NCBI GenBank assembly: GCA_026390075.1
Contig: JAPLGP010000029.1
Coordinates: forward strand, 1-64,000
DNA length: 64,000 nt
From: Campylobacterales bacterium
GTDB lineage: Bacteria > Campylobacterota > Campylobacteria > Campylobacterales > Sulfurimonadaceae
Reading direction: 5' to 3'
Shown here: positions 1-64,000 of the stretch, in pieces
Position numbering within the stretch: the first letter of the stretch is position 1
How the letters are laid out: each line of letters opens with the position of its first letter
Translations under genes and position numbers: made by a program
The notes under the pieces: generated by a model
What the model was told of the DNA's origin: nothing
What the model saw: the letters and a program-made list of their open reading frames with translations, nothing else
The model's database searches: none

Positions 1-15
1 GTGTTTATGTTTGAT

Positions 16-134
16 TGTCTAGGTGGCTATAGAGAGAGGGAAACGCCTGGCTCCATTCCGAACCCAGAAGCTAAGCCTCTCATCGCTGATAATACTGCAT
101 CTTTCAGGTGTGGAAATGTAGGTCGCTGCCTAGT
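16..134 (+). rRNA. rrf: 5S ribosomal RNA
   Basis: A compact 5S rRNA of about 119 nt. Helix I is visible as bases 19-27 (ctaggtggc) pairing with 125-133 (gctgcctag). The conserved internal block with the bases gctccattccgaaccc is at 49-64, followed by the usual cgctgataatactg region. It is presumably the last gene of an rRNA operon lying to the left of the window. The exact ends are uncertain by 2-3 bases. A reading frame over this stretch is not a gene. Confidence 0.95.
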
Positions 135-304
135 TCTCAAAGTTATACTCTTTACTTCTTTTTACTCCTTCAATCATCACTTTTCTTTTTTAATTTTTAT
201 TTCACTTTTATTGAATCTACTCTTTTTAACTTTTCTGCTTTTTTTATTGTTGACTTCTTTAGTTTTTGCTTTTTCTTGGCATGTGGAATTAATGTAATAT
301 CGAT

Positions 305-310
305 TATAAT
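305..310 (+). promoter_or_regulatory. Probable -10 box upstream of ung
   Basis: TATAAT lies 30 bases before the ung start codon in AT-rich DNA. No clear -35 is visible, which is usual for Campylobacterota vegetative promoters. The 5S-ung interval also carries one intergenic copy of GGCATGTGGA at 278-287. Confidence 0.4.
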
Positions 311-339
311 CACGACATCTTTCTATTATAAGGCTTATT

Positions 340-1005
340 ATGGTACTAAACAATGACTGGAAAATATTTTTAGACGATGAGTTACACAAAGACTATTTTA
401 TTCAACTTCAAGAATTTATAGACAATGAATATAAATCAACAACTGTTTTTCCAAAGTATGATGCTATTTTTAGAGCTTTTAATTTACTCTCACCAGATAA
501 AATAAAAGTTGTAATAATTGGACAAGACCCATACCATGGAGTAGGTCAAGCAAATGGTTTAGCATTTTCTGTTTGTGATACATGTAAAATTCCTCCTTCA
601 CTAAAAAATATTTTTAAAGAGTTGCATGATGATGTTGGATGTGATATCTCGGCATGTGGAAATCTGACTCAATGGGCGAATGAAGGTGTATTACTCATCA
701 ATAGTGTACTAACTGTTCTTGAGTCTCGACCTAATTCTCATAAAGATATTGGATGGGAGAATTTTACAGATAGTGTAATAAAAAAACTCTCATTGAATTA
801 TAAAAATATTGTTTTTATATTATGGGGTGCTCCGTCTCAGAAAAAAGCTTTATTTATTGATGAGAGTAAGCATCTAATTTTAAAAGCTTCTCATCCTTCG
901 CCTCTCTCTTCTTACAGAGGTTTCTTCGGCTCAAAACCATTCTCAAAAACCAACAGCTATCTCTTGGCATGTGGAAATAAAGAGATAGATTGGTGTCTTA
1001 ATTAG
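340..1005 (+). CDS. ung: Uracil-DNA glycosylase, family 1
   Basis: This enzyme removes uracil from DNA as the first step of base excision repair in the cytoplasm. The 221-residue length is normal for the family. The catalytic water-activating loop GQDPYH is at residues 61-66 and the C-terminal minor-groove loop HPSPLS is at about 185-190. The ATG is preceded by AAGG about 10 bases upstream. Two copies of the GGCATGTGGA motif lie inside the gene (651-660 and 966-975), both read as Ala-Cys-Gly, one just before the C-terminus. The 3' end overlaps the convergent nuclease-family gene by 8 bases. Confidence 0.96.
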   Translation: MVLNNDWKIFLDDELHKDYFIQLQEFIDNEYKSTTVFPKYDAIFRAFNLLSPDKIKVVIIGQDPYHGVGQANGLAFSVCDTCKIPPSLKNIFKELHDDVGCDISACGNLTQWANEGVLLINSVLTVLESRPNSHKDIGWENFTDSVIKKLSLNYKNIVFILWGAPSQKKALFIDESKHLILKASHPSPLSSYRGFFGSKPFSKTNSYLLACGNKEIDWCLN

Positions 1006-2005
1006 TTATTACAAACTTTGCTATCACTGGGAGGTGGTCTGAGAAGCCTTTTCCTTGGTGTTTTATTGGTTTCTTTTTTGTTGTTTGCCATGCGTATATC
1101 TGATTACCATTAAAAAGATAGTTTGGTTTAAAAGAGGCAATAGTTCCATTTTGATAGTAGAGACCTTTTTTACCTAAAAGAGGTTGAGAAATTAGAATAT
1201 TATCCATTGCTTCTTTTTTATTTTTAAAAATGTAAGAATATCTATTTTCTTCGTCGGTATCGTACCAAAGATTGTAAAAACTTCCCTCTTCATATTTAGT
1301 TTTGTCTGCTTTTTGTGTTTGATTTAGAGTTTTTAAAATATGATTTATTCCTGTTTTACCGTTTGTATCATTGAGCTTTCTATCTCTCTCAAATCTTTTA
1401 TACTCTTCATAGTCGGAATTAAAGTCACCTAAAAGTATTATATTTTTGTCATAACCTAACTCTTGGACTCGATTTTGAAGTGCTTTCGCCGATACAATTC
1501 TTTGGCTTTCAGGACCTGTTTTTGCTTTCCAATGATTTACAAATACATATAAATCTCTGTTATTAATTAAAAATTTAACTTCCAGTATATTTCTTTGTGC
1601 GAGCGATGAAGTTACGCCGAGCTCCTTTGCGTAAACAAAAGGTATTTTACTCAGAAAAGCAACTTTTGTTGTTGTATTTTTTTTATCAGAGATTTGGTAA
1701 TATTGATAATAAACTCCATCTCTTTGAAGCGTCAATCTCAAATCAATAAGTGCTCTAAGTGATTCTATCTCTTCTATGGCTATGATGTCTGCATTCATAT
1801 CTTTGATAACTTTTGAGATGTTTTGTAGTTTTATTTTGTAATTTTTTTCATTCCACTCTGAATAATAGTTTGGCAAATACTCATCATACTCATATCCATC
1901 GTTTTCTAAATCAAATAAATTTTCAACATTATATGAAGCAACTGTTAAAACTTTGTCTCCGAATACAAAACTAAAAAGGAGAAGAAAAATAACTAAAATT
2001 TTCAT
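998..2005 (-). CDS. Secreted endonuclease/exonuclease/phosphatase family protein
   Basis: A 335-residue protein with an N-terminal signal peptide (about residues 1-16, MKILVIFLLLFSFVFG), so it probably acts outside the cytoplasm. The family is recognised from YNVENLF near the N-terminus, AIEEIESL, GDFNSDY in the middle and SDHLPV at the C-terminus, which are the metal-binding and catalytic blocks of EEP hydrolases (DNase I-like). Related proteins cleave DNA or phosphoester substrates; the substrate here cannot be told. Its ATG overlaps the stop of the upstream peptidase gene by 4 bases, implying co-transcription. Confidence 0.85.
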   Translation of the reverse strand: MKILVIFLLLFSFVFGDKVLTVASYNVENLFDLENDGYEYDEYLPNYYSEWNEKNYKIKLQNISKVIKDMNADIIAIEEIESLRALIDLRLTLQRDGVYYQYYQISDKKNTTTKVAFLSKIPFVYAKELGVTSSLAQRNILEVKFLINNRDLYVFVNHWKAKTGPESQRIVSAKALQNRVQELGYDKNIILLGDFNSDYEEYKRFERDRKLNDTNGKTGINHILKTLNQTQKADKTKYEEGSFYNLWYDTDEENRYSYIFKNKKEAMDNILISQPLLGKKGLYYQNGTIASFKPNYLFNGNQIYAWQTTKKKPIKHQGKGFSDHLPVIAKFVITN

Positions 2006-3957
2006 AGTTCAATGCCATTTAATCTTAATAAATTTTCAGGATTTGGTTCTCGGTTTAAAAGCTCTTTAAAGAAAACATCCATACTTTTTGAGCCACCGCC
2101 ATGAAGTACAATATCTAAATATTTTTGAGCAGTCTGTGAGTTGAAAATTCCCTCATCTACGATGCTAAAAAAGGCATCTGCACTTAAAACTTCCGCCCAT
2201 TTATAACTGTAATATCCAGCAGCATAACCTCCAGCGAAAATGTGTGAAAAGCCATTTTGAAACTTGTTGTACTCGGGTGGTTTGATGAGCGAAGACTCTT
2301 CTCTGATGCTGTCTAAGAGGTTTTGAACCTCCTCTTCATTGTGCAGTTTTGTGTGCAGAACAAAGTCAAATATTGAAAATTCTAGTTGTCTGAGCATTCC
2401 CATCGCCGATAAAAAGTTTTTACTTCTTACGAGTTTGCTTATCATTTCATCTGAGATTATTTCTTTCGTTTGGTAGTGCGTAGCAAATAGTTTTAAAACA
2501 TCTGGTTCATACGCAAAGTTTTCCAAAAGTTGGGATGGAAACTCCACTGCATCCCATTCAACGCCATTTACTCCACTTACTCCACTCTCATTTACCTTGC
2601 TGAGTAAATGGTGGATTGTGTGTCCCATTTCATGAAAAAGAGTGACTACATCGTCATGTCTTAGGAGTGATGGAGTGGTTTTTGAAGAGGCTGGAAAATT
2701 ACAAACTATAAAGGCTGATGCTAATTGCTCCTCCTCTTTTTCATCCATGCAGTGCGCTTGCCAATTGTGCATCCATGCTCCGCCTTGCTTATTTTTTCTC
2801 GATTCTAAATCAAGATAGAGTCTTGCTTTAAGAGTATTGTCCAAATACAAATCATAACTGCTTGCTTTTGTATCCCATAAAGTTTCATCCACTTTTTTAA
2901 AACTTAAACCAAAGAGTTTATTTAAAAATTCAAACATTCCATTTACAACACTTTTTTGTTCAAAGTAAGGACGGTAAAGCTCCTCATCCAAATCATACTG
3001 CTCTCTTTTTAGTAACTCACTATAGTAGGCTGTATCGAAGCTTTGGAGTGGTTCTTTAGACATTTTCTGAAGCGTTTTTAACTCCTCTTTTGCTTGAGCT
3101 TTTGATTTTGATACGAGAGTTTTTAGAAACTCGAGTACACTTTTTTCATCTTTTGCCATTTTACTCGCTAAGGAGTACGCAGAGTAGTTAGGAAATCCTA
3201 AAAGTTGGCTCATCTCATGTTTGAGTGCTAAAAGTTCATCAATGATTTTTGCATTTTCTGGCGCTCTTGTAACATACGCTTTGTAAAGTGCTTCTCGTAT
3301 CTCTCTGTTTTTCCCATAAGTCATATAGGCGATGTACGAGGGCATTTGAAGGGTGAATTTATATTTTACAACTTCGCCATTCACCTTGAATTTTGCATTT
3401 TCTATGTCACTCTCTGGTAAACCTTCAATATCTTTTTCGTCCGTGATAATATACTCATACGCATTGGTAGCATCTAAAAGATTTTGCGAAAAGTTGTTTG
3501 TGAGCTCACTTTTTTTTATGTTTATCTCTTGAAGTCGCTCTTTTGTTGTATCATCTAAATGTGCCCCGCTGAGCTCAAAGTTTAAAATATTGAGCTCGAC
3601 AACTCTTTTTTGTTCATCATTCAGTGAGTTTTTTTCTTTTGTTTGAATCTCTTTATATGCTTTGTAAATATCTATATTTTGCGATAATTTTGTAGAGTAT
3701 TCGGTGATAATCGGCAAAAATTCTGTATAAACTTTTTGCGTTAGCTCTGAGTTATTCACTGAGTTTATATGTGTGAGCGGTGTGAAAAATTGGCTTAAAT
3801 ACTCATCCATCATCTCCAATGGCTTTACAAAGTTTGCATAAGTTTTTTCTTTTATCTCTAAAAGTATCTCAGTTTTTTTTGTATTTTCTTCTAATCTTTG
3901 TGATAACTCTTCTATAAAACTCTCTAAATCTATTTTAAATTCTAAAAATCTTGGCAT
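2002..3957 (-). CDS. M3 family oligopeptidase (oligopeptidase A-like)
   Basis: A cytoplasmic zinc metallopeptidase of the thimet/oligopeptidase A family that degrades short peptides. The zinc site HEMGH is at about residues 442-446, with the third ligand in a FPSQLLENF block some 25 residues on; about 651 residues is usual. I place the start at 3957, not at the longer frame to 4017, because AAGGAA lies 8 bases upstream and the protein from there (MPRFLEF) matches the usual N-terminus. This start codon lies inside a copy of the GGCATGTGGA motif (3953-3962). It is upstream of, and overlaps, the nuclease-family gene. Confidence 0.9.
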   Translation of the reverse strand: MPRFLEFKIDLESFIEELSQRLEENTKKTEILLEIKEKTYANFVKPLEMMDEYLSQFFTPLTHINSVNNSELTQKVYTEFLPIITEYSTKLSQNIDIYKAYKEIQTKEKNSLNDEQKRVVELNILNFELSGAHLDDTTKERLQEINIKKSELTNNFSQNLLDATNAYEYIITDEKDIEGLPESDIENAKFKVNGEVVKYKFTLQMPSYIAYMTYGKNREIREALYKAYVTRAPENAKIIDELLALKHEMSQLLGFPNYSAYSLASKMAKDEKSVLEFLKTLVSKSKAQAKEELKTLQKMSKEPLQSFDTAYYSELLKREQYDLDEELYRPYFEQKSVVNGMFEFLNKLFGLSFKKVDETLWDTKASSYDLYLDNTLKARLYLDLESRKNKQGGAWMHNWQAHCMDEKEEEQLASAFIVCNFPASSKTTPSLLRHDDVVTLFHEMGHTIHHLLSKVNESGVSGVNGVEWDAVEFPSQLLENFAYEPDVLKLFATHYQTKEIISDEMISKLVRSKNFLSAMGMLRQLEFSIFDFVLHTKLHNEEEVQNLLDSIREESSLIKPPEYNKFQNGFSHIFAGGYAAGYYSYKWAEVLSADAFFSIVDEGIFNSQTAQKYLDIVLHGGGSKSMDVFFKELLNREPNPENLLRLNGIEL

Positions 3958-4058
3958 GTGGAAATTTCCTTGTATTGTTTTTTTAATCTTCTTCATCTCG
4001 TTTAAGTTTAATTGCACCGAATTTTTCTATCAAAATATCATCATATTTATCCGAAGAC

Positions 4059-5027
4059 TCAAAAAGCAACGATTAAGTACGAGAGATAAATGGCATTTTC
4101 ACTTATAGAAAATTGTAAATAAGAGAGTTTATTGTTCTCATCCAGCATATAATCATAGAGGGCATCTATGTTTTTTGTAGGGATACCACAAAGTTTTGAA
4201 TCACCGATTATGACACCATTTTCGTAGTAATTTATCTCAATTCTAGCCGTACCATGCTCAACTCTCCATGAGGATTGGCTTCTTCTTGAGAGAGTGACAT
4301 TTATCTTTAATGCGTCTAAAATCCCTTCTATGAGTTTCGTTGCACCGCTTGGTTTGTAGCCTTTTTTTCGTAACTTTGCAACTTCTAGTTTAATTCCACA
4401 TGCCGGACAATAATCGTTGAGTATATTTTCATCATTGATTAAATTTTTACATGAACTACATTTAATGACATTTTCTCTGCCGAGTGCTTTGAAGCTATCA
4501 AGCGCATCTTGCACATAAAAGTAAGGCAGTGCAAAGCCTAAGTTGTTTGCATTTTGTATGATAAAAGTGTTCACTCCAACAACATTTCCATCCGCATTTA
4601 AAAGAGGTCCGCCGCTATTTCCCGGATTTATGGCTGCATCGATTTGTATATATTCTAAATCGCCTTGAAGTCTGGAAGCTTTTGAGATAATACCCTCAGT
4701 CGCTGTGTAGTTCAGACCATAAGGATGCCCGATTGCTATGGTTACATCGCCATCTTCTACATTTTTTTGTGAAAGAGTAAGATTGTTCTTTGGCATGTGG
4801 AAGTCAAGTTTTATAAATGCTAAATCATAATAAGGGTCATCATAAACAACTTGTGCGATGCTTCTTTGTATCTTTTTAGCGGAGATGACAACTTCTTTTA
4901 ATCCGCCTACGACATGGGAATTTGTAACAATCAAATCCCCGATGATAAAGCCCGAGCCAGTTCCATAAGGCGTCATGATTTGTATGATATTTTCTATGTA
5001 TGTTTCTAAAATGAGTTGAGTATTCAT
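4059..5027 (-). CDS. Trypsin-like serine protease with zinc ribbon
   Basis: A HtrA/trypsin-fold serine protease of 322 residues with the full catalytic triad: His38 in TNSHVV, Asp68 in YDLAFIK, Ser138 in GNSGGP. Unlike DegP/HtrA it shows no signal peptide, no membrane segment and no PDZ domain, so it is probably cytoplasmic. After the protease domain there is a zinc-ribbon-like CxxC...CxxC (Cys190, 193, 207, 210) and a C-terminal region of about 110 residues that I do not recognise. The second zinc knuckle is written with a GGCATGTGGA motif (4395-4404), and another copy lies at 4792-4801. It directly follows the unknown gene to its right with no spacer. Confidence 0.8.
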   Translation of the reverse strand: MNTQLILETYIENIIQIMTPYGTGSGFIIGDLIVTNSHVVGGLKEVVISAKKIQRSIAQVVYDDPYYDLAFIKLDFHMPKNNLTLSQKNVEDGDVTIAIGHPYGLNYTATEGIISKASRLQGDLEYIQIDAAINPGNSGGPLLNADGNVVGVNTFIIQNANNLGFALPYFYVQDALDSFKALGRENVIKCSSCKNLINDENILNDYCPACGIKLEVAKLRKKGYKPSGATKLIEGILDALKINVTLSRRSQSSWRVEHGTARIEINYYENGVIIGDSKLCGIPTKNIDALYDYMLDENNKLSYLQFSISENAIYLSYLIVAF

Positions 5028-6341
5028 CTAAATCTCTTCAAAGTTTAAGTCTTGGAGTTGCAGATAAAAGCTGTTACTAAATTCATTGAGCGTTGTATAG
5101 TTTAGTTTGTTGCCAAAAGGTTCAAGGAGTTTAAATTGTTCTTGGTAAGGCTCTATGATCTCATTTATTTTTGAGATAATGACTCTTTTTGAAAAGGAGT
5201 TTGTATCTTCATTGTAAAGAGCTGCATATCCGAGTGCGGCAAAAAAAGTTTGATTTTGAATCTTTACCAAAATATGCATTAGAGCTTTTGTAACGGGATG
5301 CAAACCATAATTATATAAGATATGAAATGCTATATAGCCGTAAAGAATAGGGATAATTTGATTGTAGCGGTTATTTTTATACCATCTGATTTTTGAGAGC
5401 GATTCGCCGATAAACATACTCAACTCTTCGTTGGATGTTTTTTCGCTTGGATTAAAAGTGTATTTTGCATCATAAAAATTATCTTTAAACTCTTCAAAAG
5501 GCATGTTTTTGAGAATCTCAATATACTCTTTTAACTCTTCATTTTTTGCTTCTATGGTTACATTTTCTTCACTAAAATATTCTTGAATTTTTCTGTTCAT
5601 TTTGTGATATATTTCATATTTTGGAGTGAGTAAATAATCTATTTTAAAATAGAGGTACAAAAATGCGAAAGCTTGCATTCCTGCATTGTCATTGGATGGA
5701 AAAGTTGTGATTTTATTTGTAATTTCTTCTATCCATTTTTGCATAAAATCATATTTTATTTGTAACTCTTTTATTTGTAGAGGCTTTACATGTGCGATAT
5801 CTTCTAGGATAATATCTGTAAATTCACATCGGGTATATTCTTTGTCAAAGTCTGCATTTAAGGCTAATTCTCGAAGAGGAAAAAAAACTTTTTGAGGACT
5901 CATTGTAATGTTGTCATGATAAAGTTTTAATTTTAAATAGGCATCATCACTAAAATAATTTGTGTAAGTGAGCTGGTAATTTCTCTCTAAAATATACCTT
6001 TTTAAGGCGACATTTGCACTACTTTTTTTTGTAAGAATAGACTCTGCGTAGAGATGCTCTTTTGTAATAGTGCCAATGATTTTTGCACATCCTTGCAAAA
6101 TTTCAAAGCTTAGTTTGTCTTCTTCTCTTTTTATTGTTACATTTTGATTTGATATGCCGTTTGTGAAGTTTTCAAGAGATTGGAACAAGTAATCATAGGC
6201 ATCGAGTATCTCTTTTTGCTCAAACGCTTCATACGATTTGTTGAAAAGTTCTTCTTCATGTTCTGAGAGATTTGCATTTATCCCTCTTCCAAAGGAGTGT
6301 TTTAGCTCTGTTTTTGTATCAAAAAAATTAAACCAGCTCAA
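5028..6341 (-). CDS. Hypothetical protein paired with serine protease
   Basis: A 437-residue protein that I do not recognise. It has no signal peptide or membrane segment and is rich in Phe, Tyr, Leu and Lys, with a helical, repeat-like look (for example the FLYLYFKIDYLL stretch). Its stop codon is followed immediately by the ATG of the cytoplasmic serine protease, so the two are almost surely translated from one mRNA and may work together, as substrate receptor or regulator of the protease; that is inference. No GGCATGTGGA motif occurs in it. The gene is transcribed away from the divergent membrane-protein pair at 6473. Confidence 0.7.
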   Translation of the reverse strand: MSWFNFFDTKTELKHSFGRGINANLSEHEEELFNKSYEAFEQKEILDAYDYLFQSLENFTNGISNQNVTIKREEDKLSFEILQGCAKIIGTITKEHLYAESILTKKSSANVALKRYILERNYQLTYTNYFSDDAYLKLKLYHDNITMSPQKVFFPLRELALNADFDKEYTRCEFTDIILEDIAHVKPLQIKELQIKYDFMQKWIEEITNKITTFPSNDNAGMQAFAFLYLYFKIDYLLTPKYEIYHKMNRKIQEYFSEENVTIEAKNEELKEYIEILKNMPFEEFKDNFYDAKYTFNPSEKTSNEELSMFIGESLSKIRWYKNNRYNQIIPILYGYIAFHILYNYGLHPVTKALMHILVKIQNQTFFAALGYAALYNEDTNSFSKRVIISKINEIIEPYQEQFKLLEPFGNKLNYTTLNEFSNSFYLQLQDLNFEEI

Positions 6342-6437
6342 TTGTATTGTTTTCCATATTTTATATAAATTTTTGAATAAGGATTATAGTCAATTAAGTC
6401 TTATAAAATCGACTTGCATATTTTATGATTAAAACAC

Positions 6438-6443
6438 TATAAT
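6438..6443 (+). promoter_or_regulatory. Probable -10 box for the 6473 gene pair
   Basis: TATAAT lies 30 bases before the ATG in the 131-base divergent intergenic region. The downstream ribosome site is strong (AAGGGA at 6460-6465). Confidence 0.4.
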
Positions 6444-6472
6444 CAATTTAATTTTTTTAAGGGAAAGTAGAT

Positions 6473-7135
6473 ATGAAAACGATGTTTATGGGATTCTTTA
6501 TTTTATTCATATATAGCTCTTTAGGTGCTTCTTCAGAGCTTGAGATGAAAAAAACACTTTGCCCTAAAGTGTATCCGCTGAAAATTATTTTTGGAAATTA
6601 TTTACAAAAAGATAAAGCAGAAGCAGTATTGAAAAAGTTTCAAGCAGATGAAGCGTATGAAAAGCTTGGCGTTGTGGCAAAAGAGAATGATTTGATAATT
6701 GGCATGCGTCCTTTGGCTGGTTATACTATTTTAGTGATTGAACCAATAATCAATAATGAAATACGCGAAAAAGTTATGAATGTAATGAATTCAAAGTTTG
6801 AAGATGTTTATAGCGCATGTGCAAAACTGAGTAAATCAACTTCTCAAGTAGCGCAAAAAGTGCAAGAAGTTGAAGTCGTACAAAAAATTCAAGCAGTTAA
6901 GCCAGTAAAAGTAGTCGAACAAGTTCAAAAAGAAGTCAATGCAACACTGAGTGAAGTAAAACAAGTAGAAGCTCAGGCAGTAGCAAAACAAGTGGAAATA
7001 CCAACACCTAAAATGGAAGAAAAAGCAAAAGAAACAGATGCATACTCTTTTCAAAAACGCTATATATGGTTTTTCATTTTAGCTGTGCTTTCTGCTTTGT
7101 TGCTTTTTTATAATATAAAATATGTAAAAAAATAA
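6473..7135 (+). CDS. Signal-anchored membrane protein, paralogue 1
   Basis: A 220-residue protein with an N-terminal signal segment (about 1-19), a globular N-terminal domain of about 90 residues, a charged Val/Lys/Glu/Gln-rich linker and a C-terminal membrane helix (about 197-215) ending in basic residues. The globular part pairs a KIIFGNY strand with ILVIEPI and resembles SPOR-type or small alpha/beta folds, but I cannot assign a family. It is paralogous to the next gene: both have a strand ending in IVFATY/IIFGNY, then AEAVLKKF/AELVMNAF and SSILVIEP/YTILVIEP. An envelope sensor or anchor role would be a guess. Confidence 0.7.
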   Translation: MKTMFMGFFILFIYSSLGASSELEMKKTLCPKVYPLKIIFGNYLQKDKAEAVLKKFQADEAYEKLGVVAKENDLIIGMRPLAGYTILVIEPIINNEIREKVMNVMNSKFEDVYSACAKLSKSTSQVAQKVQEVEVVQKIQAVKPVKVVEQVQKEVNATLSEVKQVEAQAVAKQVEIPTPKMEEKAKETDAYSFQKRYIWFFILAVLSALLLFYNIKYVKK

Positions 7136-7138
7136 AGA

Positions 7139-7786
7139 GTGTTTGGTAGTGATTTTTTAGTGCGAAAATATATAAAAATAGTTTTTTTCTTGTTTATGTT
7201 TATCAATCTTTGTTCTCTAAGCGCAGAAGAAAATTTGGATGCTTTTCCAAAAAAAATAGTTTTTGCAACTTATCCTAAAATCAGCGAAGCAGAGTTGGTA
7301 ATGAATGCGTTTGAAAAACATAAACTCTATACTCAACTTGAAGAGTTGGCAAAAAAAAATAATTTTAATGTCCACATTCTTCCCTCAGGTAAATCAAGTA
7401 TTTTAGTGATAGAACCACTTACCAATCCAACTATCCATAAAGAAGCTCAAAAACTTATAAAGCAAATGTTTAAAGATGCTTATGATGTGAATGCAGATGG
7501 AACTACTCAAACAACTAAAAAATTGAGTAAAAGTGCAACAAAGCTTGTTAAATCGGATGCCATAAGTACTCAAAAATATCAACTCAGTGAAGAAGAAATT
7601 CGTTTACAAAAAACAAAAGAATATGAAAGTGCAGAAGTGAAAAGTGCCCAAAAAGTAGAGTCAAGAAAGAATATCTTTGCTACTACTGAACTTTTTGGTT
7701 ATTCTATCCTCTTTATTTTAGGCATTGTAACCAGTATAGTTATATTTTATTTTCCAGAGTTTAGACTCATTTATATAAAGAAATGA
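7139..7786 (+). CDS. Signal-anchored membrane protein, paralogue 2
   Basis: A 215-residue paralogue of the preceding gene, separated by 3 bases, with the same plan: N-terminal signal segment (residues ~9-28), domain with IVFATYPK and SSILVIEPLTNP, charged linker, C-terminal membrane helix. The start is uncertain. I use the GTG at 7139; a second GTG at 7160 is also possible and neither has a convincing Shine-Dalgarno, so translation may be coupled to the upstream gene. Function unknown. Confidence 0.65.
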   Translation: MFGSDFLVRKYIKIVFFLFMFINLCSLSAEENLDAFPKKIVFATYPKISEAELVMNAFEKHKLYTQLEELAKKNNFNVHILPSGKSSILVIEPLTNPTIHKEAQKLIKQMFKDAYDVNADGTTQTTKKLSKSATKLVKSDAISTQKYQLSEEEIRLQKTKEYESAEVKSAQKVESRKNIFATTELFGYSILFILGIVTSIVIFYFPEFRLIYIKK

Positions 7787-7857
7787 ATTTTTTCATTAGA
7801 CCTCTAAATTTAATAATAATTTTGTATCTTTTGTAAGTAAACTAAATATTATAAATG

Positions 7858-7863
7858 TATAAT
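7858..7863 (+). promoter_or_regulatory. Probable -10 box for the REC/PAS/kinase operon
   Basis: TATAAT 35 bases upstream of the 7898 start codon, in a 110-base AT-rich gap. A weak TTGTAA lies at 7831-7836 but at a long spacing of 21 bases. Confidence 0.35.
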
Positions 7864-7897
7864 AATACAAATTCAAGCAAAGTAGTGATTAGTAAAC

Positions 7898-8356
7898 ATG
7901 CAACAAATAATTGAAGAGATAAAACAGCTCTCTGGTAATATGAATTTATTATATGTGGAAGATAATGATGGTTTACGGGAGAATGTAGAAAAATTACTCA
8001 GCAGAATATTTGGTAATGTTATAACGGCTGAAAATGGTGAAGATGGGTATAACGCTTTTGTTAAGTTCAAACCAAATATTTTAATCACTGATATTAATAT
8101 GCCAAAAATGAATGGCTTTGATATGATAAAAAAAATTAAAGCCAGTGAGCCAGAGTGTAAGATAATCATTCTTTCAGCTTACGACGACAAAGAGTATCTG
8201 CACTCTGCGATTAACTTAGGAATATTTCGTTATTTATCAAAACCAGCAAAAGTTCCAGAACTTGTTCAAGCTATTTATGATTCGGTTATAGATATTCATA
8301 AAGAAGAAAATCGTCGTCTTTTCTTCAGTCAAATTCAAACTATCTTTAATTATTAA
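7898..8356 (+). CDS. Response-regulator receiver domain; N-terminal part of a gene broken by an in-frame stop
   Basis: A CheY-like receiver domain with the acidic pair Glu21/Asp22, phospho-acceptor Asp65 in ITDINMPK, and a KPAK lysine region. It ends at a TAA (8354-8356). Reading on in the same frame gives NNIVVMM... without further interruption into the PAS-like frame ending at 9448, and the junction (FNY-stop-NNIVV) looks like one continuous receiver-to-PAS linker where CAA (Gln) became TAA. As it stands a free-standing 152-residue receiver would be made. It heads an operon with a histidine kinase, its likely phosphate donor. Confidence 0.75.
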   Translation: MQQIIEEIKQLSGNMNLLYVEDNDGLRENVEKLLSRIFGNVITAENGEDGYNAFVKFKPNILITDINMPKMNGFDMIKKIKASEPECKIIILSAYDDKEYLHSAINLGIFRYLSKPAKVPELVQAIYDSVIDIHKEENRRLFFSQIQTIFNY

Positions 8357-8371
8357 AATAACATAGTTGTC

Positions 8372-9448
8372 ATGATGTATGAAGGAAAGTTTATACTTTC
8401 AAATAAACGCTTTTTAGAATTTTTTAAAGTGGATGATTTAGAAAGTTTTACGAAAGAATATAGTGATATTGATGGATTATTACTTGAGCATAAAGACTTT
8501 TTATATACGACTACCGAATCGAAATGGTACGATACTGCCGTAGCGAATTCAGGAAAGCTTTTTCATACAAAAATGAAAAATTATAAAGGTGAAATGCGTC
8601 ATCTCATCTTAAAATCAAGAGATATCCCTGAAAAAGATGGGCATAGTATTTTGTCTTTCGATGATGTAACAGAGTTGAACCTTATGGGTCTTTTTGATAA
8701 TGATGCAACCAATAGTGATACGATAAGACAAGATAAAGAAGCTATTCTTACTTTTATGAAAATAGTAAAAGATAACTCAGCAGAGGTAAAAATACACAAT
8801 TTTTACAAAGGACTGACCATTGTAAATCCTGCTGTAATTTCAGAAATTACGGAGGATGAGGTAACTTTAAAAACATCTTACCCACAGTTGAAGATTGTTA
8901 AATTAAGCAAATTTATGACTATAAGTTCTGAAATATTTCCTAAAAGTGTTGTTTGTAAATCCATAAAATCTATAGACTTAGACAACCAAACTATCGTGAT
9001 TAATCAAATGAGTTTTGCTCCAAGAAGTTCAGTAGATAGAAAATTTATTCGTTTAGAACCAGAAGAAAAACATGGATGCACACTTTTTTATAAAAATATA
9101 AAATTTGCAGGGGATGTTCGGATTATCGACATAGCTGAAGTTTCTGTAAAAATTGAAATCAATGCTTTACCTCCTGGTATGAGGGTCAACGATATAGTGA
9201 AAATCTCTATAAATTTAACACTCCATGCAAGGTTGATATCCGTAATTACAGATGCAACTATTTTTAGAATTGATGAGAACCTGCGTAGTTACGACATAGT
9301 ATTACTTTATAAATTAGATATAAAAAATGCTGATACTATAAAAGAGTATCTTGCAAGTCGTCAAATGGCACTTATTAGAGAATTTAAAAAGATGGACAGT
9401 GTTGAAGTTAAAAAAGCGGATATACCATGCTACGATTATCAGATATAA
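8372..9448 (+). CDS. PAS-like and PilZ-like C-terminal part of the broken receiver gene
   Basis: This frame is in register with the receiver domain at 7898-8356, separated only by one TAA and five codons. The ATG at 8372 has no Shine-Dalgarno, so it is probably the C-terminal part of one ancestral protein of about 517 residues. The first part (FILSNKRFLEFFKVDDLESF) is PAS-like; the last 130 residues (KFIRLEP, then GDVRIIDIAEVSV) resemble a degenerate PilZ domain, though the DxSxxG c-di-GMP motif is not intact. It overlaps the kinase gene by 22 bases. It is either a pseudogene fragment or re-initiates translation. Confidence 0.65.
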   Translation: MMYEGKFILSNKRFLEFFKVDDLESFTKEYSDIDGLLLEHKDFLYTTTESKWYDTAVANSGKLFHTKMKNYKGEMRHLILKSRDIPEKDGHSILSFDDVTELNLMGLFDNDATNSDTIRQDKEAILTFMKIVKDNSAEVKIHNFYKGLTIVNPAVISEITEDEVTLKTSYPQLKIVKLSKFMTISSEIFPKSVVCKSIKSIDLDNQTIVINQMSFAPRSSVDRKFIRLEPEEKHGCTLFYKNIKFAGDVRIIDIAEVSVKIEINALPPGMRVNDIVKISINLTLHARLISVITDATIFRIDENLRSYDIVLLYKLDIKNADTIKEYLASRQMALIREFKKMDSVEVKKADIPCYDYQI

Positions 9449-10644
9449 AACAAATGCGGAGTGAAAATATTACTCAAAGTGACGACTATCCTTTAATGGA
9501 TAAAACGGATGAAATTAAACGACTTTTAGACACTTTTGACAAATATATTATCGCTTCAAAAACGAATGTGAACGGTATTATTACCTATGTAAGTCGAGCA
9601 TTTGAAGATGCTTCTGGTTATTCAAGAGAAGAATTAATTGGCAAACCACATAATATAGTTCGCCACCAAGATATGCCAAAAGAGATATTTGATGGCATGT
9701 GGAAAACAATTCAAAGTAGAAATACTTGGAGTGGAGAGATAAAAAACAGGACTAAGGATGGGAACTTTTACTGGATTAAAACTACTGTTTCTCCAGATAT
9801 AGACAGTAAAAATAATATAGTCGGGTATAAAGAAGTGTGTGAAAATATTACATCTGCTAAAGCCTATGAAGAGCTCTCTAAAACACTTGAAAATCGTGTA
9901 TTGCAGGAGATAATCAAGAATAATGAAAAAACTGCATATATGCTTCATCAATCTCGTCTTGCGCAGATGGGAGAGATGATTAGTATGATAGCGCACCAAT
10001 GGCGTCAACCGTTAGCTTCTATATCTGCTATTTCTGGAACACTCTCTCTTGATGTGATGATGCACAACTACAAGGAAGAATTTTTTCAAGAACGCTTAAA
10101 TGCTATTGGTGAACTCTCTCAATATCTTTCACAAACTATTAACGATTTTCGTAATTTTTTTAAAAAAGATAAAATAGTAGAAAAAGCGAATGTTAAAGAC
10201 ATTATAGAGTCTTGTTTACATGTTATTGATTTATCGCTAAAAAGTAAAAATATTGATGTTATTATAATCATTGATGAAGATATTGTTTTAGAGAGTTATG
10301 TGAATGAGCTAAAGCAAGTTATATTAAATATACTTAAAAATGCTGGAGATGCATTGCTTGAAAAAAGTACACAAAAAGCTACTATATGGCTTAGTTCGTA
10401 TCAAAAAGAATCAAAAGTTTATATCCTCATTGAAGATAATGCGGGTGGAGTTCCAGATGAAATAATAGATAAAATTTTTGACCCTTATTTTAGTACTAAA
10501 GAGGCTAAAGATGGAGCAGGTTTGGGTCTTTATATGTCAAAAACTATTATAAAAGAGCATTGTAAAGGAAAGTTAGAAGTGCACAATAGTGAACGCGGAG
10601 CAAAGTTTATTATCGAGCTTCCGCTCAATATCTTAGAGTGCTAA
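9427..10644 (+). CDS. PAS domain sensor histidine kinase
   Basis: A 405-residue soluble histidine kinase without membrane segments. The PAS domain (about 35-150) has the Aer-like block GYSREELIGKPHNIVRH and NRTKDGNFYW. The dimerisation/phospho-acceptor box is AHQWRQPL with His at about 190. The HATPase domain follows (NILKNAGDAL, DNAGGVPDE, GAGLGLY). It overlaps the receiver/PAS gene upstream by 22 bases, so the two form a two-component pair. One GGCATGTGGA motif is at 9694-9703, read as Gly-Met-Trp, a frame rarely used by the other copies. Confidence 0.88.
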   Translation: MLRLSDIKQMRSENITQSDDYPLMDKTDEIKRLLDTFDKYIIASKTNVNGIITYVSRAFEDASGYSREELIGKPHNIVRHQDMPKEIFDGMWKTIQSRNTWSGEIKNRTKDGNFYWIKTTVSPDIDSKNNIVGYKEVCENITSAKAYEELSKTLENRVLQEIIKNNEKTAYMLHQSRLAQMGEMISMIAHQWRQPLASISAISGTLSLDVMMHNYKEEFFQERLNAIGELSQYLSQTINDFRNFFKKDKIVEKANVKDIIESCLHVIDLSLKSKNIDVIIIIDEDIVLESYVNELKQVILNILKNAGDALLEKSTQKATIWLSSYQKESKVYILIEDNAGGVPDEIIDKIFDPYFSTKEAKDGAGLGLYMSKTIIKEHCKGKLEVHNSERGAKFIIELPLNILEC

Positions 10645-10645
10645 A

Positions 10646-11794
10646 ATGCAACATTTGAAAATATATGATTTTTTAATTATCGGTGCTGGAAGTGCTGGGA
10701 GTTCTATGGCTTATTTCTTGCATAAAGAGGGTAAAAGTGTTGCTCTAACAGATAGAGAGGGCATAGCTGGAGGTGCGAGTGGAGCTGCGGGAGCTTTTTT
10801 ATCACCACTTCCTGGGCAAAAAAATATTTATAACTCTTTGGTAAATGATGCTTTAGACTTCTCTTTGGATTTTTATAAAACATTACTTTTAGAAGCAGTG
10901 GATGCAAAGGGTGTTTTAAGAGTTGCAAATGATAATTTTGCGCAAGATAAACTGGCACAAAACAACATAAAATATGACTATTTTGACACGCAAAAGCTAA
11001 AGAATATTTCTGATGATTTTATGAATATTGATGGATATTTTTATGAAAATGCAGCAGTCATAGAACCTATACAAATTTGTAAAAAATTAACGCAAGAGTG
11101 TGATTTTTATAAAAAAGATATCAAAGAGTTAAGTTTTAAAGATGGATTTTATATCGTAGATGAGGTGAGGGCAAGAAATATTATCTTGGCTCAAGGTGTA
11201 AGTAAATCCTTAGTAGAGATTCCATACATGCAGATAGCACCTATTTTTGGGCTTAGAATTGATGTGAAAACAACTACAAAAATTCCTTTTAATATTCATA
11301 AATCCATTTCCATTTCAACAAATAAGCAAGATGGCACAGTATCTATCGGAGCGACGCATGAGAGACACGATAGTGTAAAAATGGAGTGTATAAGCACATG
11401 TGAAAAGTGTGCGTTTTATGAAAATAGTGACCAATCACAACTCCAGACTCTTTTAAAACAAGCAGATGAGCTCATAAAACTCAAAGATTTGGAGATTGTA
11501 AAAATATATAAAGGTGCTAGAGCAACAATCAAAAGCTATTTCCCAGTTATTGGCAAAGCGGTTGACTATGAGAGTAGTTTAGAGAAATATCCTTCTATAA
11601 AAAATGGAACAAAAATCCCACAAGAATCTCTAAATTACTATCCAAATCTATACATCATAAATGCTTTAGGTTCAAGAGGTTTTGTATTTGCTCCCTATTT
11701 GGCAAAAATTTTAACTCAAAATATCTTACACAATGAACCGATACCCAAAGATATAACAACGCAAAAACTTTTTTATAAAATGGCTAGGAAATAA
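10646..11794 (+). CDS. FAD-dependent oxidoreductase, MnmC C-terminal domain-like
   Basis: A 382-residue DAO-family flavoprotein with a Rossmann motif GAGSAG at residues 13-18 and the block GGASGAAGAFLSP typical of the oxidase domain of MnmC, which converts cmnm5-uridine towards mnm5s2U in the tRNA wobble position. The C-terminal NALGSRGFVFAPYLA also fits MnmC. The methyltransferase half found in bifunctional MnmC is absent, so this would be a stand-alone MnmC2-type enzyme. It begins one base after the kinase stop codon. Confidence 0.8.
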   Translation: MQHLKIYDFLIIGAGSAGSSMAYFLHKEGKSVALTDREGIAGGASGAAGAFLSPLPGQKNIYNSLVNDALDFSLDFYKTLLLEAVDAKGVLRVANDNFAQDKLAQNNIKYDYFDTQKLKNISDDFMNIDGYFYENAAVIEPIQICKKLTQECDFYKKDIKELSFKDGFYIVDEVRARNIILAQGVSKSLVEIPYMQIAPIFGLRIDVKTTTKIPFNIHKSISISTNKQDGTVSIGATHERHDSVKMECISTCEKCAFYENSDQSQLQTLLKQADELIKLKDLEIVKIYKGARATIKSYFPVIGKAVDYESSLEKYPSIKNGTKIPQESLNYYPNLYIINALGSRGFVFAPYLAKILTQNILHNEPIPKDITTQKLFYKMARK

Positions 11795-11878
11795 AAAGTT
11801 TAGTATCAGCTTTAAGTATAAGTCCTATACAATGTGTGAACAACTCTACGATAAACAAATCTAAACAAAGGGGATATT

Positions 11879-11974
11879 GTGGCAAAAGGTCAAGATGCAA
11901 AAAAGTCAGTTAAAAAAGCACCGACAAAAACTTTAAAAGAAAAACGCAATGATAAAAAAGCAAAAAAAGATTAA
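11879..11974 (+). CDS. Small Lys-rich basic protein, 31 residues
   Basis: A GTG start behind a strong ribosome site (AAAGGGGA, about 6 bases upstream) opens a 31-codon frame that begins MAKGQDAKKS and ends KKAKKD, with almost half the residues Lys. Very short basic proteins with this MAKGQ...KTLKEKR pattern are annotated as hypothetical in many proteobacteria; a nucleic-acid binding role is only a guess. A TATACAAT-like -10 lies at about 11828-11835 and a hairpin follows the stop, so this looks like an independent transcription unit. Confidence 0.75.
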   Translation: MAKGQDAKKSVKKAPTKTLKEKRNDKKAKKD

Positions 11975-12017
11975 GTCACAAAGCCCTTCAAGCTAAAATT
12001 TGGGTTTTAAAACTCAC

Positions 12018-12051
12018 TTTTTGTGCTTAAAATATTTTCTTAAGCACAAAA
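12018..12051. terminator. Hairpin terminator after the small basic gene
   Basis: Inverted repeat of 12 bp, ttttgtgcttaa (12019-12030) and ttaagcacaaaa (12040-12051), with a 9-base loop. The A/T flanks on both arms give a T-run on either strand, so it could end transcription from both sides. Confidence 0.6.
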
Positions 12052-12114
12052 TTAGTAATTTTCCTCTACTCTACAAAAAATCAAAATACATATTTTTAGA
12101 AGTAGGAATTCCAC

Positions 12115-14049
12115 ATGCCAAACAGATTAGAAAAAGAAGATTCTCCCTACCTGCAACAACATAAAAACAATCCTGTAGATTGGTATCCTTGGGGCGAAGA
12201 AGCTTTCGCTAAAGCAAAAAAAGAAAATAGAGCAATATTTATAAGCATCGGGTATAGCTCGTGTCACTGGTGTCATGTGATGGAAGAGAGCGTTTTTGAA
12301 AATCAGGAGTGTGCTGATATTTTAAATGAAAATTTTGTTTGTATCAAGGTGGATCGTGAAGAGCGTCCAGACATCGATAAACATTACCAAGAAGTCCACA
12401 TGCTGCTCAATCGCAGGGCAGGTGGTTGGCCGACTTCTATCTTTTGTACGCCTCAAAACAAGCCATTTTTTGCAGGAACTTATATTCCACCTGAGTCAAA
12501 ACAGGGGAGCATTGAGGGGATGGGTTTTAAAGATTTGACAAAACTCATCGCACAAAAAGTGGGCGAGAATGACCAAAAACTATTTGAAAATGCGGATGAA
12601 ATTGAAAAGTTTTTAAAGCACAAAGAACACCCAAAAGAAGCAACAGTTCTCAAAGAAGATATCGTAAAAAATTTTATGCTTCAAGCAAAAAATAACTATG
12701 ATACGAAGGATGGCGGTTTTTCCTCTGCACCAAAATTTCCACATGCCAGCACTTTAACTGCACTTCTCACTATAGACCGACTTTATGATGACAAAAGCGC
12801 AAAAGCGATGGTAGTGCATACATTGGAGTCGATGAAAAAAGGTGGAATGTACGACCTAATCGATGGCGGATTTTGTCGTTATTCCGTGGATGGCATGTGG
12901 AAAGTTCCGCACTTTGAAAAGATGCTTTATGATAATGCCCTTTTATGTGGAGTTTACACACAAGCCTATCTCACTTACAAAGAGGTGCAATTTTTAGAAA
13001 CTGCTAAAGAGATAGCTGATTTTTGGTACAACTTTATGAGTGAAGATGACCTTTTTTACTCTGCAAGTGATGCTGATAGTGAGGGAGAAGAGGGAACTTA
13101 CTTTGTTTATAGTTATAGTGAAGTCAACCGTGCTTTGTTAGAAAATGGATATGAAGATGTAAAAGAAATGCTGAGTGAAATGGATGTCACACTCGGAGGC
13201 AATTTTGAGGGTAAAAACATCATTCGTTTTGAGAGTGGTGTAAAACCTGCGTGGTTTGAAGATGTCAAAATGCTTCTTCAAAATATCAGAAAAAAACGAG
13301 AGTATCCGTTTATAGATAAAAAAGTTCAAACTTCATGGTCGGCTATGATGATAAAATCACTCTTTGAACTCGGTGCGATTGATGATAAATATAATCAAAG
13401 AGCTATCAAAAGTCTTGAAGCTCTTTTAGAAAGTATGTATATTAATGGAGTTTTGTATCATACGACACTGATTCATAAAACACCCAAAGTAGAGGCTTTT
13501 TTGGAGGATTATGCGTTTTTGGTACAAGCGCTTCTTAGTGCGTATAAATGGACACAAAATGAGCTGTATCTCATCGATGCACAGCGATTTGCAAACAAGG
13601 CTTTAGAAGAGTTTTACAACAAAGGCGAGTGGAATTTCAGTATAGGAGAATTTGTCACAAAAGCTGAGACAACAGACAACACTTATACCAGTTCTGTGAG
13701 CATTATGATAGAAAATCTTATCTCTCTTAGCACGCTCCTTGAAGATGAAAAATATGTACATTTTGCTTTTAAAACCATGGAGTACAACTCGTATGAATTA
13801 GGGCGAAAACCAATCTATTTCCCGCAAATGCTCACACAAATGCTACGCTATTTAAAGGGCGATAGAGTTCTAAAATCGAATGAAGAGAGTTTTAAAATCA
13901 ACTCCTATGAGTTGGTAAGTTTGGAATATCCTTTTGTGCAATTTAAACTTACAGCGGACAAAGCATTTATGTTATGTGGTGAAAAAAGTTGTTTTGCAAA
14001 CACAGAGGATGTAAGTAAATTGAATGAGCTCATAAAAAACTCTTTTTAA
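12115..14049 (+). CDS. Thioredoxin-domain protein of the DUF255 / YyaL (SSP411) family
   Basis: A 644-residue protein with an N-terminal thioredoxin-like domain, CxxC at Cys50 and Cys53 (SSCHWCHV), followed by RPDIDKHY and GGWPTS, then a large alpha/alpha barrel of the glycosidase-like type. This is the usual layout of the family. The biochemical role of this family is not settled. The start ATG lies inside a motif copy (12110-12119, TCCACATGCC) with TAGGAA upstream. Two more copies lie inside the gene at 12738-12747 and 12892-12901, in opposite orientations. Confidence 0.9.
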
Positions 14050-14070
14050 TATTGCTTGGCTTATAATAGA

Positions 14071-14168
14071 GTTCTTGCAAAACTCAGATTGCTTCGTTAT
14101 TCTTCCTCGCAATGACGGTCATTGCGAACGAAGTGAAGCAATCTTATGAGAGAGTATTGCAAGAAGTT
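14071..14168. repeat. MITE-like palindromic repeat, copy 1
   Basis: About 98 bp. Outer arms are ttcttgcaa (14072-14080) and ttgcaagaa (14157-14165). The inner part carries agattgcttc...cgcaatgacggtcattgcg...gaagcaatct, itself nearly palindromic. It shares this core with copies at 21918, 23228 and 24649. It has no coding capacity and lies between two plus-strand genes. Confidence 0.85.
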
Positions 14169-14199
14169 TAATTAAAAAATATAATTACTGGAGTGAGAG

Positions 14200-15156
14200 A
14201 TGGGACACAAAAGAGATATGATTGACCATGAGTTGCAAGAAGATTTAGCTATTGAGAAGATAGTGCATCCAGATAGAAGAAAGGATGAAAAAAAGCAAAA
14301 AGAAGAGTTTGAAAAAAGAAATAAAAAAGGTGCACCTAAAAGGGTTGCTGTTTGGGTAAAAGAGAGTGTTGTTGAGTATGAAAATGAGCTAAAGAAACTT
14401 CAAATCGACCTCTTGAAGATGCAAAACCATGTGAAAGATACGGGGCAGAAGATATTAATGATTTTTGAGGGTCGTGATGCTGCTGGAAAAGGTGGAACAA
14501 TCAAGAGAATCAACGAACACCTCAATCCTCGTGGTGCGCGAGTTGTGGCACTTGACAAGCCGAGTGATGTTGAAAAAACGCAGTGGTATTTTCAAAGATA
14601 TTCGCATCATTTGCCTTCTGCTGGGGAGATAGTTCTTTTTGACAGAAGTTGGTACAATCGTGGCGGTGTTGAGCCTGTCATGGGATTTTGTACGCAAGAA
14701 CAGCATAAAGAGTTTTTGCATGATGTTCCAGAGTTTGAGAAAATGCTCATAAACTCAGGCATACAGATTTTCAAATTTTACTTTTCTGTTTCAAAAGAAG
14801 AGCAGGAAAAAAGATTTAAATCAAGAAGAGAAGACCCTCTTGCACAATACAAACTCTCGCCTGTTGATGAGCTTTCACAAGGACTTTGGGATAAATATAC
14901 TATCGCAAAATATTCTATGCTTTTAGCGTCTCACACAGACCATGCGCCATGGATAATTATTCGTTCAGATGATAAGAAAAAAGCTAGAATTAACTGTATA
15001 AAACATATATTAAATCATATAGAGTATCCAGACAAACTCAAAGAAAAACATTTAAAAGCAAGTGATTCCATTCGCATAAACGCAAGTGATGAGATACGAA
15101 TTATGGAGTCGGAGATGTCTCTAAGAAGGGACACACCTAAAAAAGATAAAGAATAA
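14200..15156 (+). CDS. ppk2: Polyphosphate kinase 2 family protein
   Basis: A 318-residue PPK2, which transfers phosphate between inorganic polyphosphate and nucleoside di- or monophosphates. The Walker A loop GRDAAGKGG is at residues 91-99, the lid/Walker B block DRSWYNRGGVEP at about 148-159, and SRREDPLAQYKLSP follows. The N-terminal 50 residues are highly charged. ATG is preceded by GGAG. I cannot tell from sequence alone whether it prefers ADP/GDP or AMP as acceptor. Confidence 0.93.
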   Translation: MGHKRDMIDHELQEDLAIEKIVHPDRRKDEKKQKEEFEKRNKKGAPKRVAVWVKESVVEYENELKKLQIDLLKMQNHVKDTGQKILMIFEGRDAAGKGGTIKRINEHLNPRGARVVALDKPSDVEKTQWYFQRYSHHLPSAGEIVLFDRSWYNRGGVEPVMGFCTQEQHKEFLHDVPEFEKMLINSGIQIFKFYFSVSKEEQEKRFKSRREDPLAQYKLSPVDELSQGLWDKYTIAKYSMLLASHTDHAPWIIIRSDDKKKARINCIKHILNHIEYPDKLKEKHLKASDSIRINASDEIRIMESEMSLRRDTPKKDKE

Positions 15157-15161
15157 AATTT

Positions 15162-15572
15162 TTATTGAGCTTTTATCTCGTCTATAGAGATGTTTAGGAA
15201 CATGCAGACTTGCTCGAATATATCTTTAGCAAACTCGTAGAATTCTTTTGCATCTTTTAAAGTGGGTTTGCCATATGGGAGGAGTCCGAAACTCCCAGGG
15301 TAGCGAGAATCAATGTATAGTTGATTGAGCGTATCTAGCATATCACTATTTTGAACTGTAAATGAGTCAGAAATCAAAGAGTATAGCTTTAATAAATCAT
15401 GTTGTTTGTTGACCTTGGAGTACTTATTTTCAACAAGAGCCTTAAAAGATTTTTCTATCGATTGTTGCGCGTGAAAAGCCGTAATGGAAGTAAGATGCTC
15501 AACCGATACAATATAGCGCATACTTTCAACATCCAAGTAAGCAGCCTTAATCCATTCTTCTATCATATTCAT
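15162..15572 (-). CDS. HEPN domain protein, partner of MNT nucleotidyltransferase
   Basis: A 136-residue helical HEPN-domain protein (AQQSIEKSFKAL in the core, SRYPGSF near the C-terminus, as in the COG2250 type). It overlaps the nucleotidyltransferase gene upstream by 4 bases, the classic HEPN/MNT arrangement. Such pairs are toxin-antitoxin modules in which the MNT protein modifies the HEPN RNase. The typical RNase motif Rx4-6H is not obvious here (NKQHDL occupies a similar place), so RNase activity is uncertain. Confidence 0.8.
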   Translation of the reverse strand: MNMIEEWIKAAYLDVESMRYIVSVEHLTSITAFHAQQSIEKSFKALVENKYSKVNKQHDLLKLYSLISDSFTVQNSDMLDTLNQLYIDSRYPGSFGLLPYGKPTLKDAKEFYEFAKDIFEQVCMFLNISIDEIKAQ

Positions 15573-15901
15573 AGTAAGATGGCACCTTTTGTAAAGAGTT
15601 CCTGAGCAAAAGAGCTGTTAAGGTCTTTGAATTTATCCGCCATGGCTCTTGTATGTACTATCAAATCAATGGCAGACTTACTTCTTAAGTCACGAATTTC
15701 TCTTGATATATTTAAGTAGAGATTGTTGTTTTCTTCAAAGCTCTGAGGAATAAATTCATCCTTTGTAACAACATACAAGTCAATATCACTATCTTCATTA
15801 GGCGTACCATAAGCATAAGAACCAAAGAGTATTATTTTATCAAGATTAAGAGGTTTAAGTCTCTCTATAATTTCATGCTTGAACACTTCAATATCTATCA
15901 T
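15569..15901 (-). CDS. MNT-type nucleotidyltransferase (minimal, antitoxin-like)
   Basis: A 110-residue minimal nucleotidyltransferase with the fold's signature: GSYAYG (Gly27-Ser28) followed by SDID with Asp39 and Asp41 as metal ligands. It is first in a two-gene operon with the HEPN protein. MNT partners of HEPN toxins act by nucleotidylating (AMPylating) a tyrosine of the toxin; whether that holds here is inference. Confidence 0.85.
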   Translation of the reverse strand: MIDIEVFKHEIIERLKPLNLDKIILFGSYAYGTPNEDSDIDLYVVTKDEFIPQSFEENNNLYLNISREIRDLRSKSAIDLIVHTRAMADKFKDLNSSFAQELFTKGAILL

Positions 15902-16040
15902 CTGAACCCTCCTATGTGTAATTTAGCCGATTATACACAAAAATAGATAAATCAAACAAATGAGATAAAAGTGTAGAGCAACAATAATTGAGGTTTAACA
16001 ATTTTAGCTATAATTTTCCCTTTCAAAAGGGGGAGATTAT

Positions 16041-16745
16041 ATGCTAAAAACACTCGGCAAATATATATTTATGATAGAACTTGGATACAAGTATATTAAC
16101 ATTTTTAAGAAAACATTTTTTCATCCATTTATCTCACAAAAGCCAGCGTACACAAAACTCTCACACGACCGTCAGGCATATTCAAATAGTGTCTTGGAAT
16201 TTTTAAATATAGAAGTAAAAGTTATCGGTGAACTTCCAAAAAAAGACAAAATTCTCTATGCCATAAACCACCGCTCACTTCTTGACATCATAGTCATGGA
16301 ACATGTTTTTTCACTCCACCATAAAACAGGTGCATGGATCGCAAAAGAGGAACTTCTTAACGCTTTTTATGGAGATTTTTTCAAATTTAGCGGTTGTATC
16401 AGTGTGGATTTAGAAACTGGAAAAGGGCTTCTGAGTTTTTTTAAAAAGATAAAATCAACACTCACCAAAGTGGATACGCTTAATATCTATATTTTTCCAG
16501 AGGGTGAGCGAAATAAGACGAATAAACTTGGAAAATTTCAAAATGGTGCAGCTAAAATAGCAAAAGCAAATCATCTTGAAATTGTTCCTGTCTTTATAAA
16601 TGAACCTTTAGAAGTAGTTTTCAAAAATGCACCTTATGCAGAGAAAAAGGTTGTGCATGTGCATGTTGGAGCAAGTATAAATCCTGATAATCTTGAAAAT
16701 GAGTATATAGAATTTATGAATAAAGCAAAAGAGGCAAACAAATGA
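16041..16745 (+). CDS. plsC: 1-acyl-sn-glycerol-3-phosphate acyltransferase
   Basis: A 234-residue acyltransferase making phosphatidic acid at the inner membrane. The catalytic HX4D is NHRSLLD (about residues 77-83), and FPEGERN with following lysines is the phosphate-binding block. ATG follows a GGGGGAG ribosome site. Its stop overlaps the pdxJ start by 4 bases, giving the operon plsC-pdxJ-pdxA. Confidence 0.9.
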   Translation: MLKTLGKYIFMIELGYKYINIFKKTFFHPFISQKPAYTKLSHDRQAYSNSVLEFLNIEVKVIGELPKKDKILYAINHRSLLDIIVMEHVFSLHHKTGAWIAKEELLNAFYGDFFKFSGCISVDLETGKGLLSFFKKIKSTLTKVDTLNIYIFPEGERNKTNKLGKFQNGAAKIAKANHLEIVPVFINEPLEVVFKNAPYAEKKVVHVHVGASINPDNLENEYIEFMNKAKEANK

Positions 16746-17533
16746 GTACAATGAAACTAGGCGTAAACATCGACCATGTGGCAGTTTTAAGAGAAGCTAG
16801 ACGCGTAAATGACCCTGATATACTGCAGGCTCTTTTTGTGGCATGTGGAAATGGTGCTGACCAAATTACTATTCATTTACGAGAAGACAGACGACATATT
16901 CAAGATATGGATGCGAAAAATATTATGCAAAACTCGAGTGTGCCAGTGAATTTGGAGTGTTCGATAAATAGAGATATTTTAGACATCGTTTGTGACTTGC
17001 GTCCGCATCGTGCGACTTTAGTTCCTGAAAAAAGAGAGGAAGTAACAACAGAGGGTGGATTGGATGTTTTTGGGTACGAAGAGGAAATTCGTTATGCTAT
17101 CGAGCAGTTGCATGACTCTATAATCCCTGTTTCACTTTTTGTTGACCCGACACTTCTAGCGATGGAAAAATCTCGTGAGTTAGGTGCGGAGATGGTGGAA
17201 CTTCACACGGGAACTTTTGCAAATCTTTTTGCCATGCTCAACTCTTCACTTCCTTACTCAAACCACTCAGTCAAAGAGCTAGAGCTTCCTCGCTATATAC
17301 TCTCAGAACGACTTGAAAAAGCACTTGAAGATATAAAACATTCTGCAAAACATGCCAAAAAAATCGGGCTTGAAGTTGCTGCTGGACATGGACTGAATTA
17401 TCATAATGTGCATGAGATGATGAAGATAGAGGAAATTATAGAGCTTAACATCGGGCAGAGTATCATTGCAAGAAGTGTTTTTAGCGGTTTGGCGGATGCA
17501 GTCAAAGAGATGAAACGACTTACAACCCGATGA
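16742..17533 (+). CDS. pdxJ: Pyridoxine 5'-phosphate synthase
   Basis: Condenses 1-deoxy-xylulose 5-phosphate with 3-amino-1-hydroxyacetone phosphate to form pyridoxine 5'-phosphate, the last ring-closing step of the DXP-dependent vitamin B6 pathway. The 263-residue TIM barrel opens with LGVNIDHVA, contains HLREDRRHI and ends with the phosphate-binding GHGLNYHNV and IGQSIIARS region. It overlaps plsC and pdxA by 4 bases at each side. One GGCATGTGGA copy is at 16840-16849 (Ala-Cys-Gly). Confidence 0.97.
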   Translation: MSTMKLGVNIDHVAVLREARRVNDPDILQALFVACGNGADQITIHLREDRRHIQDMDAKNIMQNSSVPVNLECSINRDILDIVCDLRPHRATLVPEKREEVTTEGGLDVFGYEEEIRYAIEQLHDSIIPVSLFVDPTLLAMEKSRELGAEMVELHTGTFANLFAMLNSSLPYSNHSVKELELPRYILSERLEKALEDIKHSAKHAKKIGLEVAAGHGLNYHNVHEMMKIEEIIELNIGQSIIARSVFSGLADAVKEMKRLTTR

Positions 17534-18444
17534 AACCTAGCATCGCAGTAAGCATTGGCGACCTCAATGGCGTTGGTGCAGAGATAGCACTCAAAGCCCA
17601 CGCAGAAGTCTCAAAACTCTGCAATCCAATCTACTGTATAAATTCCCACATGCTCGAACAAAGTGCAAAACTTTTAGGTGTTAAAGTTCCAGATGATTTT
17701 TCCACATGCCATGTGGAAGGTGAATTTAAAATCAAAATTGGAGTCGTGGACGGGGCATGTGGAAAGTACTCGTACGACTCTTTTATGCGTGCGATAGAGC
17801 TATGTGAAACAAAAGAAGCGGATGCTGTTGTGACGATGCCAATCCACAAAGAGGCGTGGAAATTAGCAGGACTTCATTATGTTGGGCATACGGATTTGCT
17901 AAGAGAGTATTTCAAAAAAGATGCCATTATGATGCTCGGATGTGAAAAGATGTTTGTCGCACTTTACACCGAACACATTCCGCTCAAAGATGTTCCTGCC
18001 ACGATTCAAAAAGAGAAAATCACAACTTTTTTGCTTGATTTATATAAAAGCATCGGGAACAAAAAAGTAGCCGTTTTGGGTCTGAATCCACATGCTGGAG
18101 ACAATGGCGTACTAGGCGATGAAGAGAGAGAAATAGAAGTGGCGATAAAAATTGCAAATGAGACGATAGGCAAAGAACTTTTTTACGGTGCGATTGTTCC
18201 TGACATCGCTTTTACCCCACATTTTCGATCAAACTTTAACTATTTTGTAGCCATGTACCACGACCAAGGTTTAGCTCCGCTCAAAGCTCTTTATTTTGAT
18301 GAGAGCGTAAATATATCGCTGGGCTTGCCAATCATTCGAACCTCTGTTGACCATGGAACAGCCTTTGATATAGCTTACAGGGGCAAAGCAAAAACGCTGA
18401 GTTACATCAATGCAATCAAGAGTGCTATCGGGTTTATAAAGTAA
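17530..18444 (+). CDS. pdxA: 4-hydroxythreonine-4-phosphate dehydrogenase
   Basis: Oxidises 4-phospho-hydroxy-L-threonine, supplying the substrate of PdxJ. At 304 residues it is slightly short but complete: GHTDLL, LNPHAGDNG, the metal/substrate block MYHDQGLAPLK and TSVDHGTAFD are all present. Two motif copies occur: 17701-17710 (antisense) is part of a near-perfect palindrome, ttccacatg-c-catgtggaa at 17700-17718, and 17754-17763 is sense. The gene is last in the plsC-pdxJ-pdxA operon and is followed by a poly-C tract. Confidence 0.96.
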   Translation: MKPSIAVSIGDLNGVGAEIALKAHAEVSKLCNPIYCINSHMLEQSAKLLGVKVPDDFSTCHVEGEFKIKIGVVDGACGKYSYDSFMRAIELCETKEADAVVTMPIHKEAWKLAGLHYVGHTDLLREYFKKDAIMMLGCEKMFVALYTEHIPLKDVPATIQKEKITTFLLDLYKSIGNKKVAVLGLNPHAGDNGVLGDEEREIEVAIKIANETIGKELFYGAIVPDIAFTPHFRSNFNYFVAMYHDQGLAPLKALYFDESVNISLGLPIIRTSVDHGTAFDIAYRGKAKTLSYINAIKSAIGFIK

Positions 18445-18449
18445 CAATT

Positions 18450-18458
18450 CCCCCCCCC
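18450..18458 (+). repeat. Homopolymeric C tract (9 C)
   Basis: Nine consecutive C in otherwise AT-rich intergenic DNA, 5 bases after the pdxA stop and about 80 bases upstream of the PstS-like start. Long G/C runs are hypermutable in Campylobacterota and often mediate phase variation; whether this one affects expression is not known. Confidence 0.9.
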
Positions 18459-18538
18459 ATTTAGCAAAAATCAAGTAAAAAAAGATATATTTTTTTTATT
18501 TTATGGTACTATATTTGAAAAGCGTCGTAGGGAACTTT

Positions 18539-19372
18539 ATGAAGACAACTCTATTTATTCTCCTTTTGAGTATTTCTTTACAAGCAGAAACAACATCTTC
18601 AGATATTATCCGTTTTAGCGGTGGTACAACTATCCAGCCGATTATAGAAAAAATAGCCGTTCCCTATGAGCAAACAAACAAAGAATCGCTGTATGTAGAA
18701 GGTGGAGGAAGTGAGGTGGGATTGCAAAAAGTCATGAACCATAGTAGCGATATAGCAATGATTGCGCGCAATTTAAGTGAAGAAGAGAAAAGTCGTTTTG
18801 CTTATATGACAATCGCTATTGATGCAGTGGCAGTTATCCATCATAAAAGTCAACCTATCAAAAATTTAACAAAAAAAGAGCTGATTGGGTTTTATGATGG
18901 CTCAATAACAGAGTGCCAAAATAGTGGATGTGAGTGTTCAAATCTAATCATTATCTCAAGAAAAATTGATCGAGCAACTCTAGCAACTTTTGAAAAATAC
19001 AGTGGTTTAAAAAGTCCAAAACGAAAAAATTTACCACCAGATGCAAAACTTATCCGCGGGGATGCTTGGGAAGCGGAGTCCAACATAAATACTCTTCTTT
19101 GGGTTGCTGGACTCAAGGGTGCAATCGCTATTGTCTCACATGCAGAGGCGATTCGGTATGAACAAATGGGCTATCCAATTCGCATTAGTGAAATTGAAAA
19201 TGTTTACCCTTCTCCTGAAACGATTAAAGATGGAACTTATCCTATCCAAAATGATTTAAATCTTGTGTGGAACAAAGACAATTTAAAAGTGGAACGATTT
19301 ATTGGGTGGGTGAAGAGTGGTGGTATGGATTCTAGTATAACTGAACTTGGTTTTGTGGTGGTGGAAAGATGA
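18539..19372 (+). CDS. PstS-like periplasmic substrate-binding protein, copy 1
   Basis: A 277-residue phosphate-binding-protein-like (PBP type 2) exported protein. The signal peptide is MKTTLFILLLSISLQA. The ligand loops resemble PstS: SGGTTIQPI, GGGSEVGL and the hinge region ELIGFYDGSI. I choose the ATG at 18539 because GTAGGGAA lies just upstream and it opens the signal peptide; the frame extends upstream to 18503. No pstCAB permease genes are nearby. Instead the stop overlaps the start of a membrane diguanylate cyclase (ATGA), suggesting it acts as a ligand sensor for that enzyme. Confidence 0.85.
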   Translation: MKTTLFILLLSISLQAETTSSDIIRFSGGTTIQPIIEKIAVPYEQTNKESLYVEGGGSEVGLQKVMNHSSDIAMIARNLSEEEKSRFAYMTIAIDAVAVIHHKSQPIKNLTKKELIGFYDGSITECQNSGCECSNLIIISRKIDRATLATFEKYSGLKSPKRKNLPPDAKLIRGDAWEAESNINTLLWVAGLKGAIAIVSHAEAIRYEQMGYPIRISEIENVYPSPETIKDGTYPIQNDLNLVWNKDNLKVERFIGWVKSGGMDSSITELGFVVVER

Positions 19373-20895
19373 AACGCTCGTATTATACACTCTGGTTACC
19401 AACTCTCATAACAAGCATTATGGTAGTTGCTTTGTTTTGGGCTATGCATATTTTTTTACATCACAACTTGGCTGAGATGATTCAAGCACATAAACATTCG
19501 CAAGAACTCACTAAAAAAATAGAAAAAATGGTTTCTTCAACGCTCAACGCTACCTTTTTGGGAAATGAAAAAGGTTTTTTAAAAACAGTAGAACTTTCTA
19601 ATCAAATCCATGACGATATATTGCTCATAAAAAAAGATAATATGTACGATACAGACTCTTTGTTTAGGAGCTACGAACAGCTCTACAAAAAGCTTATCAG
19701 TGCGGTTTCATACACTAGTGAAAATCGTCTTGGAGATGCAAAAGTAGCACTTGAAGAGGTTGAGAGTTATTCTAATAATCTTGAAATGCAGATGAGTGGA
19801 TTAAATAATTATTTTTCTCAAAGAGAAAAAGAGGTTGAGAGAACACTTTTTATCATCATGATACTCTCGGGTGGATTGTTGGTATTTATCGCACTTTTTA
19901 ATGGTTTTTATTTGATTCCTCGTCAAGTTATTCGTCCTCTTGAGGAGTTTGCAGAAGCACTTAAGGGGAGTGAAGAAAAGTATCGTATTGTTGCCGATTG
20001 GACTTATGATTGGGAATACTGGCTGGATGTCGATAAAAGTATAGCTTATATTTCTCCATCGGTAGAGAGAATCACTGGATACACTCCAAATGAATTTATG
20101 CAAAATCCCTCTTTGCTTGTTGACATTATCCATCCTGATGATACTCCTAATTGGAGTAAACATGTGAGTGAAGCCCATTTGCCTAATCGCCCAGAAGAAG
20201 ATGCTCAGGAAGTTGAGTTTCGTGTTGTTCGCAAGGATGGTGCTATTATTTTTGTAGATCATATATGCAGACCAGTATATACGCATGATGGAATTTACAT
20301 GGGAGTGCGTGTCGCCAACCGAGATATAACCCAAAAAGTAGCGATTTTAGATGAGTTAAAAGAAAAAAATCGTCTTCTTGATACTTTGGCTACTACGGAT
20401 GGATTGAGTGCTCTTTTTAATCGTCGCTATTTTGATGAAGCACTCATTAAAGAAGTAGAGTATGCTAGGAGAACAGCAAATGCTTTAGCTCTTGTCATGT
20501 GTGATATTGATTATTTTAAACTTTATAATGACACTTATGGTCACCAAGAAGGAGATAAGGTAATCAAGCAGGTTTCTGATGTGCTAAAAGCAACTTTTAG
20601 TCGTACCATAGATGTTGTTGCCCGTTATGGAGGAGAGGAGTTTGTGATACTTCTTCAAGCAACGCCTCCAGCAGAAGCATGTAAACTTGTAGAATTGGCA
20701 AGAGAAAATATAGTAAAACTGGGTATTAAACATAAAGGGTCAAAAGTAGCACCGTTTGTTACAATGAGTTTTGGCGTTGTAAGCTGTGTTCCTGATGTAC
20801 TCTCAAATGGAGATAGATTACTTACTCAATCCGATAAAGCACTTTACCAAAGTAAAAAAAATGGGCGTAATTGCACTACACTTTTGGAGTGTTGA
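19369..20895 (+). CDS. Membrane-bound PAS-GGDEF diguanylate cyclase
   Basis: A 508-residue enzyme that makes c-di-GMP from two GTP. Two membrane helices (about 10-33 and 158-178) flank a helical periplasmic sensor of about 120 residues; a PAS domain (about 205-320, YISPSVERITGY) and a GGDEF domain follow, with the active-site loop GGEEF and FNRRYFDEAL, DIDYFKLYND. It overlaps the PstS-like gene, its likely periplasmic partner. The first 20 and last 20 codons reappear in the remnant at 21730-21913, showing that the whole two-gene unit was duplicated. Confidence 0.9.
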   Translation: MKRSYYTLWLPTLITSIMVVALFWAMHIFLHHNLAEMIQAHKHSQELTKKIEKMVSSTLNATFLGNEKGFLKTVELSNQIHDDILLIKKDNMYDTDSLFRSYEQLYKKLISAVSYTSENRLGDAKVALEEVESYSNNLEMQMSGLNNYFSQREKEVERTLFIIMILSGGLLVFIALFNGFYLIPRQVIRPLEEFAEALKGSEEKYRIVADWTYDWEYWLDVDKSIAYISPSVERITGYTPNEFMQNPSLLVDIIHPDDTPNWSKHVSEAHLPNRPEEDAQEVEFRVVRKDGAIIFVDHICRPVYTHDGIYMGVRVANRDITQKVAILDELKEKNRLLDTLATTDGLSALFNRRYFDEALIKEVEYARRTANALALVMCDIDYFKLYNDTYGHQEGDKVIKQVSDVLKATFSRTIDVVARYGGEEFVILLQATPPAEACKLVELARENIVKLGIKHKGSKVAPFVTMSFGVVSCVPDVLSNGDRLLTQSDKALYQSKKNGRNCTTLLEC

Positions 20896-20902
20896 GAAGT
20901 TT

Positions 20903-21733
20903 ATGCCAGCTATGTTTATCCTCTTTTTGAGCATGCTATTACAAGCAGAAATAATGCCTTCGGATGCTTTGCATTTTAGTGGTGCTACTACCATTCAGCC
21001 AATTATAGAAAAAATATCTCGTGCTTACTTCTTATCTGCTGGAGGGTCGTTGCAGATAAAAGGAGGAGGAAGTGAAACTGGATTAAAAGATATTGCCAAT
21101 CAAAGTAGCGATATAGCCATGGTATCACGCAATTTAAGCGATGAAGAAAGAGCTAATTTCACTTATATGACGATAGGATACGATGCTTTAGCAATTATTT
21201 ATCATAGTTCCCAACCTATAAAAAATTTAACAAAAAAAGAGCTTATAGAACTTTATGATGGCTCGATTTGTGATTGGAAAGAAATCGGAGGTAAATCCAT
21301 AAATCTTATTGTTATCTCAAAAAAAATAGATCGCGGAACTTTAGCAGTTTTTGAAGCATATACTGGTTTAAATAGTCCTAAGCATAATAATTTACTCCCA
21401 AATGCAAAACTTATTCGAGCAGATGCTTGGGAATCAGAGGCTAATATTAATGCCACACTTTGGGTTTCAGGATTAAAAGGTGCTATTGGGTATGTCTCTT
21501 ATGCAGAAGCAAATCGATATGAACAAATGGGCTATCCAATTCGTATTAGTGCGATTGAAAATGTTCATCCATCTATTGAAACGATTAAAAATGGAACTTA
21601 CCCTATAAAAAGAGAATTAAATCTTGTATGGAATAAAGAGAATTTAAAAGTTAAACAATTTATTGGGTGGGTTAAGAGTGGTGGTATGGATTCTACTATA
21701 GCTGAACTTGGTTTTGTGGCGGTGGAAAGATGA
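20903..21733 (+). CDS. PstS-like periplasmic substrate-binding protein, copy 2
   Basis: A 276-residue close paralogue of the gene at 18539, aligning along its whole length (SGATTIQPI, GGGSETGL, KNLTKKELIELYDGSI, GWVKSGGMDS, ELGFVAVER). I place the start at 20903, after the stop of the cyclase and behind GAGAAG; the open frame extends into the cyclase gene but that part is overlap only. The signal peptide is MPAMFILFLSMLLQA. Its own cyclase partner is deleted, so it could feed the intact cyclase with a second ligand, or be drifting. Confidence 0.83.
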   Translation: MPAMFILFLSMLLQAEIMPSDALHFSGATTIQPIIEKISRAYFLSAGGSLQIKGGGSETGLKDIANQSSDIAMVSRNLSDEERANFTYMTIGYDALAIIYHSSQPIKNLTKKELIELYDGSICDWKEIGGKSINLIVISKKIDRGTLAVFEAYTGLNSPKHNNLLPNAKLIRADAWESEANINATLWVSGLKGAIGYVSYAEANRYEQMGYPIRISAIENVHPSIETIKNGTYPIKRELNLVWNKENLKVKQFIGWVKSGGMDSTIAELGFVAVER

Positions 21734-21913
21734 AACGCTCGTATTATATATTTTGGCTGTTAACTCTTGTGACAAGTTATAAAGTGGGGGGATTAAATCA
21801 AGAGAGTTATTTTGGGTGAAGTCTGGACAAAAAATTGGTTGACCCCACCCGATAAAGTACTCTGGCAAAATAAAAAAAATGGGCGTAATTGCATTACACT
21901 TTTGGAGTGTTAA
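21730..21913 (+). pseudogene. Remnant of the duplicated diguanylate cyclase
   Basis: The first ~50 bases (atgaaacgctcgtattata...) match the start of the cyclase at 19369, and the last ~65 bases match its end (gataaag-act...ggagtgtt). About 1.4 kb between them is missing and replaced by roughly 75 bp of unrelated DNA. The frame stops after 29 codons. The ATGA overlap with the upstream PstS-like gene is preserved as in the intact unit. The filler contains gtgggg (about 21784) and ccccac (about 21843) as inverted arms. Confidence 0.85.
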
Positions 21914-21917
21914 AGAG

Positions 21918-22049
21918 TAGACTTCTTGCAAAACTCATTTTTAGATTGCTTCACTTTGTTCGCAATGACGGTCATTGCGAGGAAAGCGAAGCAATGACCG
22001 TCATTGCGAGGAAGAATGACGAAACAATCTAGGTTTTGCAAGAAGTCTA
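21918..22049. repeat. MITE-like palindromic repeat, copy 2
   Basis: 132 bp with perfect 17-bp terminal inverted repeats, tagacttcttgcaaaac (21918-21934) and gttttgcaagaagtcta (22033-22049). The core agattgcttc...cgcaatgacggtcattgcg is present with an extra internal unit containing gcaatgaccgtcattgcg, making this the longest copy. Together with the cyclase remnant it accounts for the 324-base gap between genes. Confidence 0.9.
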
Positions 22050-22057
22050 GGTAATAT

Positions 22058-23337
<1,280 letters not shown>

Positions 23338-23874
23338 CTATTTTTTTCGCCAAATAAAATTAAAATCAAAATCTATACTACATTTTTCTAGCTCAAATGT
23401 GTAGTTCTCATCTGTGAAATCGCCAATTTTTACATATTTGAAATTTTCTAGTTTATAAACTTTTGCTTTTTTTCCATTTGGATAGACCAAAATATAATAC
23501 TTTACACCTTCATTTTGATAAAGTTCAAATTTGAGTTGTTCATCTCTTTTTGCTGTACTTTTTGAAATCACTTCAAAAATTATCTCAGGAGCTTTGTTTA
23601 ATCTATCTTGTGGTTCATAGCATATTACAAAAGAGTCTGGTCGCACAACAGTTTCTTCACTAAACTCAACATCTGTTTCAAATACAGCATAGCATTCACT
23701 ACAACCGTCAAGTTTTTCATCTAATTGTCTTGATATTTTTAAATTTATAAACTGATGGTCAAATATAGGCGAGGGCGACATGGCATAAGCAGAGCCATGT
23801 ATGAGTTCCCAATCGCCTTCCCATTGATTATAATCACTTTTATTGTAGTGTTCTGCGTAAGCTAAATTTGACAT
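23338..23874 (-). CDS. Uma2 family (DUF820) PD-(D/E)XK nuclease-like protein
   Basis: A 178-residue protein with the DUF820/Uma2 plan: WELIHGSAYAMSP at the N-terminus, VVRPDSFVI (catalytic Asp), then PEIIFEVISKST with the Glu-x-Ser/Lys pattern of a PD-(D/E)XK nuclease fold, and KYYILVYP. The cellular role of this family is unclear. It is a single gene next to a MITE-like repeat. Confidence 0.8.
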   Translation of the reverse strand: MSNLAYAEHYNKSDYNQWEGDWELIHGSAYAMSPSPIFDHQFINLKISRQLDEKLDGCSECYAVFETDVEFSEETVVRPDSFVICYEPQDRLNKAPEIIFEVISKSTAKRDEQLKFELYQNEGVKYYILVYPNGKKAKVYKLENFKYVKIGDFTDENYTFELEKCSIDFDFNFIWRKK

Positions 23875-24014
23875 CTGAGAACCTTTTGCTAATTTTTCAT
23901 TGATAAGTATTATAGCTAAAACTAGTTTTTGCTTATATAGAAAAAATAGACTAGTGAAACTTAAGCGCTTTTTATGTAAAATTCCGAAATTATTTTTAAA
24001 AAAGAAGGTGTTTT

Positions 24015-24581
24015 ATGGCAACTGTAGGCATGAGTGATATCAAGAAAAATGTTCGTCTTATTGTAGGCGAAGTACCATATAAAGTAGTAGAATTCCAACA
24101 TGTTAAACCAGGCAAAGGTGCGGCATTTGTTCGTATGAAGATGAAAAGTTTTTTAAATGGCAAAGTAGTTGAAAAAACTGTTCATGCTGGTGATAAATTT
24201 GAAGTTCCTGAAATCACTTTTACAACGATGCAATTCCTTTATGACGATGGTGAATCATTCCAGTTTATGGACAATGAATCGTACGAGCAGTTAGCTCTTT
24301 CGTATGAGCAGTGTGATGATGCTTCAAAATGGTTCAAAGATGGAATCAATGTTGATATTATTTTCTTCAAAGGCAACGCTATTTCTGTAAGTGCTCCTGA
24401 AGTTATGGAACTTGTTATTACAGACACGCCTCCAAATTTCAAAGGCGATACTTCAAGTGGAAGCAGAAAACCTGCAACTTTAGAGACAGGTGCAGTGGTT
24501 CAAGTTCCTTACCATGTTCTTGAGGGCGATACTATTAGAGTAAATACTGTAGATTGTGAGTATTTAGAAAAAGTGAAATAA
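24015..24581 (+). CDS. efp: Elongation factor P
   Basis: A 188-residue three-domain translation factor that rescues ribosomes stalled on polyproline. Lys34 lies in the conserved PGKG loop, the site modified in many bacteria. The signature KGDTSSGSRKPA-type block of domain II/III is present. A ribosome site AAGAAGG precedes the ATG. The gene is followed at once by an inverted pair of the GGCATGTGGA motif and then by a MITE-like repeat. Confidence 0.97.
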   Translation: MATVGMSDIKKNVRLIVGEVPYKVVEFQHVKPGKGAAFVRMKMKSFLNGKVVEKTVHAGDKFEVPEITFTTMQFLYDDGESFQFMDNESYEQLALSYEQCDDASKWFKDGINVDIIFFKGNAISVSAPEVMELVITDTPPNFKGDTSSGSRKPATLETGAVVQVPYHVLEGDTIRVNTVDCEYLEKVK

Positions 24582-24590
24582 TTTTTTTCA

Positions 24591-24616
24591 TGGCATGTGG
24601 AAAGTTCCACATGCCA
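24591..24616. repeat. Inverted pair of the 10-mer motif, after efp
   Basis: tggcatgtggaa (24591-24602) and ttccacatgcca (24605-24616), perfect 12-bp arms with a 2-base spacer, 10 bases after the efp stop. It may fold as a transcription terminator, but there is no strong T-run on either side. Confidence 0.9.
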
Positions 24617-24648
24617 CAGAGTCTAACTCTTACTATAAAACATCAAAA

Positions 24649-24748
24649 GACTTCTTGCATAACCCATTTTTAGATTGCTTCACTTCGTTCGCAATGACGG
24701 TCATTGCGAGGAAGAATGACGAAGCAATCTTGGGTTTGCAAGAAGTCT
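24649..24748. repeat. MITE-like palindromic repeat, copy 4
   Basis: 100 bp, arms agacttcttgca (24649-24660) and tgcaagaagtct (24737-24748), core agattgcttcacttcgttcgcaatgacgg...cattgcg...gaagcaatct. The outer arms match copy 2. Confidence 0.9.
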
Positions 24749-24766
24749 AAAGAAAAATCGATACTT

Positions 24767-24970
24767 TTATATTAAAATATCGATTTTACTCAAAGCTTGT
24801 TTAAAACTGTCCGTACTTCCTTTTTCCATAGCCATCTTATTTTCTTGAATACTTTGTTGAATATCAGGACCAATCGAAGAAGCTTTGTTTGAATCAACAT
24901 TGCTCATTGCAGTTGATTCAGACATGAGTTTGTAAACCATATTTGTGCTTGTACTAAGAGATGCAACCAT
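24767..24970 (-). CDS. Small hypothetical protein, 67 residues
   Basis: A 67-residue, Ser/Met/Asn-rich, probably helical protein. Support for being real comes from a strong ribosome site (AAGGAG, 6 bases before ATG) and its own intergenic space. The small size and the MVASLS...MVYKLM...SIQENKMAMEK pattern recall short motility-type (YjfB-like) proteins, but the match is too weak to name it. Confidence 0.6.
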   Translation of the reverse strand: MVASLSTSTNMVYKLMSESTAMSNVDSNKASSIGPDIQQSIQENKMAMEKGSTDSFKQALSKIDILI

Positions 24971-25191
24971 CTTTAACTCCTTAAAATGTGTATAACAAGA
25001 TTATACAAAAAGATTGTAAATTTAATACGAGATTTAATCTGACAATAAATATTTTACTAAAAATATTGACAAAATACTCCTTGATATTTGATTTGCACAT
25101 GCCATGCTCTATTAAGCATTTATATAGTTCTTTTATTGGATAATACCATTTCCTCGAAAGAGAAAATGCCGATGATAAAAAAGGAATAAAA

Positions 25192-26208
25192 GTGAGTCGT
25201 ATCCCATTTTTTATTATTTTAATAACTTTACTTACACTCTTCTCTTCGTGTTCAGATGATAAACCGCTTAAAAATACAAAAAATTTACAAACAAATATCT
25301 CCTCAGTTGCACCAAAAGTACAAAATACAAAAAAATTAGCTTATATTGTTACAGATAGCAGTATCCCATTTTGGGCGATCATGGGGCGTGGTGTTAAAAA
25401 TCGTGCCGATGCATTAGGTTATGAACTTGAAATTTATAATGCTGAAAATAGCGCAAAACTTGAATTAGAACTTACTGTCAAAGCGATAAAAGAGAATGTT
25501 TCTGGAATTATTGTATCTCCAAGTACCTCCTCGGCATGTGTAACTATCTTAAAACTTGCGAAGGGTGCTAATATTCCCGTTGTGATATCTGACATTGGTA
25601 CAGATAGCGGTGAGTATGTTTCTTATATCTCTTCAAATAATAGAGAAGGGGCTTATGATATAGGAAAAGTTCTTGCTAAAAAGATGGTTGCCCTTGGCTT
25701 TGAAAAAGGGAGAGTTGGGATTGTAGCTATACCTCAAAAAAGGCTCAATGGACAAGCAAGAACAGCTGGTTTTATGCAAGCCATGGATGAAGTAGCAATT
25801 AAAGGTGCGGATATTAAGCAGTTAGTAACTTGGAGCGAAGAGGAAACTTATACTTTTTCCAAAGAGATGATAGAGAGTTATCCTGACCTTCGTGCAATAT
25901 GGTTACAAACTTCTAATAGCTACAACGGAGCACTTCGAGCAATTGCTGAGAGTGGTAAAAAAGATGAAATTTTATTGATTGCATTTGATGCCGAGCCTGA
26001 ATTTTTAGAGCTTATTCCAAAAGGAATTCTTGCTGCTTCAGCAATGCAACAGCCTTATTTAATGGGGCAAGAGGCAGTGAATGCAATGGATAAGTACCTG
26101 AGTGGCAAGGAAGTTCAAAAAAATATTCAGTTACCAATTCTTTCAATATCTGCAGAAAATATAATAAAAAACTTACCTACAATTCAAAGGAATGTTCTTG
26201 GAATTTAA
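25192..26208 (+). CDS. Sugar-type periplasmic binding lipoprotein
   Basis: A 338-residue type-1 periplasmic binding protein (RbsB/LacI-like fold) anchored as a lipoprotein: the signal peptide ends in a lipobox-like FSSCSD with Cys at residue 20. Typical elements are AYIVTDSSIPFW, IKENVSGIIVSPS and IPVVISDIG. GTG start behind AAGGAA. There are no ABC transporter genes beside it; its 3' end overlaps by 17 bases a membrane GGDEF-EAL protein, so it likely presents a ligand to that enzyme. A near-copy of the dispersed motif (ggcatgtgta) is at 25534. Confidence 0.83.
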   Translation: MSRIPFFIILITLLTLFSSCSDDKPLKNTKNLQTNISSVAPKVQNTKKLAYIVTDSSIPFWAIMGRGVKNRADALGYELEIYNAENSAKLELELTVKAIKENVSGIIVSPSTSSACVTILKLAKGANIPVVISDIGTDSGEYVSYISSNNREGAYDIGKVLAKKMVALGFEKGRVGIVAIPQKRLNGQARTAGFMQAMDEVAIKGADIKQLVTWSEEETYTFSKEMIESYPDLRAIWLQTSNSYNGALRAIAESGKKDEILLIAFDAEPEFLELIPKGILAASAMQQPYLMGQEAVNAMDKYLSGKEVQKNIQLPILSISAENIIKNLPTIQRNVLGI

Positions 26209-28267
26209 AAATATTACCCACGAACGCTCTCTTTATGTAACGCTTGGAGTGATTATTGTCTTAGTTGTTACGATAATAATGTCTATACATACTGCTTATG
26301 TCTATATGGATACAAAAAATAATATATTCCAAGGAATGAAACAAAGCTCAAGGCATATTATTGTTTCATTGCAAAAGAATGTTATGGATTTAATGAAATC
26401 GTATTCTATAAATGAGTATGACAAGCTTGTATTGAATGAAATGGAAGGTCGTGATAATTTTGCTATTATAGTTGAAGATTATAACATGGGTAAAATTTTA
26501 GGTGAAAAAGCATTTTTAAGCGGTAAGATTCGAGATGCTGAGGGAAACATTATTGATTATGATTCAAAAAATAGTGAACAAAATAAACAATTAGAAGCAT
26601 GTTACTATTCAGATAAATATGATATTACGACTGACTCAGGCGATAAACTAGGCACTATTGCTATTTATATTTCAAATATTTCCATGAATGCACAACTCAA
26701 TAAAATAATTATAGGGAGCATCATTAACCTAGTTTTACTATCTTTGTTATTTCTTTTGTCCCTTTTTATAATAATTCATTTTTTTATCTTGAAACCACTT
26801 TCCGATATTATTAGCTGTATTAAGCATAGTGATCATGATGGAATACCAGTTGCATTAATACCTAACCATGGCTCTAAAGAAATTTTTCTCCTTTCAAATA
26901 CGATGAATAATATGATTATTTCTATAAGAGACTCAAGAGTCGCATTAAAAGCGCAAAAAAATGCCCTGCATTATCAAGCTAATCATGACGCTCTCACAGG
27001 ATTAGCAAATCGTATTCTCTTTAATGATAGGCTAGAACAATCCATAATAAAAGCTAAAAACAATAGTACCAAAGTCGCTCTTTTTTTTATCGACCTTGAT
27101 CACTTTAAAAAAATAAATGATTCACTTGGTCATGAAATAGGTGATAAAATTCTCAAAGTAGTAACACAAAGACTGAATGAAACGATATGCAAAGAAGCTA
27201 CTTTAGCCCGTTTAGGTGGGGATGAGTTCAGTATAATTGTTGAAGATTTAAGACAAGGTCAAGATGCTTCACTTTTAGCAAATAAACTTATAGAACTTCT
27301 TTCACAACCTCTCACTATTGAAGATAATCTTCTTTATATATCGAGTAGTATTGGTATAAGTATCTATCCAGATGATGGTGTATCTGCTCAAAACCTTATA
27401 AAATATGCGGATGCAGCTATGTATAAGGCTAAAGATGAGGGAAGAAATAACTTTCAGTATTACAGTGCAGAAATGACAGAATTAGCATTTGAGAGAGTTG
27501 TAATGGATACAAGTCTTAGGGAGGCACTTAAAAATGGAGATTTTGTAGTTTATTATCAGCCTCAAGTCAATGGTAATAATAATAAGCTTGTAGGTATGGA
27601 AGCGCTTGTTCGATGGCAACACCCTATAATGGGACTTGTTGCGCCATCAAAATTTATTCCTCTAGCAGAAGAGACAGGAATGATTATACCATTAGACCAA
27701 TATGTTATGAGATGCGCTATGACACAAATAGCAAAATGGTATAAAGAGGGATTTAAACCAGGAGTTGTAGCTCTTAATCTTGCAATGAAACAACTGCATC
27801 AAAAAGATTTTATATCTATACTTGAAACTATGCTCAAAGAGACAGAATGTAAAGCTGAGTGGATAGAGCTGGAAGTAACAGAGAGTCAGATTATGACAAA
27901 TCCAGAAGAGGCGATTAAAATCCTAAAACAGATTAACGACATGGGGATTAAGCTCGCCGTAGATGATTTTGGAACGGGCTACTCTTCTCTCTCTTATCTC
28001 AAACGATTGCCAATCGATAAGCTGAAAATTGACCAGTCCTTTATAAGAGACCTTCCTGAAGATGAAGAAGATGCGAGTATTACAAAAGCCGTTATTGCTC
28101 TTTCAAAAAGTCTCAATCTTAGAGTTATAGCTGAGGGCGTAGAAACAAAAGAGCAAAAAGAGTTTTTAATAGAAAATGGATGCAACAATATTCAAGGATA
28201 TTTTTATGGCAAACCTATGCCAGCGAATGAGATGGAAAAAGTTTTATCTAAAGGTTTTAACTCTTAA
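26192..28267 (+). CDS. Membrane GGDEF-EAL c-di-GMP enzyme
   Basis: A 691-residue protein with a membrane helix near the N-terminus (about 10-33), a periplasmic domain of about 130 residues, a second helix (about 168-195), then GGDEF (ARLGGDEFSII, intact) and EAL (GMEALVRWQ, DDFGTGYSSLSYL, IAEGVETKEQ, intact). It could both make and break c-di-GMP; the net activity cannot be read. It overlaps the binding lipoprotein upstream. The gene ends 15 bases before an inverted motif pair. Confidence 0.92.
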   Translation: MFLEFKNITHERSLYVTLGVIIVLVVTIIMSIHTAYVYMDTKNNIFQGMKQSSRHIIVSLQKNVMDLMKSYSINEYDKLVLNEMEGRDNFAIIVEDYNMGKILGEKAFLSGKIRDAEGNIIDYDSKNSEQNKQLEACYYSDKYDITTDSGDKLGTIAIYISNISMNAQLNKIIIGSIINLVLLSLLFLLSLFIIIHFFILKPLSDIISCIKHSDHDGIPVALIPNHGSKEIFLLSNTMNNMIISIRDSRVALKAQKNALHYQANHDALTGLANRILFNDRLEQSIIKAKNNSTKVALFFIDLDHFKKINDSLGHEIGDKILKVVTQRLNETICKEATLARLGGDEFSIIVEDLRQGQDASLLANKLIELLSQPLTIEDNLLYISSSIGISIYPDDGVSAQNLIKYADAAMYKAKDEGRNNFQYYSAEMTELAFERVVMDTSLREALKNGDFVVYYQPQVNGNNNKLVGMEALVRWQHPIMGLVAPSKFIPLAEETGMIIPLDQYVMRCAMTQIAKWYKEGFKPGVVALNLAMKQLHQKDFISILETMLKETECKAEWIELEVTESQIMTNPEEAIKILKQINDMGIKLAVDDFGTGYSSLSYLKRLPIDKLKIDQSFIRDLPEDEEDASITKAVIALSKSLNLRVIAEGVETKEQKEFLIENGCNNIQGYFYGKPMPANEMEKVLSKGFNS

Positions 28268-28281
28268 ATTTTTCAGCTCAC

Positions 28282-28316
28282 TTCCACATGCCACAATTTT
28301 GACATGGCATGTGGAA
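28282..28316. repeat. Inverted pair of the 10-mer motif, convergent gene ends
   Basis: ttccacatgcca (28282-28293) and tggcatgtggaa (28305-28316), perfect 12-bp arms with an 11-base spacer. It lies between the converging ends of the GGDEF-EAL gene and the enoyl reductase gene, where a shared terminator is expected. Confidence 0.9.
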
Positions 28317-28324
28317 ATTGCTAT

Positions 28325-29092
28325 TTATTGAAAAGTAGTTCCACCATCGATAACGATTGTTTGACCAGTGAGCCATGAAGATTCATTGCCACATAAAAAG
28401 AGACATGCACCAGTTAAATCTGTAGCCTCGCCCATGCGTGAGAGAGGAGAACGGCGAACCACTTCACTTTTTACTTCTTCATAATTTGGAAATGCTTTGA
28501 GTGCGTCTGTGTCGATTGGACCGCCACTCACTGCATTTACGCGGATATTTTTTTCGCCAAGTTCAGCAGCAGCGTAGCGAACCATCGCTTCAACGGCCGC
28601 TTTGTTTGTTCCATGCCCTGCATAGTTTGGCGTGTAAACTAGGTTACCAGTTGAACTCATACTTATGATACTTCCACCACCCACTTTTTCCATTCTCTTC
28701 GCTGCCTCTTGTGCGCCAACTACAAAAGCATCCACAGTCGCAGTATAGATGTTGTTTAGCCCTTTTGGTTTGAGTCGCATAAATGGACCAAAGCCACCAA
28801 CAACAGCTCTTCCGGAGATAATAGCGTTAGATATAAAATAATCAAGTCTATCAAAATCTTCATCAAAAAGTTTATATACATCTTGATAGGTTAAGGGCTC
28901 TAAAATATCGAGTTTATACGCTCTACACTTCACACCATATTGCGCTTCCACATCCGCAATAATTTTATCTGCAGTATCAGCGTTTGAAGCGTAAGTAAAT
29001 GCAACATTACAACCTTTTTGTGCGAAAGCGTAAACGATAGCTTTACCAATCCCCCGTGTTCCGCCACTTACAAATAGAGTTTTTCCTTGCAT
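28325..29092 (-). CDS. fabL: FabL-type enoyl-[acyl-carrier-protein] reductase (SDR family)
   Basis: A 255-residue short-chain dehydrogenase. The active site is Tyr157-x6-Lys164 (YAGHGTNK), the spacing of enoyl-ACP reductases FabI/FabL, not the Yx3K of ordinary SDRs. The VNAVSGGPIDTDALKAFPN block is very like Bacillus FabL. It would reduce the enoyl double bond in fatty-acid elongation with NAD(P)H. I place the start at 29092, one base after the dapA stop and behind AAAGGA; an upstream ATG at 29113 would overlap dapA. It is last in the operon pyrD-M16-dapA-fabL. Confidence 0.75.
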   Translation of the reverse strand: MQGKTLFVSGGTRGIGKAIVYAFAQKGCNVAFTYASNADTADKIIADVEAQYGVKCRAYKLDILEPLTYQDVYKLFDEDFDRLDYFISNAIISGRAVVGGFGPFMRLKPKGLNNIYTATVDAFVVGAQEAAKRMEKVGGGSIISMSSTGNLVYTPNYAGHGTNKAAVEAMVRYAAAELGEKNIRVNAVSGGPIDTDALKAFPNYEEVKSEVVRRSPLSRMGEATDLTGACLFLCGNESSWLTGQTIVIDGGTTFQ

Positions 29093-29093
29093 G

Positions 29094-29987
29094 TTATAGT
29101 CCTTTGATTTCATAGTTTTTCATAATAAGTTCAAGCTTTTTCATATTTTCAACGCTTGGATGTACGAGTGGAAGTCTATACTCTAAAGTTTCAATAAGTC
29201 CTGCGATATACATAGCAGCTTTTATCATCACTGGGTTTGATTCTAAAAAGAGAACTTTGTTGATAGGAAAAAGCATGTCATTTAAAGCTTTTGCACCTGC
29301 AAAATCACCAGCCAAAGCTTTATCGACTAATTGGCTTTTCAAATCAGGCAGTAAGTTTGAAGTTACAGAAGTTATTCCAGCCCCACCATTTGCTAAAATA
29401 GGAAAATCAATCGCATCATCTCCGCTAAATACTTTTAGCTCAGGTCTGCGTGAAAGAAGTTCAATAGTTCTCTCTAAACTCCCCGTCGCCTCTTTGATAC
29501 CGTAGATATTTTTAACATCATCAAAGAGTCTTATAACAGTGTCCGCACTTATGTCAACAACGGTTCTCCCTGGAACATTATAGAGCATAAATGGAACTTC
29601 ACTCACAGAAGAAGCGATTGCTTTGTAGTGTTGGTAAAGTCCCTCTTGGGAGGGTTTATTGTAGTAAGGTGCAACTGAAAATATCGCATCCACACCACAT
29701 TTTTGAGCAGTTTTAGCAGCTTCTATCGCCTCAGCAGTTGAATTGCTTCCAGCACCTGCAAGAACTTTTGTTTTAGTTCCTTTACATACTGCAACAGCTA
29801 TCTCCATACATCTTCTATCTTCATCGTAAGTGAGCGTCGCACTTTCTCCCGTAGTTCCAACAGGACATACTGCATTGATGCCATTTTTTATCTGTCTTGC
29901 TATAAGGTCTGCATAAGCCGATTCATCTAATTTTCCATTTTTAAATGGTGTAATTAACGCTGTTGTTGAACCTGTTACAATGTCCAT
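29094..29987 (-). CDS. dapA: 4-hydroxy-tetrahydrodipicolinate synthase
   Basis: Condenses pyruvate with aspartate semialdehyde, the committed step to diaminopimelate and lysine. 297 residues; Schiff-base Lys165 in GIKEATG, Tyr136 in YNVPGRT and GTTGES for pyruvate binding are all present. It starts right after the stop of the M16 peptidase gene and runs directly into the enoyl reductase gene. Confidence 0.97.
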   Translation of the reverse strand: MDIVTGSTTALITPFKNGKLDESAYADLIARQIKNGINAVCPVGTTGESATLTYDEDRRCMEIAVAVCKGTKTKVLAGAGSNSTAEAIEAAKTAQKCGVDAIFSVAPYYNKPSQEGLYQHYKAIASSVSEVPFMLYNVPGRTVVDISADTVIRLFDDVKNIYGIKEATGSLERTIELLSRRPELKVFSGDDAIDFPILANGGAGITSVTSNLLPDLKSQLVDKALAGDFAGAKALNDMLFPINKVLFLESNPVMIKAAMYIAGLIETLEYRLPLVHPSVENMKKLELIMKNYEIKGL

Positions 29988-31286
29988 TTAGTTGCCTTTT
30001 TTTAATATTAGAGTTGTTGACTTGTCAAAGTTGAAGTATTTATTCGCCACTTCTTTTACTTTTTGTGCTGTAATTTTGTTGATATTTTCTTCATAATTTA
30101 AAAGTGGAGTTAAATTGCCTCGTACAAAATAGCCTCCAAAAAGTTCTGACACTGAAGTTGAACTCTCCAAAGAGGAAATAAAGTCAGATTTTGTATTTAT
30201 TTTTACTTTTTCTAACTCAGCATCGGTAACTTCTGTAGTTTTCATAAGTTCTATTTGAGTGATAAGCTCTTTTTCAACATCTTCAGCTTTGACACCTTGA
30301 TTACAAGTTGCCAAAAATATAAAGAGACTTGGGTCAATAGCTTCCATATTGTACGCATAAACAGAGTTTACAAGTTGTTTTTTATCTACTAACTCTTTAT
30401 AAAGTCTTGAACTTTTTCCAGAGTATAAAATCTCAGAAATCATGCTCAGAGTTGGTTGGTCTGCATCTTTAAAGTTTGGAATATGAAAAGTTATTGCTAA
30501 CATTTCAACTTCATTCTCTTTGATAATATTGACTCTTTTTGCACCATCTTGTTCAGGCTCTACGAATTTAACCTCAGGAATTTTTGCTTTATTCTTTATA
30601 GTACCGAACTCTTTTTCGGCTTTTTTAAATACCTCTTTTGGCTCAACATCGCCAGTTACCATCAAAATGGCATTACTTGGTTGGTAGTAAGTTTTATGAA
30701 AATCTTTGATATCTTTTATCGTCCATGTGCGGATATCATTCATGAAACCTATGGGTGTCCAGTGGTATGGGTGGTAAGTATAGGCATTGTTGAACATTTT
30801 AAAGTAAAGGTATCCAAGCGGAGAATTATCTGTTCTCCATTTTCTCTCTTCTGTTACAACATCGCGCTCTGGCTGAAACTCTTTATTTTTTAGATTGAGA
30901 TTTTGCATGAGTTCTGCGAAAAGATGTACAGATTTTCCAAGATTTTCTGTACTTGATTTTATGAAGTAGTGCGTGTAGTCGAAGCTTGTTGAGGCATTGT
31001 TTACTCCACCAACACTTTTTACTTCTTTGTCAAATTCACCTGCTTGAAGATTTTTTGTGGATTTAAAATTCATATGTTCTAACATGTGAGCAATTCCAGT
31101 TTTGCCCATTACTTCGTTTCTGCTTCCAACTTTATAAAAGATGTCCGTGCTAATTACTTTGGTGTTGTTGTGAAGTGGAATGACAACGATTTGCAGTCCA
31201 TTTTCAAGCGTTTTTGTTTCGTATTTTGGTAGCGATGATGCCATTAAAGTTCCTAAGATAAGTGTTATGCTGAGTAAAAATTTCAT
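29988..31286 (-). CDS. M16 family zinc peptidase, exported
   Basis: A 432-residue pitrilysin-family peptidase with a signal peptide (MKFLLSITLILGTLMAS), probably periplasmic. The inverted zinc motif HxxEH is His67-Met-Leu-Glu70-His71, and the downstream Glu lies in the AELMQNLNLKNKEFQPERDVVTEE-type helix region. I put the start at 31286 because it opens the signal peptide; the frame continues upstream into pyrD. In C. jejuni and H. pylori a homologue (annotated pqqE-like in H. pylori) sits in the same place between pyrD and dapA, as I recall. Confidence 0.9.
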   Translation of the reverse strand: MKFLLSITLILGTLMASSLPKYETKTLENGLQIVVIPLHNNTKVISTDIFYKVGSRNEVMGKTGIAHMLEHMNFKSTKNLQAGEFDKEVKSVGGVNNASTSFDYTHYFIKSSTENLGKSVHLFAELMQNLNLKNKEFQPERDVVTEERKWRTDNSPLGYLYFKMFNNAYTYHPYHWTPIGFMNDIRTWTIKDIKDFHKTYYQPSNAILMVTGDVEPKEVFKKAEKEFGTIKNKAKIPEVKFVEPEQDGAKRVNIIKENEVEMLAITFHIPNFKDADQPTLSMISEILYSGKSSRLYKELVDKKQLVNSVYAYNMEAIDPSLFIFLATCNQGVKAEDVEKELITQIELMKTTEVTDAELEKVKINTKSDFISSLESSTSVSELFGGYFVRGNLTPLLNYEENINKITAQKVKEVANKYFNFDKSTTLILKKGN

Positions 31287-31287
31287 A

Positions 31288-32346
31288 TTATTTTCTATTT
31301 GCACCGATAGCTTGAGTGATATTTGTATATCCATCCGTTTTTAAGAGTTCAATCAACCCTAAATTTACATCTCTAATCATATCAGGACCATGAAACACAA
31401 GACCGCTATAGATTTGAACAAGCGAGGCACCTGCTTTTATGCGTCTGTAAGCTTCTTCGGCAGAGTCGATTCCACCAACGGAGATAAGTATTGTTTTTCC
31501 ATAAAGTTCCGCAGCTATTGCGTCAAAAATCTCAAAACTTTTCTCTTTTAATACAGCACCGCTTAACCCGCCAATATCTTTTGGGTTTTTAACAAGCGAA
31601 TAATCTATCGTAGTATTTGTAGCGATGATACCGTCCGCCCCTTTTTCAACAGCCATTTTTGTAAGAGCAACGGCATCTTCTTTGCTCATATCAGGAGCAA
31701 TTTTAAGTAAAATCGGTTTCTTTGTGATGGCTTTAGCTTCGGCAAAAAGTCTTGTGATAAACTCCTCATTTTGTAAATCTCGCAGACCTGGAGTGTTTGG
31801 TGAAGAGATGTTTATAACCAGATAATCTCCCAAAGAGTGGAGAGCTTTTATGAGCGTTGTGTAGTCATTTATAGCTTCGCTCTCAGGTGTGAGTTTATTT
31901 TTACCGATGTTTACACCGATAGGAGTTGTGTATGGATAGACTTTTTTGAGTTTTTGCTGTGCTTTGAGTAAACCATCATTATTAAAACCCATGGCATTTT
32001 GAAGCGTCTCTTCTTCCACATGCCGAAACATTCGTGGTTTTGGATTTCCTTCTTGTGGTTTTGGCGTAACCGTTCCGATTTCGCTAAATCCAAAACCGAG
32101 TATTTGTACACCTCGAACCATTGTAGCATTTTTGTCAAATCCCGCACCAAGACCGACTGGATTGTAAAAAGTACGACCAAAAAGTTCTTGATTTAAAATT
32201 TCATCGGCTATAAAGTGAGAGCTAAGAAATGCGTTAAAAGGCATCTGACAAAAGTTTGGAATTCGAAGAACACATTCAGCTAAATGGTGAGCAGATTCGG
32301 GCTGGAGTTTAAAAAGAAAGGGCTTAATGGCTTGATAATTTATCAT
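31288..32346 (-). CDS. pyrD: Dihydroorotate dehydrogenase (quinone), class 2
   Basis: Oxidises dihydroorotate to orotate in pyrimidine synthesis, passing electrons to quinone at the inner membrane. The 352-residue length with an N-terminal helical extension (RIPNFCQMPF region) marks class 2. GAGFDKNA, NISSPNTPGLR (catalytic Ser nearby) and GVGGIDS-type (SVGGIDSAEEA) FMN blocks are present. First gene of the pyrD-M16-dapA-fabL operon. Motif copy at 32015-32024, read as Arg-His-Val-Glu. Confidence 0.97.
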   Translation of the reverse strand: MINYQAIKPFLFKLQPESAHHLAECVLRIPNFCQMPFNAFLSSHFIADEILNQELFGRTFYNPVGLGAGFDKNATMVRGVQILGFGFSEIGTVTPKPQEGNPKPRMFRHVEEETLQNAMGFNNDGLLKAQQKLKKVYPYTTPIGVNIGKNKLTPESEAINDYTTLIKALHSLGDYLVINISSPNTPGLRDLQNEEFITRLFAEAKAITKKPILLKIAPDMSKEDAVALTKMAVEKGADGIIATNTTIDYSLVKNPKDIGGLSGAVLKEKSFEIFDAIAAELYGKTILISVGGIDSAEEAYRRIKAGASLVQIYSGLVFHGPDMIRDVNLGLIELLKTDGYTNITQAIGANRK

Positions 32347-32423
32347 TTATGTTTTATTCCACTTTTAAAATTTACAGATTATACTAAAATAAAGGTAAAA
32401 TTATGATAAACAAGGAGTTGCTC

Positions 32424-32990
32424 ATGAAGAATGTAAAAGTATTAGTTCCTTTGGCATGTGGATTTGAAGAGATTGAAGCGGTGAGTATCATTGATGTTTT
32501 GAGACGAGCAAAAATAGAAGTATTGGTTGCTTCTTTAGATGAAAAAGCTTTTGTTTCAGGTGCGCATGGCATTACTGTTCAAGCAGATTTGGAGCTTATA
32601 GATGTTGATGTCGATATGCTGGATATGATAGTTCTTCCTGGTGGCTGGGGTGCAACTAAACTTCTTGCAGGAGATAAAACTATACAAAATATTTTACAAG
32701 AGATGGATAAAAAAGGCAAAAATATTGGAGCAATTTGTGCTGCTCCGTTTGCTCTACATAAAGCGGGAGTTTTAAAGAAAAAATACACCTGTTTTCCATC
32801 CATCGAGCAACAAATACGAGAAGATGGCTATATGAATGATAGTGCAATGGTTGTAGAGGATGAAAATATTATGACATCAAGAGGACCTGCTACGGCACTT
32901 TGTTTTGCTTTACAAATCGTTAAAAAGTTGAGAGGTGAAGAGATGTTTTTGAGTTTAAAAAGTGAGCTTTTGGCTGATTTTTGTGAGTAA
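32424..32990 (+). CDS. DJ-1/PfpI family protein
   Basis: A 188-residue DJ-1/ThiJ-type protein. The nucleophile elbow holds Cys105 (GAICAAPF) and the acidic partner is in GFEEIE (Glu15/16). Members act as glyoxalase/deglycase-like or redox-protective enzymes; no specific role is claimed. I choose ATG 32424, with AAGGAG 7 bases upstream, over 32403. A motif copy near the N-terminus (32453-32462) reads Ala-Cys-Gly. Confidence 0.9.
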   Translation: MKNVKVLVPLACGFEEIEAVSIIDVLRRAKIEVLVASLDEKAFVSGAHGITVQADLELIDVDVDMLDMIVLPGGWGATKLLAGDKTIQNILQEMDKKGKNIGAICAAPFALHKAGVLKKKYTCFPSIEQQIREDGYMNDSAMVVEDENIMTSRGPATALCFALQIVKKLRGEEMFLSLKSELLADFCE

Positions 32991-33024
32991 ATTCTTGTTA
33001 TTTTAAGTCACTTGTCTCTTTGTT

Positions 33025-33052
33025 TTGGCATGTGGAAAAATCCACATGCCAA
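33025..33052. repeat. Inverted pair of the 10-mer motif, convergent gene ends
   Basis: ttggcatgtgga (33025-33036) and tccacatgccaa (33041-33052), 12-bp perfect arms around aaaa. It sits between the converging ends of the DJ-1 gene and the MCP gene. Confidence 0.9.
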
Positions 33053-33068
33053 AGATAAAGAAATACTT

Positions 33069-34991
33069 TTAAAATTGAGCTCCATAAAAACATACATTTT
33101 TCATAATTGCATCACTTTCATAAACAATTTTACAATCGATTACGCTTCTGCCATTAATCGGAGTCTCTAGCGTAAGTGTTATTTTCTCACCTTTACTTTT
33201 TTTGATTTGTTCATCAGCAAAATAAAAAGATACCCCAGTTTCAGAAATGTCAAATATATACGCTTGTCTATTGTTATTATCTAAGGCTAAAACAGGAGGA
33301 GTTATAACCGTTCTTAAACTTCCTCTTGTGTTTAAAACGACTTCAAATCCATCAGCCAGTGTTTTAAGCTCCGCACTTTTATGTGAGATGATTTCCATAA
33401 TAGTTTTTGTTGATTCTGCATTTTCTGACAATAAGTTGCTTGAATTTTCAACATCAGTCAAGTTTTTATCTACTTCCTTGAGCATTTTTGATTCATCAAG
33501 AAATTCATCGTTAAAGGTATGAAGTGAAGATGAAATTAGATCAAAACTTACTTTTATTTCATCAAAACTTTTGTTAATATTGTGAGAATTACTAATGAGC
33601 GAGATAACACTCTCTTTAGAAGATATACCACTTTTTACAACCGTATCTATTTGGTTTTCAATTCGAGTGAGTGTTGAAGACATATCCAACGCATTTTGGC
33701 GTGATACATCGGCGAGTTCTCTAATCTTATCTGCAACTACAGAGAAACTTCTTCCATGTTCTCCCGCTCTTGCCGCTTCAATTGCTGCATTTAAAGAGAT
33801 GAGATTTGTCTCATCGGCGATATCTGTTATAACTCCAACCATCTCTGAAACTTCATTGGAGAGGACTCTTAATCCATCAATGGTTCTTGATGTTTCATCC
33901 ATAGATTCAGCTGCATTGTTTCCTCTTTGGAGATTGTTATTTACATCTATTTGACTCTGTTCTATGATTTTTTTAGAGCTATTTGAACGATTTATAAGGT
34001 TATCAAGTGAGCCTCTCATCAGCTCATTTTCATGTAAAACATCCATCAACTTTTCTTTTGAATTTTTTATATGAGTGTTTTGCGCTTGTACATGACCATT
34101 TGTTTTGTCAATTTTAACATAGCTATAACTTGACTGAAATGCCATGTTTTTACTAGTATCTACAACATTTGTGATAACTGGTTTGAGTGTGTCCACCATT
34201 GCTTTAAGGTGTCTAAAGAGTCTATCCACCTCATTCTTACTACTTCCATGTGCTAGTGATTCACCTTTAATAATATCATCTATTACAAAGTTTCCTTTTT
34301 CTACTCTAAAGATGAGTTGTAAAAGTTTGTTAATTCTGCTTGAAACATGTTGGTTAAATAAGAAGTGTGTGAGAACCATTATCATGAGTATATTTATAAA
34401 ACCAGTCAATATATTTAAGAATATACTATTTTTAAGAGCGGAGTGAAAATCGTCCATGTCTATTCTTACATTTTCCATCGCAATAACATCGCCACTCGTC
34501 CATGTTGGATGACACATTTTACATTTATCCTCTGCAATCATAGGACGAGATAACATATAGTAATCTTTACCAGAATCAACAACGATTTTTTGTATCTCTT
34601 TGAGTTCTTTATTTTTTGCAAATGCATCAATTACTTCTGACTCATATTGTGTTGCAAGATTTTTGGAGCTAGTTGGTGTTTTTGAAGCTTCTTTAAAAAA
34701 TACTTTTCCGCCAGACACGGTAGTAAATTTATCAAAAACTTCATTTTGTATAATCTGAGGTGTTTCCGCTGATTCTCCACTAAAAAATTTCTCATTTCTT
34801 GAGTCAAGCAAAACATCAGCAAAATCTAAAACAGATTTGGCTTGTGATTTTAGGTTTACATTCAAAGCATCGACTTGCTTTAAATAGTTATAATAGTAAA
34901 AAAGACTAGAAATCGCTATGAATGCACCAGCAAACATAATGGAAAACATTGTAGCCAATTTGAATTTTTGAATTTTTTTATGAATACTCAT
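33069..34991 (-). CDS. Methyl-accepting chemotaxis protein with haem-type sensor and C-terminal PilZ-like domain
   Basis: A 640-residue chemoreceptor. Two membrane helices (about 14-34 and 190-212) bracket a periplasmic DUF3365/Tll0287-like sensor with a c-type haem motif CKMCH at residues 157-161. The cytoplasmic MCP tip is present ([19 protein letters not shown], about 390-410). After the signalling domain comes a C-terminal part with DISETG, matching the DxSxxG motif of PilZ, so c-di-GMP may bind. A receptor that could sense redox, gas or haem ligand and c-di-GMP is suggested. It interrupts an otherwise housekeeping block. Confidence 0.85.
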   Translation of the reverse strand: MSIHKKIQKFKLATMFSIMFAGAFIAISSLFYYYNYLKQVDALNVNLKSQAKSVLDFADVLLDSRNEKFFSGESAETPQIIQNEVFDKFTTVSGGKVFFKEASKTPTSSKNLATQYESEVIDAFAKNKELKEIQKIVVDSGKDYYMLSRPMIAEDKCKMCHPTWTSGDVIAMENVRIDMDDFHSALKNSIFLNILTGFINILMIMVLTHFLFNQHVSSRINKLLQLIFRVEKGNFVIDDIIKGESLAHGSSKNEVDRLFRHLKAMVDTLKPVITNVVDTSKNMAFQSSYSYVKIDKTNGHVQAQNTHIKNSKEKLMDVLHENELMRGSLDNLINRSNSSKKIIEQSQIDVNNNLQRGNNAAESMDETSRTIDGLRVLSNEVSEMVGVITDIADETNLISLNAAIEAARAGEHGRSFSVVADKIRELADVSRQNALDMSSTLTRIENQIDTVVKSGISSKESVISLISNSHNINKSFDEIKVSFDLISSSLHTFNDEFLDESKMLKEVDKNLTDVENSSNLLSENAESTKTIMEIISHKSAELKTLADGFEVVLNTRGSLRTVITPPVLALDNNNRQAYIFDISETGVSFYFADEQIKKSKGEKITLTLETPINGRSVIDCKIVYESDAIMKNVCFYGAQF

Positions 34992-35047
34992 TTGTCACTC
35001 TCTTTATTTTAAATATCTTTACTAATTGTAACGCACACCTTTTTAAA

Positions 35048-36481
35048 TTAAACTTGTTCCCAAAAAGTTCCCTGAGGCGTATCCATAATTGTAACTCCAC
35101 ATGCCAAGATTTCATCACGAATCTTATCCGAGGTTAGAAAATCTTTTACTTTTTTAGCTTCATCTCTTAAAATAATTAACTCAGTTATTTTTGCTTTAGT
35201 TTTTTCATCAATTCCACTTTGAAAATACTCAAAGGGATTTTTTACTCCAAAGCCTAAAATTTCCTCTATGTACGCCAAGTTTGAGAGTGTCGCAGTTTTT
35301 AGCTCTTTATGTTTTCCTGCTGTGTCTAGCGTTTCGTTGGCATGTGTAATCATCGCATCTATGAGAGCCAATGCGTTTGAGATATTCATATCATCACTTA
35401 AAGCTTTTAAAAGTTCTTCAGTAAAAAGAGTTTTTTCATTTTCAAAAGCAAGCCCAAAAAGGCGTTTTTTGAGTCTGTAAATTTTATCGAGGCGTTTTTT
35501 TGAAGCACTCAAATCCTCTTCATTAAAATTAAAATTACTTCTATAGTGTGTACTTAACAGATAAAATCTCAGCACTTCCCCATCATAAATTTTCAGAGCA
35601 TCTTTTAAGAAAAAACTATTTCCTAAACTTTTTGACATTTTTTCGCCATCAATATTTACAAAACCGTTGTGCATCCAGTAGTTTGCGAGTGTATGGTTTG
35701 TTCCACATCTTGTTTGTGCCGCTTCGTTTTCATGGTGAGGAAAAAGCAAATCTGCTCCGCCGCCGTGGATATCCACAGCAAACTTGGTACCCCAAGGGCA
35801 TTTGTCGCTTTGCTCGGGCACATGTTCCTTTATAAAGTGTTTTTCTATCATCGCAGAACATTCCACATGCCATCCTGGGCGACCTGCACCAAAAGGAGAA
35901 TCAAAAGTCAGAGTGCCATCTTTTACATTTTTCCATAGAGCAAAGTCAGCACTGTTTTTCTTGTGTGATGAGTTTTGGACACGGTTTATTTTGTCCTCTT
36001 CCTCTTGAACTCTTTTACTAAGGCTAAGATATTCGCTATCACTTGAAGTGTCAAAATAGACATCGCCATCCACCGTTTTATAAGCGTGATTTGAGTCGAT
36101 AAGCTTTTGAATGAGCGTAAACATAGCATCCAAACTCTCAGTTGCTTTTGGCTCTAAATCAGGTCGAGAAACGCCGATAGCTTCCATCTCTTTATGAAAA
36201 GCATTGGTATAAAACTCTGTAATCTCTTGAATAGTTTTGTTTTGCTCTTGTGCCTTTTTGATGATTTTATCGTCAATGTCGGTGATGTTTCGAGCGTAAG
36301 TGACAGCATAACCATTTGCTTTTAAGACACGAGTAAGTAAATCAAAAACCAAAGCACTCTTGGCATGACCTAAATGTGCATCATCATAAACAGTTGGTCC
36401 GCAAACATAAAGAGTTGCTTTGCCCTCATTTTGAGGAGTAAAAAGTCGTTTTGTTTTTTGTACTGAGTCGTATATATACAT
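35048..36481 (-). CDS. cysS: Cysteinyl-tRNA synthetase
   Basis: Charges tRNA-Cys. 477 residues, class I synthetase: HIGH as HLGH in GPTVYDDAHLGH, zinc ligands including Cys28 (YVCGPT) and the GWHVECSAM block, and KMSKS as GEKMSKSLGNS. Two motif copies: 35096-35105 near the C-terminus (Ala-Cys-Gly) and 35862-35871 in the conserved GWHVECS block, where the family's own conserved sequence happens to match the motif. Confidence 0.97.
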   Translation of the reverse strand: MYIYDSVQKTKRLFTPQNEGKATLYVCGPTVYDDAHLGHAKSALVFDLLTRVLKANGYAVTYARNITDIDDKIIKKAQEQNKTIQEITEFYTNAFHKEMEAIGVSRPDLEPKATESLDAMFTLIQKLIDSNHAYKTVDGDVYFDTSSDSEYLSLSKRVQEEEDKINRVQNSSHKKNSADFALWKNVKDGTLTFDSPFGAGRPGWHVECSAMIEKHFIKEHVPEQSDKCPWGTKFAVDIHGGGADLLFPHHENEAAQTRCGTNHTLANYWMHNGFVNIDGEKMSKSLGNSFFLKDALKIYDGEVLRFYLLSTHYRSNFNFNEEDLSASKKRLDKIYRLKKRLFGLAFENEKTLFTEELLKALSDDMNISNALALIDAMITHANETLDTAGKHKELKTATLSNLAYIEEILGFGVKNPFEYFQSGIDEKTKAKITELIILRDEAKKVKDFLTSDKIRDEILACGVTIMDTPQGTFWEQV

Positions 36482-36493
36482 GAATTATTTCCT

Positions 36494-36802
36494 TTAAAAA
36501 CCAGTTATCATAAAATCTATTGCTGAGATTATTTCATCTCTTTTATCTTCTACAGAACAGACAATTGAGCCTAGGTTGTTTGTTGCTATACCTGCAAGTT
36601 CGGCTGTGGACATGGTAACTTTTGAGCCGTTTATTTCAAACTGTGGGTTGAGTATTTTTGCGGGTTTCATGTTTAAAACCAGAGGCACAACTACTCTTGT
36701 GGATAAGTTTTTTAATATATCATTTTGAATGTCGAGTAAGAACGGTATCTCTTGATTTGTTCTTGTATTTAGGTTCTCATAAATATCAAATTGCGCCATC
36801 AA
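36494..36802 (-). CDS. ccdB: CcdB-family toxin (gyrase poison)
   Basis: A 102-residue protein aligning along its length with F-plasmid CcdB: QFDIYENLN at the N-terminus, FLLDIQNDIL, RVVVPLVL, an ELAGI block and a C-terminal IDFMITGF where CcdB ends INLMFWGI. CcdB traps DNA gyrase on DNA; the last residues are important for that, and the Trp of F CcdB is replaced here. Its ATG overlaps the ccdA stop by 4 bases. Confidence 0.87.
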   Translation of the reverse strand: MMAQFDIYENLNTRTNQEIPFLLDIQNDILKNLSTRVVVPLVLNMKPAKILNPQFEINGSKVTMSTAELAGIATNNLGSIVCSVEDKRDEIISAIDFMITGF

Positions 36803-37044
36803 AAACTTCTTATTTCATCGCTAAAAGTGCCATTTTTTGCAACTCTTTCGTTATAGCTGTGGATGGAACTTTTATTTTGAGACGCCCAGTTTTTCATCTC
36901 TTCTTCTTTAATAATCTCTATAAGTGTTTTTTCTAAGGAGTTAGAGATATTAATGTGAAGTTCTTTTGCTTTTTTGAGCAAATCAGAATTTATACTAAGA
37001 TTGGTCGCTCTTTTTTTGGCATGTGGATTATACAACGCTGTCAT
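36799..37044 (-). CDS. ccdA: CcdA-family antitoxin
   Basis: An 81-residue antitoxin: N-terminal ribbon-helix-helix DNA-binding part (RATNLSINSDLLKKAKEL) and a C-terminal toxin-binding tail with YNERVAKNGTFSDEIRSF, which matches the CcdA tail closely. It likely represses its own promoter. A motif copy (37018-37027) lies right after the start, coding Pro-His-Ala. The pair lies between murJ and cysS. Confidence 0.88.
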   Translation of the reverse strand: MTALYNPHAKKRATNLSINSDLLKKAKELHINISNSLEKTLIEIIKEEEMKNWASQNKSSIHSYNERVAKNGTFSDEIRSF

Positions 37045-37126
37045 TTACATCTCCTATGTGTATAAAGTATGTGTATGATTGTAGCACATTAAATCTTTTT
37101 TTAATTTACTAAAGAACTGTAATCGT

Positions 37127-38536
37127 TTATGAAACAAATTGAGCTAAAAAATCTTTAAAAATTATAAGTAAAATTGTAAATAAAATTGAACTTGCGACCA
37201 AATAAACAGCATATTTGTTTAAAAGTATATCAAAAAAGTTTTTTGCTCCAAATGCTTTGATTGTTAAAATAAAACTAACAAAACCGCTAATTGTACTTGC
37301 GAGAGCTAAGCCACTTGCTCCCATCGGTGTGACTAAAGAGATTGAAAAGAGCATATAAGCAAGAAGTGAAAAGGTTGAAATTTTTGCAGCACGCATTTGC
37401 ATCTCTTTTGCGTAAAGCCAGAGTAAAAGCAGTTTTTGAAGTCCAAAGGGGAGTAAGCCTACCATGTACATTTGTAAAACAAAAGTAGTAGTTTTTGTGT
37501 CTTCTTTAGTAAAAGCGCCTCTCTCAAACAAAAGCCAAGTTATTTCATGCGCTAAAATATATCCTAAAATAGTGCTTGCAGTGAGTAAAAATGCTAAAAA
37601 CCAAAAAGCTTTTTTCATGTAGCCAAGAGCTTTTTCTTCATCAGAATTTTTCAAAAATCTTGCTATTTTAGGAAAAAGAGCTATGGAAACTGCAATGGCA
37701 AAAATGGCTAAAGGAAGTTGAAAGATACGATTTGCATAGTAGAGATAACTGATAGAACCACTGACAAGAAATGAAGCGAAAAAAGTGTCTAAAAATCCAC
37801 TTATTTGTGCGGTGGAGTTTCCCCAAACGGCAGGAAAAAATTGTGAGCGAAATTTTTTACTCTCTTTTTTTATGATTTTTGATTTTACTCGGAGGTATTT
37901 AAAACCACCAAAAATAAGTTTGCATAAGCCAAGTTTGTAAATAGCGATGGCATGTGCAATAAGCTGTAAAATCCCCCCAATTACAACACCAAAACTAAGA
38001 TAATAGACTATTTCGTTTTGGCTTTTATGTTCAGAGAGATAAAGAGCTAAAATAAGTGAAATATTTAAGAGCGCTGTAGAAAAAGCGGATATCGCAAAAT
38101 GATGTTTATACTGTAGAAGAGTGCTTAAAAAGGTTACTATAAAAATAAGAGGAAGATACCAAAAATTTATAGCGACAAAAGGTGCGGCTAGTTCTATAGT
38201 CGTTTCATCAAATCCAACTGCTACAGCTTTTGTAGCTAAAGATGGCAAAAAATTTACAAGGAGTGTTATGATGAGTATGATAGATAAAAAATTTACAAAT
38301 ATATTGACTGAAAAAACAGATTTGTGCGATGAACGGGCAAAAGCTGGCATAAAAGATTGTGTAAAAGCACCCTCGGCAAAAACACGACGAAAAAGATTTG
38401 GTAACTTAAAAGCGATAAAAAAAATATCGCTATAAATGTTTGCTCCCAGAGCCGAAGCAGTCATTAAATCTCTTAGAAATCCCAATATTCTTGAAACTAA
38501 AATTCCAGAACTGTTGGTAAAAATAGCTTTAAACAT
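37127..38536 (-). CDS. murJ: Lipid II flippase MurJ
   Basis: A polytopic inner-membrane protein of 469 residues with about 13-14 hydrophobic helices, of the MOP/MviN family that moves lipid II to the periplasmic side for peptidoglycan synthesis. The start FTNSSGILVSRILGFLRD is the family's N-terminal signature, and the SDIFFIAFKLPNLFRRVFAEGAF block is diagnostic. No motif copy lies inside the gene. Confidence 0.96.
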   Translation of the reverse strand: MFKAIFTNSSGILVSRILGFLRDLMTASALGANIYSDIFFIAFKLPNLFRRVFAEGAFTQSFMPAFARSSHKSVFSVNIFVNFLSIILIITLLVNFLPSLATKAVAVGFDETTIELAAPFVAINFWYLPLIFIVTFLSTLLQYKHHFAISAFSTALLNISLILALYLSEHKSQNEIVYYLSFGVVIGGILQLIAHAIAIYKLGLCKLIFGGFKYLRVKSKIIKKESKKFRSQFFPAVWGNSTAQISGFLDTFFASFLVSGSISYLYYANRIFQLPLAIFAIAVSIALFPKIARFLKNSDEEKALGYMKKAFWFLAFLLTASTILGYILAHEITWLLFERGAFTKEDTKTTTFVLQMYMVGLLPFGLQKLLLLWLYAKEMQMRAAKISTFSLLAYMLFSISLVTPMGASGLALASTISGFVSFILTIKAFGAKNFFDILLNKYAVYLVASSILFTILLIIFKDFLAQFVS

Positions 38537-38633
38537 TTGAACTTCTTATTTTTTTACAAAATTTTAACAAATATTTAGTTAAAATGGAGACTCAAAAAAT
38601 TGAAAATTGAAAATTCGACAAGAAGGAAAGTGT

Positions 38634-40550
38634 ATGTCATTTTTTGGCTCGAGTGATAAGAGTGTAACAGCATCTAAAAAAATACGACCAATTGTTGTAC
38701 GCACTCAAAATGTTGCTAAAGAAATAATTGCACTCGCCAAAACGCATGATGAAAAAGTTGAAAATATAGATTTTAATATTTTTGAAGTTCAAACCTATGT
38801 AAGAACAAATGCAGACGCTAGAGAGAGTGAATGGGAAGAAATATCAGCAAATGAACTCTATGAACTCGATGAAAAAAAAGAATTTTTAAATCCAAATTTT
38901 CAAATTAAACAGATGTATGAGATTGAATTGTTTCACAAAGAGGATGAAGAAGAGGACATATATAAAGATTTTCATCTTGCAGTAGGTGCAAATGCCACAA
39001 AATGCAAGGTGTATTTAAGCATCAAGCAAGGCTCAAAAGTTCAATATAATCAAAATTTCACTAAAGACCTTCTTCTTATGATTAACAAAAGAAAAGTGCG
39101 TGCGGGTATATTAATAAATATTTTTGATGAAATGTTAAATGATGCGGTCTCTAAAATATCAGCGCATGTGAGAGTAGAAGAAAAAGTTGTTTATGATAAA
39201 TCTGAAACTATTCTTATTGCGCAGAGCTATGAACCTACGATAACGATAGATGATAATTTGATTTTGCATTACAATAAAGAACAAGAAAAAGTAGTTCAAG
39301 AGAATGATAAAATTGATTATTCTGCTAGAGGATTTATAAATAGTGTCATCAAAGAAGAATTACTCATAGAATATATAAAACCAAAGATGGGTAAACCGGG
39401 AAGAAATTGTCGTGGTGAATATATGGTACCACAAGAGCCTGTAGTTAAAAATGAACCTACTTTTACTTTTGATGACACTATAAGAGTTGTTGAAGATGCA
39501 GTAAGCACCAAATATATCGCGAATGTAAATGGCTATATTTCGCATGAAGGAAATAATTTCACTATAAAAAAAGAGATGGATGTTGCTACAATAGATTTTA
39601 AATCAACAGGTTCTATTTCGGCTGGTTTAAACTCCGATGTTACCATCAGTGTGAAAGAGGCAAACTCCGATAAAGATGCTATTGGCAATGGCATGGTCGT
39701 TGAAGTTACTGAAATAAATGTGGATGGAAATGTTGGTGCTGGTGCAAAAATAAATGCTATAAAAGCAGTTATTCAAGGTCAAACGCATACAGAATCTATG
39801 GTACGAGCGGAAAATTTAAGAATAAATATCCATAAGGGAGCTGCTTATGGAAAACAGGTTTATATAACAAGACTTGAACATGGTATTGTGGATTGTGATG
39901 AAGTTACGATTACACAGGCTACAGGCGGTAACATACGCGCTAAAGAGATTACGATTGAAATATGTACATCGCATGTGAAAGCAACAGCATCAAGATTGAT
40001 AGAGATAAAAAAACTTTTAGGTGGTGAAAATATTTTTACCATTGACCCACTTCTTAAAAAAGATGCAAGAGCTTCTTTAGATAAAAATAAACATGAAATA
40101 AATGAGCTTGAAATAGAATTAAGAGATATTAGAAAAGAGATACTCAAGTATGAACAACTTGTAGAAGAGAATGCGGCTGCTTTTAATGATGTTAAAAAAA
40201 GATTATTGCACTATAAAAAAAATGGTGTGAAGATGCCAGAATCTTTTGTCAAACAATATAAAAGCTTTACTTCAGTGCAAGAAACACTCTCTACTTTAAA
40301 AAAAGATTCTGAGAGTAAACAAGATAAACTTGCACTCCTAACTGTGGGTAAAACATTATTGCAAGAAAATATTTTTGATGCAAGAATTATAAATAGAAGT
40401 CCATGGACTGGATACAATGAACTCAGATTTAAGTTAGTAAATCCACCTATTGAACTAAAATATTTTCCAAAAGAGGGCTCAAAGGATAAAGTTTTTGGTC
40501 TTGTTGAGGTTTCAGATGGTGAGTTTGAGATACAGGTAATGGAACAATGA
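38634..40550 (+). CDS. FapA family (DUF342) protein
   Basis: A 638-residue DUF342 protein: an N-terminal helical/FapA part, a central right-handed beta-helix-like region rich in V/I/G/N (about 330-450, NVDGNVGAGAKINAIKA) and a C-terminal coiled coil (about 470-570) followed by a beta tail. I use the ATG at 38634 (GAAGGAAAG upstream), not 38607. Members are linked to cell-surface or morphology functions without a settled mechanism. It overlaps ruvA by 4 bases, so ruvA depends on it for transcription. Confidence 0.85.
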   Translation: MSFFGSSDKSVTASKKIRPIVVRTQNVAKEIIALAKTHDEKVENIDFNIFEVQTYVRTNADARESEWEEISANELYELDEKKEFLNPNFQIKQMYEIELFHKEDEEEDIYKDFHLAVGANATKCKVYLSIKQGSKVQYNQNFTKDLLLMINKRKVRAGILINIFDEMLNDAVSKISAHVRVEEKVVYDKSETILIAQSYEPTITIDDNLILHYNKEQEKVVQENDKIDYSARGFINSVIKEELLIEYIKPKMGKPGRNCRGEYMVPQEPVVKNEPTFTFDDTIRVVEDAVSTKYIANVNGYISHEGNNFTIKKEMDVATIDFKSTGSISAGLNSDVTISVKEANSDKDAIGNGMVVEVTEINVDGNVGAGAKINAIKAVIQGQTHTESMVRAENLRINIHKGAAYGKQVYITRLEHGIVDCDEVTITQATGGNIRAKEITIEICTSHVKATASRLIEIKKLLGGENIFTIDPLLKKDARASLDKNKHEINELEIELRDIRKEILKYEQLVEENAAAFNDVKKRLLHYKKNGVKMPESFVKQYKSFTSVQETLSTLKKDSESKQDKLALLTVGKTLLQENIFDARIINRSPWTGYNELRFKLVNPPIELKYFPKEGSKDKVFGLVEVSDGEFEIQVMEQ

Positions 40551-41110
40551 TTGTAGGTTTAAGAGGTGTTGTTGCGTATAAAGAACCAGCTTTTGTGCAT
40601 GTGGAAGTGAGTGGTGTTGTATATGAAGTTTTTATCTCTTTGCAGACATTTTCAGCACTTCCACATGCCGAGGTAAAACTTTTTACATCCCAAATCATTC
40701 GTGAAGATGCACACCTTTTGTTTGGATTTTTAGAGATGAGTGAAAAAAAACTCTTCGAGAGACTTATTAAGATAAATGGCGTTGGTCCAAAGGTTGCCAT
40801 CGCAATTTGTTCGACTTATACACCCTCTCAGTTCGCAGCGGCGATAAATGCAAAAGATATCAAAGCGATTCAAAAAGTCCCTGGAATAGGTCCAAAAAGT
40901 GCAGGGCGCATACTTGTTGAGCTCAATGGTTTTGATGAGGAGATGTTAAGTGTCTCTTCTCCTAAGACAAAATCTTTCAATGAAGCAAGTGAGGCACTTG
41001 AATCTTTAGGATTTACAAAAGCAAAAATACTCAAAGCTCTTAGCGCATGCAGTGGAAGTGACACCGCTGCACTTGTTAAAGAAGCACTAAAATTATTACA
41101 AACCATATAA
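40547..41110 (+). CDS. ruvA: Holliday junction DNA helicase subunit RuvA
   Basis: Binds four-way junctions and loads RuvB for branch migration. 187 residues: N-terminal OB fold (MIVGLRGVVAYK), two helix-hairpin-helix motifs (INGVGPKVA and VPGIGPKSAGRI) and the short C-terminal RuvB-binding domain (EALESLGFTKAKI). Motif copy at 40660-40669 (Pro-His-Ala) plus a near copy at 40600 in the opposite sense. Confidence 0.97.
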   Translation: MIVGLRGVVAYKEPAFVHVEVSGVVYEVFISLQTFSALPHAEVKLFTSQIIREDAHLLFGFLEMSEKKLFERLIKINGVGPKVAIAICSTYTPSQFAAAINAKDIKAIQKVPGIGPKSAGRILVELNGFDEEMLSVSSPKTKSFNEASEALESLGFTKAKILKALSACSGSDTAALVKEALKLLQTI

Positions 41111-41121
41111 GGATATAACTG

Positions 41122-42159
41122 TTGAAATTAACTATTTTATTTGGAGGTGCTAGTTACGAACACGAAATTAGCATCGTAAGTGCGATAACTCTCAAAGCAA
41201 AGTTATCTGGATTTGATTTAAGTTTCGTTTTTTGTGACCAAGACCACACTTTTTATTTTGTGCCCTCTTCAAAAATGAAGGCGACTACTTTTTCAAAAGG
41301 CGAACATAAAAAAATGCCAAAGTTGAGCCTTGAAAATGGTTGTTTTGCCCAAAAAACTATGTTTTCAACTGTGAAACATAAAGATTTAGTGATAAATCTT
41401 ATCCATGGTGGTGATGGCGAAGATGGAACTGTTCCTGCACTTTTAGACTTTTTTTCTATCAAATATATTGGTCCACGCGTGAATGCAAGTGTATTTTCGT
41501 ATGACAAAAGATATACGAAGTACCTCTGTGAAGCAAAAGGAATAAAAAGTGTTTCGTATGAAACTTTAAGTGCAAAAGAGCATAAAGATGTCACTTTGTC
41601 GTATCCAGTAATCATCAAACCTGCAAGTTTGGGTAGCTCTATCGGTGTGAGCATAGTACGAGATGAAAGTGAACTTGATTATGCGCTGGACAGTGCTTTT
41701 GAATTTGACAATAATGTACTCGTTGAGCCATTTATAGAGGGTGTAAAAGAGTATAACTTAGCTGGATTTATGGCAGATGGGAAGATGCATTTCTCCATAG
41801 TAGAAGAGCCTCAAAAAAATGAGTTTTTAGATTTTGAAAAAAAATATATGGATTTTTCAAGAAGTGAACAAGTTTTAAAAGCAGATATCAGTGAAGTGTT
41901 AGTGAGTAAACTCAGAACAAATTTTGAAAAAATTTATAGAGGTCTTTTTGAAGGTGCTCTGATTCGATGCGACTTTTTTGTTATAGATGGAGAGGTGTAT
42001 TTAAATGAGATAAACCCGATTCCAGGGTCTATGGCGAACTATCTTTTTGAAGATTTCAAAGGGTGCATTGAAGCGTTGTCAAAATCACTTCCACATGCCA
42101 AGAGAGCAAAAGTTTCTTACGAGTATATTCATTCAATTTCCAGTGCCAAAGGGAAATAA
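41122..42159 (+). CDS. ddl: D-alanine--D-alanine ligase
   Basis: Makes the D-Ala-D-Ala dipeptide of peptidoglycan. ATP-grasp fold of 345 residues: LFGGASYEHEIS at the N-terminus, KPASLGSSIGVS for ATP binding, and NEINPIPGSMA with metal ligands. TTG start at 41122 behind AAGGA, the only start consistent with the family N-terminus. Motif copy near the C-terminus (42090-42099). Its stop and the next ATG share one base. Confidence 0.97.
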   Translation: MKLTILFGGASYEHEISIVSAITLKAKLSGFDLSFVFCDQDHTFYFVPSSKMKATTFSKGEHKKMPKLSLENGCFAQKTMFSTVKHKDLVINLIHGGDGEDGTVPALLDFFSIKYIGPRVNASVFSYDKRYTKYLCEAKGIKSVSYETLSAKEHKDVTLSYPVIIKPASLGSSIGVSIVRDESELDYALDSAFEFDNNVLVEPFIEGVKEYNLAGFMADGKMHFSIVEEPQKNEFLDFEKKYMDFSRSEQVLKADISEVLVSKLRTNFEKIYRGLFEGALIRCDFFVIDGEVYLNEINPIPGSMANYLFEDFKGCIEALSKSLPHAKRAKVSYEYIHSISSAKGK

Positions 42160-42893
42160 TGGCTCTAAAGTCGATTCAATACAATCAACATACGCTCGAA
42201 ATAAGTTATGAAATTTTAAATCCACATGCCAAGGTTGACTTGATAATCTTGCATGGTTGGGGAAGTAACAAAAACTTGATGAAACAGGTTTTTTCGCCTT
42301 ATATGGATAGTTTTCGTCATATTTATATTGATTTACCAGGGTTTGGAAACAGCACTTGTAACACTCCACTTAAAACCGCGGACTATGCAAGAATAGTGGA
42401 GCTTCTCATGGTGCATATCAATGCCTCAAAAGATATTATTTTAGGGCATTCGTTTGGTGGGAAAGTGGCACTTTTGCTTGAGCCGAGAGTTTTGGTTCTT
42501 GTTGCGAGTGCAGGGATTTATGTAAAAAAATCTTTCAAAGTCCAAGCAAAAATCGCACTTTTTAAACTCCTTAAACTCTCTGGATTTACCATGCTTAGAA
42601 ACTTTTTTGTTGCAGAAGATGCAAAAAGTTTAAGTGAACCGATGTATCAAACTTTTAAAAATGTTGTCAATGAAGATTTTAAAAATGAATTTGCGGGTTT
42701 TGAAGGAAAAGCACTTCTGTGTTGGGGAAAATCTGACACGGCAACGCCTCTTAGTTCTGCAAAAAAGATAGATAAACTTATCAAAGACTCTTCGTTAGCA
42801 GTGTATGAGGGTGACCACTACTTTTTTATGAAAAATGCAGAGGATATTTCTAAAAAAATAGAAACAACATTTTTAAAAACTTTGGAGCATTAA
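42159..42893 (+). CDS. Alpha/beta hydrolase
   Basis: A 244-residue alpha/beta hydrolase with HGWGSNK (oxyanion loop), nucleophile elbow GHSFGGK (Ser), Asp in a WGKSDTATP block and His in EGDHYFFM. Substrate unknown. It sits between ddl and murF with 1-base overlap and 1-base gap; a hydrolase in this position is also what I recall in Campylobacter, so a link to the cell wall is possible. Motif copy near the N-terminus (42221-42230, Pro-His-Ala). Confidence 0.88.
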   Translation: MALKSIQYNQHTLEISYEILNPHAKVDLIILHGWGSNKNLMKQVFSPYMDSFRHIYIDLPGFGNSTCNTPLKTADYARIVELLMVHINASKDIILGHSFGGKVALLLEPRVLVLVASAGIYVKKSFKVQAKIALFKLLKLSGFTMLRNFFVAEDAKSLSEPMYQTFKNVVNEDFKNEFAGFEGKALLCWGKSDTATPLSSAKKIDKLIKDSSLAVYEGDHYFFMKNAEDISKKIETTFLKTLEH

Positions 42894-42894
42894 G

Positions 42895-44340
42895 ATGCAA
42901 GAATATGAAATTTTAATCGCGTTTATTACAAATGTTCTTTTTGTTATGGTTTTGGGTTGGTATTTAATCACAAATCTTCAATGGTATGACTATAAACTCT
43001 CGCGTGTGCTACTCAAACATCACAAGCCACAGTGGCATTTTTTTTACTTTTTTATCCCTTTTATAGCCTATTACACGATGGGACAATTTTTTGTTATTTT
43101 CTTTTATCTCGCTCTTCTACCAGCTATGTTTCTTTGGCATAGAAAACTCGATAAAAAGCTTGTTTTAACATGGCGAGTGAAAAGATTTCTCATTCTTTTA
43201 ATCTCTTTGGTACTTTTTTTCGATGTGCTTTGTACACTCAAGTCGGCATGTGGAATTTATGGTGTATTTATGCCTTTAGCTTTAGCGTATATCTTGAGTA
43301 CGATGGTGGAAAAGTTTCTTTTTATGGTCTATAAAAAAGAGGCAAAAAAGAAACTCTTTGAGATGAAAAACTTGCAAATCATCTGTATAACGGGAAGTTA
43401 CGGAAAGACAAGTATTAAAAATTTTGTTGCGCAGATTTTGGCTAAAAAATACAAAGTTTATGCAACACCGCGAAGTGTTAATACGCTTGGCGGAATTATG
43501 GGTGACATAAACAACGCACTTCCAGCAGATAGTGAGATGTATATTTGTGAAGCGGGAGCGAGAGAAATGGGCGATATTTATGATATTACTACATTTATCG
43601 AACCTCAAACGGTGGTTGTTGGTAAAGTCGGCGCGGCGCATATCGAGTACTTTAAATCGTTACAAAATATCATAGCAACAAAGCTTGAAATCATGCAATC
43701 GCCTCGTTTAGAGAGAGCCTTTATCCATACCTCTGTAACCAACGAACCACATGCCAAAGTTACATTTTTTGGGGATGATATAATAAATCCACATGCCACA
43801 CTTGATGGAGTAGATTTTGATTTGAAAATTGATGATGAAGTTTTATCTCTGCATACAGATATTTTAGGTGAATTTCAAAGTATGAACATCGCTGTAGCGG
43901 TGAGAATCGCTAAAAAATTTGGCATGAGTAATGAAGAGATAATCAAAGCTGTAAAAGAGTTAAAACCCGTAGAACACAGACTCCAAATGATAAAAGCTGG
44001 TGGAAAAATCATAATAGATGATGGCTACAACGGAAACATTGACGGAATGCTCGAAGGTGTACGACTCTGCTCACTTCATGATGGACGCAAAGTCATCGTA
44101 ACACCAGGTTTAGTTGAGAGTTCTGATGCGTTAAATCTAAAACTGATAGAAGCCATAAATAAAGTTTTTGACATCGTTATAGTGACAGGAAGTCTTAATG
44201 CAAAACTCTTTGAGAAAAATTTGGATGTAAAAACAAAAATAATGCTAAGTGATAAATCAAAACTTGTAGATGTATTGGCAGAGCAAACGAAGGCTGGAGA
44301 TATCATTTTGTTCGCAAATGATGCACCGAATTTTATTTGA
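42895..44340 (+). CDS. murF: UDP-N-acetylmuramoyl-tripeptide--D-alanyl-D-alanine ligase
   Basis: Adds D-Ala-D-Ala to UDP-MurNAc-tripeptide. The Mur ligase ATP loop is GSYGKTS (about residue 166), followed by TPRSVNTLGG and DDGYNGN. Unlike E. coli MurF, the N-terminal about 150 residues carry several hydrophobic helices, a form seen in Campylobacterota, so the enzyme is probably membrane-associated. Motif copies at 43245-43254 and 43788-43797; a core-only copy at 43747. Confidence 0.93.
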   Translation: MQEYEILIAFITNVLFVMVLGWYLITNLQWYDYKLSRVLLKHHKPQWHFFYFFIPFIAYYTMGQFFVIFFYLALLPAMFLWHRKLDKKLVLTWRVKRFLILLISLVLFFDVLCTLKSACGIYGVFMPLALAYILSTMVEKFLFMVYKKEAKKKLFEMKNLQIICITGSYGKTSIKNFVAQILAKKYKVYATPRSVNTLGGIMGDINNALPADSEMYICEAGAREMGDIYDITTFIEPQTVVVGKVGAAHIEYFKSLQNIIATKLEIMQSPRLERAFIHTSVTNEPHAKVTFFGDDIINPHATLDGVDFDLKIDDEVLSLHTDILGEFQSMNIAVAVRIAKKFGMSNEEIIKAVKELKPVEHRLQMIKAGGKIIIDDGYNGNIDGMLEGVRLCSLHDGRKVIVTPGLVESSDALNLKLIEAINKVFDIVIVTGSLNAKLFEKNLDVKTKIMLSDKSKLVDVLAEQTKAGDIILFANDAPNFI

Positions 44341-44364
44341 TGAAATCAATAATAGGTTGATATT

Positions 44365-44856
44365 ATGAAAGACATTTTATACGCACCATGGAGAGATGAG
44401 TATATTGCTGGGCATGAATACGATGGGTGTGTTTTTTGTCATATAAGTTCACACGCACAAGAGGATGAGGAGTTGCAGGTGCTTTATCGAGATGAGCACT
44501 GTTTTATTGTTATGAACCGATACCCTTATACTCCGGGGCATTTTATGATAATTCCACATGCCCATACTGATAAACTTGAAACGCTCAATTCTGCTGTTTG
44601 GTTGCACATGAGTGTATTGGCTCAAAAATGTGTACGGCTTTTAAAAGAGGGGTTTCATGCTCAGGGTGTAAATATAGGAATGAACCTTGGAGCTGCCGCT
44701 GGAGCAGGGATAGCGGAACATATCCACATGCATTTAGTCCCTCGTTATAACAGAGATACAAATTTTCTAACTTCTATTGCTCAAAATAGGGTTTATTCCA
44801 CAGATTTTTTTAAAATATACAAAAAACTTCAAGCTTTAATTCCTAAATATTTATAG
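44365..44856 (+). CDS. HIT family hydrolase
   Basis: A 163-residue histidine-triad protein; catalytic HIHMH followed by LVPR, with an N-terminal CVFC zinc-type pair. HIT proteins hydrolyse nucleoside phosphoramidates or dinucleoside polyphosphates. It follows murF by 24 bases. Motif copy at 44553-44562 codes Pro-His-Ala in the conserved IPHAHT segment. Confidence 0.93.
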   Translation: MKDILYAPWRDEYIAGHEYDGCVFCHISSHAQEDEELQVLYRDEHCFIVMNRYPYTPGHFMIIPHAHTDKLETLNSAVWLHMSVLAQKCVRLLKEGFHAQGVNIGMNLGAAAGAGIAEHIHMHLVPRYNRDTNFLTSIAQNRVYSTDFFKIYKKLQALIPKYL

Positions 44857-44948
44857 AAACTAAAAAATAAAGTTCATGCTATCACGATGAACAAGTACAT
44901 ATAGTTTTTAGTTATAATACAAAGAATGCAATAAAAAAAGGAAAGAAA

Positions 44949-45578
44949 ATGAAAAAATTAGTTTTAGGGTTAGGTTTAGTATTTGGTGTAAATTTATGTG
45001 CTGATTTAGTGTCTGATGGGTTTGTACAGTACAAAAGTAACAATTATAAAGAAGCTATTGCATTATGGAGCGCGGCGTGTGATAGTAAAAATATGGATGG
45101 ATGTTACAACCTTGCATATATGTATGAAAATGGCAAAGGTACAATGCATGATGAAGTAAAAGCTACAGAAATTTATGCTGTTGCTTGTGATGCTGGAGAC
45201 GCTAGAGCGTGTTCTAATTTAGGAGTTATTTATGAAAATGGAAAAGGGAGTGTAAAACAAGATTTTTCCAAATCGAGCCAACTCTATGCAAAGTCTTGTA
45301 ATGCTGGAAATATTAATGGATGTTTTAATCTAGGAGTTGCGTATCATAGGGGAAGAGGTACATCAAAAGATTATGAAATGGCAAGTGTACTTTATGATTA
45401 TACTTGTAATCAAGGACAAATTGAAGGATGTTATTCTTTAGCTGAAATGTATAGAAATGGTAAAGGAATACAACAAAATAAAAGTCAAGCGAAAAAACTC
45501 TATGGAAAAGTTTGTGATATGGGAAGCAGTAGTGGATGTAGTAAATACAGAAGACTCACGGATGAGGGCGTGCAATAG
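44949..45578 (+). CDS. Secreted Sel1-repeat, cysteine-rich protein (Hcp-like)
   Basis: A 209-residue exported protein with a signal peptide (about 1-18) and four to five Sel1/TPR-like repeats of 36 residues (for example CYNLAYMYENGKG, CSNLGVIYENGKG, CFNLGVAYHRGRG, CYSLAEMYRNGKG). Each repeat carries two Cys placed to form a disulfide, as in the Helicobacter cysteine-rich proteins HcpA-E. AAGGAAAG precedes the ATG. Followed by a core-only motif (45591-45599). Confidence 0.9.
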   Translation: MKKLVLGLGLVFGVNLCADLVSDGFVQYKSNNYKEAIALWSAACDSKNMDGCYNLAYMYENGKGTMHDEVKATEIYAVACDAGDARACSNLGVIYENGKGSVKQDFSKSSQLYAKSCNAGNINGCFNLGVAYHRGRGTSKDYEMASVLYDYTCNQGQIEGCYSLAEMYRNGKGIQQNKSQAKKLYGKVCDMGSSSGCSKYRRLTDEGVQ

Positions 45579-45607
45579 CACTCAATAAACCCACATGCCA
45601 ACTTCAA

Positions 45608-46777
45608 CTAGAAATGGTTGGGGGTTTTCTTATGCGTGCCGTAATTTGTAACTGTTTTAATAATAGTCATCATTGATACAGCTGCAATCATCCCCGCAAT
45701 TACAAGTGCATAATACTCAGTAGGTGTAATTGCATTGGCGCTTTTTCCAATCGTTGCTACCGCCAATAAAAAAGTGAGTGGCATCGAATCTCCCATCGCA
45801 AACATAAGCGTATTTTTAAGTCCGAGTTCTCTTAAATATATCATTGAACTTACAATGCGTAATGCTAAAATGATACCTACGATTTGAAGTGCTAGTAGCA
45901 TAATAGAGGAAGATACAAGGGCTTTTAAATCAACTGTAGAGCCAACATAAATAAAGAAAATTGGAACAAGAAATCCAAATCCAAGGGATGAGAGTTTATG
46001 TGGCAAATCTGTTTTATGTTCAAAGAAAGTTGCAATGAACATTCCAGCGATAAAAGCTCCAAGAACCATATCAAGCCCAAGATGTATCATCACTCCAATC
46101 ATTATAAAAAAGAGAGCCATCGAAATACGAACATCTTTATCGCTTCTATCGCCTTCAGGCATAATCGTTCTTCTTGAATTAGGAAACCACCAAAAAAGAA
46201 TTTTTGCTATTTTAAATATCAAAACTGCCACAACTAAAAATAAAATTAATGTTCCAATTGCTAGGAAAAAGTTTTTAGTTAAACCGTACTCTAAAACCCC
46301 ACTCAGAAGGGTGAGTGCTGCAATACTAATAAGCTCACCCAAAATCCCAATAATTAAAACAAGCCTAATCCAAGCTTTTTCTTTACCAAGTTCCTTTACT
46401 AGAGCCATAATCATACCCAGTGACACGATAGGAAAAGCAACAAGGTAAATAATTGAAAAGTCAAATCGCCATACAATAAAAGCTGAGAGAGTATAAAGGA
46501 TTACAAAATAGCCGATAGCCCGTTTAAGGAGTGATGATTGCATCGTGAGAAAGGCTTTAAGATTTACTTCCATACCAGCTAAAAACATGAGAAATAAGAA
46601 GCCTGTTTTAGCGATGATAGGAATATACATATTTCCTTCTAAAATACCCAAGTAACCAACGCCACATCCTAAAAGAATCTCAATTACAGCTAGTGGCATA
46701 CGCAGAGTCTGTGCAATAAATGGAGCAAAAAGAACAACTCCAGAAAGGGTAATGATTATTAAAGGAACATTTGTCAT
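45608..46777 (-). CDS. Cation:proton antiporter, CPA2 (KefB-like) membrane domain
   Basis: A 389-residue polytopic protein with about 12 hydrophobic helices, the Na+/H+ exchanger domain of the CPA2 family (FLAGMEVNLKAF, DMVLGAFIAGMF, FGFLVPIFFIYVG). The C-terminal TrkA-N nucleotide-binding domain of KefB/KefC is missing, which makes it a short exchanger. Whether Na+ or K+ is moved cannot be read. Confidence 0.88.
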   Translation of the reverse strand: MTNVPLIIITLSGVVLFAPFIAQTLRMPLAVIEILLGCGVGYLGILEGNMYIPIIAKTGFLFLMFLAGMEVNLKAFLTMQSSLLKRAIGYFVILYTLSAFIVWRFDFSIIYLVAFPIVSLGMIMALVKELGKEKAWIRLVLIIGILGELISIAALTLLSGVLEYGLTKNFFLAIGTLILFLVVAVLIFKIAKILFWWFPNSRRTIMPEGDRSDKDVRISMALFFIMIGVMIHLGLDMVLGAFIAGMFIATFFEHKTDLPHKLSSLGFGFLVPIFFIYVGSTVDLKALVSSSIMLLALQIVGIILALRIVSSMIYLRELGLKNTLMFAMGDSMPLTFLLAVATIGKSANAITPTEYYALVIAGMIAAVSMMTIIKTVTNYGTHKKTPNHF

Positions 46778-46880
46778 ATTTTTTTACCTTTTTTTACTTC
46801 GCGTGATTTGATTAATGTATAGTAATAAAATTAGATTTTTTATTTTTGTTAAAATCATAAATAGTTCTTGCAGAGTTTAT

Positions 46881-46906
46881 GGCATGTGGATTTATTTCCA
46901 CATGCC
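46881..46906. repeat. Inverted pair of the 10-mer motif, after guaB
   Basis: ggcatgtgga (46881-46890) and tccacatgcc (46897-46906), perfect 10-bp arms with a 6-base spacer, 12 bases beyond the guaB stop on the minus strand. It could act as the guaB terminator. Confidence 0.9.
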
Positions 46907-46918
46907 AAGATAATTAAT

Positions 46919-48388
<1,470 letters not shown>

Positions 48389-48549
48389 TTATTTATGTTG
48401 CTATAAAATTCTTTGGATTATAGCTTTGTTAGGGTTAAAAAGAGGTAAAGGCATTTAAAACAAGAATTTGATAGGAGATATTTTAGTTTACTTACGCTAA
48501 AAAGTATAATATTTACATGCAATTAATCTAAAAACAATCAATTGTCAGA

Positions 48550-48555
48550 TATAAT
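48550..48555 (+). promoter_or_regulatory. Probable -10 box for rpsA
   Basis: TATAAT 32 bases before the rpsA ATG. A second TATAAT at 48505-48510 may be an additional promoter. The 222-base gap between guaB and rpsA holds nothing else that I can see. Confidence 0.45.
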
Positions 48556-48587
48556 CTCAGCAATTTTTATGTAACAGAGGATAGGTA

Positions 48588-50246
48588 ATGGCGTTCGATA
48601 ACGAATTATTTGAAGAAGAAGAAAATTTTGCGGAGATGTTTGCAGCTAGTGAAAAGCAGCAAGAGACCAGTCGTATTGTAGAGGGTGAGATAGTTGAAAT
48701 CCAAGAGGATGAAAACAGAGCATTAGTTGGTGTAGGCGATAAGCTAGAGGGTATTTTAAGTCTTGATGAAATTCGTGGTGAAGACGGAACATTGAAGTTC
48801 GCAACTGGCGATAAGATAAAAGTAATGGTTATGGGATACTACAATGAGCGTCCTAAAATTTCTTATAGAAAAGTTTTAGAGCAACAAAAAACTATAGATT
48901 TTATTGATGCACATAAAGATAATTTTGAAGAATTAATTATCGACGGTATCATCACAAAGAAAAATCGTGGTGGATATGTTGTAGAAGCTGACGATGTAGC
49001 TTTCTTTATGCCTCGTTCATTAGCAGCATTTAAAGATACTGATGATGTTGTGGGTCGTAAAATTAAAGCACAAGTTGTGAAAATAGACCCTGCAGAAAAC
49101 TCAATTATAGTTTCTCGTCGTAAACTGTTCAACGAAGAGAGAAAAAAGAAAAAAGAAGTTATTGACCAGTTAATGGAAAGTGGCGCAATAGTTGAAGGTA
49201 CTATCAAAAAAATTACTAGCTACGGAATGTTTGTAGATGTTGGTGGTGTTGATGGTTTAGTTCACTATAATGAAATCAGCTACAAAGGTCCAGTAAACCC
49301 GTCAAAACTTTATAAAGATGGCGATGTAGTAATTGTTAAAGCTATTGGCTATGACAAAGATAAAAGACATCTTTCTTTATCTATAAAAGCTGTTCAATCT
49401 GACCCATGGGCAGAAGTTGAGAGTGAATTAGATGAAGGCGATACAATTACAGTGACTGTTTCAAACATTGAAGCATACGGTGTATTCGTTGATTTAGGAA
49501 ATGATATCGAAGGTTTTTTACATATTTCAGAAATCACATGGAATAAAAATGTTAAAAATCCTAATGACTATTTAACTGTTGGTCAAGAAATTGATGTTGA
49601 AGTTATAGAAATAAATTCTAAAACGCATAAACTTCGTGTTTCATTAAAAAGACTTTTAGCGAAGCCTTTTGATGAATTTATGAAGAATCACAAAGAGGGT
49701 GACCTTGTAACTGGAACGGTTACTTCACTTACTGATTTTGGTGCTTTTGTTCGTATCGATGGTGTTGAAGGTCTTTTACATAATCAAGATGTATCTTGGG
49801 ATAAAAATGTAAAATGTAAAGATATCTTAAAATCTGGCGATGAAGTTGAAGTGAAAATCGCTAAAATTTCTCCAGAAGATCAAAAAATATCTTTAAATCG
49901 TAAAACATTACTAGAAAGCCCAATAGATAAATTTGCTACTACACATACAATGAATTCTATCGTAACTGGTACTATTAGAGATATTAAAGACTTCGGTGTT
50001 TTTGTATTACTAGAAGATGGTGTAGATGCACTTATTCGTGATGAAGACTTAGCACCTTTGGTAAAAGAAGAGTTAGAAATAGGTCAAAAAATCGAAGCTG
50101 CTATAGCTGTTATTGATACGCGTCGTGACCGTATCCGTTTATCTGTTAAAAAATTAGATTATATTAAAAATCAAGCTTTACTTGAAGAGATTAATGATAA
50201 TCAGTCACACTCGTTAGGTGACTTGATAAAAGATAAATTTAAGTAA
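48588..50246 (+). CDS. rpsA: 30S ribosomal protein S1
   Basis: Binds mRNA on the 30S subunit and helps start translation. 552 residues with six S1 (OB-fold) repeats, recognised from YGMFVDVGGVDGLVH, YGVFVDLGNDIEGFLHISE, FGAFVRIDGVEGLLH and FGVFVLLEDGVDALI. ATG behind AGAGGATAGG. No motif copy in 1.6 kb, unlike most housekeeping genes in the window. Confidence 0.97.
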   Translation: MAFDNELFEEEENFAEMFAASEKQQETSRIVEGEIVEIQEDENRALVGVGDKLEGILSLDEIRGEDGTLKFATGDKIKVMVMGYYNERPKISYRKVLEQQKTIDFIDAHKDNFEELIIDGIITKKNRGGYVVEADDVAFFMPRSLAAFKDTDDVVGRKIKAQVVKIDPAENSIIVSRRKLFNEERKKKKEVIDQLMESGAIVEGTIKKITSYGMFVDVGGVDGLVHYNEISYKGPVNPSKLYKDGDVVIVKAIGYDKDKRHLSLSIKAVQSDPWAEVESELDEGDTITVTVSNIEAYGVFVDLGNDIEGFLHISEITWNKNVKNPNDYLTVGQEIDVEVIEINSKTHKLRVSLKRLLAKPFDEFMKNHKEGDLVTGTVTSLTDFGAFVRIDGVEGLLHNQDVSWDKNVKCKDILKSGDEVEVKIAKISPEDQKISLNRKTLLESPIDKFATTHTMNSIVTGTIRDIKDFGVFVLLEDGVDALIRDEDLAPLVKEELEIGQKIEAAIAVIDTRRDRIRLSVKKLDYIKNQALLEEINDNQSHSLGDLIKDKFK

Positions 50247-50254
50247 TCGTTATC

Positions 50255-50734
50255 ATGCAAAAGATATTAAAATGGTTCGCTCCAGTCCTAGCACTCGGGG
50301 TTGCCGTTTTTATTGTCTTCTTTTTACTTTCTATAAACTCTTCAGAAGAACTTCACTCTAGCGATCCTTTAGTCTATAAAAGTGAAGTAATTCCAAAAGA
50401 GCAAGAAAAAGTTTGGTTAAATCAATTTTCTCAAGTTGAGAAATTGGGCTTTTCTTATCCTGTCAATGAAGTCTATATCCAAGTAGATTTAAATGAAAAA
50501 ACAATTAAAACTATCATATATAAATTATCCGCTTCTCTTTTAGATCCCTATCAGCTTTTTTGTTTAAAACAAGAGTTGAAGCAACATCAATTAAAGTATT
50601 ATCTTCAAAAAGATAAAAGTGGGATAGAGTTACTTATTTATTCAAAAGATATTGATAAATTAAACTCTTTGATAAAAGTATTGAAAAATTATCAAATTTC
50701 GGCAACTCTAAAGCCGTATAACGAAGAAGTATAA
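50255..50734 (+). CDS. Hypothetical membrane-anchored protein
   Basis: A 159-residue protein with one N-terminal membrane helix (about 9-27) and a periplasmic domain rich in Lys, Leu and Gln with an alternation of strands and helices (VNEVYIQVDLN, SGIELLIYSKD, DKLNSLIKVLKNY). I do not recognise a family. It starts 8 bases after rpsA and is probably co-transcribed with it. Confidence 0.75.
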   Translation: MQKILKWFAPVLALGVAVFIVFFLLSINSSEELHSSDPLVYKSEVIPKEQEKVWLNQFSQVEKLGFSYPVNEVYIQVDLNEKTIKTIIYKLSASLLDPYQLFCLKQELKQHQLKYYLQKDKSGIELLIYSKDIDKLNSLIKVLKNYQISATLKPYNEEV

Positions 50735-50767
50735 TTAGACGCAATAAATCTAATAGAAAGTGAAAAA

Positions 50768-51193
50768 ATGAATAAAAAAATTCAAGAAGTTTTAACAATC
50801 TGGCATGCGCATTTTGCGCATGATGAAAATCAATACTCAGAGTTTGAAAGCTCGGATATAGAGTATTTTGTGGGGTGTATGCTTTATAACCATTTTGCGT
50901 TTTCAAAAGCACTTGAAAATCTCAAAACTATGGATTTGTCGTATGATTTTTTGTCGGCATGTGGAAATGAATATGATGTTATTAAAGAGATAATAAATGC
51001 TATAGAGTTCGATGATGAACTTCAAAAATTAGAGTTTTTACAAGGTTACATACTAGAGTCAAAATCAAAATACTCAGGCGATGCACTTTATCTTCTGAAC
51101 CGTTTACAATACCATACCAATGCTATGGCAGAACGCTATACTAAAGGTGTAAATGCACAAAAAGTTGATTTTAAAAACCCACTTTATAGATAA
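50768..51193 (+). CDS. Hypothetical protein, 141 residues
   Basis: An acidic, mostly helical soluble protein (WHAHFAHDENQYSEFESSD at the N-terminus, DFKNPLYR at the end) that I cannot assign. Ribosome site AGAAAG. It lies between the rpsA-linked membrane protein and the thiE-like gene with short gaps, so it is likely in the same transcript. Motif copy at 50956-50965 codes Ala-Cys-Gly. Confidence 0.75.
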   Translation: MNKKIQEVLTIWHAHFAHDENQYSEFESSDIEYFVGCMLYNHFAFSKALENLKTMDLSYDFLSACGNEYDVIKEIINAIEFDDELQKLEFLQGYILESKSKYSGDALYLLNRLQYHTNAMAERYTKGVNAQKVDFKNPLYR

Positions 51194-51198
51194 CTTTT

Positions 51199-51720
51199 TT
51201 GAAAAAATACCTCATAACCGCAACGCCATTTTGCGAAGAACAGCTTCAAACCCACATGCCAGACTATGTTTTGTATAGAGATAAAACAACTCCTTATTAT
51301 GAAACACAAGCAGAGCATTTTATGGAAGTTTGCTCAAATTTTGAGGGCATAAAAAGTTTTATACATCGGCATGTGGAACTTGCATATAAAATAGGTGCAA
51401 CGGGCGTTCATCTCACATCAACGCAGTTTGAAAAAATAAAGCGTGCCAAAGAGTTGGGGCTTGAAGTTATCATCAGTACGCATACGCATGAAGAGGTTTT
51501 AAAAGCTGAGCGTTTGGGTGCAGATGCAGTTACTTACAGCCCAATTTTTGTTTCGCCAGAAAAAGGTACGCCAAAAGGTGTAGAAGATTTAAAAGAGTTG
51601 CTTCAAAAATGTACTCTAAAAGTATTTGCTCTTGGAGGAATTGTTGAACCTTGGCATGTGGAAATGATTGAGGAAACCAAAGTTTATGGTTTTGCCTCAA
51701 TTAGATATTTTACAAATTAA
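51199..51720 (+). CDS. Thiamine phosphate synthase-like protein (ThiE/TenI family)
   Basis: A 173-residue TIM-barrel protein with the family's late strands: GVHLTS, GLEVIISTHTHEE, GADAVTYSPIFVSP, GTPKGVEDL, and FALGGI. It is shorter than ThiE (about 210), mainly at the N-terminus, so it may be a TenI-like or divergent enzyme. TTG start at 51199, six bases after the previous stop. Motif copies at 51368-51377 (His-Val-Glu) and 51653-51662 (His-Val-Glu), plus a core copy at 51252. Confidence 0.8.
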   Translation: MKKYLITATPFCEEQLQTHMPDYVLYRDKTTPYYETQAEHFMEVCSNFEGIKSFIHRHVELAYKIGATGVHLTSTQFEKIKRAKELGLEVIISTHTHEEVLKAERLGADAVTYSPIFVSPEKGTPKGVEDLKELLQKCTLKVFALGGIVEPWHVEMIEETKVYGFASIRYFTN

Positions 51721-51737
51721 AATTTTTTATGCTTTGA

Positions 51738-52226
51738 TTATTTTTTAGATGCGATTTCTATAATGGCATCTAAAGCCTTTTGTAAAGGTTCTATTTTCAG
51801 TCCGCTCTTTATGAGTAGTGTTTCAATTTTTTTTGGTATGACAGGTTCTATTTCACCGTTATATTTTACCAATCTATACACAATATGATTTGCAAGACAA
51901 AGAGTATAAATCTCCTCAGGGGCGTTTTGTGGATAATCACTAAAGCGAACTGAATCTACAATATCTTTATCCAACTGCCAATAACTTAGAATGTCACTAC
52001 TTACACATGCCGTAGTTGTGTGCATAAACTTCTCTTCTGTATGTTGTACATCTTTTTCATTTAACTCTTTTAAAAAATCACTTTTTATATTTAATTTATC
52101 AACTTCTTGAGCGATAAGAAGTTGTCCTATATTGCCTAAAATAGCTGTTGTAGAGAGAACTGATAAGGAAGAAATAGAGACTTTAGAATACCATTTAATC
52201 ATAAGTGTCAATCGCAATGCCGACAC
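51738..52226 (-). CDS. C-terminal part of a frameshifted HDOD-domain protein
   Basis: 162 codons in the frame that continues the HDOD domain of the gene to the right: LTLMIKWYSKVS, ILGNIGQLLIAQEV, then a helical tail with the usual CLANHIVYRLV. A GTG at 52226 could start it, but the N-terminus would lie in the middle of the domain. The shift is explained by a duplicated TG in the coding strand (plus-strand acaca at 52223-52227). It is most likely the back half of one gene. Confidence 0.7.
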   Translation of the reverse strand: MSALRLTLMIKWYSKVSISSLSVLSTTAILGNIGQLLIAQEVDKLNIKSDFLKELNEKDVQHTEEKFMHTTTACVSSDILSYWQLDKDIVDSVRFSDYPQNAPEEIYTLCLANHIVYRLVKYNGEIEPVIPKKIETLLIKSGLKIEPLQKALDAIIEIASKK

Positions 52227-53335
52227 ATTTGAAAAAATGGATTGTATGCACTTAAATCTATTTTGCCAAACTCATCCACCATCTGACTCAGAGCAATAGC
52301 TTGAACTCGCATCTTTCCAAAAATACTTATCGCACGGTCAACCGTATTTACTTCCTCCAAACAATACAAGGGATTTCTTGCCGCTTTGAGTATCATGCCA
52401 GAAATTATGGGGTCATTTTTAACCACTTTTATAAGCTCTTTTATAGACATTTCATCATCATTGCACACCTGTTGTATTTGCAAAATAGATGCAGAAAGAG
52501 GTTGAAGATTATCTATAAAATCTTTTATTTTTTGATTCGTTATGAGATAGCGTCTTGAAGTAAAATGAGAATCTGTAACAGTGATAAGTTCTCGATTAAG
52601 GACATCTAGCATAATTGGATTGGTGATTATATGATACACGCCTTCAACGCCTAGTTTGAGATATGTATTGCGGTCAGATGTATCTAAAATTACAATGATT
52701 GCAGATGTAGGAACATGCTTTTGACATAATTTTGCTGCTGTGAGGCAATCATCACCAAAATTGATTAAACATATATTTGGTTTTTCATTTATGAGTTTCT
52801 TTTGGAAATCAGCTAGTTGATTTGTTTGCTCAACTTTTAAAAATCTTTTTTCTAACTCAATAACTACTTGATTGGTACGCTTTACATTTGTATCCAAATA
52901 AATTATTGACATTTTTTTCATTATTGAGGATGGTTTTTCATCCGAAGTAGTTATAGCAACTTCTTTTAGTAACAATGGATTTGCTTGAGAAAATTCAGTT
53001 GCTTCACTTTCCATCTCCTCCATCCAAACACAACATTGTTCTTTGACTTTTAAAAGCCACTCAATTATATTTCTATCTGCAGGTCCACTTTCATCTCTCA
53101 GTGAACTTAGTATTTTTTCAACTTTGTCTGCAACAATTGTGATAGGTTCAAAATGAAAATAACGGCTATTTGCTTTTATACCATGAAATATTCTAAATAA
53201 ATTGTTTACTGCAATTTTATAAGTTGCAATATTCTGGAGTTTAAAAATATTTTTTTTGAAATGGGACATGTTATATATAAATTGGTCTCTAAATATTTCA
53301 TAAATTTCATATTCATAGCTATTTTTATCTATCAT
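52208..53335 (-). CDS. Hpt / receiver-like / HDOD signalling protein, truncated by frameshift
   Basis: 375 residues. The N-terminus is an Hpt-like helix bundle with His in IFHGIKANSRYF; the middle (about 150-260) looks like a receiver domain in degenerate form; then comes an HDOD domain (LQPLSASILQIQQV, IIKAARNP-like, ISIFGKMRVQAIALSQM) that stops abruptly at MCRHCD. Removing one of two TG repeats (52223-52227) restores the frame to QMSALRLTLMIKW and joins the 51738-52226 frame, giving about 530 residues. It is the last gene of the chemotaxis cluster. Confidence 0.75.
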   Translation of the reverse strand: MIDKNSYEYEIYEIFRDQFIYNMSHFKKNIFKLQNIATYKIAVNNLFRIFHGIKANSRYFHFEPITIVADKVEKILSSLRDESGPADRNIIEWLLKVKEQCCVWMEEMESEATEFSQANPLLLKEVAITTSDEKPSSIMKKMSIIYLDTNVKRTNQVVIELEKRFLKVEQTNQLADFQKKLINEKPNICLINFGDDCLTAAKLCQKHVPTSAIIVILDTSDRNTYLKLGVEGVYHIITNPIMLDVLNRELITVTDSHFTSRRYLITNQKIKDFIDNLQPLSASILQIQQVCNDDEMSIKELIKVVKNDPIISGMILKAARNPLYCLEEVNTVDRAISIFGKMRVQAIALSQMVDEFGKIDLSAYNPFFQMCRHCD

Positions 53336-53351
53336 TGGAATTTGTTCCTTA

Positions 53352-53456
53352 TTAAAAAAATTCTAAAATATCTTCGTCATTTATCTTTTTTTCATTTACA
53401 AGGATATTTACATTTTTAGCGTTCTCTTTGATAATTTGTGTAATAATATTTTTCAT
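53352..53456 (-). CDS. Small ORF in the chemotaxis cluster, 34 residues
   Basis: A short frame starting MKNIITQIIKEN and ending NDEDILEFF, with AAGGAA 8 bases before the ATG. It sits between cheB (stop 53468) and the HDOD gene (start 53335), in the same direction with tight spacing, which is the main reason to believe it. The end of the peptide (DEDILEFF) resembles an acidic-aromatic docking tail. Unknown function. Confidence 0.5.
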   Translation of the reverse strand: MKNIITQIIKENAKNVNILVNEKKINDEDILEFF

Positions 53457-53467
53457 AATTTCATTCC

Positions 53468-54502
53468 TTATCGTATTTCATTAATACTTTCTGCAACTTG
53501 ACTAATCTCAAGTTCCACATCAACCGCACCTATCTCTTTGGCGACTCTGGGCATTCCATAAACAACTGCAGATTTTTCGCTCTCTCCAAAAGTTTTTGCA
53601 CCAGCTTCACGCATCATTTTAAGACCTATCGCACCATCACTCCCCATTCCAGTTAATAAATAGCCATAGGCATTACTCAGAGCAGATTTTGCTACGGATT
53701 TAAACAAAACAGTAACACTTGGTTTATGTGAATGCACTTTAGGAAAATCTTTTAAATGCACTTTATAAACATTTCCAATGCTATAAACCTCCATGTGGAT
53801 TCCCCCTGGAGCGATGAGCATCTGACCATCTTTAACGATATCATCATTTTGAGCTTCTTTTACATAAGCGTAGGGTGCGATTTGATTTAATCTTTTGGCG
53901 AATGAAGCGGTAAATCCTTGAGGCATATGTTGTGTTACTACAATTCCTGCATGATTTTTTTTGAGTCCTAAAACAATTTTTTCTAAGGCTTGAACTCCGC
54001 CTGTTGATGAACCAATTGCCACTACTATTTTACTAGGAATAAGTGCATCTATATTTTTATCATTGTTACTTATTGGTTCTTGAATATCTTTTATAACTTT
54101 AACATGTGCATTAATGGCTGATTTTATTTTTTTGCTAAGTTCATTTTGATAATCTAAAAAAAAGTTTTCTAAATTTACTTTTGGTTTTTCAATAATATCT
54201 ACCGCACCGTAACGGAGTGCATCAATGGCAGCATCAGACCCTTCTGTAACTAAGGTTGAACAGATAATTACTGGAATAGGTTTTTGTTCAGAAATTTTTC
54301 TTAAAAAAGTGATGCCATCCATTTTTGGCATTACAATATCTAAAATAAATAAATCAGGAAACCCAACTTTTTTAAAGACTTCAAATGCATCAATAGGATT
54401 GCTAGCTTCTGCAAAAAGTTCAACACCAGAAATTTTACTAATCAATTTTGAAAAACCACGGCGAACTGCCATCGAATCATCAATCACCATCACTTTAATC
54501 AT
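53468..54502 (-). CDS. cheB: Chemotaxis protein-glutamate methylesterase CheB
   Basis: Removes methyl groups from receptors. 344 residues: receiver domain with the phosphorylated Asp in LDIVMPK (about 55), linker, and methylesterase with GSSTGG (catalytic Ser), TQHMPQGF (His) and GMGSDGA (Asp). The full two-domain form is notable, because Campylobacter CheB lacks the receiver. Its start shares one base with the stop of the unknown gene upstream. Confidence 0.95.
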   Translation of the reverse strand: MIKVMVIDDSMAVRRGFSKLISKISGVELFAEASNPIDAFEVFKKVGFPDLFILDIVMPKMDGITFLRKISEQKPIPVIICSTLVTEGSDAAIDALRYGAVDIIEKPKVNLENFFLDYQNELSKKIKSAINAHVKVIKDIQEPISNNDKNIDALIPSKIVVAIGSSTGGVQALEKIVLGLKKNHAGIVVTQHMPQGFTASFAKRLNQIAPYAYVKEAQNDDIVKDGQMLIAPGGIHMEVYSIGNVYKVHLKDFPKVHSHKPSVTVLFKSVAKSALSNAYGYLLTGMGSDGAIGLKMMREAGAKTFGESEKSAVVYGMPRVAKEIGAVDVELEISQVAESINEIR

Positions 54503-55398
54503 TAAAAAAACTCCAATTCACTTTTAGTATCTTCGCGATTGTTTAGACGATTAATCATAAAGATTATGGAATCTTGTAAAGAGTGTTCAAACACATAAAC
54601 ATCCGAAAAAATCCGTTTTACAAAAAAGTTGTCAATGTAACAACGAATATCTTGTAAAATCTCGACTAAATAATCGAACCCTTCTAATGCCTCTATCTCA
54701 ACATCATCAAAACTATAAATACGCAAAAATGCAGCCATCTCATCAAATACTGTTGTCATGTGTGCAGTATAGTGGTGATAGGCAAAAATTTTACCTATTT
54801 TTTCTAGCTCACTTGCAATTTCACAAAAAAATTCATGGCTTAGTTCACCACTTTTTACTCTTTCACTTAAAGCAGACAGTATTTCAATAAGAATTGTAAT
54901 ATCTCCCTGATAAGCGTCTAAATAAGCATCTATCCCTGTATCATTCAAAAACTTTTTATGAGTATTTATTGTATGCATCATTCCATAAAGCATTAATTTT
55001 GCACTTAAAGCAATACTGATTTTTTTATTCAAAGTTTCTGTTTCAAAAGGTGCATATACTAGGGTGTCAGCGAGATTAGCAATTTTTAGACATGTTTCAT
55101 TATGCTCTTCAAGAATAACTGTTATAACAATATTTTTGTCATATTTTAAAATTTCATTGCATAAGTAGAGGACTTTTTCATAATCATTTGAATAAATTAG
55201 AACCATGTCCACTTTAACAGAAATTAATATATTTGAGATATGAGAAATAGCGGCATCGTTGACATTATTGTAGCGATAAAGCTCAAAAGCTTCTAAAATA
55301 TCTTTATGATTTTTTAGAAGCTTTCCATCATCATAGACCAGTAAATGGCGTGTTTTCGCCAGTAGAGAAATAAAATTTTTGTAGTTATAATTTATCAT
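54502..55398 (-). CDS. Unknown protein of the chemotaxis cluster, receiver-like N-terminus
   Basis: A 298-residue protein I do not recognise. The N-terminal ~125 residues have receiver-like hydrophobic strands (VDMVLIYSND, NIVITVILEEHN, ADTLVYAPFE) without a clear phospho-acceptor Asp; the rest is helical (ISALSERVK...). It is locked between cheR and cheB by overlaps of 4 and 1 bases, so it should be part of the same adaptation or signalling machinery. Confidence 0.7.
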   Translation of the reverse strand: MINYNYKNFISLLAKTRHLLVYDDGKLLKNHKDILEAFELYRYNNVNDAAISHISNILISVKVDMVLIYSNDYEKVLYLCNEILKYDKNIVITVILEEHNETCLKIANLADTLVYAPFETETLNKKISIALSAKLMLYGMMHTINTHKKFLNDTGIDAYLDAYQGDITILIEILSALSERVKSGELSHEFFCEIASELEKIGKIFAYHHYTAHMTTVFDEMAAFLRIYSFDDVEIEALEGFDYLVEILQDIRCYIDNFFVKRIFSDVYVFEHSLQDSIIFMINRLNNREDTKSELEFF

Positions 55399-56210
55399 AT
55401 TTGTACCTTTTGGTAAATGGAAGTATCCACTTGTTTAAGCATTCTGTTGTTAATGTTACGAAGATTTTCTGTGAGTGAAATTATTAAATATCCGCTATTC
55501 TTAAGATTTTTGATAACATTCTCTATAACCAAAGCTTTAATTTCATCATTAAAATATATGAGTACATTGCGTAAAAATATAATATCAAATCTACCTATTT
55601 CTGATTGAACTTCAAGTAAATTAGCCTGTGAAAAATAAACATTTTTTTGTAATTCATGATTTATCAAAAACTGCTTATCGTATTGATTTTTTCCTTTGAG
55701 ACAATAGCTTTGTTTATATGCATTGGATATTTTATCCGCCCAAGACAAAGGATAACACCCTTTTTTTGCGATTTGTAGTACTTCTGTATTTATGTCTGTT
55801 GCAAATACTTCATATCTTGAATCGCCCAATATACTATCGAGTACCATGGCTATTGAGTATGCTTCAGCTCCAAGTGAAGTAGCGGCACTCCATACTCTTA
55901 GCATTTCATCAGCTTTTACTTGTTTTACTATGTCTTGTAAAAAGTCAAAGTGAACTTGCTCACGAAAAAAATAAGTTTCATTTGTTGTGATTTGATTTAT
56001 CATCTCCGAAGCTTCATCACGGTTAAACTGAGCGATACGAAGATAATCACTAAATTTACTCAGACCATAAAAATTTAAACGCTTCATTAATCTATTTTTA
56101 ACTAAGCTTTTTTTACTTTCATCGAGTGTAATGCCAACATTTTTAAAAATCAGCTTCTGAATAAGGACAAATTCTGAATCATATAATGTTATATCATTCA
56201 CAATACTCAT
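55395..56210 (-). CDS. cheR: Chemotaxis protein methyltransferase CheR
   Basis: Methylates receptor glutamates using SAM. 271 residues: N-terminal helical domain (GITLDESKKSLVKNRLMKRL), TTNETYFFRE, the SAM site VWSAATSLGAEAYS and FDIIFLRNVLIYF. I use the ATG at 56210, which overlaps the cheW stop as ATGA; another ATG at 56228 is possible. Its likely substrate is the soluble MCP of this cluster, which ends in a CheR-docking type pentapeptide. Confidence 0.95.
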   Translation of the reverse strand: MSIVNDITLYDSEFVLIQKLIFKNVGITLDESKKSLVKNRLMKRLNFYGLSKFSDYLRIAQFNRDEASEMINQITTNETYFFREQVHFDFLQDIVKQVKADEMLRVWSAATSLGAEAYSIAMVLDSILGDSRYEVFATDINTEVLQIAKKGCYPLSWADKISNAYKQSYCLKGKNQYDKQFLINHELQKNVYFSQANLLEVQSEIGRFDIIFLRNVLIYFNDEIKALVIENVIKNLKNSGYLIISLTENLRNINNRMLKQVDTSIYQKVQI

Positions 56211-56788
56211 AATATATGCTCTGTGCATAGAGGTTCGGCATGTGGATTTGTCGCTATTGTATCCTCGCCATATAAATCATATAAAAGTTTATCGGTATCA
56301 AAGATAGTACATAGAAGTGTTTTTTTGCCAATAGTTATTTTCGCTATAAATGTTGTTAACTCATTTTGTTTGGAATTGCTAAACATTTGCTCAGCATTTA
56401 TACTCACTATATCAATGACTTGTTTTACTATTAAGCCTAAATATCCTGAAGAAAAATGACACAATATAAGGAGTTCATATGCCGTTTTTTCAAAGTTTTT
56501 ATTCCCAAACCATGCATCAAAATAAATTAAAGGTGTCATGTGGGAACGAATGTCAGCTGTGCCGATAATGATGTTTTTTTTGTCATTATTTACAGCAATA
56601 TTATCTTTTTGAAAAACAAATAACTCTGTGACTTTTGCAACATTTATAGCATAATACTCTGCATTTGAACCCTCAAATATAACATACTGACTTGCAATAT
56701 CAGCGCTACTACTGACAAGTTTTACAAGATCTATCTCGTCTTCATCAAGATAAGCTTCAGATAGGATTTGTGTATTGTTATGTGGCAT
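56207..56788 (-). CDS. cheW: CheW-like coupling protein 2
   Basis: A 193-residue CheW-domain protein (VIFEGSNAEYYAINVAKVTELF, GTADIRSHMTPLIYFD) with a short N-terminal extension. It would couple the receptor to CheA. Both motif copies of the chemotaxis cluster touch this gene: one (56784-56793) contains the start codon region and also encodes the end of the upstream cheW, and one (56237-56246) lies 30 bases before its stop. AGGGAAAA precedes the ATG. Confidence 0.87.
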   Translation of the reverse strand: MPHNNTQILSEAYLDEDEIDLVKLVSSSADIASQYVIFEGSNAEYYAINVAKVTELFVFQKDNIAVNNDKKNIIIGTADIRSHMTPLIYFDAWFGNKNFEKTAYELLILCHFSSGYLGLIVKQVIDIVSINAEQMFSNSKQNELTTFIAKITIGKKTLLCTIFDTDKLLYDLYGEDTIATNPHAEPLCTEHIL

Positions 56789-57299
56789 GTGGATTTTCCC
56801 TTTGACTTAGAAACTCTATGTCAGCTACACTCTTTAACGACAAAAGAGGAATAAAGTCACCTTTATAAGGTATCATGGCTTCTACATATTTTGAATCAAT
56901 TGGTAAGCCAAAACTAGGAACACTTTGGAGTTCATTTGCTTCAAAAACTTCAACTTCATAGACTTCATCAATAAGAAGACCTATTTTATGAGAAACTTCT
57001 TCCTCTGCTACTTTTACTATTACTAAAGAGGTGCGGTTTGTATTTGTGAAATCATTTTGCATTAAACGCTCGGAAATATCAAGTACCCCAACAATAGTTC
57101 CACGAATATTACAAACACCTTTCACACAAGGTTGCATCCATGGGACTTTAGTAATCTCTGGCAGTTCAACAATCTCAGTGATACATTCACCTCTGAGTGC
57201 AAAAAGATTTGATTGTAAATAAAATAGCAAATACTGAGGACCCTCTTTAATTGCCATTTCATCGTCATCATCGATGAGTATCTGCGAATACATTTGCAC
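56778..57299 (-). CDS. cheW: CheW coupling protein 1
   Basis: A 173-residue CheW: YLLFYLQSNLFALRGECITEIVE, NIRGTIVGVLDISERL, IGLLIDEVYEV. It bridges MCP and CheA. It overlaps cheW 2 by 11 bases and starts 3 bases after the MCP stop. Confidence 0.93.
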   Translation of the reverse strand: MQMYSQILIDDDDEMAIKEGPQYLLFYLQSNLFALRGECITEIVELPEITKVPWMQPCVKGVCNIRGTIVGVLDISERLMQNDFTNTNRTSLVIVKVAEEEVSHKIGLLIDEVYEVEVFEANELQSVPSFGLPIDSKYVEAMIPYKGDFIPLLSLKSVADIEFLSQRENPHAT

Positions 57300-57301
57300 T
57301 C

Positions 57302-59134
57302 CTAAAAGCGTTCAAAATCTCGTAAATCGAGTGTATCTTCTGATTCACTTTTATTACCGAGGGTATAATCTTGTGAAGTTCTACCCATTTTTAGTGAACT
57401 TTTTTCTTTCACAGAGGGGTTGATGCTATGGATATTTAATTTGAAAAATTTCATCATATCTGTTAAAGATGATGCTTGTCCATTGAGCTCTTCAGCAATA
57501 GTAGCAAGTTGTTGTGAGGATGAAGCATTTTCCTGAGTAACTTGATCAAGTTGATTCATAGCAATTGAAATTTGTTCTACACCTATCGCTTGTTCACTTG
57601 CTGCGGCTGTAATATCTCTCACAAGTTTTGCAGTTTCTTCAATTTTTGGCAGAGTAGTGGAGATGAGCATTCCAGCTTCTTCAGAGATAAAAACACTATC
57701 TTGTGTTATTTTACTTATCTCTTGTGCGGCGATTTGTGAGCGTTTTGCTAGTTTTCTAACCTCAGCCGCTACAACTGCAAATCCTTTTCCATGCTCACCA
57801 GCACGAGCAGCTTCAATCGCAGCATTGAGTGCCAATAAATTTGTTTGATAAACGATATCTTCAATAACCTTGATTCTTGTAGAAATATCATGCATAGCAA
57901 CCACTGTTTTACTTACAGCTTCTCCACCTTTTTGAGCCATTTCAGATGCATCTGAAGCTAATTTATTTGTTAGTTTGGCATTCTCTGCAGTTTCTGAAAC
58001 TGAGCCACTCATCTCTTCTATAGAGCTTGTTGTTTCTTCGATTGAAGAAGCTTGCGTCTCCGCTCCAGAAGAGATAGAACTAGAAGAGCTGCTTACTTCA
58101 CTTGAAGCGGTACTGATTTCATTGGCACTCATAACTATCTGTGTAATAATTTCAGAAAGGGATTCAATAAATGAATTAATAGAATTTTTGATTTCGTTAA
58201 GTTCACCAGGCATTTCAAGAGAAATCTTTTTTGTAAGATTACCGTTTTTCATCTCATGAAGAGTATCGCGTAATTCAGTAAGAATCTTACTGAGGATAAC
58301 AATAAAGCTATTTGTTGATTCCTTGATTGCATCCATGTCTCCAGGGAGATTCACATCGATGCGCTCAGATAAATGACCATTGCTTAGTTCTCTCATAACT
58401 CTTGTTAATTCAACAATAGAGCTTTGCATCATAGAGGCTAAGCCATTCACAGCCTCAGTAATGACAGCATAATCGCCTACATATTCTGTTTGAATCTTAG
58501 CATTAAAATCGCCATGACTAAGGAGTACAAGGTTTTCTGTGACCTCTTGCAATATACTGACAACAGCGTCCATAGTATCATTTAAACCAGAACAAATTAA
58601 TGCATACTCACCTTTGTACTTAGATGAATCAAGGCGTACTGTAAGATTCCCTTGACGCATAGCGGTTGTTGCGAGTTTAGCATCCACTGCAAGACCATGC
58701 AGACTTGCTATTACGGCATTTACAGATTCTTTGAGTTTATCAAATGCACCATAATAAGAAGTAGTAACTCTTGCAGAAAAGTCTCCATCTGCAACACGAT
58801 CCATAACCAAAGAGATATCACTCAATAAACAAGCAATTAAATCAACATTATAATTAAAAGCATTGCTTAAATTACCAAGCATCCCATCATAATTTTTCAT
58901 ATCAATTCTCTCAGTCATATTCCCTAATAAAACTGCTTCATTGATACTATTTACATCATTGTTGAGTGTTCGCATCTTAGCACGCATAGCGTCGATTTTT
59001 AAAAAAAGAGGAGTAAATTCCTCACTATTTGCACTAAATACTTGTTCAAAATCACCATTCATTATTGCATCAACAGCCTGTTCTGCTAAATAGATATCTT
59101 TTGTATGCTTGTTTTTCATAATTTTTTTACTCAT
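57302..59134 (-). CDS. Soluble methyl-accepting chemotaxis protein with tandem HAMP repeats
   Basis: A 610-residue receptor with no membrane segment or signal peptide. The N-terminal half is an array of about six HAMP-like units, recognised by [48 protein letters not shown] at spacings of 45-90 residues. The signalling domain has [28 protein letters not shown]. The C-terminus ends DFERF, which fits the CheR-docking pentapeptide pattern x-[HFYW]-x-x-[HFYW]. It shares its first base with the stop of the PAS-CZB gene, its likely sensor. Confidence 0.9.
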
Positions 59135-60018
59135 TACAGACCCTTTTCTTCAACATAGTTGTCAATCACATCACGCAAAGCAGAAAATAATTTTAATGTA
59201 TCTTTTTCAACTTCAACTAAAATACTATCAAGTTCTTCTTTTGAACTGTTTTTATACGCTCTATCTACATATTTTTGCATTAAACTATGGACATTATTGT
59301 GGTGCTGATGCACCTTGCTCCACGAAGGATGCGCTGTAAATGACATTCCTTCTAATGATTTTAATTTTTTTCCAAAATTACAACAACAAGATTCTGTTAC
59401 AACGACATCTTTTTTGCCAAGCGATACACTGCGAGATATATTTGTCTTAAAAATCATATGGTCTATGTAATAGCTATCTATATCTATGTTCAAAGCATCA
59501 GGACTACTGACTGAGCGATTGAGTGTTAATCTATCAATAAATTGTTCATAAGTTAAATTTCTGTCTTTTAAATAATGAAGCATAAATTCAAAAGTTTCAT
59601 TAAGAGAGTGTGATTTTTCATGTTCCAATAGTACTTTGTATAATTTTGTAATCTCTTGTTTTACAAAAGAACTAATCGGTTTTCTGTAAGAAGTAATACG
59701 AATAATTTCTCCATTCGTTATAATTGGAGCTACATAAGCTTTTACCCAATAATAATTTCCATCTTTTGTACGATTTTTAACAAAAGCTGTCACGGGTTTA
59801 CCCCTGAGAACAGTGTCCCATAGCAGTTTAAATATAACGCGTGGCATATCTGCATGACGAACTATATTATGAGGTGCACCAATTAACTCATTGCGAGAAT
59901 AACCTGCAATGTGACAAAAAACATTATTTACATAAGTAATTTTCCCCTTTGCATCCGTCATACTTACAATTAAATCATGTTCATCAAACAAAACCTCTTG
60001 TTCATTTATCGTATCCAT
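59134..60018 (-). CDS. PAS-CZB domain sensor protein
   Basis: A 294-residue soluble protein. The Aer-like PAS domain (about 10-115) has [17 protein letters not shown] and [15 protein letters not shown], close to the PAS of the kinase at 9427. The C-terminal part (about 185-260) has the elements of a zinc-binding CZB domain: [15 protein letters not shown] and HNNVH. It lacks the MCP tip and starts just before the soluble MCP, so it probably feeds the poly-HAMP receptor with a redox or oxidant signal. Confidence 0.85.
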
Positions 60019-60033
60019 ATTTATTCTCCTTAA

Positions 60034-62028
60034 TTATTTTATCTTTAGTATTTCAAACAAAGTTGGGATATCAAATATCAAAGCAATCTCTCCACTTCCT
60101 AAAATGGATGCACCGTAAAGTCCTGGTGCATTTTTAAAAAGTTTCCCTAGTGGTTTTATGACGGTTTGGTACTCGCCAAATAATTCATCCACTAAAAGAC
60201 CTATTTTATGATGTCCATACTTTACTACAATAATATTTTGTCTCTCACACATTTCACAAGGAAGTTCTTTATAGTAATTTCTAACATCCAATAAAGGCAA
60301 TAAAGTACCACGCAAATCAAATAACTGACTCTCTCGAATATTTACATGGTACTCGGATGTGTATTCTATAACTTCAGAGACCATATCAAGCGGGATAATA
60401 TAATGTGTTTGACCTACTTGAAATAAAAAGCCATCGATAATTGCCAATGTTAATGGCAAACGGATTGTAAAACAACTCCCTTTACCAACTTTGCTTACTA
60501 ATGCTACTTCACCTTTTAAAGCTTCTATGTTCTTTTTAACGACATCCATTCCAACGCCACGACCTGAAATATCTGAAACAACTTCAGCGGTTGAAAAGCC
60601 AGGTTCAAAAATCAACTTATAAGCCTCAGCATCTGAGAGTTGCTGTGTTTGACTGATAATTCCTTTTGCTCTTGCTTTAGAAATAATTGCATCGAGAGCT
60701 AAGCCTTTCCCATCATCTTCTATTTCAATTACGATAGAACCAGATTCTGGATACGCACGAAGTTCAACAGTTCCATATTCAGGTTTGCCGTTTTGAACCC
60801 TTTGTGCTGGCAGTTCAATTCCATGGTCAACAGAATTACGCAGCATGTGCAAAAGTGGGTCAGCAATCTTTTCAATGACTGTTTTATCGAGTTCTGTCTC
60901 GCCACCCTTGATGGTAAAATTTATTTTTTTATTCAGTTTATGCGCAACATCGTTTACAACTCTGCGGAATTTCTCAAAGGATTCACCTACTTGAACCATG
61001 CGAATATTCATCACATTATTTCGTAACTCTTCAAGCAATCCACTCAGTTCTATTGCGACTTCTTCAAGTTCTGCATCTGCATACTTTTCAACATAGCGAT
61101 TGACTTTAGCATTTGCTATTACCATTTCACTAATCGTGTCAATGAGGATATCAATTTTGCTAGAATCAACACGCAATGACTGTGAAATGGGAGTGATTTG
61201 CTTGTTATTTGATTCTTGTTTGGGTTGTATATCTTCGATTTTTGCTTGTAAAACTTCGATAATAACAGGTTTAGTTTGTTCTGGAAGTTCTTCTTTTTGA
61301 GGTTCTTCTTTTTGTATTTTATCAACTGAAAAAACATTTAACTCTATATCATCTTCAACAAATTCAAATACCTCTATAATATCTTCTTTTTTTACATCGC
61401 CTTCAAATTCTATTTCAAATCCGAGGTAGGGTTTATACGGGTCGATTTCTTCTAAAGTTGGAAGATTTTCTACGAGAGTAGATACACTATGCAGAGTTCC
61501 GAGGCGTTTAAGAAAAGCTATAATGGAGATTAAATCCATCCCAGTTTCAAAAAAATATTCCTTTAAATGAAGAGAGATATGCCATAGATTTGAGCTTATA
61601 GTCTCTATTGGTAAGGTTTGAGTTGGTACAAATTTCTCTGGTGGGGATTGTAAATAATTGTTGATTGTTGCTTTAAGAAGTTTATCTTTATCGAGTATAT
61701 TTTTAGGTAATGGAGCAGATTCTACCGCGTAATCTACCAATGTGCTTACATGGTCTTTACATTTTAAAAGAAGCATTAATAGATTTTCATCTAATTCTAT
61801 CTTCCCATTACGAACAGCATCCATCAGATTTTCTGCGATATGAGTAAACGAGATAATAGCATCAAAACTGAACATTCCCGCAACACCCTTAATGGTATGC
61901 ATTGCACGAAAGATAGTTCCTATATATTCATCATTTACACCTTTGTCCATTGCATCGAGTAATGCACTCTCCATCATTTGAAGTTGTTCTTGAGCATCCT
62001 CATTGAAATATTGTAGTTCTTCACTCAT
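60034..62028 (-). CDS. cheA: Chemotaxis histidine kinase CheA
   Basis: 664 residues: P1 Hpt domain with phospho-His44 (AMHTIKG), a variable P2-like part (about 140-270), P3 dimerisation, P4 ATP-binding (HMLRNSVDHGIE, GKGLALDAI, GRGVGMDVV) and C-terminal CheW-like P5. There is no C-terminal receiver, unlike the main CheA of Campylobacter and Helicobacter. I use the ATG at 62028, which overlaps the STAS gene by 8 bases; a longer frame to 62067 lacks the expected N-terminus. Confidence 0.95.
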   Translation of the reverse strand: MSEELQYFNEDAQEQLQMMESALLDAMDKGVNDEYIGTIFRAMHTIKGVAGMFSFDAIISFTHIAENLMDAVRNGKIELDENLLMLLLKCKDHVSTLVDYAVESAPLPKNILDKDKLLKATINNYLQSPPEKFVPTQTLPIETISSNLWHISLHLKEYFFETGMDLISIIAFLKRLGTLHSVSTLVENLPTLEEIDPYKPYLGFEIEFEGDVKKEDIIEVFEFVEDDIELNVFSVDKIQKEEPQKEELPEQTKPVIIEVLQAKIEDIQPKQESNNKQITPISQSLRVDSSKIDILIDTISEMVIANAKVNRYVEKYADAELEEVAIELSGLLEELRNNVMNIRMVQVGESFEKFRRVVNDVAHKLNKKINFTIKGGETELDKTVIEKIADPLLHMLRNSVDHGIELPAQRVQNGKPEYGTVELRAYPESGSIVIEIEDDGKGLALDAIISKARAKGIISQTQQLSDAEAYKLIFEPGFSTAEVVSDISGRGVGMDVVKKNIEALKGEVALVSKVGKGSCFTIRLPLTLAIIDGFLFQVGQTHYIIPLDMVSEVIEYTSEYHVNIRESQLFDLRGTLLPLLDVRNYYKELPCEMCERQNIIVVKYGHHKIGLLVDELFGEYQTVIKPLGKLFKNAPGLYGASILGSGEIALIFDIPTLFEILKIK

Positions 62029-62293
62029 AAGTACACTCAAATAATTTAGAACATCCACAAAGCTCAAGAGCTTCTATGACACTGTTTGTACAGTTGATAA
62101 GAGTCATATTGCGATTTTGATTATGAAGGCTTTTTTGTAGGCTTAAGAAAAGTTGTATGACAGATAAGTCAATTTTATTTATATTACGAAGATCCAATTT
62201 TACTGTAGGTTCTTCATTTTTAAGGCACAGCATCAACGCATCTTTTATCATCTGTGCCTCTTCAACCTCAAGAACATCCGATTCAAATATCAT
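62021..62293 (-). CDS. STAS domain protein
   Basis: A 90-residue single STAS domain (VKLDLRNINKIDLSVIQLFLSLQKSL), of the SpoIIAA/MlaB-like antagonist type; the residue at the usual Ser phosphosite position is in KIDLSV. STAS proteins beside cheA and cheY suggest an extra regulatory or scaffold input. It overlaps cheA by 8 bases and follows cheY by 4. Confidence 0.85.
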   Translation of the reverse strand: MIFESDVLEVEEAQMIKDALMLCLKNEEPTVKLDLRNINKIDLSVIQLFLSLQKSLHNQNRNMTLINCTNSVIEALELCGCSKLFECTYE

Positions 62294-62297
62294 GAAA

Positions 62298-62660
62298 TCA
62301 GCCTAGCAACTTTTGAAGAACCATTACAAATTTTTCTTTATTAAAAGGCTTTAACATCCACGCTTTAACTCCAAGTGCTTTGCCTTTTTCTTTGAGTTCT
62401 TCAGAACTTTCAGTAGTGAGCATAACAATGGGTATAAATTTATAGGCTCTTACTTGCTTAATATTTTCAACCATTTCAAGTCCGCCCATTATCGGCATAT
62501 TTACATCACTAAAAATTAAATCAAATTGATGATGTTTTAATGCTTCAAGCCCCTCAGCACCATTTTCAACAACAACCGCTTCATGCCCCACCACTTCAAT
62601 CGCTTTTTTAGCAACCATTCGGATTAAACCTGCATCATCAGCTACTAATATCTTAGCCAT
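62298..62660 (-). CDS. cheY: CheY-type response regulator
   Basis: A 120-residue stand-alone receiver: Asp8/Asp9, phospho-acceptor Asp52 (FSDVNMPIMGG), TTES at strand 4 and Lys in LKPFN. First gene of the chemotaxis cluster; AAGGAA ribosome site. It would carry the CheA signal to its target, flagellar or otherwise. Confidence 0.95.
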   Translation of the reverse strand: MAKILVADDAGLIRMVAKKAIEVVGHEAVVVENGAEGLEALKHHQFDLIFSDVNMPIMGGLEMVENIKQVRAYKFIPIVMLTTESSEELKEKGKALGVKAWMLKPFNKEKFVMVLQKLLG

Positions 62661-62754
62661 AAAATTCCTTTTGAAAAAAATTAAAAATTATTCACTACTA
62701 AAATATTATATCAAGTTTTATTCAACTTTAACATATAAAAATAAGTTTTATAAT

Positions 62755-63993
62755 CTACTTTTGTAACATACCCGCCAACGCTCCACTAGAAAAAGACCAT
62801 TGTAAGTTGTAGCCCCCACATGGACCATCAAGATTCATAACTTCTCCACAAAAGTATAAGCCATTTATAATTTTACTCTGCATCGTTTTAGGATTTATCT
62901 CTTTTAGATGTATTCCTCCACGCGTTATCATCGCCATTTTAAAGCCATCATGACCCGTAACTGTAAGTGGTGTCCATGCTAAAAGTTGGATGAGTTTGGC
63001 TCTGTTTGCACCCTCTATCTCTTTGTTCTTGGCATGTGGATTTATGTTTGAGAGTAAACAAAGTTCATGAGAGATGGCATGTGGAAGGAGAGTTGTGATG
63101 TGTTCAATTATCTTGGCATGTGGATTTTTTGCTATTTCATTCTTTATATGCATTGCGATTTGCTCTTCATTCATCCCTTTTGTGAGATTTAAAAGCAGAG
63201 GAACTTCGCCATATTGCTCTAAAAGTGGAGTGATTTCTCTTGCAAAGTCCAAAATAACTGGACCTCGCAAACCGTTGTTTGTAAAAATCAAATCACCGAG
63301 TGCTCTTAGTTTTTTATGTTTTGGTAAATCCACTCGAAGTTCAACTTTTGCGATGGTGTCCGCACGACAATTTTTGACCCACTCCTCTTTTACTTTGAGT
63401 GGCATCATGGCAGGGTGAAGCTCAGTTATTTTATGTCCAAGTTCACTTGCTAGAGTGTAGCCATCTCCCTCAGCCCCTAAAGTTGGGTAGCCTAAACCGC
63501 CTGTTGCAACGATGACATTAGGTGCAAAAAAGGAGTCTGTTTGCGTTTTTACACCTGTGATTTGATTGTTGTTTTGGAGTATCTGTTCTACTTTTTGTGC
63601 GCATTTTAAATCAATGTTCAACTTGTTCATTTCATTTTCGAGTGCCAAAATAATGGTTAATGCACTGTGTGAAGTTGGAAAAATTCTAAATCCATCGGGT
63701 GCGTGTGTTTCAACGCCGATTTGCGCAAAAAAACTTACTAAAGCAGTAGAATCAAATGCTCCAAGCGCATCTTGCATAAAACGACCATCGCGTCCAAACT
63801 GACGCATAAATTCTTCATTTGATAGCGTGTTTGTGAGGTTACAACGACCGCCACCCGTTGCTTTGAGTTTCGAGGCGATTTGCGGGAGTTTTTCTAAGAG
63901 AAGAACCTTTTTTCCTGCTCGTGCAGAAATTATGGCAGACATCATCCCCGATGCTCCAGAACCGATAACTATAAGGTCGTATTTCACACTCAA
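62755..63993 (-). CDS. HI0933/YhiN family NAD(P)/FAD-dependent oxidoreductase
   Basis: A 412-residue flavoprotein with GSGASGMMSA (FAD loop near the N-terminus), GGGRCNLTN, GGLGYPTLGAEGDGY and the C-terminal GGVHLKEI-like (GGIHLKEINPKTM) block and GPCGGYNLQWSFSSG. Physiological substrate unknown. The start is uncertain: TTG at 63993 or GTG at 63987, and the real start could lie beyond the window edge. It holds three motif copies at 63031-63124 (all Pro-His-Ala on its strand), the densest cluster in the window. Confidence 0.9.
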   Translation of the reverse strand: MSVKYDLIVIGSGASGMMSAIISARAGKKVLLLEKLPQIASKLKATGGGRCNLTNTLSNEEFMRQFGRDGRFMQDALGAFDSTALVSFFAQIGVETHAPDGFRIFPTSHSALTIILALENEMNKLNIDLKCAQKVEQILQNNNQITGVKTQTDSFFAPNVIVATGGLGYPTLGAEGDGYTLASELGHKITELHPAMMPLKVKEEWVKNCRADTIAKVELRVDLPKHKKLRALGDLIFTNNGLRGPVILDFAREITPLLEQYGEVPLLLNLTKGMNEEQIAMHIKNEIAKNPHAKIIEHITTLLPHAISHELCLLSNINPHAKNKEIEGANRAKLIQLLAWTPLTVTGHDGFKMAMITRGGIHLKEINPKTMQSKIINGLYFCGEVMNLDGPCGGYNLQWSFSSGALAGMLQK

Positions 63994-64000
63994 ATCAGTT

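Follow-up and report, generated by a model that had tools for sequence, protein, structure and literature searches.

A probably imported sensor-cyclase pair beside a second, apparently native PstS-like binding protein in a Sulfurimonadaceae genome

Between pdxJ-pdxA and tgt, the genome of a Campylobacterales bacterium of the Sulfurimonadaceae (assembly GCA_026390075.1) carries two genes for PstS-like periplasmic binding proteins, PBP1 and PBP2, and a single complete gene for a diguanylate cyclase (DGC), C1, the second binding protein gene being followed by the relic of another cyclase. We read this locus as encoding a cyclase that would be gated by a binding protein, in the manner of NspS-MbaA, and beside which a second, native sensor would have been retained after the loss of its own cyclase. 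We give this reading a probability of about 0.5. The window, that is, the whole stretch of DNA analyzed, comprises 64,000 nucleotides (positions 1 to 64,000 of the forward strand of contig JAPLGP010000029.1), in which the relevant features are the following:

16742-17533: pdxJ, upstream of pdxA
17530-18444, + strand: pdxA, native upstream flank according to DNA trees and dS
18539-19372, + strand: PBP1, 277 aa, a PstS-like binding protein of the periplasm that has a signal peptide and "A-type" residues at its probable cleft (PF12849, 85.8 bits)
19369-20895, + strand: C1, diguanylate cyclase, 508 aa (Pfam GGDEF, PF00990, 156 bits, and PAS)
18539-20895, + strand: block probably imported from an L051-like donor of the sister clade, judged by fourfold-site identity and dS
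20903-21733, + strand: PBP2, 276 aa, the other PstS-like binding protein, with "S-type" residues at its probable cleft (PF12849, 98.5 bits)
21658-21748, + strand: tract homogenized with 19297-19387, across the PBP1-C1 junction
21730-21776, + strand: front end of the second-cyclase remnant, 47 bp (BLASTN against the first unit)
21777-21848, + strand: 72 bp within the remnant, origin without significant match
21849-21913, + strand: back end of the remnant, with TAA stop
21918-22049, strand undefined: MITE-like dispersed inverted-repeat element adjoining the remnant
22058-23176, - strand: tgt, native downstream flank (dS 1.36-1.50 to sisters G138/G172)

From 18539 to 21913, the order on the + strand is PBP1, C1, PBP2, and cyclase relic. 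The initial annotation of this DNA had described a repeated order of binding protein, ATGA, and cyclase, which we recovered: binding protein and cyclase genes overlap by ATGA in both units (19369-19372 and 21730-21733), as they also do in orthologous units, and the two binding protein genes show 75% DNA identity across 886 bases, in an alignment (BLASTN E 6e-175) that extends into the beginning of the second cyclase. PBP2 starts with an ATG at 20903, 7 bp past the C1 stop. As had also been proposed, the second cyclase is lost save for two ends that match the first, and the sizes estimated there for its parts (~50, ~75, and ~65 bases) measure 47, 72, and 63 bp. The 63 bp of the back end (21849-21911; the TAA stop is at 21911-21913) are identical to C1 at 57 positions (BLASTN E 9e-21) and to the sister cyclases at 52-54, C1 thus being the closest. 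Moreover, this back end is altered at A491, Y493, and S495, positions that are invariant in seven cyclases, which is to be expected for a dead gene. As for the intervening 72 bp, searches of the genome itself, the genus, plasmids, and viral contigs returned only short chance matches; an insertion-sequence end was considered as their source and rejected, no copy being present in any of these four sets. The MITE-like inverted repeat next to the remnant, whose core is AATGACGGTCATTGCGAGGA, occurs again at 24648-24749 and in dozens of copies in the genome. Some 4 kb downstream, at 25192-28267, an unrelated Peripla_BP_4 binding protein gene overlaps that of a 691-aa GGDEF-EAL protein, a pair that could be another binding-protein-gated c-di-GMP system.

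Both binding proteins belong to the PBP_like_2 family (PF12849), and PBP1 shares 87% amino acid identity with its counterpart in L051. Modeling predicts a PstS fold for PBP2 (pLDDT 86), the top PDB matches being the phosphate-binding PstS proteins 1twy, 4gd5, and 4n13 (TM 0.70-0.76), with 24-26% identity in a structure-based alignment. The two proteins nevertheless differ from PstS (TIGR02136) in having signaling partners and altered SGT and SR loops, and in falling below the curated cut-off of the PstS models (TIGR02136/TIGR00975), with 95.6 and 128.8 bits against the 206.6 required; the other PstS-like protein of this genome, C16 on another contig, is also under this cut-off (138.9 bits). 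In the phosphate-contact loop of PstS, R-x-x-x-S-G-T, the position of the SGT serine is occupied by an arginine in both PBP1 and PBP2, and where PBP1 displays R141 and A146, PBP2 has K and G. C1 is organized as a transmembrane segment, a periplasmic helical region, a second transmembrane segment, a PAS domain, and a GGDEF domain, without EAL. Its GG(D/E)EF motif (GGEEF, residues 421-425) and RxxD I-site (R412-D415) are intact and invariant in 7 orthologues, and C1 therefore has the sequence hallmarks of an active diguanylate cyclase. The periplasmic part matches no Pfam family; residues 1-200 were modeled as four long helices with low confidence (pLDDT 69 and pTM 0.35 for the C1 model), of which only the helical N-terminal pattern is relied on here.

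Each of three sister genomes, L051 (a Lac Pavin MAG), L052 (Sulfurimonas E14), and L053, has one unit at the identical site between pdxJ-pdxA and tgt, and PBP2 is found in none of the 134 other genomes of the genus (135 including this one). The full duplication that the initial annotation proposed to look for in related strains was not found in these genomes; nor did we see what it had named as contrary evidence, a sister devoid of both cyclases or a remnant located elsewhere. Other Sulfurimonas carry a single unit at another site, for example beside tpx. The neighbors of this kind of binding protein are varied. Several Sulfurimonas have a hybrid histidine kinase gene immediately after it; in Sulfuricurvum the next gene encodes a PAS-GGDEF protein, and in G311 and a spirochaete the gene that follows is that of a chemoreceptor. 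The N-terminal parts of the cyclase and the kinase are weakly similar (24%, E 8e-6). PstC never comes directly after the close family members sampled; where it does follow, the matches are more distant and are transport proteins. Since its neighbors are a cyclase, a hybrid kinase, or a chemoreceptor, the family is a signaling module with exchangeable outputs. A cluster of binding protein and hybrid histidine kinase genes is present in the Sulfurimonas genome G040 (L024:3091-13778), including PhnD-like binding proteins that adjoin or are fused with kinases. A literature search joining PstS, diguanylate cyclase, and Sulfurimonas found nothing relevant.

The two binding proteins carry different residue sets, which probably mark the binding cleft. 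PBP1 and seven other DGC-linked Sulfurimonas binding proteins have the A-type set A76/R141/A146/R162/I198/H201, while PBP2 and L092 (genome G158) have the S-type set S76/K141/G146/H162/Y198/Y201. Positions 76, 141, and 146, by alignment with 4gd5 and 1twy, fall in what we take to be the loops holding phosphate in PstS proteins; positions 198 and 201 are at a strand that probably forms the hinge. Among the 105 columns that are uniform in PBP1 and the seven DGC-linked proteins, PBP2 departs at 16 and L092 at 15; eight of these departures coincide (p 1.7e-4), six of them with the identical residue. The shared S-type residues may stem either from convergence or from an old common ancestor, the grouping of PBP2 with L092 having a p-AU of 0.10. 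The S-type set is not a histidine-kinase type, an idea ruled out by L057/L093 and L092, which are DGC-linked and have K141/G146. L092, the sole such binding protein of its species, adjoins a full cyclase of C1's family. Each residue type is thus found alone beside a C1-type cyclase elsewhere, and this genome holds one of each. The earlier suggestion that PBP2 was kept for a new ligand is plausible on these residues.

Synonymous distances and trees separate the histories of the two units. For plsC, pdxJ, pdxA, and tgt, this genome lies outside L051-L053, with dS mostly 0.9-1.5, and the DNA trees of pdxA and pdxJ place it outside the three sisters as well (dS mostly 0.9-1.4). In contrast, dS to the sisters is 0.36-0.69 for PBP1 and 0.52-0.63 for the cyclase, which is the level among the sisters themselves. 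Fourfold-site identity to the sisters is 0.69 for unit 1 versus 0.55 for the flanks, with p values for the individual species from 1e-4 to 4.5e-3, and the sisters compared with each other show 0.66-0.71 in unit and flanks alike. Moreover, PBP1 groups with L051 (support 100/99) and is nested inside the sister clade, unlike the flanks, and for cyclase codons 1-347 a sisters-only clade is rejected (p 0.011). As for PBP2, its codons 1-200 resemble the flanks, with dS of 0.92-1.06 to the three sisters and 1.04 to PBP1, NG86 values near 1 being imprecise; its fourfold identity is 0.60 (n=131), and comparison with the 0.69 of unit 1 gives a p of 0.03, comparison with the 0.55 of the flanks a p of 0.35. 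Because dS is sister-like in PBP1 and the cyclase and flank-like in PBP2, unit 1 is likely the newcomer, which recombination probably brought in from a species of the sister clade, and PBP2 is likely, together with its relic, the resident, native to the lineage. Because substitutions at third codon positions approach saturation, and because the comparisons with the different sisters depend on one another, the case for import of unit 1 is strong and that for a native PBP2 is weaker. The block's upstream boundary falls close to where pdxA ends or between the genes. Two orders of events would fit: the import may have been added beside the resident unit, or a tandem duplication within the lineage may have come first and its first copy been overwritten later.

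Parts of these histories have been blurred. The segment 19297-19387, made up of the final 76 bp of PBP1 and the initial 19 bp of C1, agrees with 21658-21748 at 25 of 29 polymorphic sites (permutation p 0.0002), and PBP1 shares more here with PBP2 and the relic than with L051. Similarity to unit 1 is seen in the rear part of PBP2 and in both ends of the relic, and in trees the C-terminal third of PBP2 falls within the local clade; the homogenized tract explains this grouping and has erased part of PBP2's history. An import ending inside the cyclase, near 20410, had been suggested by a rise in genome-private sites and was rejected, dS being equal in the two parts (0.51-0.57 vs 0.52-0.66); the rise is due to recombination between L051 and L053. 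In these two, the last third of the cyclase (7878-8360 in both) is nearly identical, with dS of 0.07, although the flanks differ, and this appears to be a recent exchange. Upstream of the locus, the ppk2-like gene at 14200-15156 encodes a protein 94-96% identical to those of L052/L053 and 84% to those of L051/G138, which also points to these species recombining often. Between it and plsC, two adjoining genes on the - strand (15162-15901), which look like a HEPN/nucleotidyltransferase toxin-antitoxin pair in their sequence, are missing from that site in L051 and L053.

How PBP2 came to stand beside C1 can be explained in other ways. The initial annotation proposed a tandem duplication in the lineage with deletion of the second cyclase, PBP2 diverging in place toward a new ligand. 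It is supported in part: two homologous units do lie in tandem, the remnant preserves both ends of the second cyclase, and its back end is closest to C1; moreover, with L092 included and the diagnostic columns excluded, PBP2 falls in the local clade (96/99). A simple duplication followed by divergence in place does not agree with the synonymous histories, which differ between unit 1 and PBP2 codons 1-200 (a difference that is weak for PBP2 alone, at the p of 0.03 given above): the anomalous distance to the sisters affects PBP1 and the cyclase and not PBP2, and PBP1 nests within the sister clade while the flanks do not. We consider plain duplication rather unlikely. The better-sampled protein tree, where a long branch leads to PBP2 within the local clade (73/98), is equally compatible with a duplication followed by accelerated change. 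It is less probable still that the two residue types descend from an ancient paralogue pair of the genus ancestor, from which most species lost one member and this genome neither. Early trees, in which PBP2 was outside all DGC-linked binding proteins with 95-98% support, pointed that way until L092 was added and this support was lost. A position outside all other DGC-linked binding proteins still has a p-AU of 0.65, and the S-type residues are common to PBP2 and L092, but at the columns that vary among A-type proteins PBP2 is nearest the local clade, and this history would require two genomic locations and the loss of a copy many times independently.

A close rival, although we find it doubtful, is that PBP2 is a relict, its native cyclase having been lost after the imported unit took over, so that an intact PBP2 would be carried uselessly on the operon transcript. 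The loss of its own cyclase and the absence of PBP2 from the other 134 genomes of the genus speak for such a relict. Against it stands the integrity of PBP2, correctly noted at the outset: 276 codons are open, all 36 positions invariant in 12 relatives are retained, and dN/dS is 0.22-0.30, near orthologue values, while the adjoining relic is altered at invariant sites. Under neutral drift at 5-10% substitutions, the chance that PBP2 would stay stop-free is 0.22-0.05, which is suggestive only. That PBP2 is a phosphate transport protein located here by chance is very improbable; its PstS-like fold would suit this role, but there are no pst genes here, another PstS-like protein is encoded elsewhere in the genome, and the relatives of PBP2 adjoin signaling proteins. 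We favor, over a diverged duplicate, a native sensor next to an acquired pair of sensor and cyclase, and two-input use as the leading, though unproven, function.

In the favored reading, a retained native sensor beside a binding-protein-gated cyclase, the PBP1-cyclase pair would have come by recombination from a sister-clade species, and PBP2 and the relic would be the remains of the lineage's own unit. A periplasmic PstS-like protein would bind a small ligand, probably an oxyanion, and in its loaded form would dock on C1 at the helical region in the periplasm, much as NspS docks on MbaA; docking would act through the PAS domain to alter GGDEF activity and change c-di-GMP. PBP2 would compete for, or add to, the binding protein site on C1 with a different ligand. 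Given that PBP2 is intact, that it has lost its own cyclase, and that no other cyclase of this genome has a C1-type sensory half, PBP2 most likely still feeds a second signal to C1, and both sensors may thus act on one cyclase.

Two homologous neighboring binding proteins that serve one membrane partner are known from ArgT/HisJ, which share HisQMP. The partner there is a transporter, whereas here it is a cyclase, and the copies here seem to be of different recent origin. In the NspS-MbaA system of Vibrio cholerae, a periplasmic binding protein contacts the periplasmic part of an inner-membrane c-di-GMP enzyme, and its ligand state sets c-di-GMP (PMC8079147). Here too, the binding protein gene is directly upstream of, and overlaps, a membrane GGDEF gene, but NspS-MbaA combines a polyamine-family binding protein with a GGDEF-EAL enzyme, in contrast to the PF12849 PstS-like protein and PAS-GGDEF enzyme of this locus, which moreover has two binding proteins for one enzyme. 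AioX/ArrX are oxyanion-binding periplasmic proteins for signaling rather than uptake (PMC5908839), comparable, by their description, as signaling-dedicated binding proteins, with a different output, namely a histidine kinase and transcription. Few cases are known of c-di-GMP enzymes gated by binding proteins; a 2022 review, which concerns fused domains, counts 27 binding-protein families with c-di-GMP enzymes, one of them studied (PMC8846402).

The locus offers one binding-protein family with three outputs and two residue types, and one genome with both types beside a single cyclase. Tentatively, the cyclase might be served by two interchangeable periplasmic sensors, one native and one imported, for different ligand classes, and would then be a two-input c-di-GMP receptor made by transfer, in a module family (PstS-like protein and helical membrane sensor) that freely swaps its output among cyclase, phosphorelay, and chemotaxis. 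This makes it testable whether a receptor may gain a second input via a foreign homologue placed beside the native one, rather than via the slow divergence of a duplicate.
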